Origin: Ancylomarina sp. DW003
GTDB taxonomy: Bacteria > Bacteroidota > Bacteroidia > Bacteroidales > Marinifilaceae
NCBI RefSeq assembly: GCF_029029505.1
Contig: NZ_JAKJSD010000008.1
Span: 1 to 64,000 of the forward strand
Reading direction: 5' to 3'
DNA length: 64,000 nt
Shown: piece by piece, positions 1-64,000 of the stretch
Layout: every line of letters begins with the position of its first letter
How positions within the stretch are numbered: the first letter of the stretch is position 1
The notes under the pieces: generated by a model
What the model was told of the DNA's origin: nothing
Databases searched by the model: none
What the model saw: the letters and a program-made list of their open reading frames with translations, nothing else
Translations under genes and position numbers: made by a program

Positions 1-9
1 AGATATACA

Positions 10-42
10 AAATAAGGGCAACACTAAATGTTGCCCTTATTT
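10..42 (-). terminator. Rho-independent terminator of the liu-like operon
   Basis: Perfect 14-bp inverted repeat (10-23 against 29-42) with a 5-nt loop and T-rich flanks on both sides. It lies just beyond the stop codon of the butyrate-kinase-like gene at 56, so it ends the minus-strand operon. The structure could also stop transcription entering from the other side. Confidence 0.85.
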
Positions 43-55
43 TTTACAATGTGTG

Positions 56-1129
56 TTAATAGTCCTTTATCTCAGTTTCTCCGCGTAAAATCATTTGTCC
101 ATAATAGGATAATGCTCCTAGAACTTCAGCGCCTGGCATAACATAAACCGGGGCAATTATCTCTACTCTGTTTCGAATTTCTCTAACGAAAGTATCATCC
201 TTAGCTAAGCCTCCGGTAATGACAATACCATCTACCGGCTCGCCATCGAAACAAACATATAAGGAAGAAATAAATTTTGAAACCTGATAGGCCATAGCTG
301 ATAAAACTTCTGCAGCCTTTTTATCTCCCGCATCTCTCATTTGACAAACATCAAAAGCAGAGTGTGTATTAAAATAAGCAAACAAACCACCTTGCCCTGA
401 TTGCTTCTTCAACATTTCATCCTTCGTGTATTCACCAGAATAACACATTTTAATAACGTCGCCCATTGGCAAAGATCCACTACGAATCGGAGAAAATGGT
501 CCATCACCATCATAAGCTTGGTTCGCATCAATCACACGGCCTTTTTTATGAGCACCAATACTAATACCACCACCCAAATGGGCAACGATTAAATTCATAT
601 TCTCATACTCTGAGTATTTTATTTTAGCATACTTTCTTGCCGATATCTTTTGATTTAAGGCATGAAAAATTGAACGACGCTTGAACTCTGGTCTGCCGGT
701 AAAGCGAGCAATATCCTGAAATTCATCTACAACAACAGGATCGGCAATATAAGCTTGAGCTCCATCAATAGCTTTAGCAATTCCATTTGCTAATAAACCA
801 CCCAGATTAACAACATCTTCTCCAAATTCTGAACAGCGAAGATCCTGAATCATTTTCTCATTGACCTTATAAACACCAGACTTTACAGGTTTAATTAATC
901 CCCCACGCCCAATAACAACTTTTATATGCTTTATTTCAATATCATTTTCTTCCAATTCTTTTAGAATCACAGATGTTCTATTCGCAGCTTGATCATTAAA
1001 TAAAGGGTAATCGCCTTCTTTCAAATCATGATGATTAATTTTTTTGAAAAATAAAGTCGAATTTCCCTGATAAACAGCTACTCTTGTAAAATACATTCGT
1101 GGATTAAGTGCTAATACTAGATCTCTCAT
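56..1129 (-). CDS. butyrate/branched-chain-acid kinase-like protein with altered phosphate loop
   Basis: Acetokinase-family protein of 357 aa. The open frame runs 18 codons further upstream but begins there with TTG; the ATG at 1129 is preferred because it puts the N-terminal Asn-Pro at residue 9, as in butyrate kinases. The middle is clearly Buk-like (ADPVVVDE, IFHALNQK, AHLGGGISIGAHKKG, DGPFSPIRSG). The usual N-terminal loop NPGSTSTK reads NPRMYFTR, and the usual GTND-type segment reads NTHSAF. Classical Buk converts butyryl-phosphate and ADP to butyrate and ATP; the changes make that activity uncertain. It is the last gene of the acyl-CoA carboxylase operon, downstream of an acyl-CoA dehydrogenase, with no phosphotransbutyrylase in the window. 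A divergent kinase or regulatory paralogue is possible. Confidence 0.8.
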   Translation of the reverse strand: MRDLVLALNPRMYFTRVAVYQGNSTLFFKKINHHDLKEGDYPLFNDQAANRTSVILKELEENDIEIKHIKVVIGRGGLIKPVKSGVYKVNEKMIQDLRCSEFGEDVVNLGGLLANGIAKAIDGAQAYIADPVVVDEFQDIARFTGRPEFKRRSIFHALNQKISARKYAKIKYSEYENMNLIVAHLGGGISIGAHKKGRVIDANQAYDGDGPFSPIRSGSLPMGDVIKMCYSGEYTKDEMLKKQSGQGGLFAYFNTHSAFDVCQMRDAGDKKAAEVLSAMAYQVSKFISSLYVCFDGEPVDGIVITGGLAKDDTFVREIRNRVEIIAPVYVMPGAEVLGALSYYGQMILRGETEIKDY

Positions 1130-1186
1130 ATTATTCGTGTTTATTGTTCCTAATTTGGTTAATAGTTGTATTTCCTGCTTCAAATT

Positions 1187-2332
1187 TTAACATCCAATGT
1201 ATCGAGAAATGACTAAACGTTGTATTTCTGAAGTTCCTTCTCCAATCTGTAACAAACGTTGATCGCGATAGAAGCGTTCAATTGGGTATTCTTTCATAAG
1301 ACCATACCCTCCGTGAATTTGTACACCCTCGTCAGCAACTTGCTTTGCAATTTCAGAGCAGTATAGTTTCGACATGGCAGATTCCTTTTCAAAAGGCTGA
1401 CCATTATCTTTCAGCCAACAAGCTTTGTACAGTAAATTTCTGGCTAACTCTATCTTTGTTGCCATATCAGCCAACTTAAAGCTGTTTATTTGAAATTTCG
1501 AGATAGGTTTACCAAACTGCTTGCGCTCCTTAGCATATTCTAATGCCATTTCAAAAGCACCTTGTGCCAACCCTAAGCCCATTGCAGCAATTGATAGTCT
1601 TCCTGAATCCAAAGTCTTTAACATGATCTTAGATCCCATACCACGCTCCCCAAGTATATTTTTTTTAGGGACTCTGCAGTTATCAAAAAACATTTGAGAA
1701 GTATCTGAAGCTCTCCACATCAATTTACCATGCATCGCTTCACTTTTCCAGCCTTCAGTTCCCTTTTCAACTAATATACAAGTGAATTCCTTATCTCTTC
1801 CTTTTACTTCGGAAACAGCCTGAACTGTAACGCCTGACGTTTGAGCCGTAGATCCATTGGTGATAAATATTTTGGAGCCCTGAATTTCCCATTCCTCACC
1901 AATATCCTTTACAAAGGTTCTGGAACCCCTCGAGTCTGAACCAGCATCAGCTTCGGTTAACCCAAAAGCCCAAAGTTCTTTCCCCGAACAAAGGCCTGGT
2001 AGATATTTTAATTTCTGTTCTTCAGAGCCAAAATTATATATCGGACCAACTCCAAGCGAATTATGTGCAGCAAGTGTTGCTGCATGTGAACCATCAACTC
2101 GGGCAATTTCTTCAACAGCAATGATATAAGATAGATAATCACTATCGTGTCCGCCATACTTCTCTGGCAAATACATTCCAAAAAGTCCCATTTCTCCCAT
2201 TTTTTCGGTTAATTCCGGAGAAAATTCTTCTTTTTCATCAAGTTCTGCAGCACGAGGCTTTATCTCTCTTTCAGCAAAATCACGCACTGCCTTTCGTATG
2301 ATATGATGTTCTTCTTTCAAAAAAGGATCCAT
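1187..2332 (-). CDS. acyl-CoA dehydrogenase (liu-like operon)
   Basis: FAD-dependent acyl-CoA dehydrogenase of 381 aa, normal family length, ATG start. N-terminal helical, central beta and C-terminal helical domains are all present; signatures include LTEADAGSDSRG, KIFITNGS, KERKQFGKPIS and IHGGYGLMKEYPIER. The likely catalytic base is Glu365 in GEGTSEIQ, the position used by short-chain and butyryl-CoA dehydrogenases. Isovaleryl-CoA dehydrogenase instead uses a Glu in the earlier ERL segment, where this protein has GRL. In a liu operon an isovaleryl-CoA dehydrogenase is expected, so the substrate is open: isovaleryl-, 2-methylacyl- or straight short-chain acyl-CoA. Electrons would pass to the EtfAB encoded at 12-13.8 kb. 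Confidence 0.9.
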   Translation of the reverse strand: MDPFLKEEHHIIRKAVRDFAEREIKPRAAELDEKEEFSPELTEKMGEMGLFGMYLPEKYGGHDSDYLSYIIAVEEIARVDGSHAATLAAHNSLGVGPIYNFGSEEQKLKYLPGLCSGKELWAFGLTEADAGSDSRGSRTFVKDIGEEWEIQGSKIFITNGSTAQTSGVTVQAVSEVKGRDKEFTCILVEKGTEGWKSEAMHGKLMWRASDTSQMFFDNCRVPKKNILGERGMGSKIMLKTLDSGRLSIAAMGLGLAQGAFEMALEYAKERKQFGKPISKFQINSFKLADMATKIELARNLLYKACWLKDNGQPFEKESAMSKLYCSEIAKQVADEGVQIHGGYGLMKEYPIERFYRDQRLLQIGEGTSEIQRLVISRYIGC

Positions 2333-2431
2333 ATGCTATATTCTTTACAGATTGATTATAAGTTAACCATAATTTTCAATACTTAACTTCAATCAAATCG
2401 ATTTTTCATTCAACTTTTTCAATATTTCCCT

Positions 2432-4225
2432 CTAAACATCTTGAAGATAAGACTTTGGAATTGGGAAGGTTTGATTCAGTAATGCCGATGCCATTGTTTT
2501 ACCCTGAGCATCTATCATCAACGACTTTGTTCCTCCACCATCCAGAGATTCTTCTAATAAAAAGTTCAGAGCCAGCAGGTTGTCCAACTCATATCGCTTT
2601 ACTTTTCCCTTACAAATACCTGCAAACATGCTTTTAACGACATCAGAAGTCAATTTCACTTTTAAATAAGAATAAATCTTTTCAGAACGTGCCAAAACGC
2701 CAATATTAAATGTATCGCCTTTATCCCCTGAGCGTGCCATACAAACATCTCTCAAGGGCACTACGATCATTTCCATTTGAGAAAATTCATCTTCTTTCTC
2801 TGAAGAAATTTCTCCATTTACAGGTGTAAAATCAGATTCATTCCCTAAAATGGAGTCAATATCATAGGTTTCTTTAATCTCTCCAGCAGAATCTAAAACA
2901 TGAACCGTTGTTTGTATCAGGCTTTTGGGTATTAAAGTCGGCCAATAAGTAATAACCTGTTGACTACGAGCTCTACCACCTGTTACAGCAACACCCGGAG
3001 GGCCACTCAAAATTAAGGGAGCAATACTTGTTGAGAAAGCCTTAATCTTTTCTAAATCATCATCGTAAACTGAGAAACGCAAAAGAATTTCATTAGGATC
3101 AATATCTTCTACCAAATCCTGATGACAAGCATTATAACCAATATATTCCGTATTGGTTTTCTTATAATCTGTATTTAATCTCTCCCAAAATATCTTTTCA
3201 AATTCACGAGCTTTATTCAAAACTCTTCCTCCCGAAATCACAATAGAACTAACAGCCTTATAGCCATCTTCGTATGCCATTGAAACTTTCAAAAAGTGTG
3301 TGGAAGGATGACCTTTCGCATTTTTAACTAAAACTCGGTTAGGAGCCACTTCTGTTAATTCCAATTGGCTAAAATCAGCAACCACATCTGGACTAATATA
3401 ATGTTTAGGATCTCCCATTTCATAAACTAGCTGTTCACGTATGGTATCACAACTAATTAAACCACCCGTGTTTGCGTGCTTGTAAACTTCAAAGCTTCCA
3501 TCCTTATTCATCTCAACAATTGGATAACCCATATTGTTCCATGACTTAACCTTCTGCCAATCTGTAAAATTACCACCACTGGCCTGCGCACCACATTCTA
3601 TTATATGACCAGCTACCAAACCTGCAGCCAATTTATTCCAATCTCCGAGATCCCATCCAAGCTCATAAATAAAAGGTGCCATAGTAATTGACGTATCTGT
3701 AACACGTCCAGCTAATATTAGATCTGCTCCACTTTCTAAAGCTTTTAATAAAGGCGGTACACCTAAATAAACATTTGCAGATTGAATATTCTCTTTGATA
3801 CGAGCAAAGTCATCACCCGTTTCCATATCGGTAAACATGGTTTTATCAGGATAAAACTCATCAATCCTTTCAATTATATTATCGCCAACAACAACTGTAA
3901 TCTTTAAATCTATACCTTTTTTATTAAGTTCTGATAGAATTTTGCGAGCACAAGCTAAAGGATTAATACCGCCTGCATTGGTTAGCATTCTCACCTTCTT
4001 TTCTTTCATCAGGGCTGCAACATCAACAATCTGATCAACAAAATCGCCCACATACCCCATGGCTTCATTTTTTAACTGCTGTTTTCGAAGGATACTCATG
4101 GTAACCTCAGCCAAAAAATCTGAAGAAATATAGTCCACTTCTCCACCTTCCAACTGACGTCTCAAAACGCCAAGATCATCTCCCCAAAAGCCACCGGCAT
4201 TTGCTATTCGAATTTTGTCTTTCAT
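2432..4225 (-). CDS. AtuA-family (acyclic terpene utilisation, DUF1446) protein
   Basis: Protein of 597 aa when started at the ATG at 4225, followed by KIRIANAGGFWGDD, a typical AtuA-family beginning. An in-frame extension to 4267 reads as a non-conserved tail. The N-terminal DUF1446 region spans about residues 1-450 (TNAGGINP, LAGRVTDTS, GHIIECGAQASGGNF) and is followed by a smaller C-terminal domain holding ARSGDKGD. The biochemical reaction of the family is not established. AtuA genes occur in citronellol/geraniol (atu) and leucine/isovalerate (liu) clusters, and here the gene sits between the carboxylase biotin subunit and an acyl-CoA dehydrogenase, which supports a role in branched acyl-CoA turnover. 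Confidence 0.85.
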   Translation of the reverse strand: MKDKIRIANAGGFWGDDLGVLRRQLEGGEVDYISSDFLAEVTMSILRKQQLKNEAMGYVGDFVDQIVDVAALMKEKKVRMLTNAGGINPLACARKILSELNKKGIDLKITVVVGDNIIERIDEFYPDKTMFTDMETGDDFARIKENIQSANVYLGVPPLLKALESGADLILAGRVTDTSITMAPFIYELGWDLGDWNKLAAGLVAGHIIECGAQASGGNFTDWQKVKSWNNMGYPIVEMNKDGSFEVYKHANTGGLISCDTIREQLVYEMGDPKHYISPDVVADFSQLELTEVAPNRVLVKNAKGHPSTHFLKVSMAYEDGYKAVSSIVISGGRVLNKAREFEKIFWERLNTDYKKTNTEYIGYNACHQDLVEDIDPNEILLRFSVYDDDLEKIKAFSTSIAPLILSGPPGVAVTGGRARSQQVITYWPTLIPKSLIQTTVHVLDSAGEIKETYDIDSILGNESDFTPVNGEISSEKEDEFSQMEMIVVPLRDVCMARSGDKGDTFNIGVLARSEKIYSYLKVKLTSDVVKSMFAGICKGKVKRYELDNLLALNFLLEESLDGGGTKSLMIDAQGKTMASALLNQTFPIPKSYLQDV

Positions 4226-4288
4226 CTGTTTATTGTTTAAATAACAACTGGAAGTACTGGATTCCAATTATATAAGTTCATTCTTATC

Positions 4289-6265
4289 CTACGCCTCAAC
4301 CAATTTTATAAGTTCCATTTGACTTTGTACTTGTTCACCTTCTTTTATTGTTATTTCTGCAACAACAGCATCAAAAGGTGCTAATATGCTATTTTCCATT
4401 TTCATTGATTCTAAAATCAACAAAACATCTGATTTTTGTATTTTATCTCCTTCCTTAACATTGAGCTTAACTACTTTGCCAGGTAATGGTGCGATAATTT
4501 TATCACTGGAGTTTCCACCACCTTCAAAACTCTCATTATAAAGTTCATTATCAGAATCTGACCACCTTCTCAAGCTCATTAGAATACCTTGACAAGAAAT
4601 ATGAGCTTCATTACTGAAGTTCTTTGAAATAAAGAAAGAGTAGATTTTCCCTTCATAGATCATCTCAACACAATTCTCATTCAAGTTCAATTTTTCAAAA
4701 CTGTAATCCTTATTATCAACTACATAAGTCAAATCACCATAATTTACAATTTCGATTGTCTTTTCACCCTGAATTAGCTTGAATGCTTTTCTGGCATTTC
4801 TCCAATAACCTATTTCCTCCCAAATATTGTTAGGTTTAGATATTTGAAGATCATAATGAGAAAAAGCGATATGAAATAAAGCATGATCAATAGATTTTTG
4901 ATCATTTCGCATACAATCCAATAGGAGTTTTTCGTTTTGCTTACAGAAATGTGTTGAGATCTGATTTTGCTTGAATGCACCTGTCCCTATCAGGTTTTTC
5001 AGGAAATGTATATTATTCTCTATGCCATGGATATGGTAATCACTCAAAGCTTGCTTTAAACCATCAATGGCTAATTCTCTCGTCTCATCCCAAACAATTA
5101 ATTTCGATATCATTGGGTCAAAATCGGGATGTATGGTGCAAGCCTTCGAAAGAGCGGAATCAACTCTCAGTTTCGTATTTGTAACAATCGGCTCTTTATA
5201 AAACTCAATATCACCTGGCGCAGGAATAAAGTCATGCTCAGGATCTTCAGCATAAATTCGAGCCTCAATGGCATGTCCATTTAAGCAAATATCATTCTGT
5301 GTAAAAGCGAGTTTTTTTCCCGATGATACAGCTAATTGTTGCTCAACCAGATCAATACCTGTAATCATCTCTGTTACGGGATGCTCAACTTGAATTCGAG
5401 TATTCATTTCTAAGAAATAGAACTCCTGATTCTCATCCATTAAGAATTCAATGGTTCCTGCATTTGAATAGCCCAAAGCCTGAGTTAAACGAACCGCAGC
5501 TTGTCCCATTCTTTCCCTTAATTCAGGGCCAACACTGACCGAAGGAGCTTCCTCAATTATCTTTTGGAACCGGCGCTGTATGGAACATTCACGCTCAAAT
5601 AAATGAACAGCATTTCCATGCTTGTCTGCTAACACCTGAACTTCTATATGTCGTGGATTTTCAATGTATCGTTCTAGAAGAACTTCACCATCTCCAAAAT
5701 ATTTTTCAGCTTCGCGTGAGGTAGCCGTAATAGCTTCTTCCAGATCAGCTATAAGTCTGACAATACGCATACCTTTACCACCACCACCAGCTGCGGCTTT
5801 TACCAATACAGGAAATTGTAGTTGATCAGCCTGTTTCAACAGAGCCTCTTTATCTCCAACAATTCCTTCCAGAACAGGTAAATTTTGTTTTACAGCAAAT
5901 TTGCGTGCATTCACCTTATTCCCCATTAATTCAATCGACTTGGCATCGGGACCAACAAAATCGATACCTGCCTGAGTACAAACGTCTGAAAACATTGGGT
6001 TCTCTGCAAGGAATCCATAACCGGGATGAATAGCATCGGCCTTATTCTCGACGGCAATCCTGATAATTTGTTCCTTATTCAAATAAGTTGAAATTAGATC
6101 ATCCCCTTTTAAAGGGTAAGCCTCATCAGCCAAGTTCACATGATCAGAGTCTTTATCCTTATCGGAATAAATAACCAAAGTAGAAATACCCAACAATCGA
6201 GCCGTCCGGATAATTCGAACAGCAATTTCTCCTCTATTTGCTATGAGTAGTCGTTTATAATACAT
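4289..6265 (-). CDS. acyl-CoA carboxylase biotin-containing alpha subunit (methylcrotonyl-CoA type)
   Basis: 658 aa with the usual layout: biotin carboxylase domain (residues 1 to about 450; AAAGGGGKGMR, ERECSIQRRFQKI, MNTRIQVEHPVTE), a linker domain, and a C-terminal biotinyl domain with ESMKMENS, biotinylated Lys near residue 622. It carboxylates biotin with ATP and bicarbonate and hands CO2 to the carboxyltransferase encoded two genes upstream. Length and the hydratase and AtuA neighbours favour 3-methylcrotonyl-CoA carboxylase (LiuD) over propionyl- or acetyl-CoA carboxylase; geranyl-CoA carboxylase is the main alternative. Only 9 bp separate it from the hydratase gene. ATG start confirmed. 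Confidence 0.9.
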   Translation of the reverse strand: MYYKRLLIANRGEIAVRIIRTARLLGISTLVIYSDKDKDSDHVNLADEAYPLKGDDLISTYLNKEQIIRIAVENKADAIHPGYGFLAENPMFSDVCTQAGIDFVGPDAKSIELMGNKVNARKFAVKQNLPVLEGIVGDKEALLKQADQLQFPVLVKAAAGGGGKGMRIVRLIADLEEAITATSREAEKYFGDGEVLLERYIENPRHIEVQVLADKHGNAVHLFERECSIQRRFQKIIEEAPSVSVGPELRERMGQAAVRLTQALGYSNAGTIEFLMDENQEFYFLEMNTRIQVEHPVTEMITGIDLVEQQLAVSSGKKLAFTQNDICLNGHAIEARIYAEDPEHDFIPAPGDIEFYKEPIVTNTKLRVDSALSKACTIHPDFDPMISKLIVWDETRELAIDGLKQALSDYHIHGIENNIHFLKNLIGTGAFKQNQISTHFCKQNEKLLLDCMRNDQKSIDHALFHIAFSHYDLQISKPNNIWEEIGYWRNARKAFKLIQGEKTIEIVNYGDLTYVVDNKDYSFEKLNLNENCVEMIYEGKIYSFFISKNFSNEAHISCQGILMSLRRWSDSDNELYNESFEGGGNSSDKIIAPLPGKVVKLNVKEGDKIQKSDVLLILESMKMENSILAPFDAVVAEITIKEGEQVQSQMELIKLVEA

Positions 6266-6274
6266 TTCAATCTA

Positions 6275-7063
6275 TTATTTTACCCAGTTCGGTTTTCTTT
6301 TCTCTAAAAATGAATTCATCCCCTCTTGTCCTTCATCTGATTTTCTCAAATCAGCAATCATTTTGGCAGTATAGGTCATAGCTTCCCCGTGGCTCAGTCT
6401 ATTACTCATATCATAAAGCAATTGTTTACACTGAGAAACAGCAATAGGACCACTGGTTCCAAGGTTATAAATCAGTTCTTCAAGCTTTGCTTTTCTCTTC
6501 TTCTCACCTAAGGCCCAATTTACAAGCCCATATTTTTCAGCTTCTTTTCCTGAAAATCGAATACCTGTCAACATCAGTTCTTTGGATTTGTACTCTCCCA
6601 CTCGTTTCATCACATATGGCGAAATACAAGCAGGTACAATACCAATTTTTACTTCGCTTAAAGAAAAGACCGCTTTTTTATCGGCAAGTACAAAATCACA
6701 AGCTGCCAGTAAACCATTAGCACCTCCAATAGCAGCTCCATGCACTAATGCTATTGTAGGAAACTTACAAGAATAAATTGTATTGAAACATTGAGAAAGT
6801 TTAAAGCTTTCCTGGAAATTTTCTTCGTGAGAATAGTTCACTACAGATTTCATCCATTTTAAATCTGCTCCTGCACAGAAAGAAGGCCCTCTTCCTTCAA
6901 TAATTAATAAACGAATATCATGATAATCCATCTTCTCCACTTCAGCAAAACAGTGAATTAACTCAGATATCATTTCTTCATTAAAGGCATTGTGTATTTC
7001 AGGTCGGTTCAAATAAATATAACCGATCTGATTTTCTATTTTAAATTCTATTGTTTTATACAT
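6275..7063 (-). CDS. enoyl-CoA hydratase/isomerase, methylglutaconyl-CoA hydratase-like
   Basis: Crotonase-fold protein of 262 aa, started at the ATG at 7063 (MYKTIEFKIEN); seven further upstream codons are unlike the family. The oxyanion-hole segments SFCAGADLKWM and HGAAIGGANGL are present. Of the two crotonase glutamates, the second is kept (Glu137 in LSEVKIG) and the first is Asn116, a pattern I recall from LiuC-type methylglutaconyl-CoA hydratases rather than straight-chain crotonases. Wedged between the two carboxylase subunit genes, it most likely hydrates 3-methylglutaconyl-CoA to HMG-CoA. No HMG-CoA lyase gene follows within the window. Confidence 0.85.
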   Translation of the reverse strand: MYKTIEFKIENQIGYIYLNRPEIHNAFNEEMISELIHCFAEVEKMDYHDIRLLIIEGRGPSFCAGADLKWMKSVVNYSHEENFQESFKLSQCFNTIYSCKFPTIALVHGAAIGGANGLLAACDFVLADKKAVFSLSEVKIGIVPACISPYVMKRVGEYKSKELMLTGIRFSGKEAEKYGLVNWALGEKKRKAKLEELIYNLGTSGPIAVSQCKQLLYDMSNRLSHGEAMTYTAKMIADLRKSDEGQEGMNSFLEKRKPNWVK

Positions 7064-7093
7064 GATTTTTGTTTTACTTTTCAAACACCTTAT

Positions 7094-8701
7094 TTACATC
7101 CTGAATACACCAAATTTTGGTTCACCATATTCTTTATTCAGAGAAGCTGCTATTCCCAGAGCCAGTATTTGTCTTGTTTCGGTTGGATCAATAATGCCAT
7201 CATCCCACATTCGTGATGTGCTGTAATAAGGCGATCCTTCGTCTTCAAACTTTTGCAGGATATTATCTCGCAGTTTATTCTTTTCGGCCTCATCAAATTC
7301 TTGCCCACGAGATTTTAATTGTTGTTCTTTTACTTGAACCAAAACTCCGGCAGCCTGTTCACCTCCCATCACAGAGATTCTTGCATTTGGCCACATCAGT
7401 AACAATCGAGGTTCATAGGCCCGACCAGCCATAGCATAATTTCCAGCACCAAAAGAGCCTCCAACTATTACGGTGAATTTAGGGACTTGCGCATTGGCTA
7501 CAGCATGAACCATTTTTGCACCGTCACGAGCAATTCCCTGATGTTCGTATTCTTTTCCAACCATAAAACCTGTGATATTTTGAAGAAAAACCAGAGGAAT
7601 TTTTCGTTGGCAGCACAGCTCAATAAAATGAGCAGCTTTTAAAGAGGTTTCAGAGAAAATAATCCCATTATTGGCAATAATACCAACCGGATACCCCATT
7701 ATTTTTGCAAATCCTGTAACAATGGTTGGCGCATATCGTTCTTTGAACTCATTAAAAGAACTGCCATCCACAATACGCATAATCAGCTCACGCGCATCTA
7801 CGGGCTTCTTTAAATCTAAAGGGGCTAAACCATATAATTCTGTTGGGTCATAAGCAGGTGCCTGAGGTTCTACTTTCTCAATAGCTTGCTTTTGAGGTTT
7901 AGGAATCGTTTCGAAAATATTTCTACAAATTTGAATCGCGTGCCTATCATTTTCAGCCAGATAATCAGCAACACCTGATTTAGACGTATGCACATCAGCA
8001 CCACCCAACTCTTCAGCACTTACCTCTTCACCAGTTGCAGCTTTCACCAATGGTGGTCCACCAATGAAAATGGTACCTTGTCCTTTTACAATTATCGTTT
8101 CATCACTCATGGCAGGTACATAAGCACCTCCAGCAGTACACGATCCCATTACCATTGCAATTTGCGGTATACCTTTAGCAGACATTTGTGCCTGATTGAA
8201 AAAGAAGCGGCCAAAGTCTAATTTATCCGGGAAAACATTGGCTTGTTCCGGAAGAAAAGCTCCACCAGAATCCACCATATAAATACAAGCCAAGTGATTT
8301 TCCATAGCAATCTCCTGAGCTCGTATGTGCTTTTTTATTGTTGATTTATTGTAAGTTCCTCCCTTTACGGTTGCATCATTAGCGATAATAATACATTCTT
8401 GTCCCTGAACCACTCCAACTCCTGTTACAATACCAGCCGAAGGAAACTGATTCTCGTATTGATTATAAGCGGCTAGTGGTGATAATTCAAGAAATGGTGT
8501 ATTTTTATCTAAAAGAAGTTCTATTCGATCGCGAACCAATAGCTTACCCCGAGAAAGGTGTTTCTTTCTGGCTTTTGGATCACCATCATCAATAACTGTT
8601 TTTAGTTTTTGACGATAATCTTCCATCAAAGCAACATAAGCTGTTTTGTTAGAGATAAACTCTTCAGATTGTGTATCTATTTTTGATTTTAAGCGGTACA
8701 A
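7094..8701 (-). CDS. acyl-CoA carboxylase carboxyltransferase subunit (methylcrotonyl-CoA type)
   Basis: 535 aa, the usual length for MCC-beta/LiuB. Signatures are [50 protein letters not shown] and GGEQAAGVL, with tandem crotonase-like N and C halves. It transfers CO2 from biotin to the acyl-CoA. The frame has an in-frame stop just upstream of 8701 and the first codon is TTG; the homologous N-terminus (IDTQSEEF) begins within eight residues, so the TTG start looks real, since the next Met (residue 26) would cut conserved sequence. It is the first gene of the operon, and the 243 bp upstream should hold the promoter, though no strong match was found. Confidence 0.9.
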
Positions 8702-8944
8702 TGTTTTTCATTTTTCGTGAGACAACTGAACATTACATGTTCATTATATTCATCAAGTCATCATATTCAAATTATACTTGAATATAAGTCAAATTTAAAC
8801 AAAATACTAGCAGATCTGTTTTTCTTATTTGAAATGATTCCAAACTAAAAACAGAATTGCTAAAGCTTTTAAAAGTTCATTTCAGATTTCCACAGACCTA
8901 CTCCTTCTCATTTTTTCTTTCCAACCCATTATCAATACAAATCC

Positions 8945-9772
8945 TTATTTCATCATATGAACATCTCTTTGAGGGAAAGGAATTGTAACACCATTCTTTC
9001 TAAAAGCCTCATCTATGGCAAATCTCAAATCGCTCTTTATATTTTCAACTAAAAATGTTTCCTTCACCCAGAAATACAACTGAAAATCAAGTGAAGATTC
9101 TCCGAAATTATTAAATCGGACAAAGGGCTCAGGTTTATTAGCGATTTTATTATTCCCTATAGCGCAAGATTTTAACAAATCACCAACCAACTTTACATCA
9201 GAACCGTATGCTACACCAACTTCAACAAAAAAGCGTGTTTTAAAATCGATATGACTCCAATTGATAATTCTATCATTCACAAATTTTGAATTTGGAACAA
9301 TCATCACGATGTCGTCTCTGGTTCTTATTTTCGATGTTCTCAGCCCTATCTCTATAACTTTACCAACTGTATCGTCATCAAGTTGGATAACATCATTTAT
9401 TTGTAAATTCCGCTCTACAATTAAAACTAAACCCGAAGCTATATCGTTAAATAGTTGCTGAATACCCAAACCAACTCCGACCAAAAGAGCCGCGATACTT
9501 GCAAGAAGAACCGATATCCTAACACCTACTGTATCGAGTAATGCAATAACAACGATTACCCAGGTCAGGTATTTGACAAATAGAAAAACAGACCAGTAAA
9601 CACCTTGATCGCTTTCCCTGCCTTTAATAAAACGCTTAAAAATTCGCTTTACTATCTTCAAAGCAATTATGGTTGCAATTACAACCGCAATCACAATTAA
9701 TACGCCATATACATTCAGATTAAAATTCTCCGTTTTAATCAAATTATAATTCAAAAAATCACTTATTCCCAT
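8945..9772 (-). CDS. MscS-family mechanosensitive channel
   Basis: Small-conductance mechanosensitive channel family, 275 aa from the ATG at 9772; a 12-codon extension to 9808 would need TTG. Hydrophobic segments fall near residues 20-40, 65-90 and 95-120. The last is Gly/Ala-rich and leads into GLGIQQLFNDIASGLVL, the pore-lining and beta-domain entry signature. The C-terminal half is the usual cytoplasmic MscS vestibule (IRTRDDIVMIVPNS). Inner-membrane osmotic release valve. It follows the Fe-S gene by about 60 bp and is probably read through from the ETF operon, with no evident functional link. Confidence 0.9.
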   Translation of the reverse strand: MGISDFLNYNLIKTENFNLNVYGVLIVIAVVIATIIALKIVKRIFKRFIKGRESDQGVYWSVFLFVKYLTWVIVVIALLDTVGVRISVLLASIAALLVGVGLGIQQLFNDIASGLVLIVERNLQINDVIQLDDDTVGKVIEIGLRTSKIRTRDDIVMIVPNSKFVNDRIINWSHIDFKTRFFVEVGVAYGSDVKLVGDLLKSCAIGNNKIANKPEPFVRFNNFGESSLDFQLYFWVKETFLVENIKSDLRFAIDEAFRKNGVTIPFPQRDVHMMK

Positions 9773-9832
9773 TTGTTTTTTTGTTTCAAAAAAATCGATA
9801 CTTTGCAATAAATAGCGAAGCCATATTAAATA

Positions 9833-10630
9833 TTACAGCCCCAGAGCCTGAGCAACGATTTCTGCGACATCCAGATTCTCAACTTCAGTTTCTTTGTTCT
9901 TAAACTTAATTCCATCTGTCAACATCGTCATACAAAATGGACAAGCCGTTGCTACTTTATCAACTTTTTGTTCAAGCACATCTTCGGTGCGTTCAATATT
10001 AACTTCCTTATCCCCTTTTTCTGCATCCTTAAACATTTGTGCACCTCCTGCTCCACAGCAAAGTGCCGAACTTTTACAACGTTTCATCTCCTTAACTTCA
10101 CCGTAAACAGCTTTTACAATATTTCGAGGCGCATCATAAATCTTATTCCCACGTCCCAAATAACATGGATCATGGTAGGTGATCGACTGATTATCAAATG
10201 GATTCTTATCCAATTCCAATTTTCCTTTTTTAATCTGATCATCAATAAACTCGGTGTAGTTTATAAGTTCATAATGACCACCTAAATCGGGATATTCATT
10301 CTTAAGCGTATTATAACAGTGTGGGCAAGTGCAAATAATTTTCTTAATACCATAACCATTCAAAATCTCAATATTTTGCATGGCCTGCATCTGAAACAGC
10401 ATTTCGTTTCCTGCACGTTTGGCAGCATCTCCTGTACAACTTTCTTCAGTTCCCAGAACAGCATAACTCACACTAAGATGGTTCAAAATTTTAGCGAATG
10501 AACGAGCAACCTTCTGATATCGCATATCGAATGCACCAGCGCATCCTACCCAATACAAATACTCAACTTGTTCGCCTTTAGCAGCGACTTCAGCCATAAC
10601 CGGGATATCTATTTTTGTATCTTTATTCAT
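9833..10630 (-). CDS. CCG-domain Fe-S oxidoreductase, HdrB/HdrD-like half of a split EMO
   Basis: 265 aa with two CCG-type cysteine domains. The first has YWVGCAG, ESCTGDAAKR and CTCPHCYNT; the second has HDPCYLGRGN, ALCCGAGGAQ and ACPFCMTM. These domains bind noncubane or [4Fe-4S] clusters in heterodisulfide reductase HdrB/D and glycolate oxidase GlcF. It lies 35 bp downstream of a NarI-like membrane protein with two ferredoxin clusters and next to etfAB. In DUF224/EMO proteins the order membrane domain, 4Fe-4S, CCG, CCG lies in one chain; here it is divided between two genes in the same order. Likely the cytoplasmic module that accepts electrons from ETF. Confidence 0.88.
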   Translation of the reverse strand: MNKDTKIDIPVMAEVAAKGEQVEYLYWVGCAGAFDMRYQKVARSFAKILNHLSVSYAVLGTEESCTGDAAKRAGNEMLFQMQAMQNIEILNGYGIKKIICTCPHCYNTLKNEYPDLGGHYELINYTEFIDDQIKKGKLELDKNPFDNQSITYHDPCYLGRGNKIYDAPRNIVKAVYGEVKEMKRCKSSALCCGAGGAQMFKDAEKGDKEVNIERTEDVLEQKVDKVATACPFCMTMLTDGIKFKNKETEVENLDVAEIVAQALGL

Positions 10631-10665
10631 ATAATGTAGATATGATTTTCTTCTATTAATATTAC

Positions 10666-11925
10666 TTATTCAGCCCACTTCATTCTATCTTCAGGCGAAT
10701 ATTGCCATGGCGCACCATTGTTTTCAATATTGGCAAACATGGCATTTAATCCTGCTGGTGCCGATGCTTCTTCCATCACCAAATAACGGCGCATATCCAT
10801 AATTAAGTTGGGATGACTTATTTCGATAGGACATTCCTGAGCACAAGCATTACATGACGTACATGCCCAAATCTCTTCTTCTGATATGTAATCTCTGATT
10901 AAACTCTTTGTATCCTCTTCTCCTTTTAGAATTAGAGCTCCTTTTTCATTCATTCTGTGGCGTAGGTCAACAAATATTTTACGTGGTGACAAACGCTTAC
11001 CTGTAATATTAGCCGGACAAACATCTGTGCAACGACCACATTGCGTACATGCCAATGAATCCATATAGTTACGCCAAGTCACATCTTCAATATCCTTAAC
11101 TCCAAAACGTGTTACTTCTTCGTTGTCGTCATAAGCTGCTTCAGGATCTAACATCAGTTTAACTTCCTTAGTTACTGAATCCAGATTTGGATATTTTGTC
11201 AGAGGATCAAGGTTAGCAAGAAAGACATTAGGAACTGATAGGAAAACATGAAAATGCTTGGAATAAGGTAAGTAGTTTGCAAACACAAATATCAGTAGAA
11301 TGTGAACCCACCACCCTGATTCCTGCAGTGTTCCAAAATCATAAGAAGTCCATTCTATAATTTGTGCTGAGACAGGGTAAACACCCAAAATATGATTAGA
11401 GTGATTACTTAAATATCCCAAATTAAACACCAATAGAGACAACATCAGAAAACCAATAAAGTAAAGCGATAACTCTGCATCTCGATTTGTTTTTGCAGTA
11501 ATCTCCTCTCCTTTTAAGCGCTTAATATTCATGAACTTTCGTCGAATAAGAAAGAAGACAATGAAAACTATAATAATAAAAGCAAACACGTCACCTGAAG
11601 CCATTATTACATCATAAAATGTCCCCATAAAAGCAAATGACCTGTCCTCACCAATAAGACCATCGAAAACCATTTCAACACTTCCAAATGTAATCACGAG
11701 AAATCCCCAAAAAACGAGAGCATGCATAAATCCGACCACTGGCTTTCGAAAAATTTTAGTCTGCCCAAAAGCTACATTTAATGTTCGGCTTATACGTGCA
11801 GAAATATTTTTAATTGGATAAGCTGCTTTAGTTAATCTAAAGAAAGCCCTTAAACGAAATACCGACCAGGTAAAAACACCCAAGGTTATTAGAAGTACAA
11901 CTGTAAATAAGGTCTGCTTTATCAT
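10666..11925 (-). CDS. membrane cytochrome b-like protein with two [4Fe-4S] motifs (EMO membrane half)
   Basis: 419 aa. About five transmembrane helices in the first 245 residues (starting TLFTVVLLITLGVFTW) contain membrane His residues (FMHALVFWG, WWVHILLIF, SKHFHVF) suited to haem b ligation as in NarI/HdrE. Two ferredoxin motifs follow: CTQCGRCTDVCP and CTSCNACAQECP. The arrangement matches the N-terminal two-thirds of EMO/DUF224 proteins, which pass electrons between EtfAB and menaquinone during acyl-CoA oxidation. Position between etfA and the CCG gene supports that role. The haem ligands are inferred from pattern only. Confidence 0.88.
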   Translation of the reverse strand: MIKQTLFTVVLLITLGVFTWSVFRLRAFFRLTKAAYPIKNISARISRTLNVAFGQTKIFRKPVVGFMHALVFWGFLVITFGSVEMVFDGLIGEDRSFAFMGTFYDVIMASGDVFAFIIIVFIVFFLIRRKFMNIKRLKGEEITAKTNRDAELSLYFIGFLMLSLLVFNLGYLSNHSNHILGVYPVSAQIIEWTSYDFGTLQESGWWVHILLIFVFANYLPYSKHFHVFLSVPNVFLANLDPLTKYPNLDSVTKEVKLMLDPEAAYDDNEEVTRFGVKDIEDVTWRNYMDSLACTQCGRCTDVCPANITGKRLSPRKIFVDLRHRMNEKGALILKGEEDTKSLIRDYISEEEIWACTSCNACAQECPIEISHPNLIMDMRRYLVMEEASAPAGLNAMFANIENNGAPWQYSPEDRMKWAE

Positions 11926-11991
11926 GATGATTTTTAATTTAATGATAAATCAATAAACAAAGAGTCAGCTTTTAAGGCCGACTCAACTATA

Positions 11992-12957
11992 TTACTCTCC
12001 ACTATTGATAATGCTTGTTAACTTAGGAAGTACAGACATAGCATCACCTACAACTCCATAATCAGCAACAGAAAAAATAGGAGCTTCGGGGTCCGTATTA
12101 ATGGCAACTATGCATTTCGAACGACTAATTCCGGCCACATGTTGTATTGCTCCTGAAATCCCCACTGCAAAATATAAATTTGGTGCAACAACTTTCCCTG
12201 TCTGCCCCACATGTTCTTCGTGTCCACGCCAACCGTCATCTGACACAGGTCGTGAACATGCCGTTGCAGCTCCTAAGGCTGAAGCCAAATCCTCTACCGG
12301 TTGCCAATTATCCGCTGATTTCATTCCTCTACCGGCTGAGACAACAATATCTGCATCAGCTAAAATAACTTTATTCTCTGCACTCTCTGTTGACCTTACT
12401 TTTATCTTGAAAATATCGTCACTCAATTCCGGAGAAAACTTCTCAATATTAACAGAGACTACATTTTCTTTAATTCCAAAAGAATTCTTCGATAGCGTCA
12501 AGATCTTCTTGTCGGAATCAATTTGAACGAAAGCAAAAGCTTTTCCTGAAAACACCTGCTTTTTAACGATAAATGGATCCAAGGATTTTGGAACATCGAG
12601 AACAGCTGCTGCCAAACCTGCTTGTAATTTGACAGATAAACGTGGAGAAATAGCTTTTCCCGAATTATTATCACTTAAAACGACAAGAGATGCCTCCTCT
12701 TTATTTACTACTTGAGAAATAACTTCAGCATAAATACGACTACTAAGAATATTTAGTCGTGAATCTTCAACTGAAATAATTTTATCGGCACCATATTGTG
12801 CTAATTTTTCCAATTCAGTTTCTTCAACTTCTCCTATTGAAAGAATCAAAGTTTGTGTGTTTAAACGAGACGCCAAATCCTTAGCATAGGATACCAACTC
12901 ATAGGTTGATTTCTTAAATTTACCGTCCCAATTTTTTGCAAATGCGATTACTGACAT
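11992..12957 (-). CDS. etfA: electron transfer flavoprotein subunit alpha
   Basis: 321 aa, standard EtfA length. The C-terminal FAD domain carries VSAGRGMKSADNW, SRPVSDDGWRGHEEHVGQTG, VVAPNLYFAVGISGAIQH and IVAINTDPEAPIF, the classical EtfA signature region. With EtfB it forms a soluble FAD/AMP heterodimer carrying electrons from the acyl-CoA dehydrogenases. It follows etfB by 55 bp and precedes the membrane Fe-S gene by 66 bp. The direct genetic link to a membrane oxidoreductase suggests an ordinary, quinone-coupled ETF rather than a bifurcating one, but bifurcation cannot be excluded from sequence alone. Confidence 0.96.
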   Translation of the reverse strand: MSVIAFAKNWDGKFKKSTYELVSYAKDLASRLNTQTLILSIGEVEETELEKLAQYGADKIISVEDSRLNILSSRIYAEVISQVVNKEEASLVVLSDNNSGKAISPRLSVKLQAGLAAAVLDVPKSLDPFIVKKQVFSGKAFAFVQIDSDKKILTLSKNSFGIKENVVSVNIEKFSPELSDDIFKIKVRSTESAENKVILADADIVVSAGRGMKSADNWQPVEDLASALGAATACSRPVSDDGWRGHEEHVGQTGKVVAPNLYFAVGISGAIQHVAGISRSKCIVAINTDPEAPIFSVADYGVVGDAMSVLPKLTSIINSGE

Positions 12958-13012
12958 AGCATATATTTTTTGAATTAATCTTCTATTTTACAACACTCAA
13001 GCTCATGAGGTT

Positions 13013-13762
13013 TTATAAAACCTTTGCTTCTGATTTAAGTAAATCAACTAAAGCTTCAAGACGTTCTTCACTTATCATTCGGCAAGACGCTTTAGCTTGA
13101 GGCAACTCAAATTCAACAATATGACTTAGAGCTTTTAGATCAACAGGAGAAACGACTTCTAATGGCTTTTTCCTTGCCATCATAATACCTCGCATTGCCG
13201 GAATCCGTGGTTCATTGGTAATTCCTTTTTGAACAATGCCTACAAAGGGTGCTTGTAACTCTAAAACTTGTTTTCCACCTGGTATTGCTCTATGAATAAT
13301 GATTTCACCATTATCAACTTCTAATTTTGTCATTGAAGAAATCGCAGGACAATCAAGAAATTCACTCAGCATTCCTCCAACAGAAGAACCATTATAATCA
13401 CTCGATTCGATACCACTTAAAACGATATCAAATGGATTATTCTTTATGTAATCGGCTATTTGTCCTGCAACAAAATAAGCATCCAAAGGTTCGGCATCGA
13501 TTCTAATGGCTTTATCAGCTCCAATTGCCAATGCTTTTCTAAGTGTGGCGTCAGACTTTGCTAATCCAACATTTACAACACAAACTTCGTCAAAGGAATT
13601 TGAGCTGTCTTCTTTTAATTCAATTGCTCTGGTTAAAGCGAGTTCGTCCCAAGGATTGATAATCCACTGTACGCCTGCATCATCAACTTGGGTATTGTTG
13701 TTGGCAAACTTAATTTTGGTGGTCGTATCCGGAACATTACTGATACAAACTAATATCTTCAT
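13013..13762 (-). CDS. etfB: electron transfer flavoprotein subunit beta
   Basis: 249 aa with the EtfB pattern: MKILVCISNVPDTT at the N-terminus, NPWDELALTRAIELKE, and the AMP-site region VLSGIESSDYNGSSVGGMLSEFL. Partner of EtfA encoded just downstream. It lies between the acyl-CoA dehydrogenase (93 bp upstream) and etfA, giving the usual bcd-etfB-etfA order of butyryl-CoA dehydrogenase clusters. ATG start confirmed. Confidence 0.96.
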   Translation of the reverse strand: MKILVCISNVPDTTTKIKFANNNTQVDDAGVQWIINPWDELALTRAIELKEDSSNSFDEVCVVNVGLAKSDATLRKALAIGADKAIRIDAEPLDAYFVAGQIADYIKNNPFDIVLSGIESSDYNGSSVGGMLSEFLDCPAISSMTKLEVDNGEIIIHRAIPGGKQVLELQAPFVGIVQKGITNEPRIPAMRGIMMARKKPLEVVSPVDLKALSHIVEFELPQAKASCRMISEERLEALVDLLKSEAKVL

Positions 13763-13855
13763 ATGGTTTATATTTTTGTGGTTAGTGTTGATTTATAGCT
13801 CTTAAGAACTCCTTCGAACCCTAATAGTCATAAATCCTTAATTAAGATAATCAAT

Positions 13856-14995
13856 CTATGCTAATAAACCCCTTGAAATAACAATTTTTTGTATCTCCGA
13901 GGTTCCTTCATAAATCTGAGTTAATTTGGCTTCACGCATCAAGCGTTCTACATGGTACTCTTTCACATAGCCATTTCCTCCATGAATTTGAACAGCTTCA
14001 GTCGTAACTTTCATTGCGGTTTCTGCGGCATAAAGCTTAGCCATAGCACTGGCCTGTCCGTATGGTTTTCCCTGATCCTTTAACCAAGCTGCTTTTAAAC
14101 AAAAATATCGTGCTGCTTCAATTTCAACTGCCATATCAGCAAGTTTAAAAGCAATAGCCTGATGTTTGATAATTTCTTTTCCGAAGGTCTTTCGTTCCTG
14201 AGCATATTGCAATGCTAATTCGTAAGCACCAGAGGCAAGTCCTAAAGCTTGAGACGCAATACCAATACGACCACCTTCAAGTGATTTCATGGCGATTTTA
14301 AAGCCTTGTCCATCTTCTCCCAAACGATTCTCCTTAGGGATCTTTACATTATTAAACATCACAGAATGCGTATCAGAGGCACGCATTCCCATTTTATTCT
14401 CATGTGGGCCAACACTAATTCCTTCCAAGTTTGAATCTATCAGGAAAGCATTAATACCATGGTGTTTTTTCTCTGGATGTGTATGCGCAATAAGCAGGTA
14501 AGTTGAAGCCGTTCCACCTGATGTTATCCAATTCTTGATTCCATTTACTAAATAATGGTCTCCCATATCAACAGCTGTTGTTCTTTGAGAAGTAGCATCC
14601 GATCCGGCTTCCGGTTCGGAAAGAAGGAAAGCTCCAATTTTATCCCCCCTGGCCATTGGCTTTAAAAACTCTTCTTTCTGCGCCTCGCTACCATATTTTT
14701 GAACTCCCCAGCAAACCAAAGAGTTATTCACAGACATAATAACAGATACTGAAGCATCAACCTTAGAAATTTCTTCCATTGCAAGAACATAGGATACGGT
14801 ATCCATACCTCCACCGTCATATTCTGTTCCAACGAGCATGCCAAGAAAACCTAATTCTCCTAATCGCTTAACTTGTTCTTTAGGATAAATTGCATTTTCG
14901 TCACGTTCAATAACTCCTGGTAATAATTCACGTTGAGCAAAATCACGTGCTGCATCTCGAATCATCTCTTGTTCTTCGGTGAGTTCAAAATTCAT
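13856..14995 (-). CDS. short-chain (butyryl-CoA type) acyl-CoA dehydrogenase
   Basis: 379 aa, full length, starting MNFELTEEQEMIRD, the common beginning of butyryl/short-chain enzymes. Signatures: LSEPEAGSDA, NGIKNWITSGG, ERKTFGKEI, QIHGGNGYVKEY. Catalytic Glu363 lies in QIYEGTSEIQ. It interconverts butyryl-CoA and crotonyl-CoA using EtfAB encoded directly downstream. It differs throughout from the dehydrogenase at 1187, which belongs to the carboxylase operon. The thiolase gene lies 55 bp upstream. Confidence 0.93.
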   Translation of the reverse strand: MNFELTEEQEMIRDAARDFAQRELLPGVIERDENAIYPKEQVKRLGELGFLGMLVGTEYDGGGMDTVSYVLAMEEISKVDASVSVIMSVNNSLVCWGVQKYGSEAQKEEFLKPMARGDKIGAFLLSEPEAGSDATSQRTTAVDMGDHYLVNGIKNWITSGGTASTYLLIAHTHPEKKHHGINAFLIDSNLEGISVGPHENKMGMRASDTHSVMFNNVKIPKENRLGEDGQGFKIAMKSLEGGRIGIASQALGLASGAYELALQYAQERKTFGKEIIKHQAIAFKLADMAVEIEAARYFCLKAAWLKDQGKPYGQASAMAKLYAAETAMKVTTEAVQIHGGNGYVKEYHVERLMREAKLTQIYEGTSEIQKIVISRGLLA

Positions 14996-15050
14996 AATGT
15001 GGTTAATTTAAGGGTTAATAGTTTGTTGTATTTTGTGGTTATTTCTTATT

Positions 15051-16295
15051 CTATCCTTTTTTATACACGATAGATACCAAAGTCTTATCGTCTCCTCCCA
15101 TATTGATACTAAGAGCATACGGTCTGTCTGCACTTATTTCAATCTGTGCATCACCCGCTTTACCAGTTAATTGTTCCCATACGGTTACAGCCTGATGTAC
15201 ACCAGTTGCCCCTGTTGGATGCCCCCAGCCAATCAGTCCCCCGGTTGTATTTATTGGTATCTCGCCATTACGTTTTGTTTTTCCATCAATAACAAAATCA
15301 ATTCCCTTACCAGGTGCAGCCAAACCAATAGCTTCTATAGCCATTATACCTGCAATAGAGAAACAATCGTGTAACTCTATAGTACCTAACTGATCTATTG
15401 TAATACCAGCCATATCCAACGCCTTCTTAACGGCATTTTTTGTCGTTCCCAGTACCGTCGGATCATTGGGTTTACGAGTAATATCTGCTGTCATCTGAGC
15501 AAAACCAAGAACTTCAACAGCTTCTTCAGATTTAAACCCAAGTTTTTTTAATCCATCTTCTGAAACAACAGCAATTGCAGAAGCTCCATCTGAAACTTTA
15601 GAACAATCCAATACAGTTAAATGATCCACAAATTTTTTAGGATTTAGTGGCATATTAGCTGCCATCTCATATAAATTGGATTTTTTATTTTCAGTTTCCT
15701 GAGCCGTATGGCAAAGTCTTGCATTCTCAATAGCATTCTCGTACCACCGGCTCATTGCCAAACGCGAACGTTCTTTTCCATACCTTTCGTAATAAGCACC
15801 TGCTCTATCGCTAAAAACACCTGGAAAAAAGTAAGCGTGTCCATCTTTACGAGATTGATTCCATCCTGCTGCCGCAAGTATATCTGCACCATAAACAGCT
15901 TTCTTCGTATTCTGAACCTCCACACCTAAAGCTAATACAACATCGGCTGTTTCGGCTAAAACTGATTTTATAGCTGACATTAAGGCTAAACCTCCAGAAG
16001 CACATGCACCTTCAACACTTACAGCTGGTTTAAATCTTAAACCACTATCAATTAAAGGAAAAAATGCAGGTAAATTAGCCTGATTATTAAAACGTGCTGC
16101 CATAAAATTGCCTATCACACCTTCATCAACCTTTTCAGCTCCACCAATAGTCTCTATAACAGCTTGCCCTGCCTCTTTGATATAACTTTCCAAAGGACGG
16201 CCTCCTTTTTTAGGATTAAACTCGGAACGACCTGTTCCCATTGACACCGTATTATAACCGGCAAGCATGTAAATTTTTCGACGTGGAGATTTCAT
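15051..16295 (-). CDS. thiolase-family acyl-CoA acetyltransferase, SCP2-thiolase type
   Basis: 414 aa. The nucleophilic Cys is in VEGACASGG and a catalytic His in GLIGWGHPTGATG. The HDCF motif (IELHDCFS) marks the SCP2/SCP-x thiolase branch, in which that Cys takes over the acid/base role filled by the C-terminal CxG Cys in ordinary thiolases; here the C-terminus reads NMGGDD. Expected to cleave or form 3-ketoacyl-CoA. It is the first gene of the operon thiolase, acyl-CoA dehydrogenase, etfB, etfA, EMO halves, mscS. The 3-hydroxyacyl-CoA dehydrogenase and crotonase are in the neighbouring unit, so it probably completes the same cycle. Confidence 0.88.
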   Translation of the reverse strand: MKSPRRKIYMLAGYNTVSMGTGRSEFNPKKGGRPLESYIKEAGQAVIETIGGAEKVDEGVIGNFMAARFNNQANLPAFFPLIDSGLRFKPAVSVEGACASGGLALMSAIKSVLAETADVVLALGVEVQNTKKAVYGADILAAAGWNQSRKDGHAYFFPGVFSDRAGAYYERYGKERSRLAMSRWYENAIENARLCHTAQETENKKSNLYEMAANMPLNPKKFVDHLTVLDCSKVSDGASAIAVVSEDGLKKLGFKSEEAVEVLGFAQMTADITRKPNDPTVLGTTKNAVKKALDMAGITIDQLGTIELHDCFSIAGIMAIEAIGLAAPGKGIDFVIDGKTKRNGEIPINTTGGLIGWGHPTGATGVHQAVTVWEQLTGKAGDAQIEISADRPYALSINMGGDDKTLVSIVYKKG

Positions 16296-16650
16296 TGGGT
16301 TTAGTGTTTTGTGGTTAAGTTTATTCTGACAAATAGAAATTTTCTACATCTTATATTTCATGTAAAAGAAGATGCTAGTTTGATTAAATATTTTAACTGT
16401 TTTTTTATCGCAGAATATTGTTTAGCGACTTAATTTAGCAATAATTCACTTAAAATCAGAATATCACCAAACTTATTTATTTTAAATAAACATAAGCTAC
16501 TTCATACAAATCATAAACACAGCATAAAGAGCTCAAATTGATAAATTCAATATTCATTTATTATAATGCTGAAATTATTATCTAATAAAAACTTTCGCAA
16601 ACCACCCAGCAAAGAAATAATGCATTTAAATTATCGAGGTTTTGATGCAC
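16296..16650. other. intergenic leader upstream of the thiolase operon
   Basis: AT-rich non-coding stretch between the thiolase start and the terminator of the 3-hydroxyacyl-CoA dehydrogenase gene. It must hold the promoter of the thiolase-ETF operon. The best minus-strand -7 match is TAAGTTTG (complement of 16468-16475), but no -33 element sits at the right distance, so I do not call it. No coding frame or stable RNA was recognised. Confidence 0.5.
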
Positions 16651-16680
16651 AAAAAAAGCCCAACCGAAGTTGAGCTTTTA
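16651..16680 (-). terminator. Rho-independent terminator after the 3-hydroxyacyl-CoA dehydrogenase gene
   Basis: Stem 16657-16664 against 16669-16676 with a CGAA-type tetraloop and one mismatch, extended by A/T pairs and followed by a run of T on the minus strand. It lies 22 bp past the stop at 16702. Confidence 0.8.
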
Positions 16681-16701
16681 GTATTTAAAGCAAATTGAAC
16701 T

Positions 16702-18033
16702 TTATTCGAAATAATTGTTTACCGGCCCATAAGCATGATAGAAACCAGTCTCCATCACCTTATTTACAGCTTTCGTATCAGCAGCAACGCCACCATCAAC
16801 CAATAAATGACCTATAGCCATAGATTTTTGACCATAAGCAACTGCCAAATTAGAAGCTGAACTTGATAAGGTTTTCAATTCGTTAAAGAAAGGTGCTAAA
16901 ATTGCTTCTCTTTCTCTCTCACGAATTACAGTTTTCCAGTTTAATTTTTCAGATGGCTGCGGCGTAAAATACGACTCATTAGCAGCCTTTACATCAGCAA
17001 TAGCTTTATAGCTCTTAGCATCCATATCGTAAACGGCTACAATTTTCCCCTTCTCATATTGAAAGAAACCATCTTTCTGAGAACCATCAGAATATTGACC
17101 ACCCGTTACACCAAGATCTATATATTTATTTAAAATCTCATGAGATAAAGTTTCTTGAGGGAAAGCTGCTTGCATACTCTTCAGAATAAAACACATAACA
17201 TCAATTCCCACATAATCCATTAGCTGATAGATACCCATTGGACGAAGTAAAAGGTCACGGCTTACACCATCAACACGATAAATAGCATCTGCCAAACTTG
17301 TTTCATTTGTCATTGCCTTTGCCTGATCTAATGCAAACAAAGCATCACGCATAAAGTGACCATTTCCAATAAAACCAGCAACATCACTTGAGTAAACAAC
17401 AATTTTTCTCATTGATTTCGCTAACTCTTCAGAGAACTTAAGTAAGTCAGGATTGATATCTTCAACTGGAATAACTTCAAGTAATTTTTGAATTACCGGT
17501 GGGTTATAGAAATGGAATCCAACGATATCACCATTCAAACCAGCTTCTTTATCAATCTCTCCCAAAGGAATAGATGATGTATTACTTAAGAACCAAGTAT
17601 CAGGATTATTCTGCTTAATCTGTGAGAATAACTTCACTTTAAGTCCTTTATCTTCTTTAATTGCCTCAAAAACAAGCTGTGAATCGTAAGCTGTTTCAAT
17701 ACGAGTACTCGTTTTGATCATTGCCATCACGTCGTTGGCATAAGCATTAATCACTTCCTCATTCTCAACTAAATTAGCATTATCCTTATACCACTCTCTT
17801 AGCTCAACAATATTTTTCTCTCCGGATTTTAATAACTGAGATTTTAAATATTTCAAAAGTCCCTCTAAAGCTTCCGGTGAAACATCAATTGCATTAATCG
17901 TAAAGTTTTCTTCACGCTTAGCGCCTAATTTAAGTTTACCAACTTCGAAAGCTAAAAGAGCCATAATACCGCTTCCCATTTTACCTGCAGCACCAAGTAA
18001 ACTTATATTTGTATACTTATTAATGTAGTTCAT
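16702..18033 (-). CDS. 3-hydroxyacyl-CoA dehydrogenase
   Basis: 443 aa. The N-terminal Rossmann domain has GAAGKMGSG (Gly14, Gly17, Gly20), FEAIKEDKGLK, LSNTSSIPLGEI and GFHFYNPPV, followed by the helical C-terminal domain (DVAGFIGNGHF). It is longer than the typical 280-310 aa HBD, with a long insert after the first beta-strand and an extra C-terminal section, resembling a Bacteroidota subfamily. It oxidises 3-hydroxyacyl-CoA with NAD(P)+. Its partner crotonase lies 52 bp upstream in the same operon. Confidence 0.9.
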   Translation of the reverse strand: MNYINKYTNISLLGAAGKMGSGIMALLAFEVGKLKLGAKREENFTINAIDVSPEALEGLLKYLKSQLLKSGEKNIVELREWYKDNANLVENEEVINAYANDVMAMIKTSTRIETAYDSQLVFEAIKEDKGLKVKLFSQIKQNNPDTWFLSNTSSIPLGEIDKEAGLNGDIVGFHFYNPPVIQKLLEVIPVEDINPDLLKFSEELAKSMRKIVVYSSDVAGFIGNGHFMRDALFALDQAKAMTNETSLADAIYRVDGVSRDLLLRPMGIYQLMDYVGIDVMCFILKSMQAAFPQETLSHEILNKYIDLGVTGGQYSDGSQKDGFFQYEKGKIVAVYDMDAKSYKAIADVKAANESYFTPQPSEKLNWKTVIREREREAILAPFFNELKTLSSSASNLAVAYGQKSMAIGHLLVDGGVAADTKAVNKVMETGFYHAYGPVNNYFE

Positions 18034-18085
18034 TTTATTATTTTTTGATTTTGAGTTTTAGATATCTAAATATTGCAGAAGCTTA

Positions 18086-18865
18086 TTATTTCCAATTCGG
18101 CTTACGTTTCTCAATAAAGGCATTCACACCTTCGATTCTCTCTGTTTGATCAGCATGAAATAAATTACCAAACTCCTTAGATTCCGTTGCTTCGGCTTCT
18201 GTGCGATTCATTTCTTTTCCTTCGCGAAGAACAGTTTTTAACAATCGAAGTGCATTGGGACTATTTTTCGCAATTTTTTTAGCCATATCTACAGCATGAT
18301 CAAGAACTTGATCTGCTTCAGCTAATTGTTGTACCAAACCTAAATCAAACGCTTCAGTGGCCTTAACACCACCGGCCGTCATCATTAGGTACATTGCATG
18401 TCCTAAACCAACTTGTCTTAAAGCTTCAACCGTACCATTAAAACCAGGAATCAATCCTAGAGATGATTCTGGTAAGCCCAAGCGAGTATCTTTATTTGCT
18501 ACACGAATATCACAAGCTAAAGCAAGTTCTAATCCACCACCAAGTGCAAAACCATTGATAGCTGCTATAACTGGAATAGGAAGTAGTGCAATATTGCGAA
18601 ATACAGATTTTCCCTTTTCAGAAAAGTCATAACCTTCTTGAACGCTCATGTTCTGAAAAGCCTTGATATCAGCACCGGCAACAAAAGCTTTTCCAGCACC
18701 GGTTATAACTAACACTCTGACATTTATCGACTGCTTAAATGAATCAAGGAAAGATTGTAATTCATCAAAGACTTCATTGTTGAGAGCATTTAAAGCATTC
18801 GGACGATTTAAAGTCAGAATACCAACCTCACCCCGTTCTTCATAAATCAGATAAGAAAAATTCAT
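18086..18865 (-). CDS. enoyl-CoA hydratase (crotonase)
   Basis: 259 aa crotonase with both catalytic glutamates in place: Glu113 in GGGLELALACD and Glu133 in LPESSLGLIPG. Oxyanion-hole residues are in FVAGADIKAF, and the C-terminus IEKRKPNWK is typical. It hydrates crotonyl-CoA to 3-hydroxybutyryl-CoA. First gene of a two-gene operon with 3-hydroxyacyl-CoA dehydrogenase. With the thiolase and acyl-CoA dehydrogenase of the next operon all four beta-oxidation steps are covered. Confidence 0.94.
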   Translation of the reverse strand: MNFSYLIYEERGEVGILTLNRPNALNALNNEVFDELQSFLDSFKQSINVRVLVITGAGKAFVAGADIKAFQNMSVQEGYDFSEKGKSVFRNIALLPIPVIAAINGFALGGGLELALACDIRVANKDTRLGLPESSLGLIPGFNGTVEALRQVGLGHAMYLMMTAGGVKATEAFDLGLVQQLAEADQVLDHAVDMAKKIAKNSPNALRLLKTVLREGKEMNRTEAEATESKEFGNLFHADQTERIEGVNAFIEKRKPNWK

Positions 18866-19210
18866 AAGATTGTTTTGTGTAAGTATTTGGTATGATTTAA
18901 TTCAATATTTAACATCAAAAAATGTTTTTGTTCAAGAATGATTAAATATCTTAACCTTTCGAAAACCTTTGCATTAAAGATCATAAATTTAGAAAAAAAA
19001 GTGACTTGTTGAATTAATCGCTTCATAGAAAATCTTATCCTACTAATTCACTGAATTAAAATCGATTAATTAAACATTGTATTGAAATAAGTTATATTTT
19101 ACACGTAAAAAGAGACAACAGATAAATAATTAACACCTTTTTTAGGCTCATTCAAGCCCAAATCCGGATATCATTATTTAAATACTATCTTCGCAAACAA
19201 ATTAAAACAC
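18866..19210. other. divergent intergenic region, crotonase / U32 gene
   Basis: AT-rich promoter region serving the minus-strand crotonase operon and the plus-strand U32 gene. A near-consensus -7 element TATCTTCG at 19186-19193 lies 18 bp before the U32 start. No -33 partner or operator was recognised, and there is no coding frame. Confidence 0.45.
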
Positions 19211-21037
19211 ATGCGTAAAATTGAACTTTTAGCACCAGCTAAAAATCTGGAAACAGGAATGGCAGCCATTAATTACGGGGCTGATGCTGTTTATATAGGA
19301 GCACCAAAATTTGGAGCTCGTGCCGCTGTTGGTAACACTCTCGAAGACATAGGAAAATTGATAAAATATGCTCACCGGTATTGGGCCAAGGTTTTTATCA
19401 CAATGAACACCATTTTATATGATAATGAACTAAAAGAAGCTGAAAAACTCATTCATGATTTATACAAGCTAGGTGCAGATGCGCTTATCGTTCAAGATAT
19501 GGGGATTTTGGAAATGGATCTACCTCCTATTGAGCTTCATGCCAGCACTCAGACTCACAATTTTGATCTAGAACGCATTCAATTCCTGGAAAAAGTTGGT
19601 TTTAAACGAATTATTTTAGCTAGAGAATTATCCTTGGAGCAGATTAAGGAAATTCGGGCAAACACAAGTGTTGACTTAGAATACTTTGTTAATGGTGCAC
19701 TTTGTGTATGCTTAAGTGGACAATGCTATTTTTCACATGCAACAACCGGACGTTCAGCAAATAGAGGTGAATGTAGTCAAGCTTGCAGAATGAAATACGA
19801 TTTACAAGATGAAAACGGTAATGTTTTAGCAAAAGATAAACACCTTCTCTCTCTTAAAGATTTAAATCTTTCCAATGAAATATCAGATATTGTTGATACC
19901 GGAATCTGTTCGCTAAAAATTGAAGGACGCTTAAAAGACATCTCTTATATTAAAAATATCACAAGTCATTACAGTGAGAAGTTAGATCTATGCATTTCTG
20001 GAAACAAGGAATTAGAACGAGTTTCCTCTGGTCGTGTTAATGTCAATTTCAAAGCTGATCCTGAAAGAACTTTCAATCGTGGTTTCACCCCCTACTTCTT
20101 CAAAGGTAGAGTCCCAGAAATTGCTAACTTTTTTTCTCCTAAATCACTTGGAAAAGAGATTGGGAAAATAATTGCTGTGAGAAAAGATCATTTTCTGATC
20201 AAAAGCAAATTAGCATTACACAATGGAGATGGCTTGTGTTTTTTCAATAAAAATAAACTTTTGAAAGGCATTCTGGTAAATGGTGTAAAGGGCGACAAAA
20301 TCTATCCGAATGATATGAGTATGATTTGTGAGGGTGTTACACTATATCGTAACAACGATCATGAATTTGCGAAGGAGTTAAAGCAAGACAAGAGTGTTCG
20401 TAAAATTTCAGTAGATATCTTATTCGAGCAACTAGGTGACCAATTTTTTCTTCATATTACCGATGAAAATGGCATATCTGTTTCAAACAGTTTAAATGAG
20501 GTATTTGAGCTTGCTAAAAATGCTGAGATGGCTAAAGCAAATATTGAAAAACAGCTCTCTAAATTGGGAGATTCAATCTATGAACTTGCATCTATTCAGC
20601 TTAATTTGAACGAAACGCCCTTTATTCAGGCAAAATTATTAAATGAACTCCGAAGAAATACTTTAGAAGAATTAAGCCAAATTAGAATTGAAGAGGCTGA
20701 AAAAGGATCAACTCGACCATTAATTTCTCACCCCAAATATTACACTGATAAGATTTCATACATGGGGAATGTGAGTAATTGTAAAGCAGAGGATTTTTAT
20801 AAGAAATGTGGCGTTGAAGATATTGAAAAAGCCTTTGAGCTCCAGAAGAATTTTGATGGAAAAACCGTAATGGTAACCAAACACTGCTTACGATATGAAT
20901 TTGGCAAGTGTCCTAAATTGGTGAAAACAATTGGTGAAAAACCAGGACCATTATATTTGGTAGATAATAACAGAAAATACGGCTTGGAATTTAATTGTCA
21001 ACGCTGTGAAATGAAGGTTATATTAATGCCAAAGTAG
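19211..21037 (+). CDS. U32 family protein (RlhA/TrhP-like RNA hydroxylation type)
   Basis: 608 aa. The N-terminal half is the U32 TIM-barrel (LLAPAKNLETGMAAI, GADAVYIGAPKFGAR, LHASTQTHNFD). Four cysteines, Cys165, Cys172, Cys188 and Cys192, in GALCVCLSGQC and GECSQAC fit the [4Fe-4S] site known in U32 relatives such as UbiU/UbiV. Family members TrhP and RlhA hydroxylate tRNA U34 or 23S rRNA C2501; the classical peptidase label is historic. The length, with a second domain after residue 330 and a Cys-bearing C-terminus (CLRYEFGKC, NCQRCE), is closer to RlhA. Assignment between the two RNA targets is inference. Confidence 0.85.
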   Translation: MRKIELLAPAKNLETGMAAINYGADAVYIGAPKFGARAAVGNTLEDIGKLIKYAHRYWAKVFITMNTILYDNELKEAEKLIHDLYKLGADALIVQDMGILEMDLPPIELHASTQTHNFDLERIQFLEKVGFKRIILARELSLEQIKEIRANTSVDLEYFVNGALCVCLSGQCYFSHATTGRSANRGECSQACRMKYDLQDENGNVLAKDKHLLSLKDLNLSNEISDIVDTGICSLKIEGRLKDISYIKNITSHYSEKLDLCISGNKELERVSSGRVNVNFKADPERTFNRGFTPYFFKGRVPEIANFFSPKSLGKEIGKIIAVRKDHFLIKSKLALHNGDGLCFFNKNKLLKGILVNGVKGDKIYPNDMSMICEGVTLYRNNDHEFAKELKQDKSVRKISVDILFEQLGDQFFLHITDENGISVSNSLNEVFELAKNAEMAKANIEKQLSKLGDSIYELASIQLNLNETPFIQAKLLNELRRNTLEELSQIRIEEAEKGSTRPLISHPKYYTDKISYMGNVSNCKAEDFYKKCGVEDIEKAFELQKNFDGKTVMVTKHCLRYEFGKCPKLVKTIGEKPGPLYLVDNNRKYGLEFNCQRCEMKVILMPK

Positions 21038-21052
21038 TATGCTATATCATAT

Positions 21053-21090
21053 AACAAAAGCTCATACCTTTCATGATATGAGCTTTTGTT
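21053..21090. terminator. bidirectional terminator between U32 gene and pyk
   Basis: Perfect 14-bp inverted repeat (21053-21066 against 21077-21090), flanked by T-rich sequence on both strands, placed between two convergent genes. Confidence 0.88.
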
Positions 21091-21111
21091 TTATCGTCAA
21101 ATCTCCAAGAA

Positions 21112-22524
21112 TTATACTTTATGAGTCAATTGATAAACATTAGATATTTCCATAAAACTCACACCTTTCGATGGTCCAAAACTTCCTCCTAAAATCACAA
21201 CAGTATCTTCACTGGTAAAGTAGCCTTTATTCATTAATGTCAACATCGATTGTTTCACATATTCATCACGGCTCGCAAGTAACTTTTTGTAATCGGCCTC
21301 AACACCATAAGATAAAGCCAACTCTCTCATAGCACGCTTCGAATAACATTGAGCATATACCGGAACCGTTCCCCTGTAGGCCGATAAATAACGTCCTGTT
21401 CGACCAGTAAGTGTATCTGTCACAATAGCCTTTGCTGGTAGAAATTGAGCTGCATTAACAGCAGAACGTGCCAAAACTGAAGTGACCTCTCTATGTCTTG
21501 GCTCACGTTTAAGTTTATCTGGCTCCAACTCCTTCTCAACCTCTTTTGCCACTTCAGTCATGACTTTCACTGCCTCAACAGGATAGTCGCCATAAGCTGT
21601 CTCACCACTTAACATGATTGCATCTGTTCTATTGTATATCGCATTCGCAATATCACTTACCTCAGCACGTGTAGGGCGAGGATTCTCTATCATAGAATGC
21701 AACATTTGAGTCGCAATAATCACCGATTTTTTAGCATCGATACATTTACGAACTATTTCTCTTTGTATGACAGGAATTTTAGCAGCAGGTATTTCAATTG
21801 CCAAATCGCCTCGAGCAACCATCACGCCATACACATATTCAAGTATCTCATCAATGTTATCTACGCCTTCTTGATTCTCTATTTTAGCAATAATCTTAAT
21901 TTTGGAATCTCTGGCATCAAGAATCTTCTGGATTTCCAAAACATCTTCTTTCTTACGAACAAATGAGTGGGCAATAAAATCAATATCTTCGTCTATAGCA
22001 AATTGAATAAAGTCTCTATCCTTATCACTCAATGAAGGTAAGTTGATAGAAACACCAGGGATATTTACACTCTTCCTATTCTTTAAAGTTCCTTCATTCT
22101 GAGCTTCAACCAACAAATAATTTTCTGTTTTCTCAATAACAGCCAACTCCAAGTCGCCATCATCAATCAAAATCTTATTTCCTACTTCTATATCATTTAC
22201 AAAAAACTCATAGCTAACTTGAAATGAATTTTCATCCGAGAAATTAGATCCTAAACCGACTACTTTTATCTGATTTCCTTTTGATAAGTTGATATCCTTT
22301 TCAACACCAACCGTCCTTATTTCCGGGCCTTTAGTATCAATTAGTAAAGCGATTCTATCGGACACTTCACGTACATTATCGATTACTTTTTTTGCATCAG
22401 CATGCGACTGATGAGCCGTATTTAAACGAACGACATTCATTCCCTCTTCATAGAGTTCAGTTAAGAATTTCACATCACATTTCTTATCTGAAATAGTAGC
22501 TATTATTTTCGTTCCCTTCTTCAT
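21112..22524 (-). CDS. pyk: pyruvate kinase
   Basis: 470 aa, complete. Key regions: TKIIATI at the start, VVRLNTAHQSH, LIDTKGPEIRT, KIIAKIENQEGVDN, VARGDLAIEIP, ATQMLHSMIENPRPTRAEVSD and LSGETAYGDYPVEAV. Converts phosphoenolpyruvate and ADP to pyruvate and ATP. It starts at an ATG with 603 bp of non-coding DNA upstream and is probably monocistronic, ending at the bidirectional hairpin. The active-site metal and substrate residues in MVARGD and IAKIEN are intact. Confidence 0.97.
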   Translation of the reverse strand: MKKGTKIIATISDKKCDVKFLTELYEEGMNVVRLNTAHQSHADAKKVIDNVREVSDRIALLIDTKGPEIRTVGVEKDINLSKGNQIKVVGLGSNFSDENSFQVSYEFFVNDIEVGNKILIDDGDLELAVIEKTENYLLVEAQNEGTLKNRKSVNIPGVSINLPSLSDKDRDFIQFAIDEDIDFIAHSFVRKKEDVLEIQKILDARDSKIKIIAKIENQEGVDNIDEILEYVYGVMVARGDLAIEIPAAKIPVIQREIVRKCIDAKKSVIIATQMLHSMIENPRPTRAEVSDIANAIYNRTDAIMLSGETAYGDYPVEAVKVMTEVAKEVEKELEPDKLKREPRHREVTSVLARSAVNAAQFLPAKAIVTDTLTGRTGRYLSAYRGTVPVYAQCYSKRAMRELALSYGVEADYKKLLASRDEYVKQSMLTLMNKGYFTSEDTVVILGGSFGPSKGVSFMEISNVYQLTHKV

Positions 22525-23127
22525 AATCGAGTTTTAATTTTAAACTTAATCTATATATTTTGCATTGTAAACAACAAATTTATGAAAAGGGTATGTGCAT
22601 TTTAAATCACCTTACTTTCAACTATAATTTTCTTATAACAGATAAGTAGATTGATTAACAAAGCTTAATATTCCACCCATAATTTGACACACTCAGGGAT
22701 ATAAAAAACATCCGTAAACAAAAATAAGCCTTTAACAAAAGTAACAAGTTTTCAGTACAAATTAATTTATGTGGAATTACAGAAAATCAGCAGTTAAAAA
22801 GCTTATAAAAGAGTCAAGTAAATTGAATTAAAATTGCAAGTTTAAACTCTTTTTCAAAAACGTCATTCCCTATTCAAAAACTAAGGTATGTATTTTTATA
22901 GGTTTAAAACCATTGCAACCTACAATATCAAGAATGTGATTCTGGTAAAACGTTTGCGTAATAAAAAATGGAATAAATCTAAATAACCAATATCTATTTA
23001 AGGAATTTTTTCAGCAATTGGTTATTCATCAATGCAAAACATTAATTCGTCAATTTTGATAAGTACAGAAAACAATCAAATGATAAATTTATTAGCTAAG
23101 GAAAACATACCATTTGTCAAAAAATAG
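22525..23127. other. 603-bp intergenic region upstream of pyk
   Basis: The longest protein-free, RNA-free stretch seen in the window. It is AT-rich and separates aroQ from pyk on the same strand, so it should carry the pyk promoter. A lone -7-like element (TAAATTTG, complement of 22575-22582) lies 51 bp before the pyk start without a convincing -33 partner. No terminator hairpin, riboswitch fold, tRNA or conserved frame was recognised. A 32-codon plus-strand frame at 22888-22986 is too short to support. Confidence 0.4.
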
Positions 23128-23559
23128 TTATTCGTCTGTTTTAATTTTTATAAGTGCCTCAATTCCCAATCGATAAGAATCAAGTCCGAAACCAGCAATA
23201 ACGCCAATACAACTAGCACTTATTAGACTTACATGCCTGAAAGCTTCTCTTTTATGAACATTAGAAATATGAACCTCTATAACTGGAAGATTAATAGCAG
23301 CAATTGCATCCCTTATTGCAACTGAGGTATGCGTATAAGCCGCAGCATTCATAACAATTCCATCATACTTGAATCGAGCTTCATGGAGACAGTTAATAAT
23401 CTCACCCTCAATGTTTGACTGAAAATAATCTAAAGCAAAACTTGGAAATAACAGTTTCAGTTCTTCAAAGTAATGATCGAAACTTTCCGCTCCATAAATT
23501 GTTTTTTCTCTTGTACCCAATAAATTCAAGTTAGGTCCATTTAGGATTAAAATATTCAT
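23128..23559 (-). CDS. aroQ: 3-dehydroquinate dehydratase, type II
   Basis: 143 aa. Signature NGPNLNLLGTREKTIYG with the catalytic Tyr near residue 22, NAAAYTHTSVAIRDAI, and EVHISNVHKREAFRHVSLIS with the catalytic His. Third step of the shikimate pathway, forming 3-dehydroshikimate. It is divergent from xerD across 187 bp, an arrangement I recall as common in Bacteroidota. ATG start confirmed. Confidence 0.96.
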   Translation of the reverse strand: MNILILNGPNLNLLGTREKTIYGAESFDHYFEELKLLFPSFALDYFQSNIEGEIINCLHEARFKYDGIVMNAAAYTHTSVAIRDAIAAINLPVIEVHISNVHKREAFRHVSLISASCIGVIAGFGLDSYRLGIEALIKIKTDE

Positions 23560-23746
23560 TTCGTCAAAATTTTGCTTTAATTTAACATAGAGTTTTTATT
23601 GCAATTTCAAAAATCTTACGTAATAATTTTACCTACCTAATTGAAATATTATCATAAAAGTACGTATATTGCTATCGTTAAAGCAAAACTAATAAAATAG
23701 TTTGATTAACAATTACAACTAAACTACATACTTAAAATTAATTGAA

Positions 23747-24655
23747 ATGAATTGGACAACAACAATTGAGAATTTCAAGACTTATCTCACATTGGAGAAG
23801 TCATTGTCGAAGAATTCTATTGATGCTTACATCAATGACATTACAAAACTAACAACTTTTTTTAAAGAGCAAGGTAGAACTGTCGCTCCGGTTGAAGTTG
23901 TTTTGCAGGACCTAAAAGATTTTGTTACCTGGATTAATGATGCAGGTACCAGTCCTAGAACTCAAGCCCGTGTTATTTCTGGTATTAAAGCTTATTTCAA
24001 GTATTTATTACTTGAAGAAGTTATTGACAGAAACCCAACTGCTTTATTAGAAGCTCCAAAAATTGGACGTAAACTTCCTCATACTCTGACGGTAGAAGAA
24101 ATTGACGTACTTGTAAAGGCTGTTGACACAAACAAATCTGAAGGACAAAGAAACAGAGCTATTCTTGAGACTCTTTATTCTTGTGGTCTTCGTGTTTCTG
24201 AATTAATAGATCTTCGTGTTTCGAATCTTCATTTCAGAATGGGATTTATTAAAATTCATGGTAAAGGAAACAAAGAGCGTTTAATTCCAATTGGAAAGAG
24301 AGCTAAAAAAGAAATCAAACTTTACCTTAAGAATTACAGAGGTAAATTAAACATCGATAAGGACAGCGAGGATATCTTATTCCTTAACCGTAGAGGTCGC
24401 AAACTTTCTCGTGTTATGATTTTCACTATCATTAAGAATCTTTCAAAGAAAGTTGGTTTGACTAAAAATGTTTCTCCTCATACTTTCCGTCACTCTTTTG
24501 CATCTCATCTTGTTGAAGGTGGAGCAGATCTTAGAGCCGTACAGGAAATGTTAGGGCATGAGTCTATTTTAACAACTGAAATCTATACACATTTAGATAG
24601 AGATTATTTAAAAGAGACGATTAAAAACTGTCATCCAAGATCTAAGGATCAATAA
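23747..24655 (+). CDS. xerD: site-specific tyrosine recombinase XerD
   Basis: 302 aa. The N-terminal SAM-like core-binding domain (FKTYLTLEKSLSKNSIDAY) is followed by the catalytic domain with Arg in SCGLRVSEL, His-x-x-Arg in PHTFRHSFASHL, a second His in LGHESI, and the nucleophilic Tyr in TTEIYTHL. Resolves chromosome dimers at dif with XerC or acts alone. The chromosomal housekeeping neighbour (aroQ) and lack of adjacent att-like repeats argue against an element integrase. Confidence 0.93.
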   Translation: MNWTTTIENFKTYLTLEKSLSKNSIDAYINDITKLTTFFKEQGRTVAPVEVVLQDLKDFVTWINDAGTSPRTQARVISGIKAYFKYLLLEEVIDRNPTALLEAPKIGRKLPHTLTVEEIDVLVKAVDTNKSEGQRNRAILETLYSCGLRVSELIDLRVSNLHFRMGFIKIHGKGNKERLIPIGKRAKKEIKLYLKNYRGKLNIDKDSEDILFLNRRGRKLSRVMIFTIIKNLSKKVGLTKNVSPHTFRHSFASHLVEGGADLRAVQEMLGHESILTTEIYTHLDRDYLKETIKNCHPRSKDQ

Positions 24656-24670
24656 TCCATAAATCTTACA

Positions 24671-24706
24671 AAAAAAAAGAGTAGCAATTTGCTACTCTTT
24701 TTTTTT
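24671..24706. terminator. bidirectional terminator, xerD / SPOR-like gene
   Basis: GAGTAGC (24679-24685) pairs with GCTACTC (24691-24697) around a 5-nt loop, extended by an A-run on the left and T-run on the right. It sits between convergent genes. Confidence 0.88.
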
Positions 24707-24736
24707 GTTCTACTCTTTTTTATTTTGAACTTAAGT

Positions 24737-25369
24737 TTATAATTTAACGATATAGGCATCTGGGAAACCCTTAGATCGAATATCTCGTAACTCTCGTCTA
24801 CATACCCAATAATTATCGTAAGTCTTGTAAAAGTATCGATAAAGGCTTTCGTCATTATCAAAGTTTTCATACAATCCCGATAATCTTAGATGACTCAATT
24901 TTGTAGTTTTCTTACTTGCGAAAACATGGATGGAATATTTAAATTTTGGATCCTTTTTATTTTTGATTCCATAGGTTTCCTCATATAAGCTTCTCATTTC
25001 CTTCGAGAATTTTATACGACTCACATCACGATAATAATTCCAAAATTCCCATTTTCCATATCTATTTATACGAAACAAAGTTTCCGGAGGTAATTCTTCT
25101 ACATAATTATCATCATCAACAGGTTTCGTTTCTTTTACAGCAGGTTTTGTTTTAACAAGCTCTTTTGCTGTTTTTTTCTTTTTTACTTCGATTACCTTTT
25201 CCTTTGCTACTATTTCTTCAGGCACGATTTCTACCAATTCAGTATATTCTGATTCCTCACTTTTATCATGTTTAATTTGATAAAATAATTCTGGAGATAT
25301 AAGGGGAGATAGTAAACCGACAATAATCGATATAAGTAAACAAGCGACTATATAAAAGAGGTTTCTCAT
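24737..25369 (-). CDS. membrane-anchored protein with SPOR-like C-terminal domain
   Basis: 210 aa from the ATG at 25369 (MRNLFYIVACLL); the 14 extra upstream codons would need TTG. One N-terminal transmembrane segment (residues 4-24) is followed by a charged linker rich in Lys/Glu/Val/Pro, and the C-terminal 70 residues (YSIHVFASKKT to DAYIVKL) look like a divergent SPOR fold that binds denuded peptidoglycan. This would make it a single-pass, periplasm-facing cell-wall or septum-associated protein. The SPOR assignment rests on the YxIxVFAS and GFPDAYIV ends only. Monocistronic. Confidence 0.65.
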   Translation of the reverse strand: MRNLFYIVACLLISIIVGLLSPLISPELFYQIKHDKSEESEYTELVEIVPEEIVAKEKVIEVKKKKTAKELVKTKPAVKETKPVDDDNYVEELPPETLFRINRYGKWEFWNYYRDVSRIKFSKEMRSLYEETYGIKNKKDPKFKYSIHVFASKKTTKLSHLRLSGLYENFDNDESLYRYFYKTYDNYWVCRRELRDIRSKGFPDAYIVKL

Positions 25370-25481
25370 AGGTAATCTGTTCCTTTTAAGGATGACAATT
25401 CTTTTGCTCAAAAGCTTATACAGTGTTGTAAAAACTCTTATCGGTAATAAATATAATAAATTCTATTAATATATCTTCACT

Positions 25482-26717
25482 TTAAGACTTCATCAATAAA
25501 GAACTATCGCCATAACTTAAAAAACGAAACTTATTATTCAACGCATAATCGTAAATTTCTCGCCATTTATCTCCCACTAAAGCCGATATTAATAATAATA
25601 AAGTACTCTGAGGTTGGTGAAAATTTGTAACCAAACCAGATATCACTTTAAAATCATAACCTGGTGCAATTATAATTTGAGTTGCAGCATTGAATAAGGT
25701 TATATTCTCTTCATTCATAAAATCAACAATAGCTTGATAAGCGTCAACTCGAGAATAAGTACCATCCAATACATATGCATCCCATTGTTCTAATAAGTAT
25801 GGGTTCTCTTTTCCCGATAACAACTTCACTCCCAGCCAATACAAACTTTCAAGTGTTCGAACGGATGTGGTACCAACTGCAACAATATCATTCTTAGCAT
25901 CAATAATCTCCTGCAAACTATTTGCTGTTACCTGGATATGTTCTGTATGCATTTCATGGTCACCAATCTGTTCTGCTTTCACAGGCTTAAACGTTCCGGC
26001 CCCAACATGAAGCGTCAACTCTGCTCTTTTCACACCATTATTATCTAAGCGATCAAATACAGAATCGGTAAAATGTAACCCTGCCGTTGGAGCAGCTACA
26101 GATCCTTCATGTTTTGAATAAACAGTCTGGTAGCGAACTAAATCAGAATTCTCGGTATCACGATTCAAGTATGGTGGGATTGGAATTTTACCTGTCAATT
26201 CAAGAACTTCACTAAAACTTAATTCTGCATTATCCCAAGTGAATTTTATCTCATGTGCTCCTTCTAAATTCTCAATATGTTCTGCACACAAAAATTCCTC
26301 TTTACCACCAAACAAAAACTTCATTTTAAGAATTCCTGTTTTCCACTTACGAAGGTTTCCAATAATACATTTCCAGGTACACTCTCCTTTAGCTTGAAAA
26401 GCCAAATTATAATCTGCAGGATTTAAGGGTTCCAAACAGAAAATCTCAACACGAGCTCCCGTTTCCTTGTAAAATATAAGCCTGGCTTGAATCACTTTAG
26501 TATTATTAAATACCATTGTAGTTCCTTCGGCTATTTCTTCCGGTAAATTTTGAAAGCCTCGTTCTTTTATTTCATTATTCTTATAAACAAGTAACTTTGA
26601 TTCTTCGCGATTTCCTAAAGGATATTTAGCAATCTTCTCATCTGGTAAATCGTAAGTAAAATTTGATATTTGAATATGCTGTGGATTCATTATTGTATCT
26701 TCGGTTCTATTTTCCAT
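25482..26717 (-). CDS. queA: S-adenosylmethionine:tRNA ribosyltransferase-isomerase
   Basis: 411 aa QueA. Motifs: FTYDLPDEKIAKYPLGNREESKLL, FNNTKVIQARL, SVAAPTAGLHFT, ELTLHVGAGTFKPV and ITNFHQPQSTLLLLISA. It transfers and rearranges the ribosyl group of SAM onto preQ1-tRNA to make epoxyqueuosine. The upstream ATG at 26717 is preceded by a purine-rich AGGAGAG and is used; starting at residue 10 is also possible. Longer than E. coli QueA (356 aa) through inserts in the middle, as in other Bacteroidota. Confidence 0.95.
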   Translation of the reverse strand: MENRTEDTIMNPQHIQISNFTYDLPDEKIAKYPLGNREESKLLVYKNNEIKERGFQNLPEEIAEGTTMVFNNTKVIQARLIFYKETGARVEIFCLEPLNPADYNLAFQAKGECTWKCIIGNLRKWKTGILKMKFLFGGKEEFLCAEHIENLEGAHEIKFTWDNAELSFSEVLELTGKIPIPPYLNRDTENSDLVRYQTVYSKHEGSVAAPTAGLHFTDSVFDRLDNNGVKRAELTLHVGAGTFKPVKAEQIGDHEMHTEHIQVTANSLQEIIDAKNDIVAVGTTSVRTLESLYWLGVKLLSGKENPYLLEQWDAYVLDGTYSRVDAYQAIVDFMNEENITLFNAATQIIIAPGYDFKVISGLVTNFHQPQSTLLLLISALVGDKWREIYDYALNNKFRFLSYGDSSLLMKS

Positions 26718-26746
26718 CTCTCCTCTAAATATTTCTCAACAATATA

Positions 26747-26766
26747 ATTCTCCTTTGTTGGAGAAT
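26747..26766 (-). promoter_or_regulatory. hairpin in the queA leader
   Basis: Seven-bp perfect inverted repeat (26747-26753 against 26760-26766) with a 6-nt loop, between the putative queA promoter and start codon. Function unknown. It lacks the features of a preQ1 riboswitch that I could recognise. Confidence 0.3.
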
Positions 26767-26778
26767 AGAATTGGTGTG

Positions 26779-26786
26779 CAAAAATA
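26779..26786 (-). promoter_or_regulatory. putative queA -7 promoter element
   Basis: TATTTTTG on the minus strand fits the Bacteroidota -7 consensus TAnnTTTG. A TTG at 26811-26813 (complement) could be the -33 box, though spacing is a little long. Confidence 0.4.
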
Positions 26787-26788
26787 AC

Positions 26789-26796
26789 TAACTTTG
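26789..26796 (+). promoter_or_regulatory. putative -7 promoter element of the Smr-domain gene
   Basis: TAACTTTG on the plus strand, 90 bp upstream of the Smr gene start, fits TAnnTTTG. A TTG at 26771-26773 lies upstream at slightly short spacing. With the queA element it forms back-to-back divergent promoters. Confidence 0.4.
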
Positions 26797-26886
26797 TTGG
26801 TAATATAAAACAATGCCACAGATTCCATTCAAATGAAATATTATTTCACAATAACTTACATCTGTTGGCCATAAACCTGATACCAT

Positions 26887-27909
26887 ATGCAAATAAATAT
26901 TGGAGATAAAGTTCGATTTCTAAGTCAAACCGGAGGAGGACGTGTGACACGAATAATAGATGCCAAAACCGTTATGGTTTTAAACGAAGAAGATGATTTT
27001 GAAATTCCAACACTAAAATCTGATTTGGTTGTAATCGAATCACAATCCGAAGGAAACTCATCTTCGTCACATAGTTTGAGTTCAAACAAATCCGCAAGTT
27101 CTGTCACTAAGAGCGAACCATTAAAAGTGAAGAAAGAAGATATCTATTTTGCTTTTGTACCAAGAGCCGGTTACGAAATAACTTCAAGTCCTCTTGAACT
27201 CTATTTAATTAATGATACAAACTCAATACTTCTTTACAATTTTTTCAACCAAAATGGGGCGAAATTTGAAGGTATTACAACAGGTAATATCGATCCAAAC
27301 TCAAAAATACTGCTAACTGAATTCGATCAAAATGAACTTGGAAACCTGAGTGCATTTCATTTCCAAATTTTATACTATCAGGCAGGCGATTTTACACCAA
27401 AGACTCCTTTAAATAAAACAGTTAAGATTCAACCTATAAAATTCTACAAAGCTAGTTCGTATAAACTAACTGATTATTTTCATGAGCAGGTTATCCTACA
27501 TCAGATAAATGCTGAAGATATTGATCACAAGTTTGATGAATTAAGTCAAAAGGATTTCAATAAACTAATTAGAGAAAAAGAAGGAAGTTCTAAAAAAGGC
27601 CAAAGTCCAAAGCTTAATCCAAAGACTAATATTCTTGAAGTTGACCTCCATATTAACAAATTAATAGATTCGGTAACTGGCTTTTCTAACGCGGATATTC
27701 TAAATTTCCAAATGGAAGAATTCCATAAGGTTATTCGTGAGAATGAAATGAACAAAGGCAAAAAGATTGTCTTTATTCATGGAATTGGCAATGGAACTCT
27801 TAAGCAAAAGGTTCTAACAGAGCTAAAACGAAAATACAAAAAACACAGCTCTCAAGATGCTTCATTTAAAGAGTATGGCTATGGTGCAACTATGGTTACA
27901 ATAAAATAA
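26887..27909 (+). CDS. DUF2027 and Smr/MutS2 domain protein
   Basis: 340 aa. The N-terminal SH3-like segment (INIGDKVRFLSQTGGGRVTRI) is followed by a Ser-rich linker, a DUF2027 beta-domain (about residues 80-190) and a C-terminal Smr domain (VDLHINKL, VFIHGIGNGTLK, YGATMVTI). Smr domains nick DNA or cleave RNA; in MutS2/SmrB they act in recombination control or on collided ribosomes. There is no MutS ATPase part, so this is the stand-alone Bacteroidota type. The precise substrate is not known. Confidence 0.9.
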   Translation: MQINIGDKVRFLSQTGGGRVTRIIDAKTVMVLNEEDDFEIPTLKSDLVVIESQSEGNSSSSHSLSSNKSASSVTKSEPLKVKKEDIYFAFVPRAGYEITSSPLELYLINDTNSILLYNFFNQNGAKFEGITTGNIDPNSKILLTEFDQNELGNLSAFHFQILYYQAGDFTPKTPLNKTVKIQPIKFYKASSYKLTDYFHEQVILHQINAEDIDHKFDELSQKDFNKLIREKEGSSKKGQSPKLNPKTNILEVDLHINKLIDSVTGFSNADILNFQMEEFHKVIRENEMNKGKKIVFIHGIGNGTLKQKVLTELKRKYKKHSSQDASFKEYGYGATMVTIK

Positions 27910-27931
27910 CTACTACAAATAGTGAAAAAAG

Positions 27932-27969
27932 AAAAGGAGAAAGTAAAATCAATTACTTTCTCCTTTTTT
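27932..27969. terminator. bidirectional terminator, Smr gene / LysE-family gene
   Basis: Perfect 11-bp stem (27936-27946 against 27953-27963), 6-nt loop, A-run before and T-run after, located between convergent genes. Confidence 0.88.
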
Positions 27970-27990
27970 ATATCTGAAAATCAAGATCTA

Positions 27991-28638
27991 TTAGTTTAGA
28001 AATGATTTAATAGGTTCAAAACAAGATAAGAAAACGAAGAATCCCAAAATTGCTATAACGATACCCGAAATTTTATTAATCCAGAACATTTGTTTCAATC
28101 TAAATTTTTTTCTGAAAGTATTTACTAAAGTTGAAAGGCCATACCACCATAACGAACCACCAATTAAAACACCTAACAGTAAATACATCGATACCATATT
28201 TGAATTGGCTTCACCAAAAACAGAAGCCCCCGCAAACATAGCCCCAAAGAAAATAACTGCAATAGGGTTTGAAAGCGTCAAGAAAAATATAGCAAGAAAA
28301 TCACCAAGCATACCACGTTTCCCAGGAGTTTGAGATTTTCTAAACTGTTTAATCGTATTTGTAAAGAAGATTCTCAATCCTACAAAAACAAGAAAGATTG
28401 AACCAATCAATCTGAAATAAAATTCCTGAGCCTGTATAAAGTTGATTACAAAACCTAAACCTAATACGGCAATTGACGCAAATAATGTATCGGCAACAGC
28501 AGCTCCGGAACCAGAAATAAAACCAGCAAGTCTTCCTTTCTGCAGTGTTTTTTGGATAATTAAAACACCAATTGGGCCTAATGGTATTGACGCCATGAGA
28601 CCTATAACAATTCCTTTAATTATATATTGAATATCCAA
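27991..28638 (-). CDS. LysE/RhtB-family exporter
   Basis: 215 aa inner-membrane protein with about six hydrophobic segments and the LysE N-terminal signature GLMASIPLGPIGVLIIQ. A GSGAAVADTLFA loop and DFLAIFFLTLSNPIAVIFF follow, both typical. The family exports amino acids or related small molecules; the substrate is not predictable. The first codon at 28638 is TTG (no in-frame ATG near it except residue 15, which would cut the first helix), so TTG initiation is likely. Confidence 0.87.
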   Translation of the reverse strand: MDIQYIIKGIVIGLMASIPLGPIGVLIIQKTLQKGRLAGFISGSGAAVADTLFASIAVLGLGFVINFIQAQEFYFRLIGSIFLVFVGLRIFFTNTIKQFRKSQTPGKRGMLGDFLAIFFLTLSNPIAVIFFGAMFAGASVFGEANSNMVSMYLLLGVLIGGSLWWYGLSTLVNTFRKKFRLKQMFWINKISGIVIAILGFFVFLSCFEPIKSFLN

Positions 28639-28743
28639 GTGACGGGCTTTTTCAAATAAAAAATTCAGTTGGCAAATATCGTAATTATATACAATAACAC
28701 CTCTGCTTTCTTAATATATTGTATTAAAAAAGAATAAAATACT

Positions 28744-30546
28744 TTATTTATTCTTCTCTCTCGTTATAAAACGACTAGAAACCTCTTCGTTATTAATTTC
28801 TTTTGTCAACGACTCAATCATGTTAACTGGAACATCAAATAAATCGACAACAATTAACCCATCCAAACAATCATTAAAGTTAGGATCGATATTGAAACCT
28901 ACAATCTTAGCGTTTAGAGAAATATACTTCTTTAAAAGTACAGGAAGTTTGTCATTGGAAACTTCGAAATCGCCAATTAACTTATCCAGTTTATTAATGT
29001 CGCTCTTTGCCGCTTCAAGAAGAATGTCCATATCAAGACCTTTAACCTTGACCTTGAATTTATTACGTGATTTAATAAACTGCCCCATTTCATAATCGAA
29101 ATAGTTACGCATAATAAACTTGATAATTAAATCCTTTGAGGTGTTAGAATATTCATTGCTTATACTTACCGGGCCAATCAGATATCGACATTCAGGATTT
29201 TTAAGCAAGAAATACATAATACCTTTCCACAGCAGAAAAAGTGGCATTGGTTTTCTTTGATACTCTTTAACTATAAAAGAACGTCCCAATTCGATTGATT
29301 CCTTCAAGACAGGCTCGAAGGCTTTCTTCATTTTAAATAACGATTGAAGATAGAAACCTTTCAATCCATATTTATCTAAAATCTCTTTCCCCTTACCTAC
29401 TCGATAAGCTCCAACAATTTTCTTCTTTTCTTCGTCCCAAATAAAAAGCTGATGATAATACAAATCGTACTCATCAACGTCGATACTCTGATTCGTTCCT
29501 TCTCCTACTTCGCGAAAAGTAATTTCCCGTAAACGACCAATTTCATTCAACACATTAGGAATCTCATCTGACGGAGCGCAATAAACGGAAAAGCTTCTTG
29601 ATTTAAACAACAGATGTTCCGACAATTGGTCAATTTCTTTACTAATCAGTTGCGGATCAACCGGAGGAATCACATCAACAGCTTTCTTTTTCTTTGAAGA
29701 TAATTTATTCTCATAAAACTTTTTCACTTCTACCGTACTTCCCAGCATATAGGTTTTAGCACGAAGAAAACGCCCGTATTGATTAATATCTGAAAATCCC
29801 TTTTGGTCTTTTACAGAAATTGGGTTTCCAATACGAATACGAATGGTTTTATTCTTCTTATTTAATAATTCTGAAGGCAATTTCACCGTCCTCAAAACAG
29901 GATGAATCATCCCCATTAAATAAAAAATTAAACTATTACTTCCCTGAAAATGGATAGGCACAACAGGTACTTCAGCTTTCTTTATAAATTTAAGAATTGA
30001 AGGTTGCCACTGTTTATCTGTAATATTCTTGGATTCTGACTGGTAAGCTGAAACTTCACCCGCCGGAAAAATTCCTAAAGGAGCTCCATCACTCATATGA
30101 CGTAAACCTTCCTTTATGCCTCCCATACTTGATGCAACACCTTTTCTGTCTTCAAAAGGATTAACACCTAAGAAACAATCTTTTAATGGCTCTATTTTCT
30201 GAAGTATGAAATTCGCCATCACTTTAAAGTCGGGGCGAATATCGCTAAGAAGTTTAATTAATAAAATCCCATCAATCCCACCAAAAGGGTGATTTGAAAT
30301 ACTAATAAAGCTACCGTCTAATGGAATTCTTTTCAACTCCTCCTCATCAAATTCAAATTTGATTCCAAGGTCATCAATTAAGCCATCGATAAACTCAACG
30401 CCTGATTTTTCACAGTTTGCAGAATACAAATCATTCAACTTGTTCAAACGTAAAATATACATCAATAGCTTAGCAAAACTCTCCCCTCCAAACCAATTGA
30501 GACTTTCACTTGCTTTTAATAAATCTTTGGGATCAACCAATTTCAT
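28744..30546 (-). CDS. fused O-/N-acyltransferase, OlsF-like aminolipid synthase
   Basis: 600 aa with two acyltransferase domains. The N-terminal PlsC-like domain (about residues 60-260) has SNHPFGGIDG, in which His86 and Asp92 are five residues apart (Hx5D, usual in this subfamily as I recall, instead of Hx4D), and IFPAGEVS. The C-terminal OlsB/hemolysin-type N-acyltransferase domain spans about residues 310-520 (LREITFREVGEGTN, YHQLFIWDEE, YRVGKG, ELGRSFI). The same fusion defines OlsF, in which the C-terminal half makes lyso-ornithine lipid and the N-terminal half adds the second acyl chain. In Bacteroidota the head group may be ornithine or glycine (GlsA/GlsB). Cytoplasmic membrane face. 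Confidence 0.82.
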   Translation of the reverse strand: MKLVDPKDLLKASESLNWFGGESFAKLLMYILRLNKLNDLYSANCEKSGVEFIDGLIDDLGIKFEFDEEELKRIPLDGSFISISNHPFGGIDGILLIKLLSDIRPDFKVMANFILQKIEPLKDCFLGVNPFEDRKGVASSMGGIKEGLRHMSDGAPLGIFPAGEVSAYQSESKNITDKQWQPSILKFIKKAEVPVVPIHFQGSNSLIFYLMGMIHPVLRTVKLPSELLNKKNKTIRIRIGNPISVKDQKGFSDINQYGRFLRAKTYMLGSTVEVKKFYENKLSSKKKKAVDVIPPVDPQLISKEIDQLSEHLLFKSRSFSVYCAPSDEIPNVLNEIGRLREITFREVGEGTNQSIDVDEYDLYYHQLFIWDEEKKKIVGAYRVGKGKEILDKYGLKGFYLQSLFKMKKAFEPVLKESIELGRSFIVKEYQRKPMPLFLLWKGIMYFLLKNPECRYLIGPVSISNEYSNTSKDLIIKFIMRNYFDYEMGQFIKSRNKFKVKVKGLDMDILLEAAKSDINKLDKLIGDFEVSNDKLPVLLKKYISLNAKIVGFNIDPNFNDCLDGLIVVDLFDVPVNMIESLTKEINNEEVSSRFITREKNK

Positions 30547-30761
30547 TCGTAAATATTTTATGTTAAAATGGATTGTAGAACGAACCTACACGTTACCTTC
30601 TCAATGCTATTTTGAGCGAACATTATCCATATGTAATTTTATATTGCAATAAACTTAACGGCCAAATTGTAATTATAATGCTACGTAAATACAAGTACCG
30701 TCATTTTTCAATCGAGTAAAAATAGTATTTATTCTCATAATAAATCAACTTTACATACAAT

Positions 30762-31601
30762 TTATATGGCCTCTTCCCTCCATCTTCCCTTATCATAAAT
30801 CCGAATACTATCATAACCAGATTCTTTCAGCATTATGGCTGCTTCATCAAAATAAAGTAATAATTCATCGGGATGGTGAGCATCGGTGCTTATTGTCATC
30901 GGAATCTTATGTTTCTGGCAAATTTTAGCAAAATTCATGTCAGGATAAAAGGCTGGTGATTTCTTTGTATAAAGTCCTCGCGTATTTATTTCAACAATAG
31001 AATCAGTTTCCTTAATAAGATCTATCGATTCCTCTAAAAGATTTTGATACCACTTTTCGTTTTCTGAAAAATACCTTCCTTTATTATTCATTTTGATTTT
31101 ATCGATATGACCAATAACATCCGGTTTTTGTTCAAGAATCATTTCATTAACTTGATAAAAATAATCCCGAACCATTTTCTTTATATCACCATGATAAAAA
31201 CATTCTAATCCGTGAGTATAATTTGTATCAGGACCATCTAAAAACAAGTATTTATTCTTAACGGGGGATTTTATCAAGTGAACAGAACCTATCATATAAT
31301 CTAAGCCACATTCCTTTTTGATTTGATCAAAAGGTTTTGTTACTCCAGGTATGTAATCAATCTCTAAAGAAAGGTAAATATCTAATTTCTCCGAAAACTT
31401 CTTTTTTAAAGAATTTATTTCATTGACGTAATTCTTCAACTGATTTTCGTGCATATTCCACGAAACCTCAACCGGGAAGGGTGCATGAGATGAAAATCCC
31501 ACTGCTTTCATCTGAAGTTCTATGGCACGTTTCACAAAGGCTTCTGCCTCTGCCTTACCGTCACAATAATGAGTATGAGTATGATAAGAAAAATATGTCA
31601 T
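30762..31601 (-). CDS. PHP-domain histidinol-phosphatase-like protein
   Basis: 279 aa PHP phosphoesterase. Metal-binding motifs in order: YHTHTHYCDG, FSSHAPF, SLEIDY, IGSVHL, VIGHIDKIK, EINTRGL and STDAHHP. Length and motif set fit HisJ/HisK-type histidinol phosphatases, which release histidinol. No his gene is nearby, so a more general phosphoesterase role is possible. Monocistronic, divergent from the YgiQ gene. Confidence 0.82.
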   Translation of the reverse strand: MTYFSYHTHTHYCDGKAEAEAFVKRAIELQMKAVGFSSHAPFPVEVSWNMHENQLKNYVNEINSLKKKFSEKLDIYLSLEIDYIPGVTKPFDQIKKECGLDYMIGSVHLIKSPVKNKYLFLDGPDTNYTHGLECFYHGDIKKMVRDYFYQVNEMILEQKPDVIGHIDKIKMNNKGRYFSENEKWYQNLLEESIDLIKETDSIVEINTRGLYTKKSPAFYPDMNFAKICQKHKIPMTISTDAHHPDELLLYFDEAAIMLKESGYDSIRIYDKGRWREEAI

Positions 31602-31704
31602 AAAAGAAAATCGTTTTAAAAATACGCAAGGCTATCAAAGATAATAGATCATCACTCTCTTGGTATAAATTCAAGCTTCTTTAAAATCTTTATAAATAAA
31701 GTCG

Positions 31705-31712
31705 TAACTTTG
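31705..31712 (+). promoter_or_regulatory. putative -7 promoter element of the YgiQ-family gene
   Basis: TAACTTTG fits TAnnTTTG, about 115 bp upstream of the ATG at 31828. No convincing -33 box. Confidence 0.4.
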
Positions 31713-31827
31713 CGCCAAGTCAGAAGAACAGGGCTTTATCCACTCAGTAAATTATTAGATGTGGGTATGTTAACATATGCTGCTGATAATAAAACAGACG
31801 CTAAATCAGCAAATCAAAAGAAGAAAG

Positions 31828-33672
31828 ATGAAAGACGATATATCAGGATTGTACAAGCAATGGTTACCAACTTCAGCCAAAGAGGTAAAAGAAAGAGGCT
31901 GGGAAGAATTGGATGTCATTTTATTTAGTGGTGATGCCTATGTTGATCACCCCTCCTTTGGCTCTGCTGTTATTGGTCGTATTCTTGAGAATGAAGGCTT
32001 AAAGGTAGCAATTGTACCTCAGCCCAACTGGCAAGATGATCTTCGCGATTTTAAGAAATTAGGGACACCCCGTCTGTTCTTTGGTATTACAGCCGGAAAT
32101 ATGGACTCTATGGTCAATCATTATACGGCCAATCGTCGTTTGCGCCATGATGATGCCTACACACCTGATGGAAAACATGGTTTCCGTCCAGATAAACCAA
32201 GTATTGTTTATTCACAAATTCTTAAGAAATTATATCCCGATACCCCCATATTACTTGGTGGCATAGAAGCTTCCTTGCGCCGCCTTACGCATTACGATTA
32301 TTGGCTGGACGAATTAAAGCCAAGTATTCTTTGTGAGAGTGCTGCTGATTTACTTGTTTATGGAATGGGTGAAAAACCTTTAAAAGAGATCGTGAGATTA
32401 CTAAAAAAAGGTGTTCCTTTTGAAACCTTAACAACTATTCCTCAAACCTCGTTTATCGCAAAGAAAGATGAGGATTATGCAACGAAGAAAAAATGGGAAA
32501 TTCAGGAATTATATTCTCATGAAGATTGCTTAAAGGATAAAAAGAAATTTGCCGGTAATTTCCGTCATATCGAAATGGAATCGAATTCGATGATGGCAAA
32601 GAAACTGGTTCAAGATTATAAAGATTCTCAGATTATTGTGAATCCACCTTATCCGGTAATGAAAGAAAAAGAACTGGACTCTATTTTCGATTTGCCATAC
32701 ACAAGAATGCCGCACCCCCGTTACAAGGATAAGAAAATTCCTGCCTACGATATGATTAAATTCTCTATCAACATGCATAGAGGATGTTTTGGAGGTTGTT
32801 CGTTCTGTACAATTTCGGCTCATCAAGGTAAATTTATTGCCAATCGCTCTCAAAAATCAATCCTTAAAGAAGTTGAATACGTAACTAAAATGCCAGACTT
32901 TAAAGGTTATTTGTCTGACTTGGGTGGTCCATCAGCCAATATGTACCAGATGAAAGGTATTTTCGAAAGTATTTGTCAAACCTGTAGACGACCTTCTTGC
33001 ATTCACCCTAACGTTTGTCCTAACTTAAATACAAGTCATAAGGCCATGCTTGATATTTATAAGGAGGTTGATAAAATTCCCGGTGTAAAGAAATCTTTTA
33101 TTGGTAGTGGTGTTCGATACGATTTAATGTTGCATAAAACTAAAGATGAAGAAACCAACAAGTCGAATAAAGCATATGCTGTTGAATTAATTAAGAACCA
33201 CGTGTCTGGCCGACTGAAAGTTGCACCAGAACATACTTCTGATGAAGTTCTGGACATCATGCGTAAGCCTTCGTTTAAGTTATTTTATGAACTAAAAAAA
33301 TTCTTCGATCAGATAAATAAAGAGGAAGGGTTAAATCAACAGTTAATACCTTACTTCATATCCAGTCATCCTGGTTCGCAAGGTGTTGATATGGCTGACT
33401 TAGCCGTTAAAACCAAAGAGCTTGACTTTAAATTAGAGCAAGTTCAGGATTTCACACCCACACCAATGACAGTTGCAACGGTTATTTATTATTCGGGTTA
33501 CCACCCTTATACTATGAAAAAAGTTTATACGCCTAAAACAAAGCAAGATAAACTCTCGCAGCGTAAATTCTTATTCTGGTATAAAAAGGAATATCGAAAT
33601 GCGATTAAGACTGAACTCATTAATATGGGAAAGAAAGATCTGATAAAGAAACTCTTCGGCACCAAATCTTAA
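31828..33672 (+). CDS. YgiQ-family radical SAM protein
   Basis: 614 aa from the ATG at 31828, which follows a purine-rich AAAAGAAGAAAG; the frame extends 17 codons upstream without homology. The N-terminal part is a cobalamin-binding-like UPF0313 region (DVILFSGDAYVDHPSFGSA, GGIEASLRRLTHYDYW). The radical-SAM motif is Cys320, Cys324, Cys327 in CFGGCSFC. A second Cys set (CQTCRRPSCIHPNVCPN) and the conserved VAPEHT and FTPTPMT segments follow. The YgiQ reaction is unknown. Very well conserved across bacteria. Confidence 0.9.
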   Translation: MKDDISGLYKQWLPTSAKEVKERGWEELDVILFSGDAYVDHPSFGSAVIGRILENEGLKVAIVPQPNWQDDLRDFKKLGTPRLFFGITAGNMDSMVNHYTANRRLRHDDAYTPDGKHGFRPDKPSIVYSQILKKLYPDTPILLGGIEASLRRLTHYDYWLDELKPSILCESAADLLVYGMGEKPLKEIVRLLKKGVPFETLTTIPQTSFIAKKDEDYATKKKWEIQELYSHEDCLKDKKKFAGNFRHIEMESNSMMAKKLVQDYKDSQIIVNPPYPVMKEKELDSIFDLPYTRMPHPRYKDKKIPAYDMIKFSINMHRGCFGGCSFCTISAHQGKFIANRSQKSILKEVEYVTKMPDFKGYLSDLGGPSANMYQMKGIFESICQTCRRPSCIHPNVCPNLNTSHKAMLDIYKEVDKIPGVKKSFIGSGVRYDLMLHKTKDEETNKSNKAYAVELIKNHVSGRLKVAPEHTSDEVLDIMRKPSFKLFYELKKFFDQINKEEGLNQQLIPYFISSHPGSQGVDMADLAVKTKELDFKLEQVQDFTPTPMTVATVIYYSGYHPYTMKKVYTPKTKQDKLSQRKFLFWYKKEYRNAIKTELINMGKKDLIKKLFGTKS

Positions 33673-33697
33673 AAGCATCTTTAATTTACAATATATA

Positions 33698-33723
33698 CGG
33701 CAAAACTCTTTTAAGTTTTGCCG
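33698..33723. terminator. hairpin between YgiQ and TPR lipoprotein genes
   Basis: Perfect 10-bp stem CGGCAAAACT/AGTTTTGCCG (33698-33707, 33714-33723) with a 6-nt loop, 25 bp after the YgiQ stop. No strong T-run follows, so it may be a weak terminator or an RNA 3'-end stabiliser. Confidence 0.55.
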
Positions 33724-33762
33724 ATATTATTTACATTAGATCAAAATTTATAATTTTCTTAT

Positions 33763-34488
33763 ATGTCTATTGTTTCTAAGAGATTAAAATCGATAAGCTT
33801 TATTCTGTTTCTAGTCTTGAGTTTTTCTTCTTGTACCAAAATGAAGGTTGAAAAACTGAATAAAAAGGGCATGGAACTTTTCGAGAAGAAAAAGTATAAA
33901 GCCGCCAATCAGGTTTTCTCTGAAATATTAAGCTTGGATAAAGATTTTCTTCCTGCCTACTTTAACAGGGCTATTGCAAATTCATTCTTAAAGAAAAATG
34001 CAAAAGCAATAAAGGATCTGAGTCATCTGATTAAAGTTCAGGGCTATGCCGAAGAAGCTGTTTTAAACAGAGCCATTATTTACGAAAATATGGGAAAATA
34101 TCAGGAGGCGATTAAGGATTACGATCGTATTCTTGAGGTTAATCCGCACCACCTTAAAGCCATTCACTACAAAGGCATTTCGTTATATTATACCGGTGAT
34201 TTTAATGCCGCAATAGCAGAATACAATAAGGCGATAAAAAACGGACTTGATGTTTCTGGTGTCTATTACAACAAAGGTGTTGCTTTAGATTGTTTAAACA
34301 AGTACAAACTTGCCATTGAGAATTATAGCAAAGCCATTAAAATTGATAAAAAATTTAAGAAAGCTATTTATGCACGCGGTGTTGCCTATTACAACATAAA
34401 GGATTTGCGCTTGGCAAAAGCCAATTTGGAATACGCAAAAAAACTAGGTCATCCCAAAGCTGAAAGCATACTAAAAAAGATGAAGTAA
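33763..34488 (+). CDS. TPR-repeat lipoprotein
   Basis: 241 aa. The N-terminal signal ends in a lipobox LSFSSC with Cys24, so a lipid-anchored envelope protein is expected. About five to six tetratricopeptide repeats fill the rest (EKKKYKAANQVFSEIL, NMGKYQEAIKDYDRIL, NKYKLAIENYSKAIKI, YNIKDLRLAKANLEY). A protein-protein scaffold of unknown partner. It ends in a strong terminator that overlaps the next gene. Confidence 0.85.
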   Translation: MSIVSKRLKSISFILFLVLSFSSCTKMKVEKLNKKGMELFEKKKYKAANQVFSEILSLDKDFLPAYFNRAIANSFLKKNAKAIKDLSHLIKVQGYAEEAVLNRAIIYENMGKYQEAIKDYDRILEVNPHHLKAIHYKGISLYYTGDFNAAIAEYNKAIKNGLDVSGVYYNKGVALDCLNKYKLAIENYSKAIKIDKKFKKAIYARGVAYYNIKDLRLAKANLEYAKKLGHPKAESILKKMK

Positions 34489-34509
34489 TACCGATCATAC
34501 TTTATATAC

Positions 34510-34544
34510 ATCCTGATCTCTATAAAAGGCGATCAGGATTTTTT
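34510..34544 (+). terminator. terminator of the TPR gene overlapping the opposite gene's 3' end
   Basis: Nine-bp stem ATCCTGATC/GATCAGGAT (34510-34518, 34531-34539) and a T-run to 34544. The right arm and T-run lie inside the last codons of the convergent radical-SAM gene, whose stop is at 34533. Confidence 0.82.
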
Positions 34545-35483
34545 ATATAATCTCCCCTGCCAGGTATCCCTTTCAACCAAGCGTTTCTCCAACTTAGCAA
34601 CAAACTGATAATTCTTTATTCCCCATTTAGGTGCAATCAACCACCCAGGAGGCGCCTGATTTACAAAACGATCTAACATGACTTCCGGATTCATACGCTC
34701 CATAACATCAATTACAAAATCGATGTATTCTTCCAACTCGAACAAATAGAAGCGATCGGGGTTCTCTTGATACTCCTTAGCCATTGTGGTATGATTAAGA
34801 ATTTGCAGCTGGTGAAGTTTCAATGTTTCAATAGGAAGCTTGGATAATCGAATGGCATGCTCCAACATCATTTTGGTGGTATCAAATGGTAAGCCACTCA
34901 CCAAATGTGCTCCAATATGAATGCCTCTATTAGCTGTATCAAGAATCGTTGCCTCAGCTTCCTCATAAGAATGACCACGGTTTATTGCTTCTAAGGCTTT
35001 ATTATTACAAGATTCTACACCATATTCTACAGCAATATAATAATCCTTTGCAAGGCTTTCTAGATAATCGAGCAAGTCTGAAGAAACACAATCAGGTCTG
35101 GTACCAATGACCAAGCCAATAACCTTTTCGTGAGATAAGGCTTCCTCGTAAAGTTTCTTCAAAAGATCGAGCTCACCATAGGTATTTGAGAAGGCTTGAA
35201 AATAAGCCAGGTATTTTTGGGTTTTATATTTGGCAGCAAAAAACTGTATCCCTTTTTCAATCTGTTCGGTAACCGATTCCTTAGGCGTACAATAAGCCGG
35301 GTTAAAACTTTTATTGTTGCAATAGGTGCAACCGCCTGTTCCCTTACTCCCATCTCTATTGGGGCAAGTAAAACCTGCGTCAATGGTTACTTTTTGAATA
35401 CGTTCCGAAAATTTTCTCTTAAAAAAACCAGGAAAATCGTTGTAACGTTTGTTGTGTCCCCAAGGGTATATTTCTGTCTGCAT
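34533..35483 (-). CDS. TIGR01212-family radical SAM protein
   Basis: 316 aa from the ATG at 35483 (MQTEIYPWGH). Cluster cysteines are Cys40, Cys52 and Cys55 (FTCPNRDG, GGCTYCNN), the widened CX11CX2C spacing of the TIGR01212/YhcC family. FQAFSNTYG, LVIGTRPDC, EYGVESCNN and GAHLVSGLP follow. Reaction unknown; some relatives are linked to tRNA modification. Monocistronic. The last codons overlap the terminator of the convergent TPR gene. Confidence 0.9.
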   Translation of the reverse strand: MQTEIYPWGHNKRYNDFPGFFKRKFSERIQKVTIDAGFTCPNRDGSKGTGGCTYCNNKSFNPAYCTPKESVTEQIEKGIQFFAAKYKTQKYLAYFQAFSNTYGELDLLKKLYEEALSHEKVIGLVIGTRPDCVSSDLLDYLESLAKDYYIAVEYGVESCNNKALEAINRGHSYEEAEATILDTANRGIHIGAHLVSGLPFDTTKMMLEHAIRLSKLPIETLKLHQLQILNHTTMAKEYQENPDRFYLFELEEYIDFVIDVMERMNPEVMLDRFVNQAPPGWLIAPKWGIKNYQFVAKLEKRLVERDTWQGRLYKKS

Positions 35484-35751
35484 AATCGTCTTGCTTTGTC
35501 GCAAAAATACAAACTTATAAGCATTCTACAACCGACTAATCTTCTATAAAATATCCGTTTCACCAACCAAACCACAAGTCCTAATTTATAACTGACAGAA
35601 ATCTTTTATTTCAGGCATGCGTTAAATCATTGTCTTAATGATATTTAGAAAGACACATCAATTAAACTTATCAAAATATTGCCTCAAATCAGATTCATTT
35701 TAAAAACAAATTTTTACCTTGCTCCTTCGACAACTTACAAAAAGCAAAACC

Positions 35752-37308
35752 ATGTTCTCAAAAAAAGACCTTAACCTCATTAAAAAACGAGGTATGGACA
35801 AAACCAAAATCGAAGAACAGCTTAAGCACTTCGAAACTGGTTTTCCTAAAGTAAAACTCGTAAACCCAGCCATTATTGGCGATGGCATCATGAAAATTGA
35901 AGATGAAGATCTAGACTATTTTAGAGATTATTATCTTAATCGACCTAAAAAGCTTTCTGTCATCAAATTTGTCCCGGCATCAGGAGCAGCAACAAGAATG
36001 TTCCAAAAGCTCTACGATTTCCTAAACAATTATCAGGAAACAGAAGAAGATTATTTGGCTTACATGAAAGACAAATCGCCTGAGGGCATGTTCAAATTCT
36101 TCGAAAATATCGAAGATTTTGCCTTCTTTGTAGATCTAAGAGCTGCTTTACAGAGAAAAGATTTAGATATTGAAAAACTTCTGGAAAAGAATAATTTCAA
36201 GGAAATCCTAAACACTTTACTAAACATCAATGGTTTAAATTACGGCAAAAAGCCTAAAGGTTTATTAAGATTTCACAAATATCAGGATTACTCCCGAACT
36301 GCATTCGAAGAACATTGGGCAGAAGCCTTACATTACGCTAAAAACTACAGAGGCACTTCTCAATTGCACTTAACAATTTCCGAAGAGCACAAAAAACTCT
36401 TTTCAAGAAAATTGAAAAAGTCAAGATCAGCTTTCGAGAAAAAATATGACGGCAAGCTAAAGGTGACCTTCTCCTATCAAAAAGCATCGACTGACACAAT
36501 TGCTGTTGATATGGAAAATAAACCATTTAAGAATGTAGATGACAGCTTACTGTTCAGACCCGGAGGGCATGGTGCTCTTATCGAAAATTTAAATGAATTA
36601 AAGGCTGATATTGTCTTTATAAAGAATATTGACAATGTGGTTCCCGATCGTTTAAAGGAAACGACCTATAGGTATAAAGAAACGCTAGCTGGAATTTTAT
36701 TAAAATACCAGAACCTGACTTTTGAATACTTAAAAAAACTTGATAACCCAAAACTTGAACTTAGTGCTGAGCAACTAAATGAGATGCTAAGCTTTGCCGC
36801 TGAGCACCTTTGTATCAAAATTCCAAATTCACTTAAAACAGATAACTTAGGCAAACTCCGTACTTTCCTTCTTGAAAAGTTTAACAGACCTGTTAGAGTT
36901 TGTGGAATGGTGATAAATGAAGGAGAACCAGGTGGTGGACCTTTCTGGGTAAAGAATTCTGACAATTCATCCTCCCTTCATATTATAGAGAGCTCACAAA
37001 TTGATCATGAGGATAAAAAGCAAGCTAAAATATTTGCAGCTTCAACACATTTTAATCCTGTCGATTTGGTTTGTGGAATTAAAAACTACAAAGGCAAGAA
37101 ATTTGACTTGACAAAATATGTCGATCCTGAAATGGGTTTCATTTCAAAGAAATCGCACAATGGAACACCATTAAAGGCTATGGAGCTTCCCGGGCTTTGG
37201 AATGGTGCTATGGCTGATTGGAATACAATTTTCGTTGAAGTTCCAACAATCACCTTTAACCCGGTTAAAACAATTTTCGATTTGCTTCGTGTAGAACACA
37301 GAAACTAA
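35752..37308 (+). CDS. DUF4301 family protein
   Basis: 518 aa from the ATG at 35752; the eleven codons before it lack homology. The signature FVPASGAATRMFQKLYDF recalls the nucleotide-binding start of sugar-phosphate nucleotidyltransferases; RPGGHGALIENLNEL, FIKNIDNVVPD and GEPGGGPFWV follow. The family is almost confined to Bacteroidota and has no proven function. The order SGAATRM, GGHG, IKNIDN suggests a UTP-type nucleotidylyltransferase fold, which is my inference. Monocistronic, with a strong terminator 20 bp downstream. Confidence 0.88.
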   Translation: MFSKKDLNLIKKRGMDKTKIEEQLKHFETGFPKVKLVNPAIIGDGIMKIEDEDLDYFRDYYLNRPKKLSVIKFVPASGAATRMFQKLYDFLNNYQETEEDYLAYMKDKSPEGMFKFFENIEDFAFFVDLRAALQRKDLDIEKLLEKNNFKEILNTLLNINGLNYGKKPKGLLRFHKYQDYSRTAFEEHWAEALHYAKNYRGTSQLHLTISEEHKKLFSRKLKKSRSAFEKKYDGKLKVTFSYQKASTDTIAVDMENKPFKNVDDSLLFRPGGHGALIENLNELKADIVFIKNIDNVVPDRLKETTYRYKETLAGILLKYQNLTFEYLKKLDNPKLELSAEQLNEMLSFAAEHLCIKIPNSLKTDNLGKLRTFLLEKFNRPVRVCGMVINEGEPGGGPFWVKNSDNSSSLHIIESSQIDHEDKKQAKIFAASTHFNPVDLVCGIKNYKGKKFDLTKYVDPEMGFISKKSHNGTPLKAMELPGLWNGAMADWNTIFVEVPTITFNPVKTIFDLLRVEHRN

Positions 37309-37328
37309 AGAGAGAATTCCAAATACAG

Positions 37329-37362
37329 AAATGCCCCTCAAAACTTATTTTGAGGGGCATTT
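37329..37362 (+). terminator. terminator of the DUF4301 gene
   Basis: Perfect 15-bp inverted repeat (37329-37343 against 37348-37362) with a 4-nt loop and GC-rich core. It is symmetrical enough to work from either side. Confidence 0.9.
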
Positions 37363-37368
37363 TATATT

Positions 37369-37634
37369 AACCTGCGTTCGACTTTAAATAAGTATCACAG
37401 AAAGTTATGTTTATGTTAGATTTGTGATGAAAATAATGAAGAAATAGCGGGCTATTTTGAATAATTTTTGGTGCAAAGATGACATGAGCAGGACTTTTTC
37501 GGAGAATTTAACTGCTATTGGCATAATTTTCATCAAACCCTCTTGAAATATCCCGATATTACTTTGTGGATTTGTTAAAAATTCTACTCAATATCAGTTT
37601 AAACTGTAACCTTATTTAAAGTCGAACTCAGGTT
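37369..37634. mobile_element. MITE-like element with 24-bp terminal inverted repeats
   Basis: Two 24-nt ends, 37369-37392 (AACCTGcGTTCGACTTTAA...) and 37611-37634, are inverted copies with one mismatch, bounding 266 bp of non-coding sequence. Size, matching ends, absence of any frame and position in a convergent intergenic gap fit a non-autonomous miniature inverted-repeat element. TTATA occurs on both sides (37362-37366, 37636-37640), slightly offset from the left end, so a target duplication is not certain. No transposase with these ends is in the window. Confidence 0.7.
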
Positions 37635-37659
37635 ATTATACCAAATTAATATCAATTAC

Positions 37660-38349
37660 TTAGGCAATCATATCTTCACCTTTTGCTAAATCTTGTTCGA
37701 AGGTTATCTTGATATTCTTCTCATCCCCATCGACAATATGGATAGCTTCATTTGGCAGATACCTCAACACAACCCCGCAATCATCGCTAGCTTTAAAGTT
37801 AGGATCTGCCAGAGCCAGGTCGTAAGCCTTTTTAATTGTTTCACAGGAAAAAGCCTGAGGTGTTTGTGCTCTGTAAAGGAAATCACGAGGAGGAACAGAT
37901 TCAATACACTTCGTACTATCCAACTTAAAAATTGTATCGGTACTCGGAATAGCCACAGCCACTGATTTTCCTTCTGACAAGCCAGCAATAACATCATCAA
38001 TTATTCTCTGATTTACAAAAGGACGAACCGCGTCGTGAAAGATTAAATTCACATCCTGCTCTTTCTCATAAGCTGAGATGGCAGCCAAGCTGGAATCGCT
38101 TCTCTCTTTACCTCCACACAATATTTTATTCACCTTAACGAATCCTGCTTTACCAACAATACGCTCTACATCGCTTACAAAATTAGAGTGAATAACCACA
38201 CAGATCTCCGAAATACCTGTGTGTTTCTCAAAAATGGCAATGCTATGCTCAATAATCGATTTACCAGCTATCTTAAGAAATTGCTTTGGCAAGTATGCTC
38301 CCATTCTTTTACCTGTACCACCAGCAAGTATAACGGCTACATTTTTCAT
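37660..38349 (-). CDS. ispD: 2-C-methyl-D-erythritol 4-phosphate cytidylyltransferase
   Basis: 229 aa. N-terminal nucleotide loop AVILAGGTGKRMGAYLPKQFLKI with the catalytic Arg and Lys, then IFHDAVRPFVNQRIIDDVI, VPPRDFLYRAQTPQAF and DDCGVVLRY. Joins MEP and CTP in the non-mevalonate isoprenoid pathway. It follows map by a repeat-rich 126-bp gap. Length and motifs are normal. Confidence 0.94.
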   Translation of the reverse strand: MKNVAVILAGGTGKRMGAYLPKQFLKIAGKSIIEHSIAIFEKHTGISEICVVIHSNFVSDVERIVGKAGFVKVNKILCGGKERSDSSLAAISAYEKEQDVNLIFHDAVRPFVNQRIIDDVIAGLSEGKSVAVAIPSTDTIFKLDSTKCIESVPPRDFLYRAQTPQAFSCETIKKAYDLALADPNFKASDDCGVVLRYLPNEAIHIVDGDEKNIKITFEQDLAKGEDMIA

Positions 38350-38355
38350 ATATCT

Positions 38356-38468
38356 ATAAGGAAGACAAAGTCAAAAGGTCCAAAAGTCAAAATAGTGAAA
38401 AGGTCAAATTAATCACTTTTCCTTAATCATATTTATACTTTAACCTTTATCCTTAATTATTTTATCCT
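38356..38468. repeat. degenerate AAAGGTC/CCTTTA-type intergenic repeat tract
   Basis: Non-coding sequence between ispD and map built of imperfect short units: AAAGTCAAAAGGTCCAAAAGTC on one half, and on the other ACTTTAACCTTTATCC and similar. Related low-complexity tracts occur at 52181-52230 and 59849-60066. Confidence 0.45.
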
Positions 38469-38475
38469 TGAAATT

Positions 38476-39255
38476 CTATTTGAAGATATCGTATTCACCA
38501 ACATCAGTCAAGATCTCATAGCCATCTTTTGTAACCAAAATGGTATGCTCAAACTGTGCCGATAACTTATTGTCGATGGTACGAGCAGTCCAACCATCAT
38601 TCTCATCGATTACAGCGCGTGCCTTACCCATATTAATCATTGGTTCGATAGTGAAAATCATACCCGGCTTCATAATCTCACCCGAGTTACGATGCGAAAT
38701 ATGCTCAACTTGTGGTTCTTCATGAAATTCAAGACCTATACCGTGTCCACAAAATTCATATACCACACCATATTTTCTTGCCTTAGCAAATCGACCAATA
38801 GCAAAACCAATGTTTCCAAAATAGTTATCAGGCTTCACTTGCTCAATACCCAAATAAAGAGCATGTTCGGTATCTTCAACCAATTTAGCAGCTTGATTCG
38901 TAATATCTCCAATAGTAAACATGGTGCTGGTATCTCCAAAGTAACCATCAAGAATAGTCGTCACATCAATATTTAAGATATCCCCCTCTTTCAAAATTGT
39001 TTTCTCGTTTGGGATACCGTGGCAAATAACATTATTTAAGGAAATGCAACTCGATTTCGGGTAACCATGATAGCCTAATGTTGCAGGAATTGCCCCATTA
39101 TCACGCATATATTCTTCGATTAAGTTATCAAGGTAAAGTGTGTTTACACCTTCTTTCACATAATCGCTAATAAATTTAAGTGTATTTCCAGCCAACTGAG
39201 AACTCTTTCTAATGCCCTCAATTTGCTCTGCCGTTTTAATTATAATTTCGCTCAT
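38476..39255 (-). CDS. map: methionine aminopeptidase, type I
   Basis: 259 aa. Metal ligands in order: Asp in ILNIDVTTILDGYFGDTS, His in FCGHGIGLEFHEEP, Glu in MIFTIEPMINMG, and the final Glu in SAQFEHTILVTKDGYEILT. CHGIP supplies the substrate His. Removes N-terminal Met from nascent proteins. Here it is away from the ribosomal-protein operon where Bacteroidota often keep a map copy, so it could be a second paralogue. Confidence 0.94.
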   Translation of the reverse strand: MSEIIIKTAEQIEGIRKSSQLAGNTLKFISDYVKEGVNTLYLDNLIEEYMRDNGAIPATLGYHGYPKSSCISLNNVICHGIPNEKTILKEGDILNIDVTTILDGYFGDTSTMFTIGDITNQAAKLVEDTEHALYLGIEQVKPDNYFGNIGFAIGRFAKARKYGVVYEFCGHGIGLEFHEEPQVEHISHRNSGEIMKPGMIFTIEPMINMGKARAVIDENDGWTARTIDNKLSAQFEHTILVTKDGYEILTDVGEYDIFK

Positions 39256-39576
39256 CTACTTGTAAACCTATAAATTAGAGCTGCATTAACAATGGAATAG
39301 TTCTCAAAATGAATTCCATACAGCCCTCAATAAAAGAACACCCAAAGGTCTGCAATGATTCCTACTTATGCAAACAAAAGCTTTCAAAAGTTTAAGCTCT
39401 TATTTTACACCGGTCTCATACCGAAATGAACTTTAATTTAAATGGAATCATTTTTAGCTAAATCAAGATCATTTTCAAACTTAGAATAGGAAATTTCTAA
39501 TTTAAAAGTTTAGAATTGCTGTTCTTCTTCTCTCATGTGATACATTTCAGCAAATTCAATATCCCTGCCTACATAA
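39256..39576. other. intergenic region upstream of map
   Basis: AT-rich stretch holding the map promoter region; no consensus element could be fixed. No coding frame or RNA was recognised. It ends at the shared-type terminator of the next gene. Confidence 0.4.
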
Positions 39577-39610
39577 TAAAAAAGGAACAGCTCTTTCGAA
39601 CCGTCCCTTT
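39577..39610 (-). terminator. terminator of shared ACRGYTCGAAAGAGYTGT type (copy 1)
   Basis: Minus-strand RNA folds into a 13-pair stem (with G-U pairs) closed by a GAAA tetraloop and followed by Us. It lies 16 bp past the stop at 39626. The same core recurs at 41706-41736 and 43521-43551. Confidence 0.85.
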
Positions 39611-39625
39611 AGCATTTTTATTAGA

Positions 39626-40525
39626 TTAATTCATCAGAATTTTATCGATGGTACTGGTTAGTTTTTTATTGGCAGCTCCCTCCTTTATTTCTGCTTTTAA
39701 GGCTAAAAGCTCTTCCACAATTTGTTTCTTTTCCTGAACTTGCTGTTGGTTTTGTTTTTGTAAACGATCCTCAGCATTTTTATCAGCACTTTTATCGGCA
39801 TTACCCGTCAGCAACGTATCGATGGTTGTAACAGCTCTTTCGAGAATTCGATAAAACAAGGATGCCGAAAAACCACCCAACATAGCCAATAGCGGTACGG
39901 TTAAAAAACCAACAGCAGGTGATTTCGTCGTTTCCAGAGAAGAAGGAATCAGCGTAGCCATCATTAAGCCGGCAATCAGGCCAAGCACAAAGCGTATCCA
40001 ATAAGAACTTTCGTATTTGGGATCGTAAGTTCCCTTAATAATGTATTTATTTGCTTCGAAAAGGTTACTAAAACAAGCTCCTAAAGCAGCAGCAGAGAGA
40101 AAAAACATTAGATTAAGAAACAAATCGATTCCCTGATCGGCAAGAATTCCCTTAGCAACCGATTGGGTGTTGACATGAGGGGATAAACTAATCCAGATAA
40201 AGCCAACCAAAGATATAACAGTAGTAGCCATCATACGGCGAACCAATCCTACCGGGCCTAAAAAATTGAACCAGCTACCCGTCTCAGCTTCTCTATAAAG
40301 CAAAGAAATAGTTTTGGGCCGGGCCGGAGCAACTCTGGTCGACAAGTTTTTGTGCAAATTTAGAATCTCCTTACTGTTCCAGCCAGCTTCCTTTGCCCGA
40401 TTTATGTCGGTTAGCTTGACTGAATCAGGAGGAATAGCTGAGCCCTCAGCTGATAAATATTTCATCATGGCTATACACTCATCAATTAGGTATTTTTCCA
40501 TATGTACATTTGTATTCTGTGCCAT
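39626..40525 (-). CDS. four-helix membrane protein with C-terminal coiled coil, unknown function
   Basis: 299 aa, not recognised as a named family. The soluble N-terminal part (about 90 residues) is followed by four transmembrane helices (near 97-115, 131-153, 178-196 and 205-230) and then a Gln/Lys/Glu-rich coiled-coil tail (residues 240-299). The gene starts 39 bp after a LysM-GH19 hydrolase gene and shares its terminator, so the two form an operon. A holin-like or anchoring role for the hydrolase is possible but rests only on context. ATG start confirmed. Confidence 0.7.
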   Translation of the reverse strand: MAQNTNVHMEKYLIDECIAMMKYLSAEGSAIPPDSVKLTDINRAKEAGWNSKEILNLHKNLSTRVAPARPKTISLLYREAETGSWFNFLGPVGLVRRMMATTVISLVGFIWISLSPHVNTQSVAKGILADQGIDLFLNLMFFLSAAALGACFSNLFEANKYIIKGTYDPKYESSYWIRFVLGLIAGLMMATLIPSSLETTKSPAVGFLTVPLLAMLGGFSASLFYRILERAVTTIDTLLTGNADKSADKNAEDRLQKQNQQQVQEKKQIVEELLALKAEIKEGAANKKLTSTIDKILMN

Positions 40526-40564
40526 TGCTCTGGTATTAGACTTTCACTTATTATATAGGCTTAC

Positions 40565-41404
40565 TTAAACAATCATATGTTTATGGTTAATGAAAATTTC
40601 TTTTGCTCGTACTAAGTAAGCTTCACGATCTTCCAAGCCATTATAACCACCATTTATTCGCCTCGTAATCCCTTTAATATCATCTTTATCGGCAAAGGCA
40701 TTCAATTCTCTGGAATTCCAAAACCAAGCGGCCGCTTCAACAGCTGCATTGGCATCATTTGCCAGCAACTCTGGTTGGTTGATCAGGTCAAGCTTTAAAG
40801 CGAAACCACATTGGGTGTAATTATCTCTACCTGTCAGTTGAATTAAACCACGTCCTCTAAATTTCCAACCATCACCACTTGCCTCATCCCCATTCTTCAT
40901 TCTATTGGCATAAACCCGATTGGCAATTTTCTCCGGCTGACGTGCATAAGCCTGAGCCAATTCATCACTTGGGAAATACTTTCCGAAAACAGCACGTAAA
41001 GCCTTTTCGCTATAATTCAAGTTTTCGGAATTGTATTTGAAACTACCACTTTCGTGTCCTATTTGCGCAATAAAGTGAGCCATCCGTAAAGGCGTGTTTA
41101 TTCCAAACTTTGGCAACTGAGAATTTAAGGCTTCTAAATATTTCCAAATGTTCTCTTCACTTGCCTGAGGCATGATATATGACAAACAATCTAAAGTAAG
41201 AACCAAGCCTCCGGTATGTTTTGTATCGTTCGAAACAGCATCATCTTTTATGCCTGGCAATAAAATCTCCTGCCCTGGTATAACAATATTGGGATTCACA
41301 ATATTGTTGGCCTCCGCAATTTCCTTATATTTCATAGCGTCTTTATAAAACGTCTTAGCAATAGATCCTAAGGTATCGCCTGCTTTAATGGTATATTTTT
41401 TCAT
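40565..41404 (-). CDS. LysM and GH19 chitinase/lysozyme-fold protein
   Basis: 279 aa. LysM motif at residues 3-50 (YTIKAGDTLGSIAKTFY, IVIPGQEILLPG) and GH19 domain at about 70-270. The catalytic acid is probably Glu118 in AQIGHESGSF; KFRGRGLIQLTGRDNY and NPELLAND-like segments are typical of GH19 endolysins. There is no signal peptide, so the enzyme stays inside until released, as phage, tailocin or contractile-injection-type endolysins do. No structural phage gene is nearby. Target is probably peptidoglycan rather than chitin. Operon with the membrane protein downstream. Confidence 0.85.
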   Translation of the reverse strand: MKKYTIKAGDTLGSIAKTFYKDAMKYKEIAEANNIVNPNIVIPGQEILLPGIKDDAVSNDTKHTGGLVLTLDCLSYIMPQASEENIWKYLEALNSQLPKFGINTPLRMAHFIAQIGHESGSFKYNSENLNYSEKALRAVFGKYFPSDELAQAYARQPEKIANRVYANRMKNGDEASGDGWKFRGRGLIQLTGRDNYTQCGFALKLDLINQPELLANDANAAVEAAAWFWNSRELNAFADKDDIKGITRRINGGYNGLEDREAYLVRAKEIFINHKHMIV

Positions 41405-41705
41405 ATCACAATGGTTTTATAGTCATAATTTTAATTACACCTTATCAAAGCTAATAAATTTATATTAACAATAAAGACATACTTAAGATAAATAAAATTG
41501 AGAATAAAACAAAAATGAAGTATAGAACAAAGACATCTATTAAAGCTGAAATACAATATAATGAAAGAAGATGCATTTAACTTTAAAACAGAATTATTAA
41601 ACAATTAAAAAAACAATCTAATATTCAAGAAATACATTCAGCTTTTCTTGAATACAACTACCCACAAGATTATACAAGATATTTGTTCTCATTAAAAAGA
41701 GCTAC
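41405..41705. other. intergenic region upstream of the LysM-GH19 operon
   Basis: About 300 bp of very AT-rich, non-coding sequence. It should carry the promoter of the hydrolase operon, but no full TTTG...TAnnTTTG pair was found. Confidence 0.4.
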
Positions 41706-41736
41706 AAAAAAAGACAGCTCTTTCGAACTGTCCCCT
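41706..41736 (-). terminator. terminator of shared ACRGYTCGAAAGAGYTGT type (copy 2)
   Basis: Eight-bp stem 41713-41720 against 41725-41732 with GAAA loop on the minus-strand RNA and a run of seven Us. It is 40 bp past the two-CW gene stop. Confidence 0.85.
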
Positions 41737-41775
41737 ACAAATATTGAAAAATTATAAGCTTGAATAAGTGAATAT

Positions 41776-42084
41776 TTACTCATAAAAACTTTTTTTAGGA
41801 ATGAGAACGAATTCTCGCCCTTCCTCCTCATTAACATATTTTAAAAATTCACAATGAATACAATCCATCAATTTACTACCTATCGCCCCCTGAATTTCTC
41901 CATTGCATAATGTTCCTTCAACTGTCCAACAAGATCGCCCACCATTTTTCCCGCCATTAACACCGTCAAATTCGCTTGTCAATTTTGTTGGGCAAGCTCC
42001 AAATTCTTTCGAATTTTCACCTTCCGGCTCTCTTCCACATTTATTAAACTCCCAACAATTTATTTTTCGCTCCATTTGTGACAT
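41776..42084 (-). CDS. two-CW domain protein (small Cys-rich)
   Basis: 102 aa with CWEFNKCGRE near the N-terminus and SCWTVEGTLCNG in the middle, plus ACPTK and CIHCEF: eight cysteines in pairs. The CW-x-F/x-x-x-C pattern is that of small two-CW domain proteins, also found as a module in sensory proteins, and is presumed to bind metal or an Fe-S cluster. No function is established. Neighbouring genes encode a MarR regulator with a Cys tail and a CPVC thioredoxin-like protein, all on the same strand. Confidence 0.75.
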   Translation of the reverse strand: MSQMERKINCWEFNKCGREPEGENSKEFGACPTKLTSEFDGVNGGKNGGRSCWTVEGTLCNGEIQGAIGSKLMDCIHCEFLKYVNEEEGREFVLIPKKSFYE

Positions 42085-42427
42085 TTATTTTGTAATGTCA
42101 TTTGTTAAATTATTCTGATAGTAAAAGTATAGCAACTATAATATTACGCTAACCTAATATTCCTTTAAATGTACAATATGACTTAAACCTCCTGCCAAAT
42201 CTATAAAATAAGTTTCAAAACAATATAAATAATTAAAGTAAAACTATAGATTATAAAATCGTTTCTGTTTAAAAACCACTCCATCAATCTAAGATTGCCT
42301 CCTCTACTTGTTTCCCTCCTTTAAGATTTACTTCAACAATTACCCAGAATACCATAATCTACAGAATAAACAAACTAATATTTATCATTTTATAATGATG
42401 AAAACTCTGTAATTGTGCGAATATTTT
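42085..42427. other. intergenic region between MarR and two-CW genes
   Basis: 343 bp, AT-rich, no coding frame. The nearest -7-like box for the two-CW gene is TATAGTTG (one mismatch). No hairpin terminator for the MarR gene was recognised. Confidence 0.35.
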
Positions 42428-43066
42428 TTAGGATTTAGGATCGCTGCTACCATCGTCATCTTTTGGTTTTTGTTCATATTCGGGACAGTCTAGCCTAATA
42501 TCAGAAGTCAATAATTCTTTTTCCATTAGGGTACAATAATCTCTTCCTTCAGATTTATCATAGAATTTACAAGCATAACAAGTTCTTTGAACTGTTAGAA
42601 TTCCACTATTATTTAATTGATAAATTAATTTGCTTAGAGATTTTAATAAATTTTCTAAATCTGCTTCCCCAATGGTATTTAGCTGGTTCGCTAAAGGATC
42701 CGCAAAATTTTCAGTAGAGACAACTACCTTTTTACCTAAATCGGTTAATAAAATAGAGTAAGTACGGCTATCGTGTGACGAATAATCTTTTGTGACATAC
42801 CCCTTTTTATTTAAGACTTTAATTGCATCGCTCACTGTTGGCTTAGTTATATTAAACTCCATTGCCAAATGACTAACATTACAGAGATCTTTCTTATGAT
42901 AATTTATAAAAATAAGTATTTGAATCTGAATAGGGCTTAAACCAATAGCTTTTGCATGTTCCCATAATAAAACTTTAAATACTTCTGATATACGTTCAAG
43001 ACCAACCACAATTTTACTTGTAACGCTGTGTTGTTGAAATTCGATATTGAAACTACTTTTTTTCAT
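42428..43066 (-). CDS. MarR-family regulator with C-terminal four-Cys cluster
   Basis: 212 aa. The winged-helix MarR core covers about residues 15-155 (AKAIGLSPIQIQILIFI, MEFNITKPTVSDAIKVLNKKGYV, DSRTYSILLTDLGKKV). The unusual part is a 55-residue tail with Cys163, Cys166, Cys178 and Cys194 (CYACKFYD, DYCTL, LDCPEYE), suited to bind a metal or Fe-S cluster, ending in an acidic stretch. It is the second gene of an operon with a thioredoxin-like protein. A palindrome in that operon's promoter is a likely autoregulatory operator. Probably a redox- or metal-responsive repressor; the ligand is unknown. Confidence 0.85.
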   Translation of the reverse strand: MKKSSFNIEFQQHSVTSKIVVGLERISEVFKVLLWEHAKAIGLSPIQIQILIFINYHKKDLCNVSHLAMEFNITKPTVSDAIKVLNKKGYVTKDYSSHDSRTYSILLTDLGKKVVVSTENFADPLANQLNTIGEADLENLLKSLSKLIYQLNNSGILTVQRTCYACKFYDKSEGRDYCTLMEKELLTSDIRLDCPEYEQKPKDDDGSSDPKS

Positions 43067-43133
43067 ATATAAAAAATACCTGCAAGGGTTTGCTCTGCAG
43101 GTAAAGTTAGTAATTCTGTTTTTTAAACAAATT

Positions 43134-43367
43134 TTATCCTTTTACATCTGCCATAGATGCACCAAAATTGATATGTAACACATTTCCATTTGGCATTACT
43201 AATGCAGGTACAGATTTGACACCTACTTTTTCAGCTTCCTCAATTCGAGATTTACTTTCTGCAAAATTTACGACTTCGATATTCGAAGGATTAATTAAAC
43301 TTAGAATGTCTTGTTCGGCACTGATACAAACTGGACAGGCTGCGTGATAAAAAATTGATTTACCCAT
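43134..43367 (-). CDS. small thioredoxin-like protein with CPVC motif
   Basis: 77 aa from the ATG at 43367 (MGKSIFYHAACPVC). A minimal thioredoxin/glutaredoxin fold: CPVC at residues 11-14 and the cis-Pro segment VKSVPALVMPNG. It lacks a signal peptide, so cytoplasmic. It leads the operon with the Cys-tailed MarR gene 67 bp downstream, suggesting that disulfide exchange on the regulator or its target is part of its job. Glutaredoxin-like use of glutathione is less likely in this group. Confidence 0.8.
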   Translation of the reverse strand: MGKSIFYHAACPVCISAEQDILSLINPSNIEVVNFAESKSRIEEAEKVGVKSVPALVMPNGNVLHINFGASMADVKG

Positions 43368-43406
43368 AATTAAATATTTTAAATTCATTAAGCACTATTG
43401 CCAATA

Positions 43407-43438
43407 CAAATATAGTAAGGATTCCTAACTACCACAAA
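43407..43438 (-). promoter_or_regulatory. promoter of the thioredoxin-like/MarR operon with overlapping operator
   Basis: On the minus strand TTTG (complement of 43435-43438), a 20-bp spacer and TATATTTG (complement of 43407-43414) match the Bacteroidota sigma-ABfr promoter. The spacer contains the near-palindrome TAGTAAGGATTCCTAACTA (43413-43431; eight of nine arm positions pair), overlapping the -7 box. This is the expected place for a MarR-type repressor site. Confidence 0.7.
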
Positions 43439-43520
43439 TATATTTGCATGTTACTCTGGTTAAAACAAATTTGGATTTAGCCATTGAGTTTGCCCCATAC
43501 AAACAATTAAAGGCATTGAA

Positions 43521-43551
43521 AAAGGGACAACTCTTTCGAGCTGTCCCTTTC
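43521..43551 (-). terminator. terminator of shared ACRGYTCGAAAGAGYTGT type (copy 3)
   Basis: Twelve-bp stem 43523-43534 against 43539-43550, with one G-U pair and a GAAA loop on the minus-strand RNA, then Us. Lies 22 bp past the ornithine aminotransferase stop. Confidence 0.88.
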
Positions 43552-43572
43552 GTATAATTTGAGAATTCCTGA

Positions 43573-44802
43573 TTATTCGAATTCTGCCATTGTTTTCTTA
43601 ATGATCTCAATCGCTTCGCGAAGTTGAGTTTCATTGATTGTCAATGGAGGAGCAAAACGAATGATATGTCCATGAGTTGGCTTAGCTAACATACCATTGT
43701 CGCGAAGACGCATACACACATCCCAAGCTGTTTTACCACCTTTAGGCTTAATAACAATTGCATTAAGAAGACCTTTACCACGTACCAGCTCAATCATGTC
43801 AGACTTAACAGCTGATAATTCTTCACGGAAAATCTGTCCCATTGCCTCAGCATTCTCAGCCAGTTTTTCGTCTTTTACAACTTCAAGAGCTGCCATTGCA
43901 ACCTCACAAGCAATTGGGTTACCACCAAAAGTAGAACCGTGCTCACCTGGCTTAATAACAAGCATGATATCGTCATCTGCAAGTACTGCAGATACAGGTA
44001 CAACACCACCTGAAATTGCTTTTCCAAGAATCAATACGTCCGGACGAACACCTTCGTGATCAACAGCTAATAACTTACCTGTACGAGCAATCCCCGTTTG
44101 AACCTCATCAGCTACGAACAATACGTTATTCTCTTTACATAGCGCTGAAGCTTTCTTTAAAAATCCATTCTCCGGTACATAAACACCAGCCTCACCCTGA
44201 ATAGGCTCAACTAAGAATGCACATACGTTAGGATCTTTCAACTCTTTAGCCAATGCATCAACATCGTTGTAAGGAATAGAAACAAAACCTGGTGTGAATG
44301 GACCAAATCCTTTATATGAATCCGGATCGTTAGACATAGAAACAATTGTAACCGTACGTCCGTGGAAGTTACCATCACATACAATTATCTTAGCCTCATT
44401 CTCAGGAATACCTTTTACATCGTACCCCCAACGACGAACAAGCTTAATAGCTGTTTCATCAGCTTCAGCCCCCGTGTTCATTGGTAATACTTTATCATAT
44501 CCGAAATACTTAGTTACGTATTCCTCATATTTTCCTAAGTTGTTACTATAGAATGCACGAGAAGTTAGAGTTAACTTTTGTGCTTGCTCCATCATAGCTC
44601 CAATAATTTTTGGATGACAGTGCCCTTGATTAACAGCTGAATACGCTGAAAGGAAATCGTAGTATTTTTTTCCATCAGTATCCCAAACATGTACGCCTTC
44701 TCCTCTTTCTAATACTACTGGAAGTGGATGGTAGTTGTGAGCTCCAAATTGTGACTCTTTTTCCATGTAGTCTGCCGCTGTCATTTTTGTTGTAGTGGTC
44801 AT
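43573..44802 (-). CDS. rocD: ornithine--oxo-acid aminotransferase
   Basis: 409 aa from the ATG at 44802; the longer frame has no homology before it. Class-III PLP aminotransferase: [61 protein letters not shown], and the PLP Lys in [33 protein letters not shown] follows. Converts ornithine and 2-oxoglutarate to glutamate semialdehyde and glutamate. The N-terminal block [26 protein letters not shown] is typical of RocD. Monocistronic with a strong terminator. Confidence 0.93.
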
Positions 44803-45127
44803 AAAATTTACATTTATAAGGTTTGTAATTTTAGGTTTATTTATTTTGAATTTTGGTGAGCACAATTTTGTTATTTTTTTTCACAAAACAAACATCTATT
44901 CATAATTTTTTCATGTCAATTAACATCTTTTAAATTCCTCCTCAAAGCCTTTAGTTACTACAAGTATCAAGAAACTTAACAGTAAATTTGTTCAAATATT
45001 ATGCTTTATCCAATAGATACAGAACATTCCATTTTATTTGAAAAAATTAGTGCAAAAATTTACTGTTAATTATTTAATCTGAACTTCTCTTTATTTTTTT
45101 TTCAAATACTTAGAATTCTCATATTCA
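44803..45127. other. intergenic region upstream of rocD
   Basis: About 325 bp, very AT-rich, non-coding. Presumed rocD promoter region; no full consensus pair was found. No RNA or repeat was recognised. Confidence 0.4.
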
Positions 45128-45156
45128 AAAAAAATAGAGCCTAACGCCCTATTTTT
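45128..45156 (-). terminator. hairpin downstream of the Y1 transposase gene
   Basis: Stem TAGaGC/GCcCTA (45135-45140 against 45146-45151, one mismatch) flanked by A- and T-runs, 33 bp past the transposase stop. A terminator, or the right-end hairpin of an IS200-type element; the sequence does not decide. Confidence 0.6.
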
Positions 45157-45189
45157 CAACAACTACAAGCTTTCCATTCCTTTTTCGGA

Positions 45190-45645
45190 TCAATTCCAGA
45201 AATAGGACGAATCGTACTCAACAACTCCAAATTGTTGCATAATTTCGTCAACTTCTTCCTTATAGGTCATGTTATCGTGATGTTTTTTCTGATTTTTAAT
45301 GGATCTCGTGACCACATCAACTTGAAAATGACTGACAGAAAAAGCACCATAGCCCTCTTGCCAGGCAAAGTCCTTATTTTCATGACCAATTGATCTGATC
45401 CATCTTGCCGATTCGTCTTTTATAACATTAACAATTGTAGCAAGAGCAAAGTCTTTAGATAAACCAAACAGAATATGGATATGATCAGATACTGAATTAA
45501 TAATATGAACCTGACAGTTATATTTCTTCAATACACCCGATATACAAGCATGAAGTTTTAACTCCCATATTTCTTTTATATAAGGCTTACGATCCTCAGT
45601 ACTGAATGTCAAATGAACATAGAGTTGCGATAATGATTGTCCCAT
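45190..45645 (-). CDS. IS200/IS605-like Y1 transposase with catalytic Tyr replaced by Ser
   Basis: 151 aa from the ATG at 45645 (MGQSLSQLYVHLTFST). The HUH motif is present as His55-Ile-His57 (DHIHILFGL), and WQEGYGAFSVS is typical of the Bacteroidota TnpA group. The helix normally reading VxxYIxNQxxHH reads VVTRSIKNQKKHH, so the nucleophilic Tyr is Ser115; codon 45301-45303 is TCC, one base from TAC. The rest of the frame is intact. Without the Tyr, strand cleavage should fail. It may be a recently dead element or a domesticated single-strand DNA-binding protein. No TnpB/IscB partner. Confidence 0.85.
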   Translation of the reverse strand: MGQSLSQLYVHLTFSTEDRKPYIKEIWELKLHACISGVLKKYNCQVHIINSVSDHIHILFGLSKDFALATIVNVIKDESARWIRSIGHENKDFAWQEGYGAFSVSHFQVDVVTRSIKNQKKHHDNMTYKEEVDEIMQQFGVVEYDSSYFWN

Positions 45646-45837
45646 AAGCTGAGTGTTACATGTAAAATAGAATAAAACAGAGCCCAATTATTGTTTAAAA
45701 TCAAGCTCTTAACTAATTTAACTAATTGTAATTGAATAAACAAAAGCTCTTGACTAATAAATTTTTAATCTCCAATCATAATTATAAGGATCTGTTGTAT
45801 CTTAGCCTCACCTATACTAATGTCTAGCTCTTTCATA

Positions 45838-48249
45838 ATGTACAAAATACGATTCTTCTATATTACACTAATCATTGCATGCTTATGCACTAAAGCAAGT
45901 GCTCAAAATAAGGCAAGCATAACAGGAACCATAACAGGTGAGAATGGCGAGGTTCTGGCAGGTGTACATATCATTAACGCAAAAACACACCAAAGCCATA
46001 CCAGTAGCGTAAAAGGAACTTACAAGTTAGATTGTGAGGCCGGACAAAGCATAACAATTCTGTTTTCACACATCGGTTATCAAATATTAGAAAAGAATTT
46101 CAATTTAGAATCGGGACAAAAGCTTGAATTTAATCCTATATTAAAAGAAAAAAGAGAGAACCTAAATGAGATTGATATTGCAGCCCGACAAAAGCTAAAG
46201 AACAAAGGCATCTATCTGCAAACTAAGGATATTGACAAAATTGCCTCTGCTGGTGGCGAAAGTCTTGAAAACCTATTAAAAACCTTACCTGGTGTTAGTT
46301 CTAACAATGAATTAAGCTCTCAATATTCTGTAAGAGGGGGTAATTTCGATGAAAACTTAGTTTACATTAACGATATTGAAGTTTATCGTCCCACATTAAT
46401 ACGCTCAAGTCAGCAAGAAGGTTTAAGTGTCATAAATCCTGACTTAGTCTCCTCTGTGCTCTTTTCGGCCGGAGGATTCGATGCCAAATATGGCGACAAA
46501 CTTTCATCAGTATTAGATATTAAGTACAAAATGCCTCGTCGTTTCGAGGCTTCTGCCGATGTTAGTCTGCTTGGTTCGAGTGCACATATTGCCAATGTCA
46601 GTAAAAACGGGAAGCTATCTTACCTTGCCGGATTTAGATATAAAACAACCCGATACCTGTTAGCTTCCCTTGATACCGAAGGTGATTACAATCCCAATTA
46701 TAAAGATTTACAAACACTAATCAACTACTCTTTTAATCAAAAGTTAAGTCTTCATTTTTGGGCAAATATCAGTAATAATAAATACAGCTTTAAACCTAAA
46801 GACAGGGAAACTAATTTTGGAACAATTAGCGATGCACTTCAGCTTAAAATGTATTTTGACGGACAAGAAAAAGATGAGTACAGTTCTGATATGGAAGCAT
46901 TAACACTTAAGTACCGCCACAATTCAAGACATTTATTTCAACTTATTGCCAATAGATATAAAACCGTAGAAAAAGAGCGATTCGATATTCAAGCTCAGTA
47001 CTACCTTCAAGATTTATTTGTCAGCCAGGGAGGCGATAAAAATAAGAGTTTAGAAAATTTGGGCATTGGAACGTATTTAGATCATGCAAACAATAAGCTT
47101 AACAGAACCGTAAATAGTTTAAAATTAAAAGCAGATCATAACTTAGGCGATTTACATTTACAATGGGGAATAAAAGCTCTGCATGAAAAAATTGACGACA
47201 GAATAAATGAATGGCAATACAGAGATTCTGCGGGTTATTCTATTCCTTTTTCAAACTCTCAAAACCTACTTGCTTATTCCCGCCAAGCCCTTAATCATAT
47301 ATCAGGCACTCATATGACAGGCTATACTCAAGGGGATTACAAATTTGGAAATGAATCCGGTGATTTTCAATTAACAGCTGGATTACGATATCACCATTGG
47401 TCGTATAATAACAGCTCATTTCTTTCACCCCGATTTTCGATCAACTACATTCCCAACTGGAGAAGGCAAATGAAATTTCGACTGGCAGTAGGCAACTACC
47501 AACAAATGCCTTCTTATCGTGAAAGTTTGAAAATTGACGGAACGATCAGTTCAAAGCTCAACACACAGGAAGCCTGGCATTATTCTCTTGCTCATGAATA
47601 TCTTTTTAAAATTAAACAACGAGATTTTCGTTTATCATCCGAGTTGTATTATAAAGATCTGAAATCACTAATTCCTTACGATATAGAAAATGTCCGATTA
47701 AGGTACTACGGCGATCAGAAAGCAAAAGGATACACAGCAGGGGTAGAATTCCGATTGAATTGGGAATATGTTCCCGATACCGAATCGTGGATAAGCTTAT
47801 CTTTAATGAAAACCCGTGAGAATATTTTGGGTGACAACAGAGGCTATATTGCCCGTCCGAGTGATCAGCGCTTCAACTTTTCTATGTTTTTCCAAGACTA
47901 TATTCCAGGAAATCCATCCTACAAAATGCACTTAACTCTCATATATGCCGGTGGCCTACCTGTTTGGGTACCGAAAATCGGAAAACAAGGTGATAGCTTT
48001 AATATGCCACACTATAGAAGAGCCGATTTAGGTTTTTCAAAAGAGTTACTCGATACAAAAAAAGTCAAGTATAAAGGCTTACTCAAGCATTTTAAATCCA
48101 TGTGGATTGGCCTTGAAATATTTAATCTATTCGATATTAACAATACGGTTTCCTATCTTTGGATTAATGATATTCAAGGGAATCAATATGCCATCCCAAA
48201 CTATTTGACGGCTCGTAAGCTGAATCTAAAACTGAGTGCAAAGTTCTGA
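45838..48249 (+). CDS. TonB-dependent receptor with carboxypeptidase-like N-terminal domain
   Basis: 803 aa from the ATG at 45838 (MYKIRFFYITL). Signal peptide to about residue 23 (CTKASA), CarboxypepD_reg-like domain (ASITGTITGENGEVLAGVHI), plug domain (LENLLKTLPGVSSNNELSSQYSVRGGNFDENLVYINDIEV) and a C-terminal beta-barrel ending in an aromatic-ended strand (LNLKLSAKF). Outer-membrane uptake receptor, ligand unknown. There is no SusD partner, so it is not a glycan PUL pair. A BatA-type gene starts 25 bp downstream, suggesting co-transcription. Confidence 0.88.
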   Translation: MYKIRFFYITLIIACLCTKASAQNKASITGTITGENGEVLAGVHIINAKTHQSHTSSVKGTYKLDCEAGQSITILFSHIGYQILEKNFNLESGQKLEFNPILKEKRENLNEIDIAARQKLKNKGIYLQTKDIDKIASAGGESLENLLKTLPGVSSNNELSSQYSVRGGNFDENLVYINDIEVYRPTLIRSSQQEGLSVINPDLVSSVLFSAGGFDAKYGDKLSSVLDIKYKMPRRFEASADVSLLGSSAHIANVSKNGKLSYLAGFRYKTTRYLLASLDTEGDYNPNYKDLQTLINYSFNQKLSLHFWANISNNKYSFKPKDRETNFGTISDALQLKMYFDGQEKDEYSSDMEALTLKYRHNSRHLFQLIANRYKTVEKERFDIQAQYYLQDLFVSQGGDKNKSLENLGIGTYLDHANNKLNRTVNSLKLKADHNLGDLHLQWGIKALHEKIDDRINEWQYRDSAGYSIPFSNSQNLLAYSRQALNHISGTHMTGYTQGDYKFGNESGDFQLTAGLRYHHWSYNNSSFLSPRFSINYIPNWRRQMKFRLAVGNYQQMPSYRESLKIDGTISSKLNTQEAWHYSLAHEYLFKIKQRDFRLSSELYYKDLKSLIPYDIENVRLRYYGDQKAKGYTAGVEFRLNWEYVPDTESWISLSLMKTRENILGDNRGYIARPSDQRFNFSMFFQDYIPGNPSYKMHLTLIYAGGLPVWVPKIGKQGDSFNMPHYRRADLGFSKELLDTKKVKYKGLLKHFKSMWIGLEIFNLFDINNTVSYLWINDIQGNQYAIPNYLTARKLNLKLSAKF

Positions 48250-48274
48250 TTGAATTTAATTATTACGCGTTTAT

Positions 48275-50311
48275 ATGCCTATACATTTCCATAATCCAAT
48301 TATACTATGGGGACTGATAAGTTTAATCATTCCTGTCATTATTCATCTCTTCAATTTTAAACGTTTTAAAAAGATCTACTTCAGTAATCTTAAGTTTTTG
48401 AAAGATGTTACAGCTGAAAACAAGAATCGGTCTAAAATTAAAAACTGGCTCTTATTACTCAGTCGTCTTTTAGCCTTAGCCTGCCTTATTATTGCCTTTG
48501 CGCAACCTTTTATTCCCAATGAGAATATGAATCTGGCAAATGAATCGCAAAGACAAGCTATACAGATTTATGTGGATAATTCTTTTAGTATGAATGCTGA
48601 AACGGAAAAAGGTATTGCTATTGAAATAGCTAAAGCTAAAGCGATAGATCTTATTAGCTCCTTACCAGATGATGCCCAAATTAATATTCACAGCAACAAC
48701 AGCAAGTCGAATACGCCTTTGGTAAATAAAAAGCGAGCTATCTCAAAAATTCAGGAACTACAGCCTTCTACCGAGAGCAAATCTTTCACACAAATTATAA
48801 AGGAATGTTCGCAAACCAATTTTAATCATTCAATTTACTTCTTTTCTGACTTTCAGAAGTATCAATTTAATATTGATCAGGCAACTGTTGATAGTAGTCA
48901 GAATATAATTTTGATGCCCTTAAAAATTCAGAACCAAAACAATCTTTATGTAGACTCATGCTGGCACGAAAATATGGCTCATAAAATCAATCAGAAAGAA
49001 GAGCTTTACGTTCGTATTCAAAACGCATCGAACAAGAACTACAATAAAATACCTATCAAACTCTATATTAACGACAGCTTAAAATCAGTTACCAATTTCG
49101 ATATTAAACCCAAGGAAAACAAAGCCATCAAACTGCATTATAAAAGTCAGCATTCGGGAATTCATTCGGGAAGAATAGAAATAAATGATTATCCAATTAC
49201 CTATGATAACACGCTTTTCTTTTCGTACAAAATTCAGAAAAATGCTGAAATTATTAGCATCAATCAGGAAAAGGAAAATCTTTATATCAGTCAGTTATTC
49301 TCCAATAAGGAATACTTCAATCTCAAGAACATCAGTAAAACATATTTTCATCAAGCTAACCTGAGTCAAACAAAGCTCATTATCCTGAATCAGCTTACTA
49401 ATATGCAAAGTGGTTTCAAACAAAACATTGCTAAGTATATAAACAGAGGTGGTCAGGTTCTTATTCTTCCTGCAGATAAAAATAACATATCAAACAATGA
49501 ACTTTTAAGCGAATTAGGCGTTGGGATATATCAGGACTTGGATAGTCTTACGCAAACTGTTTCGAGTATAGAATTGAATGCTGAAATTTACAAAGAAGTA
49601 TTTAAACAACTAAAAGACAATGCCCGCTTACCACAAATTTATCGCCATTTTAAACTAGGTGAAACCAATCAGCATCTCCACATTCCCTTATGGAAAACTA
49701 AAATGGGTGAAAGTTTGTTTTCTCAAATTAAGTTAGGAAAAGGAAAACTCTTCTTATCTAGTTTTAACTTTAGCCCCCAATGGACAAATGCAATTAAACA
49801 CCCATTATTTGTGCCTAGTTTAATTAATATCGTTTTAAACAACCACAGGCATTCGCCACTGTATTTTAATTTAGATTCTAAAGAGTATGCCATTGCCGAT
49901 GGTGTCAGTTCTAAAGGCGAAAAAAATATGCTTCATATAGAGAACAAATTGCTGGGAATAGATCTCATTCCTGAACAAATCAACCATTTTGACAGAGGTT
50001 TGTTACTGAATGCACATGGACAAATTAAAGAGGCGGGAAACTACCTTATTACACAAGCAAATCATCCTGTTGCAGGAATTTCATTCAATTATACCAGAAA
50101 AGAATCTAATTTGGATTTTTATTCGACTGGAGAGTTAAACGATCTGATCCGGAAAAACAATCTGAATTACAGCCTGATGGATGTAGAAACAATTGATATG
50201 AATAATGCTCTTACTGAGCAAAGAGAAGGTAAATCGTATTGGAGCATATTTCTAATTTTAAGTTTCTTTTTCCTTATAACAGAGTTTATCATTCAGAAAA
50301 TCAAACTTTAA
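48275..50311 (+). CDS. BatA-type double-transmembrane protein with VWA-like domain
   Basis: 678 aa. The N-terminal BatA/TIGR02226 unit has two membrane helices around LFNFKRFKKIYFSNLKFL (near residues 8-25 and 57-78). A VWA-like domain follows with a MIDAS-type start, VDNSFSMNAET (DxSxS), then a long beta-rich periplasmic region and a final transmembrane helix (residues 655-675). The family is linked to aerotolerance (Bat) operons but occurs widely in Bacteroidota with unknown role. It lies downstream of a TonB receptor and ends at a bidirectional terminator. Confidence 0.85.
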   Translation: MPIHFHNPIILWGLISLIIPVIIHLFNFKRFKKIYFSNLKFLKDVTAENKNRSKIKNWLLLLSRLLALACLIIAFAQPFIPNENMNLANESQRQAIQIYVDNSFSMNAETEKGIAIEIAKAKAIDLISSLPDDAQINIHSNNSKSNTPLVNKKRAISKIQELQPSTESKSFTQIIKECSQTNFNHSIYFFSDFQKYQFNIDQATVDSSQNIILMPLKIQNQNNLYVDSCWHENMAHKINQKEELYVRIQNASNKNYNKIPIKLYINDSLKSVTNFDIKPKENKAIKLHYKSQHSGIHSGRIEINDYPITYDNTLFFSYKIQKNAEIISINQEKENLYISQLFSNKEYFNLKNISKTYFHQANLSQTKLIILNQLTNMQSGFKQNIAKYINRGGQVLILPADKNNISNNELLSELGVGIYQDLDSLTQTVSSIELNAEIYKEVFKQLKDNARLPQIYRHFKLGETNQHLHIPLWKTKMGESLFSQIKLGKGKLFLSSFNFSPQWTNAIKHPLFVPSLINIVLNNHRHSPLYFNLDSKEYAIADGVSSKGEKNMLHIENKLLGIDLIPEQINHFDRGLLLNAHGQIKEAGNYLITQANHPVAGISFNYTRKESNLDFYSTGELNDLIRKNNLNYSLMDVETIDMNNALTEQREGKSYWSIFLILSFFFLITEFIIQKIKL

Positions 50312-50320
50312 TTAAAAATA

Positions 50321-50353
50321 AAAGGAAGAAATTCATATCAGATTTCTTCCTTT
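50321..50353. terminator. bidirectional terminator, BatA-type / NifX-like genes
   Basis: Perfect 12-bp stem (50321-50332 against 50342-50353) with a 9-nt loop and A/T-rich flanks between convergent genes. Confidence 0.85.
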
Positions 50354-50375
50354 CCCGAATTATATACTTGAGATC

Positions 50376-50747
50376 TTAATGCTGACAAACGTGTCCGTCA
50401 TCTTCACCATGACCAGCACAAGTCATTCCTGAATCCTTAACGCGTTCTTGCAGATAAGCTTCAACCAATTCGCGAACATCACCAGAACATCCTCGATAAA
50501 CCTGAATACCAGCTTGAGAAATTTTGTTGACAGCTCCCTGCCCCATGTTTCCAGCTAACATTACTTTAACCCCCATATCGGCAAGCTGATTGGCTATATT
50601 CGATTTGCAACCACAGCCTTGAGGTGATTCTATCAATTCAATTTTACTAATCTGATTGTCAGCAGTTAATTCTGCAATCGAAAAGTGCTCGCAATGTCCA
50701 AAATGCGAATCAACTTGATTGTCTTTTGTTGGAATAGCTATTTTCAT
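50376..50747 (-). CDS. NifX/NafY-type (dinitrogenase Fe-Mo cofactor) domain protein with metal-binding tail
   Basis: 123 aa. The ribonuclease-H-like NifB/NifX fold is recognised from MKIAIPTKDNQVDSHFGHCEHF, ESPQGCGCKSNIANQLADMGV and LAGNMGQGAVNKI. The tail CAGHGEDDGHVCQH is rich in Cys and His and could bind metal. No nitrogenase gene is present; such stand-alone proteins are common in anaerobes and their cargo is unproven. Third gene of a DUF134, NifX-like, NifX-like operon; 16 bp follow the preceding stop. Confidence 0.88.
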   Translation of the reverse strand: MKIAIPTKDNQVDSHFGHCEHFSIAELTADNQISKIELIESPQGCGCKSNIANQLADMGVKVMLAGNMGQGAVNKISQAGIQVYRGCSGDVRELVEAYLQERVKDSGMTCAGHGEDDGHVCQH

Positions 50748-50763
50748 TTGTATCTATCGTTTT

Positions 50764-51087
50764 TTATTCAAGCCCCATCATTTTTAAGATATCTTTGAGC
50801 TTATTGTTTTTTTCGTTTAGAATAATAAACTGTAAACCCTTTGCTTTAGCATGTTGTTGCAATTTCAAACCTAGTTCAAAAGCTACAAACGCATTTACAG
50901 CATTATCATCGCAAAGCAAAGACAAAATCTTTAGCCCCACCCCTTTTTCATCTTCAACAAAAGGATTTTCAATTACACGGTAGTTACTTGTTTCTCGATT
51001 TACCAATGCAAAATATGGGCTTCTTGCAAATTTTAAAGAAAGCTGAGCCTCCTTTTTATCACTCATTACAGGTATTGCTGCTATCAT
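50764..51087 (-). CDS. second NifX-like domain protein
   Basis: 107 aa from the ATG at 51087 (MIAAIPVMSDKKEAQLSLKFARSPYFAL). The longer frame would overlap the DUF134 gene by almost 100 bp. With this start it overlaps the DUF134 stop by four bases (ATGA), a sign of translational coupling. The fold is that of NifX/NafY but without the Cys and His motifs of its neighbour, so it may be a non-binding partner or bind another ligand. Function unknown. Confidence 0.8.
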   Translation of the reverse strand: MIAAIPVMSDKKEAQLSLKFARSPYFALVNRETSNYRVIENPFVEDEKGVGLKILSLLCDDNAVNAFVAFELGLKLQQHAKAKGLQFIILNEKNNKLKDILKMMGLE

Positions 51088-51494
51088 TTCTCTTCCTCCA
51101 CTTTTAATATGTCTGAACTTGAACACAAAATACAATTCGTTAATTCTACACCTTTGGGGTTGTTGAAATGCGATTTGCACTTTTCACACTGATACCAACT
51201 CTCATCGTAGACAATCGTCCCACCTTCAATACGAATGGGGTGAACTTCTATTAATGCCTGAGCAATTTTCTTACGTGCACGATCATAAATTCGAGTTAAA
51301 CTTGGACGTGAAATTTCCATTATCTTGGATGCTTCCAATTGGGAAAGATTCTCATAATCGAGTAATCGAATTACCTCAAACTCTTCGATATTCAAATTAA
51401 TAGCCTTAGATGGGTTTGCATAAAATCCTTGAGGATTAAAGCCTTTTATCCGAGGTGGAATTTGAATTTTTGAATTATTTCTTGGTCGTGCCAT
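51084..51494 (-). CDS. DUF134 regulator with C-terminal zinc ribbon
   Basis: 136 aa. The DUF134 domain has a sigma-70 region-4-like helix-turn-helix (NIEEFEVIRLLDYENLSQLEASKIMEISRPSLTRIYDRARKKIAQAL) after MARPRN and PPRIKGFNP. The tail holds CEKCKSHF and CILCSSSD, two Cys pairs that can bind zinc. A predicted DNA-binding regulator, first in an operon with two NifX-like proteins. A perfect palindrome just upstream of its -7 box suggests autoregulation. Physiological signal unknown. Confidence 0.88.
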   Translation of the reverse strand: MARPRNNSKIQIPPRIKGFNPQGFYANPSKAINLNIEEFEVIRLLDYENLSQLEASKIMEISRPSLTRIYDRARKKIAQALIEVHPIRIEGGTIVYDESWYQCEKCKSHFNNPKGVELTNCILCSSSDILKVEEEK

Positions 51495-51517
51495 AAAATT
51501 AATTTTCTATAACGATA

Positions 51518-51539
51518 CAAATATAATGAACATATGTTC
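51518..51539 (-). promoter_or_regulatory. promoter -7 element and palindromic operator of the DUF134 operon
   Basis: On the minus strand the palindrome GAACATATGTTC (51528-51539, perfect 12 bp) is followed after two bases by TATATTTG (complement of 51518-51525), a -7 consensus match. The start codon is 24 bp further on. The -33 box is weak. Placement fits binding by the DUF134 regulator or another repressor. Confidence 0.6.
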
Positions 51540-51561
51540 TTAACGAACTTTTTCAACAAAA

Positions 51562-51589
51562 AAAACGATCTAAATATAAAGATCGTTTT
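51562..51589 (-). terminator. terminator of rnpB
   Basis: Nine-bp stem AAAACGATC/GATCGTTTT with a 10-nt loop; the minus-strand RNA ends in a run of eight Us. Lies about 65 nt beyond the mature 3' end of RNase P RNA. Confidence 0.8.
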
Positions 51590-51654
51590 CCAAATCACCT
51601 ATTCGGTAATATCATATTTTCGATTCTAAACAAAGAATCCTAATAAATTTAAAA

Positions 51655-52016
51655 GGTTGGCAAACCTATAAGCCGGGTCCTGTTTTCCCCGAAAGGAACT
51701 TCTATCATTTATCTAGAACATAGGTCACCCTATGTCTCGAGCAATCTACCCCCCGACATCGACCGAGTAAGATCTACAACTGTCGGTATACTTGATCTTG
51801 CAAGCCATGAGGCACACAGCTACCTATGTTACCATAAGTACTGGTGAGCTCTTACCTCACCTTTTCACCCTTACCCCATTTTCGAAAAAACAGGGCGGTT
51901 ATTTTCTGTTCCACTACTATAAGCTTTCGCCTATCTTCCCGTTAAGAAGCATGGTACTCTGCCTTGCCCGGACTTTCCTCTCTTTCTTACGAAACAGCGA
52001 TAGAACGGTTTGCCGC
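51655..52016 (-). ncRNA. rnpB: RNase P RNA
   Basis: The minus strand carries the conserved bacterial RNase P 5' core GAGGAAAGTCCGGGC (complement near 51966-51980) and a 3' end GGACCCGGCTTATAGG. The P1 helix is formed by GGCAAACC (complement of 52007-52014) and GGTTTGCC (complement of 51659-51666). Size, about 360 nt, fits class A. It is the catalytic RNA of tRNA 5' processing. End positions are set from P1 and are good to a few nucleotides. Confidence 0.95.
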
Positions 52017-52018
52017 TG

Positions 52019-52026
52019 CAAAGGTA
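52019..52026 (-). promoter_or_regulatory. -7 promoter element of rnpB
   Basis: TACCTTTG on the minus strand is an exact TAnnTTTG match immediately upstream of the RNase P P1 helix, as expected for a start near 52014. A -33 box at normal spacing is not evident. Confidence 0.6.
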
Positions 52027-52225
52027 ATTTTTTTTATGAGTATGTGATATGAACTGCCCACTAATCTTACTAGTAAAGGAGTGAATCAATTGAAAAGTAA
52101 GAAATTTGTATTATACCAAAGTTCAGAATTATGAGTTATAAATTATTAATTACAATGAATAAAAATGATTCTTATTGATAAAATCTCTTTCCCTTTTCAC
52201 TTTATCCTTCATCCTTTCCCCTTTC
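52027..52225. other. intergenic region between YchJ gene and rnpB
   Basis: About 200 bp of non-coding DNA. The last 45 bp (52181-52225) are a CTTT/CCTTT-rich low-complexity tract resembling those at 38356-38468 and 59849-60066. Confidence 0.4.
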
Positions 52226-52612
52226 TCATCTTCCATTCACATAAAACCACTGCCCTTTTTCGAAGCGAAAGAATGAATCTTCTATCATTTCATGAATTTT
52301 TCCAGCTTCGCTATATAAAGCTTTAAATTTCACTCTTCCTTCGGAATCACCAATCGTACCATCCTTAGTCGAGATAATCTGCAAACCCAACCACATAACA
52401 GAAGCTGCCCATTCCTTAATTTCATTTCTCTCGCTATTGGGACGTGTTTCTGTTGCATAAGTCCTCATGATATAATCAACATCAGCCAAAACAAAAGCAG
52501 AATAACGACTCCTCATCAAATCCTCCGCTGTTTGTGCCACACGTTTACCCGAATGATAAACACCACAACAATCCTCATAAGTCAATGGTCTTCCGCAAAT
52601 GCAATTTTTCAT
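52226..52612 (-). CDS. YchJ-family SEC-C motif protein
   Basis: 128 aa. It begins MKNCICGRPLTYEDCCGVYHSG, a YchJ-type SEC-C zinc motif, followed by an NTF2-like domain (AEDLMRSRYSAFVLADVDYIMRTYA, FKALYSEAGKIHEMIEDSFF). It lacks the second SEC-C copy seen in longer relatives. Small cytoplasmic protein of unknown function. Eight bp follow the upstream helical-repeat gene, so the two are co-transcribed. Confidence 0.88.
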   Translation of the reverse strand: MKNCICGRPLTYEDCCGVYHSGKRVAQTAEDLMRSRYSAFVLADVDYIMRTYATETRPNSERNEIKEWAASVMWLGLQIISTKDGTIGDSEGRVKFKALYSEAGKIHEMIEDSFFRFEKGQWFYVNGR

Positions 52613-52620
52613 GTCGCTGA

Positions 52621-53466
52621 CTATTTAAAATCCTTAAAGAAAACATCCAGCTTATCGAAATCTTGTTCACCAATTAATTCCAGAAATCTCGCAAAATTTG
52701 GAGCAATTGTCTTAAGGCTATCCTTAATTTTGAACATAGCATTAAACTCTGTGATAAACTCAGCACGCATATCAAAAGTACTTACCAATGTTTCGTAGAA
52801 TAATTTGAAAAGATTCTTTTCATTTTGCAAAAGTGCATCATCTAAGGAAATAACCTTTAGCAAGTTATTCAATAGTTCAGTATCCTTATACTCAATTGCC
52901 ACTGCTAAGCCCTTAGTATAATGAGCAAACAAAAGCTGTAAGGCTTCTTTATCGTTATAGGCAGGGATTGGTACCGGAGTAAATTTTGCTTCCTTATAAA
53001 TTGCCAATGCCTTTTCTTTTTCGCCTAAACTCATTAGAATAAAAGCCTTTACATTCGACAAGGCCAACTGATAGAACTCACGATACTGATCAAACACAAG
53101 ATCTTTCTCTGCTTGTTCCAATACAGGCAAAGCCTCCGAAAGAACTTCATTCAATTTAGCTTTCCCTCTGTTTATAGAGAACTCGGCCATATACTGCAAA
53201 GCCCAATTAAGTCCGTAAACCCACTTACCAGAAGTTGAACATGAATCGTAGCCCTTAGCGTATTCCTGTCCTGCTTCACTTAATTCTCCAAAAAGGGCAA
53301 AAGCTGCAGCCCGATGCTGTAAAATCTCCAGATAAAATCTAGGGTCATCTTTTAATGCGATATGCGTATTATCATTCAAAAACTCTCTAATAATTTTAGG
53401 ATCCTTTTCCGTAATACCCTTATTGTACAATTCTACAAGACTCTTATATATATTCTCTGTTGTCAT
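52621..53466 (-). CDS. helical-repeat (TPR-like) protein of unknown function
   Basis: 281 aa, almost entirely alpha-helical with TPR-like stretches (YLEILQHRAAAFALFGELSEAGQEYAKGY, VKAFILMSLGEKEKALAIYKEA). No signal peptide and no named family recognised. It lies between an MFS carrier (31 bp upstream) and ychJ (8 bp downstream), giving a three-gene unit. It may act as a cytoplasmic adaptor. Confidence 0.65.
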   Translation of the reverse strand: MTTENIYKSLVELYNKGITEKDPKIIREFLNDNTHIALKDDPRFYLEILQHRAAAFALFGELSEAGQEYAKGYDSCSTSGKWVYGLNWALQYMAEFSINRGKAKLNEVLSEALPVLEQAEKDLVFDQYREFYQLALSNVKAFILMSLGEKEKALAIYKEAKFTPVPIPAYNDKEALQLLFAHYTKGLAVAIEYKDTELLNNLLKVISLDDALLQNEKNLFKLFYETLVSTFDMRAEFITEFNAMFKIKDSLKTIAPNFARFLELIGEQDFDKLDVFFKDFK

Positions 53467-53497
53467 ATTAAAATGATATTTTGATTCTAAATTTCTG

Positions 53498-54628
53498 TTA
53501 AATCTTTATTTTCTGCACAAATGCAAGTGAAACCACACACAGTATAGCGCCTGCTATAAATGGTATTTGCCAATGCCACATCCATAACAAACCACCACAA
53601 ACTGGAATCACAACTGCCGATATATGATTAATTGTAAAACCAACTGCCATAGATGGTGCAATATCTTTCTTATCCCCTGTTTTATGAAAATAGGTGTTGA
53701 TTCCCATTGAAAAACCAAAGAAAATATGATCGATAATGTATAGGATAGCTACTACCAAACCATTTTCGATAAAGGCATAACCAAGAAATACAAATATTAA
53801 AAAGATGTACTCTAAGCTTAGCATTTTCCGTTCACCATAGCGATTAATTCCCTTCGCAATATAGGGTGATATGAAATAGGTGATAATATTATTGATGATG
53901 AAAAGTATAGCTACATGCTGTATACTGAAATGATATTTTTGCACCAGCATAAATACTGCAAACACAACAAAAATCTGTCGTCGGGCACCACTTAAAAAAT
54001 TCAGAACATAAAATAACCAATAACGCTTACGCAAAACCATACCCTTATTTTGAGCAGGAATATTTTTGTTTTCAGGCTTCCAAAACAAAGCCCAAATCGC
54101 CATCAAAACAATTATAACTCCAGCTACTATAAAATTCATCTGAAGCGATAAATAATCAGCCAATAACAAAATAAAAGCTCCCATTGCCACATTAGCAACT
54201 GCTGCCCAGCTCTTTTGCTTAGCAAAAACATAAGGCGCCTGCTCGTAATTAAAATATTGCAGGGTTAAAGATTTATTAGTCGTCTCAAAATAATGAAATC
54301 CAATTGACATGATTAGAGTTGTAAAAATCAAGCCGTAAAAAGAAGGAAAGAAGCCCGTTAAAGCAACGCCGACTCCAACCAACAAAACAGATATTGCCGA
54401 TAAACGGTGTTCTCTTACAAAAAATAAAACGTAAATAACCAATAATGCTAAAAAGCCCGGCACCTCTCTTATTGACTGAATAACACCCAATTGAAACCCA
54501 TTTATCCCAACCTCATCAACAGCCAAATTATTAAAAAGCGTACGCCATGCCTGGTGACCTGCAGTAGCAGCAACAACCAGCAGTATTAAATAGGCGTACA
54601 TTTTATTTTGTTTAAGTTCCTTAAGCAT
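53498..54628 (-). CDS. MFS transporter
   Basis: 376 aa integral membrane protein with about ten to twelve hydrophobic helices and MFS-type loops (QLGVIQSIREVPGFLAL, KGINRYGERKMLSLEY). Short for the superfamily; the N-terminus LILLVVAATAGHQAWRTLFNNL is conserved in a Bacteroidota MFS group. Substrate unknown. First gene of the unit with the helical-repeat protein and ychJ, divergent from the nitroreductase. Confidence 0.82.
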   Translation of the reverse strand: MLKELKQNKMYAYLILLVVAATAGHQAWRTLFNNLAVDEVGINGFQLGVIQSIREVPGFLALLVIYVLFFVREHRLSAISVLLVGVGVALTGFFPSFYGLIFTTLIMSIGFHYFETTNKSLTLQYFNYEQAPYVFAKQKSWAAVANVAMGAFILLLADYLSLQMNFIVAGVIIVLMAIWALFWKPENKNIPAQNKGMVLRKRYWLFYVLNFLSGARRQIFVVFAVFMLVQKYHFSIQHVAILFIINNIITYFISPYIAKGINRYGERKMLSLEYIFLIFVFLGYAFIENGLVVAILYIIDHIFFGFSMGINTYFHKTGDKKDIAPSMAVGFTINHISAVVIPVCGGLLWMWHWQIPFIAGAILCVVSLAFVQKIKI

Positions 54629-54721
54629 AAAGCAATTATTAATTAAGGCTGCAAAGTTATAAATAGAAACTTTAATGCACTTGAAAAATTTGTATTTTTA
54701 CACAGAATCAAAACGACAAAT

Positions 54722-55240
54722 ATGAACTTATTAAATACCATTAAAGACCGCTACTCAGTTCGAGCCTATTTAGACAAAAAGGTTGAAGACGAAAAATTAA
54801 TGCAAATTCTTGAAGCTGGGCAGTACGCGCCATCTGCAGTAAATTTCCAGCCATGGCATTTTATCGTCATCCGTGAAAAAGAGAACCACGATAAGTTTTC
54901 TCACATCTACCATCGTGAATGGTTTAAGGAAGCTCCTGTTTATATTGTTATTTGTTCTGATCACAGTAAATCGTGGAAGCGCGCCGAAGACGAAAAAGAT
55001 CATGCAGATATTGATGCAGCTATTACAACAGATCACATGACACTACAAGCTACCGAATTAGGTTTAGGCACTTGTTGGATATGTAATTTTCATGTTCAAA
55101 AATGTCGCGAGTATTTTGATCTACCTGATCATATAGAACCTGTTTCAATTCTTTCTTTAGGTTATCCTGATTTGGAAAAAAGACAGCCTAAGAAAAAAAG
55201 AAATAGTTTAGATGAAATTGTTCACTGGGAGAAATTTTAA
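54722..55240 (+). CDS. nitroreductase-family FMN oxidoreductase
   Basis: 172 aa. FMN-binding signatures: RYSVRAYLDKKV at the N-terminus, AGQYAPSAVNFQPWHFIVI, and GLGTCWICNF in the second half. Uses NAD(P)H to reduce nitro, quinone or flavin substrates, probably as a homodimer. The CobW gene follows after 38 bp, so an operon is likely. ATG start confirmed. Confidence 0.9.
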   Translation: MNLLNTIKDRYSVRAYLDKKVEDEKLMQILEAGQYAPSAVNFQPWHFIVIREKENHDKFSHIYHREWFKEAPVYIVICSDHSKSWKRAEDEKDHADIDAAITTDHMTLQATELGLGTCWICNFHVQKCREYFDLPDHIEPVSILSLGYPDLEKRQPKKKRNSLDEIVHWEKF

Positions 55241-55278
55241 CAGATCATTTGTTAAAATCGACTAATTAGAAATACAGG

Positions 55279-56241
55279 ATGAGTAAAATACCCGTTACGG
55301 TCATAACAGGCTTTTTAGGCGCTGGTAAAACCAGTCTTTTGAATCAGTTAATAAAGAAAAATCAGGAAAAGAAATTCGTTGTTATCGAGAATGAGTTTGG
55401 CGAAGAAAACATCGATTCAGAACTCGTTGCTGATATTGGTAATGAAGATATATTTGAACTGACTAATGGTTGTATATGCTGCAATTTAAATACAGAACTC
55501 TTCGTGGTACTTGAAAACTTGATCAAAAACAATCATGATTTCAATCATCTACTTATTGAGACAACCGGTATTGCTGATCCTGGAAATATTTTAGCTTCAT
55601 TTATCTCTGATCCTGGAATAAAAGCCAGGTTTGAACTAGATTCTGTTATTTGTTTGATAGATGCAGCGAACGCTAAAAATGATCTTAAAAATGAAGACGT
55701 TCTCAATAAACAAATTGCTATTTCGGATACGCTTATTCTCAACAAAACAGATTTATCAAATCCGGAAGCTTTAGAAGCACTAATTATTGAGCTCCAGGAA
55801 ATAAATCCAAGTGCCAACATCCATAAAGCAATACAATCTGATATCGAAGCCCAATTACTGGATGTATACGCCTACAACCCTAAAGATATTTACCAATATC
55901 TATTTTCGATGGATGGCGTAAATGAGAAGGATAACAAGCATGATCATAATATCCAGAACTATTGCTTTAAAAGTAATTCAGCTTTTAACCAGATGAAAAT
56001 TGGAGGTTGGCTTGATGCTTTTTTACAATTTAATTCCGATACAATTTATAGAATTAAAGGCATTTTAAACATTGCAGGCGTAGAGAATCGTATCCTCCTG
56101 CAATCTGTTCATACACAAATACAGGCAACTGTCGGCCGTCAGTGGGAAAAAGATGAAGTTCCGGAAACCAGATTGGTCTTTATTGGAAAAAACCTAAATA
56201 CAGAAGTTATAGAAAAGAACCTTTTGGAACTTTGCGACTAA
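55279..56241 (+). CDS. CobW/ZNG1-family GTP-binding metallochaperone
   Basis: 320 aa. Walker A GFLGAGKTS at residues 12-20, metal motif NGCICCNL (CxCC), ETTGIADPG, and NKTDLSN as the guanine motif (G4). The C-terminal CobW_C domain contains RIKGILNI and RLVFIGKNL. G3E GTPases deliver zinc or other metals to client enzymes. A His-rich tract, common in zinc types, is reduced to EKDNKHDHN. Client unknown; the adjacent nitroreductase is not known to need zinc. Confidence 0.9.
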   Translation: MSKIPVTVITGFLGAGKTSLLNQLIKKNQEKKFVVIENEFGEENIDSELVADIGNEDIFELTNGCICCNLNTELFVVLENLIKNNHDFNHLLIETTGIADPGNILASFISDPGIKARFELDSVICLIDAANAKNDLKNEDVLNKQIAISDTLILNKTDLSNPEALEALIIELQEINPSANIHKAIQSDIEAQLLDVYAYNPKDIYQYLFSMDGVNEKDNKHDHNIQNYCFKSNSAFNQMKIGGWLDAFLQFNSDTIYRIKGILNIAGVENRILLQSVHTQIQATVGRQWEKDEVPETRLVFIGKNLNTEVIEKNLLELCD

Positions 56242-56245
56242 AAAA

Positions 56246-56277
56246 AATCCTAATACCAGATTAATGGTATTGGGATT
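56246..56277. terminator. bidirectional terminator, CobW / histidine kinase genes
   Basis: Thirteen-pair stem (56246-56258 against 56265-56277, one G-T pair) with a 6-nt loop, preceded by an A-run, between convergent genes. Confidence 0.85.
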
Positions 56278-56288
56278 CTCTATAACAA

Positions 56289-58197
56289 TTAATTGCTAGT
56301 GCTATATACATCGGCACTAATTAGAGATGCCGGATTTAAATCCATATATGGCAAGGTAAAATAAAAACACGATCCTTCCTTTTCCACAGATTCTACCCAA
56401 ACTTTTCCTCCCATAGATTTTACAAAAGCTCTTGTAATAGATAAGCCAAGTCCTAAACCACCATACTGACGAATATCTGATTCCTGAACTTGTCTGAAAT
56501 TCTCAAAAATTACAGAAAATAAATCCTTTGAAATACCTATTCCCGTATCTCTCACATAAAACTCAATATAATCAGCCTTCTTATAATAGCCAATCTCAAT
56601 TCTACCATCATGAGTAAACTTAATAGCATTATCCATCAACTTTCTGAATATTTTTAACAAATACTGCTTGTCTGCGTACACTGTTTTTACAACTGTACTT
56701 GGAAACAGCATCAACTTCAAGTTCTTTTCTTCAGCCAATACCTTATACTCTTTTTCAATTTTAGACAGTAGTTCGGTAATGTTTACCGCCTCCATTCTAA
56801 TATCGCTATGCCCGGATTGAACTTTAGCAATATCCACAATCTCATTTACAACATTCAATAGTTGATTCGAATTTTCAAAAATGATCTCAATATATCTAGT
56901 TCTATCCTCATCACTCACATCGGGAGAGGCTAAAAATTCTGAAAAACCCAGAATTCCATTCATTGGAGTTCTAATTTCATGCGATATATTACTTAAAAAA
57001 GCGTTTTTCAACTCATCTACTTTTTTAGCATCTTTTTGTGCTTGAATCAGCTCCCTTTTTAATGAATTTTCTTTTTTCGAATAATAGATAAGAAAAAATA
57101 AAAGACCTAAAATGAAGAAACTTCCTGATAATAACAGATACAATGATTTCCTACTTAAATGAACCGAAAAGTTTGGTTTGTTAATAATAGTCCAATCGTT
57201 AGGGAACGATAGTTGGCAATAAATTAGCTTCTTTTAATTCATTATAATCCAAATAGCATTGATTTGGACTCTCTTCCAAAACCGCGATATTTTCTATGGA
57301 CTCGCCCTTAAAAATTCGATCTGCAATTTTCAAAGCCTCCTGAGTTTGTCTGTAGTGATTAATTAAATTACCCCCTACAACTCCCTGTCCCATTCCATGT
57401 TCCCACAAATGATAAACAGGTATATCTGTATTTTTCTTGATATAGCTTAAGCCCTCAAAAAATGGTTTATACTTGAATTCTTTATCTCTGTATTGCGATA
57501 ATAACAACAAAGCTTTATTACCCTTCAATTTCTGTAAGTTCTTTCCAAATTCAGAGAAACTTAGCTCTGATAAATTCAGTGTATGAACATCTATTGCTGC
57601 AGACAAATCTTTAAGACCTAAAACGCGTTTTAAATCCGTTTTTCCCGATATTGTGTTATCACTAACAATAAAAACTTCATCTAGTTTTGAGTTTAAAGTT
57701 TTAGCCAGTTTTATTGTCTCTTTTATGGAGATATCCTCAACTACTCCCGTACAATTCAAATTTAAATTTTGTTCCTTCGCCAATTCTAAATTATTGATTC
57801 CCCAAAAGACAATTGGCTTTGCTTTGAACAAGTCATTCTGATATTTCAAGACATATTCTAAAGCATAATCATCAGCTACCAGAAATAAGTCATAAGCTTT
57901 TCTCTTAGACAGTTTATAGCTCAAAAAATCGTGAAATTGTTTGATGTAAGTTTCATCAACGAACTCTTTACTATTCATAAACTCGACATCAATATGATAA
58001 TGGGTTGAGTCAACAAATTCATTTATCGCTTTCGATGCGTGTATGTAAGTTGGAAAATTACTATTATATGAATGAATTAAACAAATCCGTTTTCGTTTTG
58101 TTTCTCTCAGTTTCTGGCTTTCTGCCTGAACAGGAAACAATAATAAGAGTAAAAAAAGACAACAATAAGAAAAACACAAGCCCTTCTTTTTGTTCAT
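56289..58197 (-). pseudogene. sensor histidine kinase with periplasmic ABC-type binding domain, split by a frameshift
   Basis: Two adjoining frames read as one protein. The first (58197 to 57199, 332 aa from ATG) has a signal peptide and an ABC_sub_bind-type domain (ICLIHSYNSNFPTYIHAS, YDLFLVADDYALEY, KPIVFWGINN, HLWEHGMGQGVVGG) and stops right after LLPTIVP. In the next frame the sequence continues as NDWTIINKPNFSVHLSRK, then a transmembrane helix (LLLSGSFFILGLLFFLIYY), HisKA (LSNISHEIRTPMNGILGF) and HATPase (DNAIKFTHDG, DTGIGIS, GGLGLGLSI). The kinase frame has no ATG of its own, only TTG. Removing one base at the CCC complementary to 57202-57204 restores one frame, and total length then divides by three. 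A true mutation, phase variation or a sequencing error are all possible. Confidence 0.85.
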
Positions 58198-58546
58198 AAT
58201 TAGGTTTTTATATGACATCTTTTTACTTGGGGTTAAGCATAGGTTATTTAAATACGAAGTCCAATTTAATCAATAGCTTCACATTTTCCAAACATTTGAC
58301 GAAAATACACTTTATATCCATAAACATATTTTTTTATCCTGTCAACCATAACAATATATAGATTTACATATCTATTTAATCAAACATATTGCAAGAGCAT
58401 AATTCTATTTAAATAACAACTCTGATCATCTTCTTAGTCATGTCATTTTTCTTTGAAAGATTAAAAATAAAGCTCAAGAACCCTTTAAATAGAGACATAC
58501 AAAACTGAAAGCAATGATTAACAAACCAATAAGTCCGAAAAAAAAC
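58198..58546. other. divergent intergenic region, sensor kinase / metallophosphoesterase
   Basis: About 350 bp, AT-rich, non-coding. It should carry the kinase promoter; no complete minus-strand consensus was found. Confidence 0.4.
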
Positions 58547-58554
58547 TATCTTTG
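58547..58554 (+). promoter_or_regulatory. putative -7 promoter element of the metallophosphoesterase gene
   Basis: TATCTTTG, exact TAnnTTTG match, 28 bp before the start codon at 58583. No clear -33 box. Confidence 0.5.
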
Positions 58555-58582
58555 ATCCAATAATTTTGAGATACAATCGACT

Positions 58583-59848
58583 ATGAGAGCCAGTGCCTTT
58601 TTAATTATACCACTTTTAATTTTCATGTTAATAGTGGACCTATACACCTACCGGGGCATTAAACCGCTTGTAAACAAAATTCAGAATTCATTCTTCAGAA
58701 AGGCTTTCAAACTACTTTATTGGTCGATTTCATTATTCATGTTTGCTGCCTTTGTTCTCTTTTTTTTAAGAATAGAACATGTGCAAAAAGCTGAAACATA
58801 TGTTTACACAAGTTATTTAGTAGGTGCATTTGCCCTATTCTATATACCTAAGTTTGTTCTGATTCTTTTCGTATTACTTAAAGATGTGCAGAAAGCCGGA
58901 AGTTGGCTCCTTAGAGCGCTTTCAATTGTGAAGAAGGAAAATAAGTTTGAATCAAAATCGAAGAGAAAAATGGAGCGTTCCGAATTTTTATATCAAATGG
59001 GTTTAATGCTTGCAGCTATACCCTTCGCCTCTATTCTTTATGGTGTAACAAAAGGTAAATTTAAGTTCCGCATCATGCAGGAAAGCTTAAGTTTTCCAAA
59101 CCTGCCAAAGGCCTTTCAGGGGTTTAGGATTGTTCAGATATCTGACATGCATCTGGGAAGTTTTAATAAGAATTACGAAAAAATAGAAAAAGCAATTGAA
59201 TTAATTAACGAGCAAGAACCTGATATTATTCTTTTTACTGGTGACCTGGTAAATAATTTTGCTGAGGAGACCGAAGGCTGGGCACCGGTTTTGAATAAGA
59301 TGAATGCCAGAATGGGGAAATTTTCCATATTGGGGAATCACGATTACGGTGATTATTCCCATTGGCCATCAGCTGAAGCCAAAGCAACGAACCTAAAAGG
59401 GATTAAGGATTTTCACAAGGAAGCAGGCTTTAAATTGCTTTTAAACGAAACCGAACGACTTAAAATTGATGGTGATGAAATCGCTTTAATTGGTGTTGAG
59501 AATTGGGGTAAACCACCTTTCCCTCAACATGGCGATTTAGATTTAGCAATGAAGGATAATGAGAAGCTACCATTCAAATTATTAATGAGTCACGATCCCT
59601 CACATTGGGATGAAAAAGTTCTGGACACCGATATCGATCTTACATTTGCCGGTCATACACATGGTATGCAATTCGGTATTGAACGTGCCGGCATCAAATG
59701 GAGCCCTGTGCAATACAAATACCCGCGTTGGGGAGGTTTATACAATAAGGGGAAGCAATTTCTATATGTAAATCGTGGCTTTGGTTATATTGGTTTCCCG
59801 GGAAGAATTGGTATGCCACCTGAGATTACACTTATCGAACTTAACTAA
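58583..59848 (+). CDS. membrane-anchored metallophosphoesterase
   Basis: 421 aa. Four hydrophobic segments in the first 165 residues, then a calcineurin-like domain: QISDMHLGSF, LFTGDLVNNF, ILGNHDYGD, MSHDPSHW, FAGHTHGMQF carry all metal-ligand motifs. It ends with GFPGRIGMPPEITLIEL, typical of YkuE/YaeI-like enzymes that act on UDP-diacylglucosamine-like lipids or related phosphoesters. Substrate unknown. Monocistronic, followed by repeat-rich DNA. Confidence 0.9.
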   Translation: MRASAFLIIPLLIFMLIVDLYTYRGIKPLVNKIQNSFFRKAFKLLYWSISLFMFAAFVLFFLRIEHVQKAETYVYTSYLVGAFALFYIPKFVLILFVLLKDVQKAGSWLLRALSIVKKENKFESKSKRKMERSEFLYQMGLMLAAIPFASILYGVTKGKFKFRIMQESLSFPNLPKAFQGFRIVQISDMHLGSFNKNYEKIEKAIELINEQEPDIILFTGDLVNNFAEETEGWAPVLNKMNARMGKFSILGNHDYGDYSHWPSAEAKATNLKGIKDFHKEAGFKLLLNETERLKIDGDEIALIGVENWGKPPFPQHGDLDLAMKDNEKLPFKLLMSHDPSHWDEKVLDTDIDLTFAGHTHGMQFGIERAGIKWSPVQYKYPRWGGLYNKGKQFLYVNRGFGYIGFPGRIGMPPEITLIELN

Positions 59849-60026
59849 TAGGAAAGGTTAAAGGAGAAAGTTTAAGGCATACAAGTGCATTAAAATAATT
59901 CTGAACCTAACTGGAAATCATTTTCCCATCGATACAATTCACATTTTTCCATTTCGACTCCTCCCCGATAGATATCAGGACAATGAACGAAATGAACTCT
60001 TCACTCTTTCACGCCTCGACTTTTAC
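59849..60026. repeat. degenerate repeat-rich intergenic tract
   Basis: Begins with GGAAAGGTTAAAGGAGAAAG and ends next to the GACCTTTA array. Low-complexity purine or pyrimidine words like those at 38356-38468. No coding frame. Confidence 0.4.
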
Positions 60027-60066
60027 GACCTTTAGACCTTTAGACCTTTAGACCTTTAGACCTTTA
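60027..60066. repeat. tandem octanucleotide GACCTTTA, five copies
   Basis: Five perfect head-to-tail GACCTTTA units at 60027-60034, 60035-60042, 60043-60050, 60051-60058 and 60059-60066. The last unit supplies the stop codon (TAA, complement of 60064-60066) of the minus-strand phosphatase gene. Confidence 0.95.
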
Positions 60067-61248
60067 AATAAAACTCAGATTCACATCCTTAAGAAACTTT
60101 TCTTCGAGCAAACGAACAACTCGTTTCACAACCGTACGTCTAATCTCTAGCTCAACAGGCAGATTAGGGTCCTGATGTGCAAAGTTGATACGCGTTCCGT
60201 TAATAATAGAGATCTGGTCGCTTTGTAAGAAGTAATGAACAATCTGATCGGCAGGTCCGTCTCCCAATTGGTAATTATTATCGTAGTCTTCTAAAATACG
60301 AGCAACTTTTCCAATCGTTAAAATCCCTTCGGTTACCAAATTAATCCCTTCCATATGTGCAATTGGAGGTAATTCAGGATCGCTAATAGTCATTCCCGGA
60401 GCAAACTTTAAGCCCAATTCTCTCGACACGATTTCAGCTGTAGATCCTCCGCAGATAATTTTCTTTCCCTTAAAGTGATAGATTCTCATTGCCAGTTCAG
60501 AGTCTTTTTCCATTTCGAATGGAGGCCCCGTACACAATAACAACTTACGAGGTTCTCTAAAATAGATTACACCTGCACTGGTGTCATCTTTAGGTTCATC
60601 CTGATCGTTTCTCGAAGCACGCTTCACAATCTTTTTCCCTAATGCATTGGACGATATATAGGGTGTTGATTTAATCAATTGCGTCACAAATTCGACGACA
60701 TTATCCAGCTCCCAACCAAAAGGGTAAGCTTGCGAGCCCATACCTGATTGCATAATACCGTCAGACCAAAAAAGAATACGATCTTCCTTTCGTGCCGTAA
60801 ACTGACAAGTTCTTAAAATCTTTCCTTTGTTCTCTTCACTATCTAATTCAATCGTTTCCCAGCCCGGATCGAATGGTGTTGCACCACGCATCACGACACA
60901 ATCGGGATTATCAAACTCCATAATCCTTGTTGTACCATCGTATTCAATATCAACAATCGTAAAAGTGGAATAACTCACACGCCTCACACTACAAACAGGC
61001 AATGTGTTCATAATAATCTCAGCAATGGTCTTAAAATCCTTATGCTCCATGGTAAAATTCATAGCCATAGATGCCGTTAGTGTGGCCAGAACATTTGCCT
61101 TTACACCACTGCCCATACCATCGCTCAAAATTACAATCGTACGGTTTTCTTCTTTTATACGTCGGGATAAAAAAACATCTCCACAAATCATATCACCATG
61201 GTGAAACAATTGCGGACAGTCTATATCTAAATGAAATTTTTCCTCCAT
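60064..61248 (-). CDS. SpoIIE/PP2C-type phosphatase with a conserved extra C-terminal domain
   Basis: 394 aa. PP2C-like residues: Gly23-Asp24 (MICGDVF), Asp43-Gly44 (LSDGMGSGVKA), Asp163-Gly164 (FWSDGIMQ) and Asp221-Asp222 (KDDTSAGV), so the metal-dependent Ser/Thr phosphatase site is intact. After residue 235 comes a domain of about 160 residues (LLLCTGPPFEMEKD, KIICGGSTAEIVSRELG, ISDPELPPI, VTEGILTIGKVARIL, HQDPNLPVELEIRRTVVK) that I cannot assign. The same domain is present in the paralogue at 63475. It lies 5 bp after the hydrogenase-like sensor and is probably its output, acting on an anti-sigma-factor antagonist or a similar phosphoprotein. Confidence 0.85.
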   Translation of the reverse strand: MEEKFHLDIDCPQLFHHGDMICGDVFLSRRIKEENRTIVILSDGMGSGVKANVLATLTASMAMNFTMEHKDFKTIAEIIMNTLPVCSVRRVSYSTFTIVDIEYDGTTRIMEFDNPDCVVMRGATPFDPGWETIELDSEENKGKILRTCQFTARKEDRILFWSDGIMQSGMGSQAYPFGWELDNVVEFVTQLIKSTPYISSNALGKKIVKRASRNDQDEPKDDTSAGVIYFREPRKLLLCTGPPFEMEKDSELAMRIYHFKGKKIICGGSTAEIVSRELGLKFAPGMTISDPELPPIAHMEGINLVTEGILTIGKVARILEDYDNNYQLGDGPADQIVHYFLQSDQISIINGTRINFAHQDPNLPVELEIRRTVVKRVVRLLEEKFLKDVNLSFI

Positions 61249-61253
61249 AGGGA

Positions 61254-63092
61254 CTACTCTTCAGTGGTGTGAGACTTAATAATTGAATTCAATATCTTCT
61301 CTGTTTTAGAGGCTGATTCACCCAACAAAAAGGCAATTTGCTGTACCGTTTGCAAGTTCTCTTTAATCACATCGCGAGCTCGGCCAATCACCTCTTCTTT
61401 TCTCACTTCGGGAGCATATAAATCTCGAATTATACCACCTACAACCTTATTTTTCTTAATCGTAAAGACAGAAACATTGAATAGTCGGCTACCAAAGTGA
61501 ACATCCTTCTTCAGAATATCTTCTCCATTCATCAGAACGGTTGAGAACAGACGATGGAAAGGCACAACCTTAGACAAATCGGCATCAACCAAACCTGGAA
61601 TAATTTCGTTCAACATTTGCGTTTCTTCACCCAGCAGGTTCACAAAACTATTGTTGGATTCTATAATTTTAAGGTCTTCATTTACGATAACCACACCAGT
61701 CGGTAACTTTTGTAGCATAGCCGAAATGGTTTCACTAGCCTCAACCGCCAATCGGTGTTCCTCTTTAGCTTGCGCCTCTGATTCCTTTAAGGCAACCTTA
61801 GTCTGGTTGAGTTTGTCGTTGGTTTCGCCCAATTTCTTGATATAGGCATTCATGTTTTTGATAGTCACCGAAGAGCATTGCTCAAACTTGGCTATTCCCT
61901 GAACCTTAGCTTCAGCAAATTTCTTACAGGTTTCGTAACCACAAGATCCGCAACCCAACTGTTCTTCAATCTTACCTTTACCCATTTCGTTCAAAACTTC
62001 CTGAACTTCTTCTTCTGTTGGAACAGGTAAACGTTGATCCTTTACAGCAAATTTTCGGGATAAATCGATATGCTTATAAGTATCTATTTCTTTCTGCCAC
62101 TCTTTCTCATCGAAAGTATTCAAGCGCTTACGCACATATTGCAAAACCTGCGAACGACGTGAAAACTTACGCCCACCTTTCGATGTTCCGGCTCCCATAA
62201 TACAGCCTTCACAATAGAACAAATCGAGATGTTGATTAAGCTCCTCACTTCTGTTAAACTCTTCGAGAGAGCGCAAGAAGTTGTTTCGTCCCTCGGTACT
62301 AATAATATTGCCTCGTAGCATGCTATTATCTATTTCAGCCGCCTGAAATAAACCATGACTCATTGGGAAAAGACCTCCAATTCGGGCAAAAGGTGGATCA
62401 AATTCTGAAAATTCGACTTTCTTTTCCCGTATATTATTCTCTTTAAAAAGCTTTCTTAATTCAAAAAAGCTCAAAACCGCCTGAATTGCCCCGTCACTCT
62501 TATTAAAAAATTTCACATCGTCCTTACTAGGTACGCAGGGCGAAAGCGAAACGATCTTAACATCTTGCCCGTACTTCTCGCGAACCACCTTTGCCATGGC
62601 AATAATTGGGTTCACTATAGGAGCTAAATTCTCTACCAAATCGGGATAGTAACGCTCCACATGGTTGACAAGTGCAGGACATTTGGTTGACAGGTAGTAT
62701 TTACCATGAAAATTATTGAAAAGCTCTTTATACTTAAAGGCAACCAAATCGGCTCCAAAAGCTGCTTCAACCACATAATCGAAACCCAATTCGCGAATCA
62801 TACCTACAAAGCGTCGATAATCATTAATGTCGTCGAATTCACCCGAAATACTCGGATCGCAAATCGCAACAACTTTTTCATCGCGTTTGAGCAATTCCTT
62901 AACGTAATCTTCTTCGTTGCGATACTCAATAGCATCTTGCGCACACATGGTCACACAATTGCCACAACCAATACAACGGTTGGCAATAATATGAGCATGA
63001 TTATCTTCTATTTTTATGGCTTTGGCCGGACAAACCCGGATACAGGTGTAGCTCAGGTTACATTTGTCCTTATTTACGGTAATCAGTTGCAT
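61254..63092 (-). CDS. sensory [FeFe]-hydrogenase-like protein with PAS domain
   Basis: 612 aa. Order: N-terminal ferredoxin region (Cys11, 17, 21 and Cys40, 43, 46, 50; residue 14, where a fourth Cys would stand, is Ser), hydrogenase H-cluster-type domain, a second FeS domain with Cys381, 384, 389 and 406 (CGSCGYETC), a coiled coil (about 415-450) and a PAS domain (about 455-570). Cluster-ligand Cys are at 138 (STKCPA), 186 (SLSPCVPSK), 294 and 297 (YCEGC). The canonical TSCCP proton-relay Cys is Lys137. This matches group C (HydS-type) putative H2 sensors, which have PAS outputs and PP2C phosphatase neighbours. Soluble; H2 or redox state is the likely signal. Confidence 0.85.
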   Translation of the reverse strand: MQLITVNKDKCNLSYTCIRVCPAKAIKIEDNHAHIIANRCIGCGNCVTMCAQDAIEYRNEEDYVKELLKRDEKVVAICDPSISGEFDDINDYRRFVGMIRELGFDYVVEAAFGADLVAFKYKELFNNFHGKYYLSTKCPALVNHVERYYPDLVENLAPIVNPIIAMAKVVREKYGQDVKIVSLSPCVPSKDDVKFFNKSDGAIQAVLSFFELRKLFKENNIREKKVEFSEFDPPFARIGGLFPMSHGLFQAAEIDNSMLRGNIISTEGRNNFLRSLEEFNRSEELNQHLDLFYCEGCIMGAGTSKGGRKFSRRSQVLQYVRKRLNTFDEKEWQKEIDTYKHIDLSRKFAVKDQRLPVPTEEEVQEVLNEMGKGKIEEQLGCGSCGYETCKKFAEAKVQGIAKFEQCSSVTIKNMNAYIKKLGETNDKLNQTKVALKESEAQAKEEHRLAVEASETISAMLQKLPTGVVIVNEDLKIIESNNSFVNLLGEETQMLNEIIPGLVDADLSKVVPFHRLFSTVLMNGEDILKKDVHFGSRLFNVSVFTIKKNKVVGGIIRDLYAPEVRKEEVIGRARDVIKENLQTVQQIAFLLGESASKTEKILNSIIKSHTTEE

Positions 63093-63140
63093 GGGGCTGC
63101 GATTTTAGGTTAAGGGCTGTGGTTTGTAAAGCCTGTTTTT

Positions 63141-63392
63141 CTAAGCTTTTTCGAAAACTTTGTTCAGTATGTCGATAGCGCCTTCGGAATCAACTTCCTG
63201 ATACAATTCTTCCTCTATTTTTAAAATTGGGCCTTTAGAACAGTTGCCTGTACAAAGTTCGCCATGAAAAAACACCAAGTCGTTTAGATTATTCTTATCA
63301 AAAAATTCCTTTACGGCTTGCAATGTTTTACCATTACCTCTTGAAAAACAAGAACTACCCAAACAAATGGTAACATCTTTTTTATCACTCAT
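63141..63392 (-). CDS. thioredoxin-like [2Fe-2S] ferredoxin (NuoE/HydC type)
   Basis: 83 aa. Cluster cysteines in CLGSSCFSRGN (Cx4C) and CTGNCSKGP (Cx3C), the spacing of NuoE-type thioredoxin-like ferredoxins. It lies 48 bp before the hydrogenase-like sensor and probably passes electrons to or from it. No diaphorase partner (NuoF/HydB) is in the window, so it is not part of a catalytic electron-bifurcating hydrogenase here. Confidence 0.88.
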   Translation of the reverse strand: MSDKKDVTICLGSSCFSRGNGKTLQAVKEFFDKNNLNDLVFFHGELCTGNCSKGPILKIEEELYQEVDSEGAIDILNKVFEKA

Positions 63393-63474
63393 TGTTTATT
63401 TGTTTTGTGTTTTGATTTTTATGTGGAGGTCCTTAGATTTCAAACTAATTTTTCCTCTAAAAGCCTACCAACTC

Positions 63475-64000
63475 CTAAATATAGCTAAGATCTACATCTT
63501 TCAAAAACTTTTCCTCCAAAAGCGCTGCGATGTTTTTAACCACCGTTCTGCGAATTTCCAACTCAACCGGAAGATTAGGATCCTGATGTGCTACGTTTAT
63601 CTTAGTCCCGTTGATAATTTCAATGTGATCACTCTCCAAAAGATGCTTCACAATCTGATCGGCAGGCCCCTGTCTTAATACCGTATTCTGATTGTAATCT
63701 TTAAGCAAGCGTTGCACTTTTCCCAAGGTCAGAATGCCTTCGGTAAGCAAATCAACACCTTTTAAAAAGGATATTGGAGGTAATTCAGGATCAGTAATCG
63801 TCATATCGATTTTCAGCTCTTCACCAAACTCACGCGAAAGAATACTAGCCGTTGTGCCACCACAAGCAATCTTTTTTCCCTTAAATTCATTCACCTGATT
63901 GGCTAGCTGAGCATCCTTCGATTTACTGTATGGAGGTCCTGTACACAAAAGGAGATCCCTTGGTTCCCGCAAGTAAACCACTGCACAGGAGGTATCGTCT
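63475..64000 (-). CDS. second SpoIIE/PP2C-type phosphatase paralogue (partial, runs off the window)
   Basis: The frame stays open to position 64000, so only the C-terminal 174 or so codons are seen. It begins DDTSCAVVYLREP, the last PP2C motif, and continues with the same C-terminal domain as the phosphatase at 60064 (LLLCTGPPYSKSKD, KIACGGTTASILSREFG, ITDPELPPI, AHQDPNLPVELEIRRTVVK), about two-thirds identical by eye. The gene is upstream of the [2Fe-2S] and hydrogenase-like genes in the same direction, so two related phosphatases bracket the sensor. Confidence 0.88.
   Translation of the reverse strand, partial: DDTSCAVVYLREPRDLLLCTGPPYSKSKDAQLANQVNEFKGKKIACGGTTASILSREFGEELKIDMTITDPELPPISFLKGVDLLTEGILTLGKVQRLLKDYNQNTVLRQGPADQIVKHLLESDHIEIINGTKINVAHQDPNLPVELEIRRTVVKNIAALLEEKFLKDVDLSYI

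Follow-up and report, generated by a model that had tools for sequence, protein, structure and literature searches.

Organization of the locus

The window, i.e., the whole stretch of 64,000 nucleotides analyzed here, covers positions 1–64000 of contig C69 of Ancylomarina sp. DW003, a contig of 200,229 bases that runs on past position 64000. Its end cuts through an operon in which HydS2, phosphatase B, a [2Fe-2S] protein, HydS1, and phosphatase A follow one another on a single strand, forming two sensor-phosphatase pairs. The following features lie within the window:

56289–57143, minus strand: histidine kinase with HisKA and HATPase_c domains
60064..61248, minus strand: phosphatase A (PPA), 394 residues (Pfam SpoIIE, E = 5.1e-10)
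61254..63092, minus strand: HydS1, hydrogenase-like sensor of 612 residues (Pfam, trees, and motifs)
61257..61742, minus strand: PAS-like tail of HydS1, residues ~451–612 (PAS matches below cut-off, AF2 model, and tail tree)
61743..61874, minus strand: coil of HydS1, residues ~407–450, like that of its kinase-linked relatives and missing in HydS2
61875..61958, minus strand: FeS motif Cx2Cx4Cx16C of HydS1 (C381, C384, C389, C406; Pfam FeS, E = 3.1e-8)
62163..62885, minus strand: H-cluster-type head of HydS1, residues ~70–310 (alignments)
63141..63392, minus strand: [2Fe-2S] thioredoxin-like protein, 83 residues (Pfam 2Fe-2S_thioredx, E = 2.4e-8)
63475..64000, minus strand: C-terminal part of phosphatase B (PPB; whole gene C69:63475–64659, 394 residues; Pfam SpoIIE)

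The second hydrogenase-like sensor, HydS2, is encoded on the same strand at C69:64757–66484, directly upstream of PPB. The gene identities, strand, and order given in a preliminary description of the window are confirmed, but its proposal of a complete switch with one sensor at 60064–64000 is not, as HydS2 sits just beyond the window. The arrangement of two paralogous phosphatases around one sensor is thus an artefact of the window edge: since HydS2 adjoins PPB upstream, each phosphatase has its own sensor. The same description reported no histidine kinase in the window; the gene at 56289–57143 encodes one, and nothing ties it to the operon.

Among the listed matches, drawn from 295 genomes of this order, 77 of 85 full-length HydS1 are followed by a phosphatase, as are 27 of 30 HydS2-type sensors. 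This gene-order comparison, which had been suggested beforehand, establishes that the HydS1-phosphatase order recurs more often than by chance. Homologues without phosphatases, named at the outset as evidence against a sensor-phosphatase switch, occur only marginally: 8 of the 85 listed HydS1 have no phosphatase within 400 bases downstream, and 84 of the 85 genomes with a listed HydS1 encode one somewhere (E ≤ 1e-50). The paralogous phosphatases on both sides of HydS1 had been read as a single sensor acting through two opposing or sequential outputs. With HydS2 directly upstream of PPB and the sensor-phosphatase pair recurring for both sensor types among the matches listed, this explanation is highly improbable. 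The complete five-gene set on one strand is found at 19 of the 50 HydS1 loci analyzed, all from Marinifilaceae, and the reading frames of HydS1 and PPA share one base in 13 of these 19. A homologue of the [2Fe-2S] protein is present at 43 of the 50 loci, some of which end early. Promoter and terminator scans were uninformative, with 22 and 4 sites versus 18.1 and 5.5 expected.

No catalytic hydrogenase gene adjoins the operon, so a role of HydS1 as a subunit of such an enzyme encoded directly upstream, a possibility left open in the preliminary description, was rejected. That description had suggested looking beyond position 64000 for maturases, a catalytic hydrogenase, and STAS/RsbW-type targets. 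The genome does encode the maturases HydF and HydG, and its catalytic hydrogenases are found away from this contig: a group B-like enzyme and two sets of the HydABC type. A search of the genome revealed no STAS antagonist or RsbW-type kinase at the locus: there are three STAS matches, of which the only free-standing one is on contig C70, and short RsbW-like proteins on contigs C4 and C11, none of these lying near the operon. A partner-switching target inside the operon was rejected on these grounds.

Domain architecture and putative cluster ligands of HydS1 and HydS2

HydS1 matches the Pfam families Fe_hyd_lg_C (E = 3.3e-36), ferredoxin, and FeS, and has no Pfam match to HisKA or HATPase. Alignments place K137 and C138, C186 and S189 (K358 in CpI), and the C294-x2-C297 pair in its head. 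The loop-2 lysine, presumably one of the residues hydrogen-bonded to the [2Fe] cofactor, is absent from all 49 distinct HydS1 sequences, while it is present in 39 of 40 HydS2 (the other having Arg) and in 8 of 8 kinase-linked heads. HydS2 carries, besides this lysine, all four cubane cysteines in 40 of 40 sequences, that of this genome included; they are equivalent to C300, C355, C499, and C503 in what we take to be the CpI numbering of the H-cluster loops. At the positions of C299 and M353 it has Ala and Gly, respectively, as does Thermotoga maritima HydS.

In HydS1, all four cubane cysteines are found in 47 of 49 sequences, and HydS1 may therefore still bind an H-cluster. The loop-3 C-x2-C pair is likewise kept in 47 of 49 HydS1 and in 8/8 kinase-linked heads, while every HydS1 (49/49) retains its ferredoxin and FeS cysteines. 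Two sequences, each from a single assembly, depart from this pattern: L025 lacks all four cubane cysteines and L022 one of them, with the ferredoxin and FeS cysteines intact in both. They could be taken to mean that the HydS1 head is degenerate and serves only as a structural link from the ferredoxin domain to the PAS tail, no cluster of the former active site taking part in signalling. This is rather improbable given the retention of the four cysteines in the 47 others and the head conservation within the genus, which equals that of HydS2: among four Ancylomarina-like genomes, the head dN is 0.057 for HydS1 and 0.063 for HydS2. Synonymous sites are saturated in most regions, and dN alone was therefore used.

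Between the head and the PAS region, the motif Cx2Cx4Cx16C is present in 49/49 HydS1 and 40/40 HydS2; the same motif is described for the sensory PAS-containing [FeFe] hydrogenases (M2f) (PMC8163306). It is followed in the AF2 model of HydS1 by a single long helix (residues 407–461). A regular expression for the coil motif proved too loose, matching 44/49 HydS1 and 8/8 kinase-linked proteins, yet also 18/40 HydS2; as this search did not separate the types, the likeness of the coils rests on length and alignment. The PAS families of Pfam match both HydS1 and HydS2 with scores below the curated cut-offs, and the predicted order of strands and helices in the HydS1 tail fits a PAS fold.

The two SpoIIE-type phosphatases

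PPA and PPB are 58% identical over 394 residues and both match SpoIIE of Pfam above the cut-off. In PPA, the SpoIIE/PP2C catalytic domain (residues ~1–232) is followed by a conserved α/β domain (residues ~235–394) without a Pfam match. The AF2 model of PPA (pLDDT 87.9) is closest in Foldseek to SpoIIE (5mqh, E = 1.5e-13), and the best match beyond the PP2C fold, methylglyoxal synthase (1vmd, E = 0.0099), probably falls on the C-terminal part. Asp43, Asp163, Asp221, and Asp222, which we take to be metal ligands, are invariant in the 53 rows of the phosphatase alignment. We found no evidence for the opposing or sequential outputs first ascribed to the two enzymes, both of which keep these four residues and are 58% identical to each other.

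Head, tail, and phosphatase phylogenies

The sequences of HydS1 and HydS2 from this genome are unevenly related, with heads only 28% and PAS tails 52% identical. In the head tree, HydS1 groups with histidine-kinase-linked heads (100/98.7), and a clade of HydS1 with HydS2 is rejected (p = 7.1e-6); the clades tested in this tree were named after the first tree had been seen. Removal of the ferredoxin part and the loops leaves HydS1 with the kinase-linked heads (93/97, not starred) and the HydS1 + HydS2 clade rejected (p = 1.0e-4). A clade of HydS1, HydS2, clostridial C3, and related heads, comprising all the non-kinase rows of group C, is also rejected (p = 0.004). The test does not reject a single clade of kinase-linked heads (p = 0.09), and the head may have moved in either direction. 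HydS2 heads are placed beside clostridial HydS at no more than 71/48, and may or may not cluster with known phosphatase-linked heads.

The tails of HydS1 and HydS2 group together versus clostridial and other tails (100/98.5), as do the phosphatases of the HydS1 and HydS2 units versus the clostridial ones (99/98), long-branch warnings being raised for some outgroup rows in both trees. The tail and the phosphatase of the tandem HydS2 are nearer to those of HydS1 than to those of other HydS2 (95/91 and 98/100), and a clade of the tandem HydS2 with other HydS2 is not rejected (tail, p = 0.08; phosphatase, p = 0.18). The head of HydS1 thus falls among kinase-linked heads and carries a coil like theirs, while its tail and phosphatase belong with the output of HydS2. 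HydS1 therefore seems to be chimeric, with a kinase-type head on a PAS-like tail and output of the phosphatase type.

The identical domain order, the similarity of tails and phosphatases, and the four cubane cysteines retained in both sensors would also suit two H2 sensors of one ordinary type, recently duplicated in tandem to widen the range of H2 concentrations covered. We consider this unlikely. Tests reject the two tandem copies as a clade for the head (p = 1.5e-5), the tail (p = 1.4e-4), and the phosphatase (p = 5.9e-4), and both the low identity of the heads and the missing loop-2 lysine of all 49 HydS1 speak against it. Gene conversion between the pairs, considered in view of the tails being better conserved than the heads, was dropped since neither the head, the tail, nor the phosphatase tree makes the tandem copies sisters.

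Proposed function of the tandem sensor-phosphatase pairs

We read the operon, with a probability of about 0.6, as two tandem sensor-phosphatase pairs of the HydDB C3 kind, in which a chimeric HydS1 would read mainly redox state and HydS2 would also respond to H2. HydS2 most likely responds to H2 or to the state of its H-cluster, and HydS1 to the redox state, both acting through similar SpoIIE-type phosphatases. HydS1 may read redox state rather than hydrogen gas because its front half resembles a histidine kinase sensor and its [2Fe] site is presumably altered or absent. The head would be reduced or oxidized via its ferredoxin domain, whether by the ferredoxins of the cell or by the small [2Fe-2S] protein, and HydS2 would additionally answer to H2 at its H-cluster. 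The change could reach the PAS tail through the FeS domain and the helix, and the tail would control the SpoIIE-type phosphatase of the next gene downstream. By stripping phosphate from Ser/Thr of a putative regulator, this enzyme would adjust genes for fermentation or hydrogenases at other places in the genome.

A more detailed scenario is offered only tentatively. HydS1 would be a former hydrogenase head that no longer senses H2 and reads ferredoxin redox state through a cubane-only or altered cluster, having arisen when a histidine kinase head was fused to a PAS-phosphatase output. A kinase and a phosphatase-linked sensor with related heads might, in many Bacteroidales, lie back to back around the bifurcating hydrogenase and control its expression, each from its own side, while in Marinifilaceae the HydS2 pair might have replaced the kinase partner.

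Because HydS1 lacks the loop-2 lysine, it can be asked directly whether a sensor of the hydrogenase-like kind works without a normal [2Fe] site. A natural swap of heads between kinase and phosphatase systems, with a junction near residues 445–451, would show which part is input and which is output. The C-terminal phosphatase domain, common to Ruminococcus albus and lacking a Pfam match, is a candidate sensor contact or ligand site.

Comparison with known systems

The phosphatases share catalytic fold and sequence with SpoIIE, RsbX, and RsbU of partner-switching systems, and differ from them by the extra C-terminal domain and by an operon without STAS or RsbW genes. Group C [FeFe] hydrogenases beside Ser/Thr phosphatases are, as initially stated, a known kind: the HydDB table lists group C3 as "phosphatase-linked (putative)" and calls its role undetermined (PMC5037454). 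HydS2 fits C3 by its cysteines and its neighbor. HydS1 shares the C3 kind of PAS tail and phosphatase, whereas its head groups with kinase-linked and not phosphatase-linked heads, and the locus differs by having two units in tandem. The kinase-linked relatives, of which L065 and L074 carry HisKA and HATPase, would correspond by their architecture to HydDB C1. HydS1 groups by its head with such Fe_hyd_lg_C, FeS, HisKA, and HATPase proteins, but where they have a kinase domain it has a PAS-like tail and a partner phosphatase, and it lacks the loop-2 lysine.

T. maritima HydS resembles the sensors here in its sensory head, [4Fe-4S] clusters, and PAS, the latter matched in both of ours below the cut-offs. 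The residues hydrogen-bonded to the [2Fe] cofactor are described as conserved in sensory enzymes (PMC10055695), from which HydS1 would depart by its missing lysine. On pRUMAL01 of R. albus 7 (L124), [2Fe-2S] proteins, HydS, and a SpoIIE phosphatase occur in the order seen here. This HydS is 31.6% identical to HydS2, and the phosphatase is 30–32% identical to PPA and PPB, aligning over nearly the full length, C-terminal domain included. R. albus has one unit in the stretch examined. Its neighbors there, adhE, Rex, and another hydrogenase-like gene, have no adjacent counterpart in the present operon. R. albus and Monoglobus share the order [2Fe-2S] protein, HydS, SpoIIE phosphatase, and hydrogenase-like gene.

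In hfsABCD of Thermoanaerobacterium, HfsA is described as partly hydrogenase-like, HfsB as a hydrogenase with PAS, and HfsC as serine phosphatase-like, and deletion of hfsA or hfsB alters the fermentation products (PMC5707799, PMC11837493). Compared by published description rather than by sequence, this operon differs from ours in having a catalytic hydrogenase, HfsD. The literature searched, largely non-subscription, yielded no account of a chimera of this sort or of sensor-phosphatase pairs arranged in tandem. The phosphatase-linked C3 kind itself is already known; what is new here is the apparent chimera HydS1.

Organization of the sensor-phosphatase operon

The four minus-strand open reading frames of the preliminary description are present where it placed them, and Pfam supports their families: SpoIIE phosphatase, [2Fe-2S] thioredoxin-like protein and, in the sensor HydS1, Fe_hyd_lg_C with ferredoxin and FeS domains. 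The PAS matches score under the Pfam curated cut-offs; in the AF2 model of HydS1, the strand/helix order is PAS-like at residues 466-557. The host genome (4.84 Mb) is assembled in 70 contigs. The window covers the first 64,000 bases of contig C69, and reading on past its end gives the following genes.

C69:64757-66484, minus strand: HydS2, a second hydrogenase-like sensor, preceding phosphatase B
C69:63475-64659, minus strand: phosphatase B, complete

The previously described arrangement of a single sensor between two phosphatases is thus an artefact of the window edge, as HydS2 lies upstream of the complete phosphatase B. Read in order, the operon comprises HydS2, phosphatase B, the [2Fe-2S] protein, HydS1, and phosphatase A, separated by 97, 82, 48, and 5 bases. 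The listed TTG start of HydS2 (L007:6758-8485) is probably wrong, an ATG three codons later being used by the closest relatives. HydS1 is 92% identical to its counterpart in Ancylomarina salipaludis.

About 3 kb from the cluster, a histidine kinase (HisKA/HATPase; window 56289-57143, minus strand) directly follows a substrate-binding-like protein (57199-58218, minus strand; Pfam match under cut-off). The same two-part split is seen in two other loci, L041 and L043.

Distribution of the sensor-phosphatase pairs

In an order-level sample of 295 genomes, with HydS1 matches listed down to about E 1e-116, full-length HydS1 occurs in at least 85 genomes among the matches listed. A phosphatase lies within 400 bases downstream on the same strand in 77 of the 85 listed HydS1, where the gap measured between matched segments has a median of 29. 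Anywhere in the genome, a phosphatase of this kind is present at E <= 1e-50 in 84 of these 85. Viewed from the phosphatase, a listed sensor is directly upstream in 104/118 matches (99 genomes). The HydS2-type set comprises 30 matches (23 close, one fragment, and six distant at ~31% identity), 27 of which are followed by a phosphatase; of the other three, two precede a weaker SpoIIE homologue (L118 and L120, in genomes G075 and G187) and one (G168) is at a contig end. Among 395 genomes sampled across the phylum, the phosphatase is found at E <= 1e-60 in only five, including the window's own.

All five genes are present in 19 of the 50 HydS1 loci analyzed, all from Marinifilaceae (the genera Ancylomarina, Marinifilum, and Labilibaculum, genomes assigned no further than the family, and the window genome itself), with a one-base overlap of HydS1 and phosphatase A in 13/19. 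Among the matches listed, both sensor types co-occur in 17 of the 295 genomes, one via the distant type, and lie within 12 kb on one contig only in the window's own genome. The HydS2-phosphatase B gap reaches 1,068 bases in one close relative (L042:5266-6335) and ranges from 3-252 across the remaining 18 tandem loci. Elsewhere in the order, a further genome (G110:C11:16689-23837) has a tandem of two HydS2-phosphatase pairs, all on the same strand.

HydS1 probably combines a kinase-type head with a phosphatase-type tail

In a tree of 58 heads (the H-cluster-type half), HydS1 and the histidine-kinase-linked heads form one group (ultrafast bootstrap 100, SH-aLRT 98.7), and, for groups defined once this first tree had been seen, the test rejects a joint HydS1-HydS2 clade (p 7.1e-6). 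Omitting the ferredoxin region and the three cluster loops, and dropping three group D-like rows, leaves HydS1 grouped with the kinase-linked heads (93/97, not starred), and the HydS1-HydS2 clade is again rejected (p 1.0e-4). The PAS-like tails of HydS1 and HydS2, in contrast, form a common group apart from clostridial and other tails (100/98.5), as do the phosphatases of the two units apart from clostridial ones (99/98); both of these trees carry long-branch warnings on some outgroup rows. The domain order and the conflict between head and tail trees are direct observations. Since the head groups with kinase-linked proteins but the tail and phosphatase with the HydS2 side, the simplest reading of the sequences is that HydS1 is a chimera whose two parts join near residues 445-451. 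The test also allows the kinase-linked heads to form a single clade (p 0.09), and head transfer may have gone in either direction.

The stretch after the FeS motif measures 196-215 residues in 19 HydS1 and 166-178 in 16 HydS2. The extra stretch of HydS1 is a helix, which by eye resembles the coil before HisKA of the kinase-linked proteins; a simple coil motif search gave no separation of the HydS1, HydS2, and kinase-linked types.

Active-site residues

Residues were counted over 49 distinct HydS1, 40 HydS2, and eight kinase-linked sequences; in all of them the FeS motif Cx2Cx4Cx16C is intact, as are the seven cysteines examined in the ferredoxin domain. The four cubane cysteines are all kept in 47/49 HydS1; the exceptions are L022, with one missing, and L025, with none of the four. 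The latter (L025:1474-3420, genome G028) still has its phosphatase and the cysteines of the ferredoxin and FeS domains, and offers a natural test case of a head without its cluster. Loop 3 reads C-x2-C in 47/49 HydS1 and 8/8 kinase-linked heads, and C-x3-C in 40/40 HydS2. Lys358 of CpI contacts a cyanide of the [2Fe] site. Its place is occupied by Lys in all eight kinase-linked heads and 39/40 HydS2 (Arg in one), and in HydS1 by Ser (28), Ala (17), Val (2), Asn (1), or Gly (1); a basic residue nevertheless follows it in every HydS1 (Lys 43, Arg 5, His 1). Between four Ancylomarina-like genomes, dN is 0.057 for the HydS1 head and 0.063 for that of HydS2, with synonymous sites saturated; being as conserved as its HydS2 counterpart, the HydS1 head would appear to be under selection.

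Kinase-type sensors and catalytic hydrogenases

At least 64 kinase-type matches, assigned by match range and frame length, were found in the 295 genomes; kinase domains were confirmed by Pfam in two relatives and a HisKA-like motif is present in eight. As lower bounds, 30 of the 64 listed have a HydS1 no more than 12 kb away on the same contig, and at least 36 genomes carry both. In each of these 30 near pairs the two genes occupy opposite strands at a distance of 4.4-5.0 kb, and in L065:1236-11088 HydA and a HydB-like gene stand between the two sensors. Many relatives therefore seem to place a bifurcating-type hydrogenase between a kinase-linked and a phosphatase-linked sensor that have related heads. 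Histidine kinases and PP2C phosphatases act on different residues, so the two would not share one phosphosite. Judged by frame length, none of the six Fe_hyd_lg_C matches in the window's genome is a kinase-linked head.

Catalytic hydrogenases are present on other contigs of the genome: two HydABC-type enzymes (C11 and C45) and a group B-like one (C30). The maturases HydF and HydG are also encoded. A 453-residue hydrogenase-like protein on C11, with no PAS match, is probably group D-like from its architecture. The order there (L008:3957-12332) is DRTGG, RsbW-like ATPase, the 453-residue protein, a short gene, PHP, HATPase, and hydABC-type genes; DRTGG to HATPase is a separate regulatory set beside the catalytic hydrogenase.

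The phosphatases

Both phosphatases are SpoIIE/RsbX-like, and every one of 53 rows keeps the Asp residues that a PP2C enzyme should have. They carry a C-terminal domain (residues about 235-394) with no Pfam match.

Window 60067-60546, minus strand: C-terminal domain of phosphatase A, residues about 235-394, well modelled except about 351-370

Apart from proteins of the PP2C fold, the best Foldseek match is methylglyoxal synthase (E 0.0099), which would fall on this domain. The domain has G241-P-P243, C266-G267, T306-E-G308, and N355/H358 in common with R. albus, Monoglobus, and Acetoanaerobium. Its conservation extends from Bacteroidales to Ruminococcus, and it may serve to bind a ligand or a partner.

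Proposed mechanism

We infer the following functional steps. Electrons would enter both sensors via the ferredoxin domains; HydS2 would additionally respond to H2, and HydS1 would report the redox state, with a [2Fe] site altered or absent. The FeS domain and the helix would move the PAS tail, which would regulate the phosphatase, the target presumably being a Ser/Thr phosphoprotein. Work on Thermoanaerobacterium describes altered ethanol yield and adhE expression upon deletion of hfsA or hfsB (PMC5707799, PMC11837493), and work on R. albus a 111-fold drop in co-culture of a cluster with a sensory hydrogenase; these data may support the mechanism indirectly.

Comparison with known sensory hydrogenases

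The phosphatase-linked sensory hydrogenase is a known kind, classified as C3 in HydDB, which gives its role as undetermined (PMC5037454). HydS1 is a new form within it, in tandem with a conventional sensor in Marinifilaceae; among the papers listed by a literature search, none was found that describes such a variant or its tandem. HydS2 looks like an ordinary member by sequence, with the loop cysteines kept in 40/40 and the loop-2 lysine in all but one; its head is placed beside clostridial C3 heads, weakly (71/48). The window genome's HydS2 shares Ala and Gly with T. maritima HydS at equivalent places (PMC10055695). In R. albus 7, [2Fe-2S] proteins, HydS, a SpoIIE phosphatase, and a further hydrogenase-like gene follow in that order; this HydS and HydS2 share 31.6% identity, and the R. 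albus phosphatase matches both phosphatases described here at 30-32% identity over nearly the whole length.
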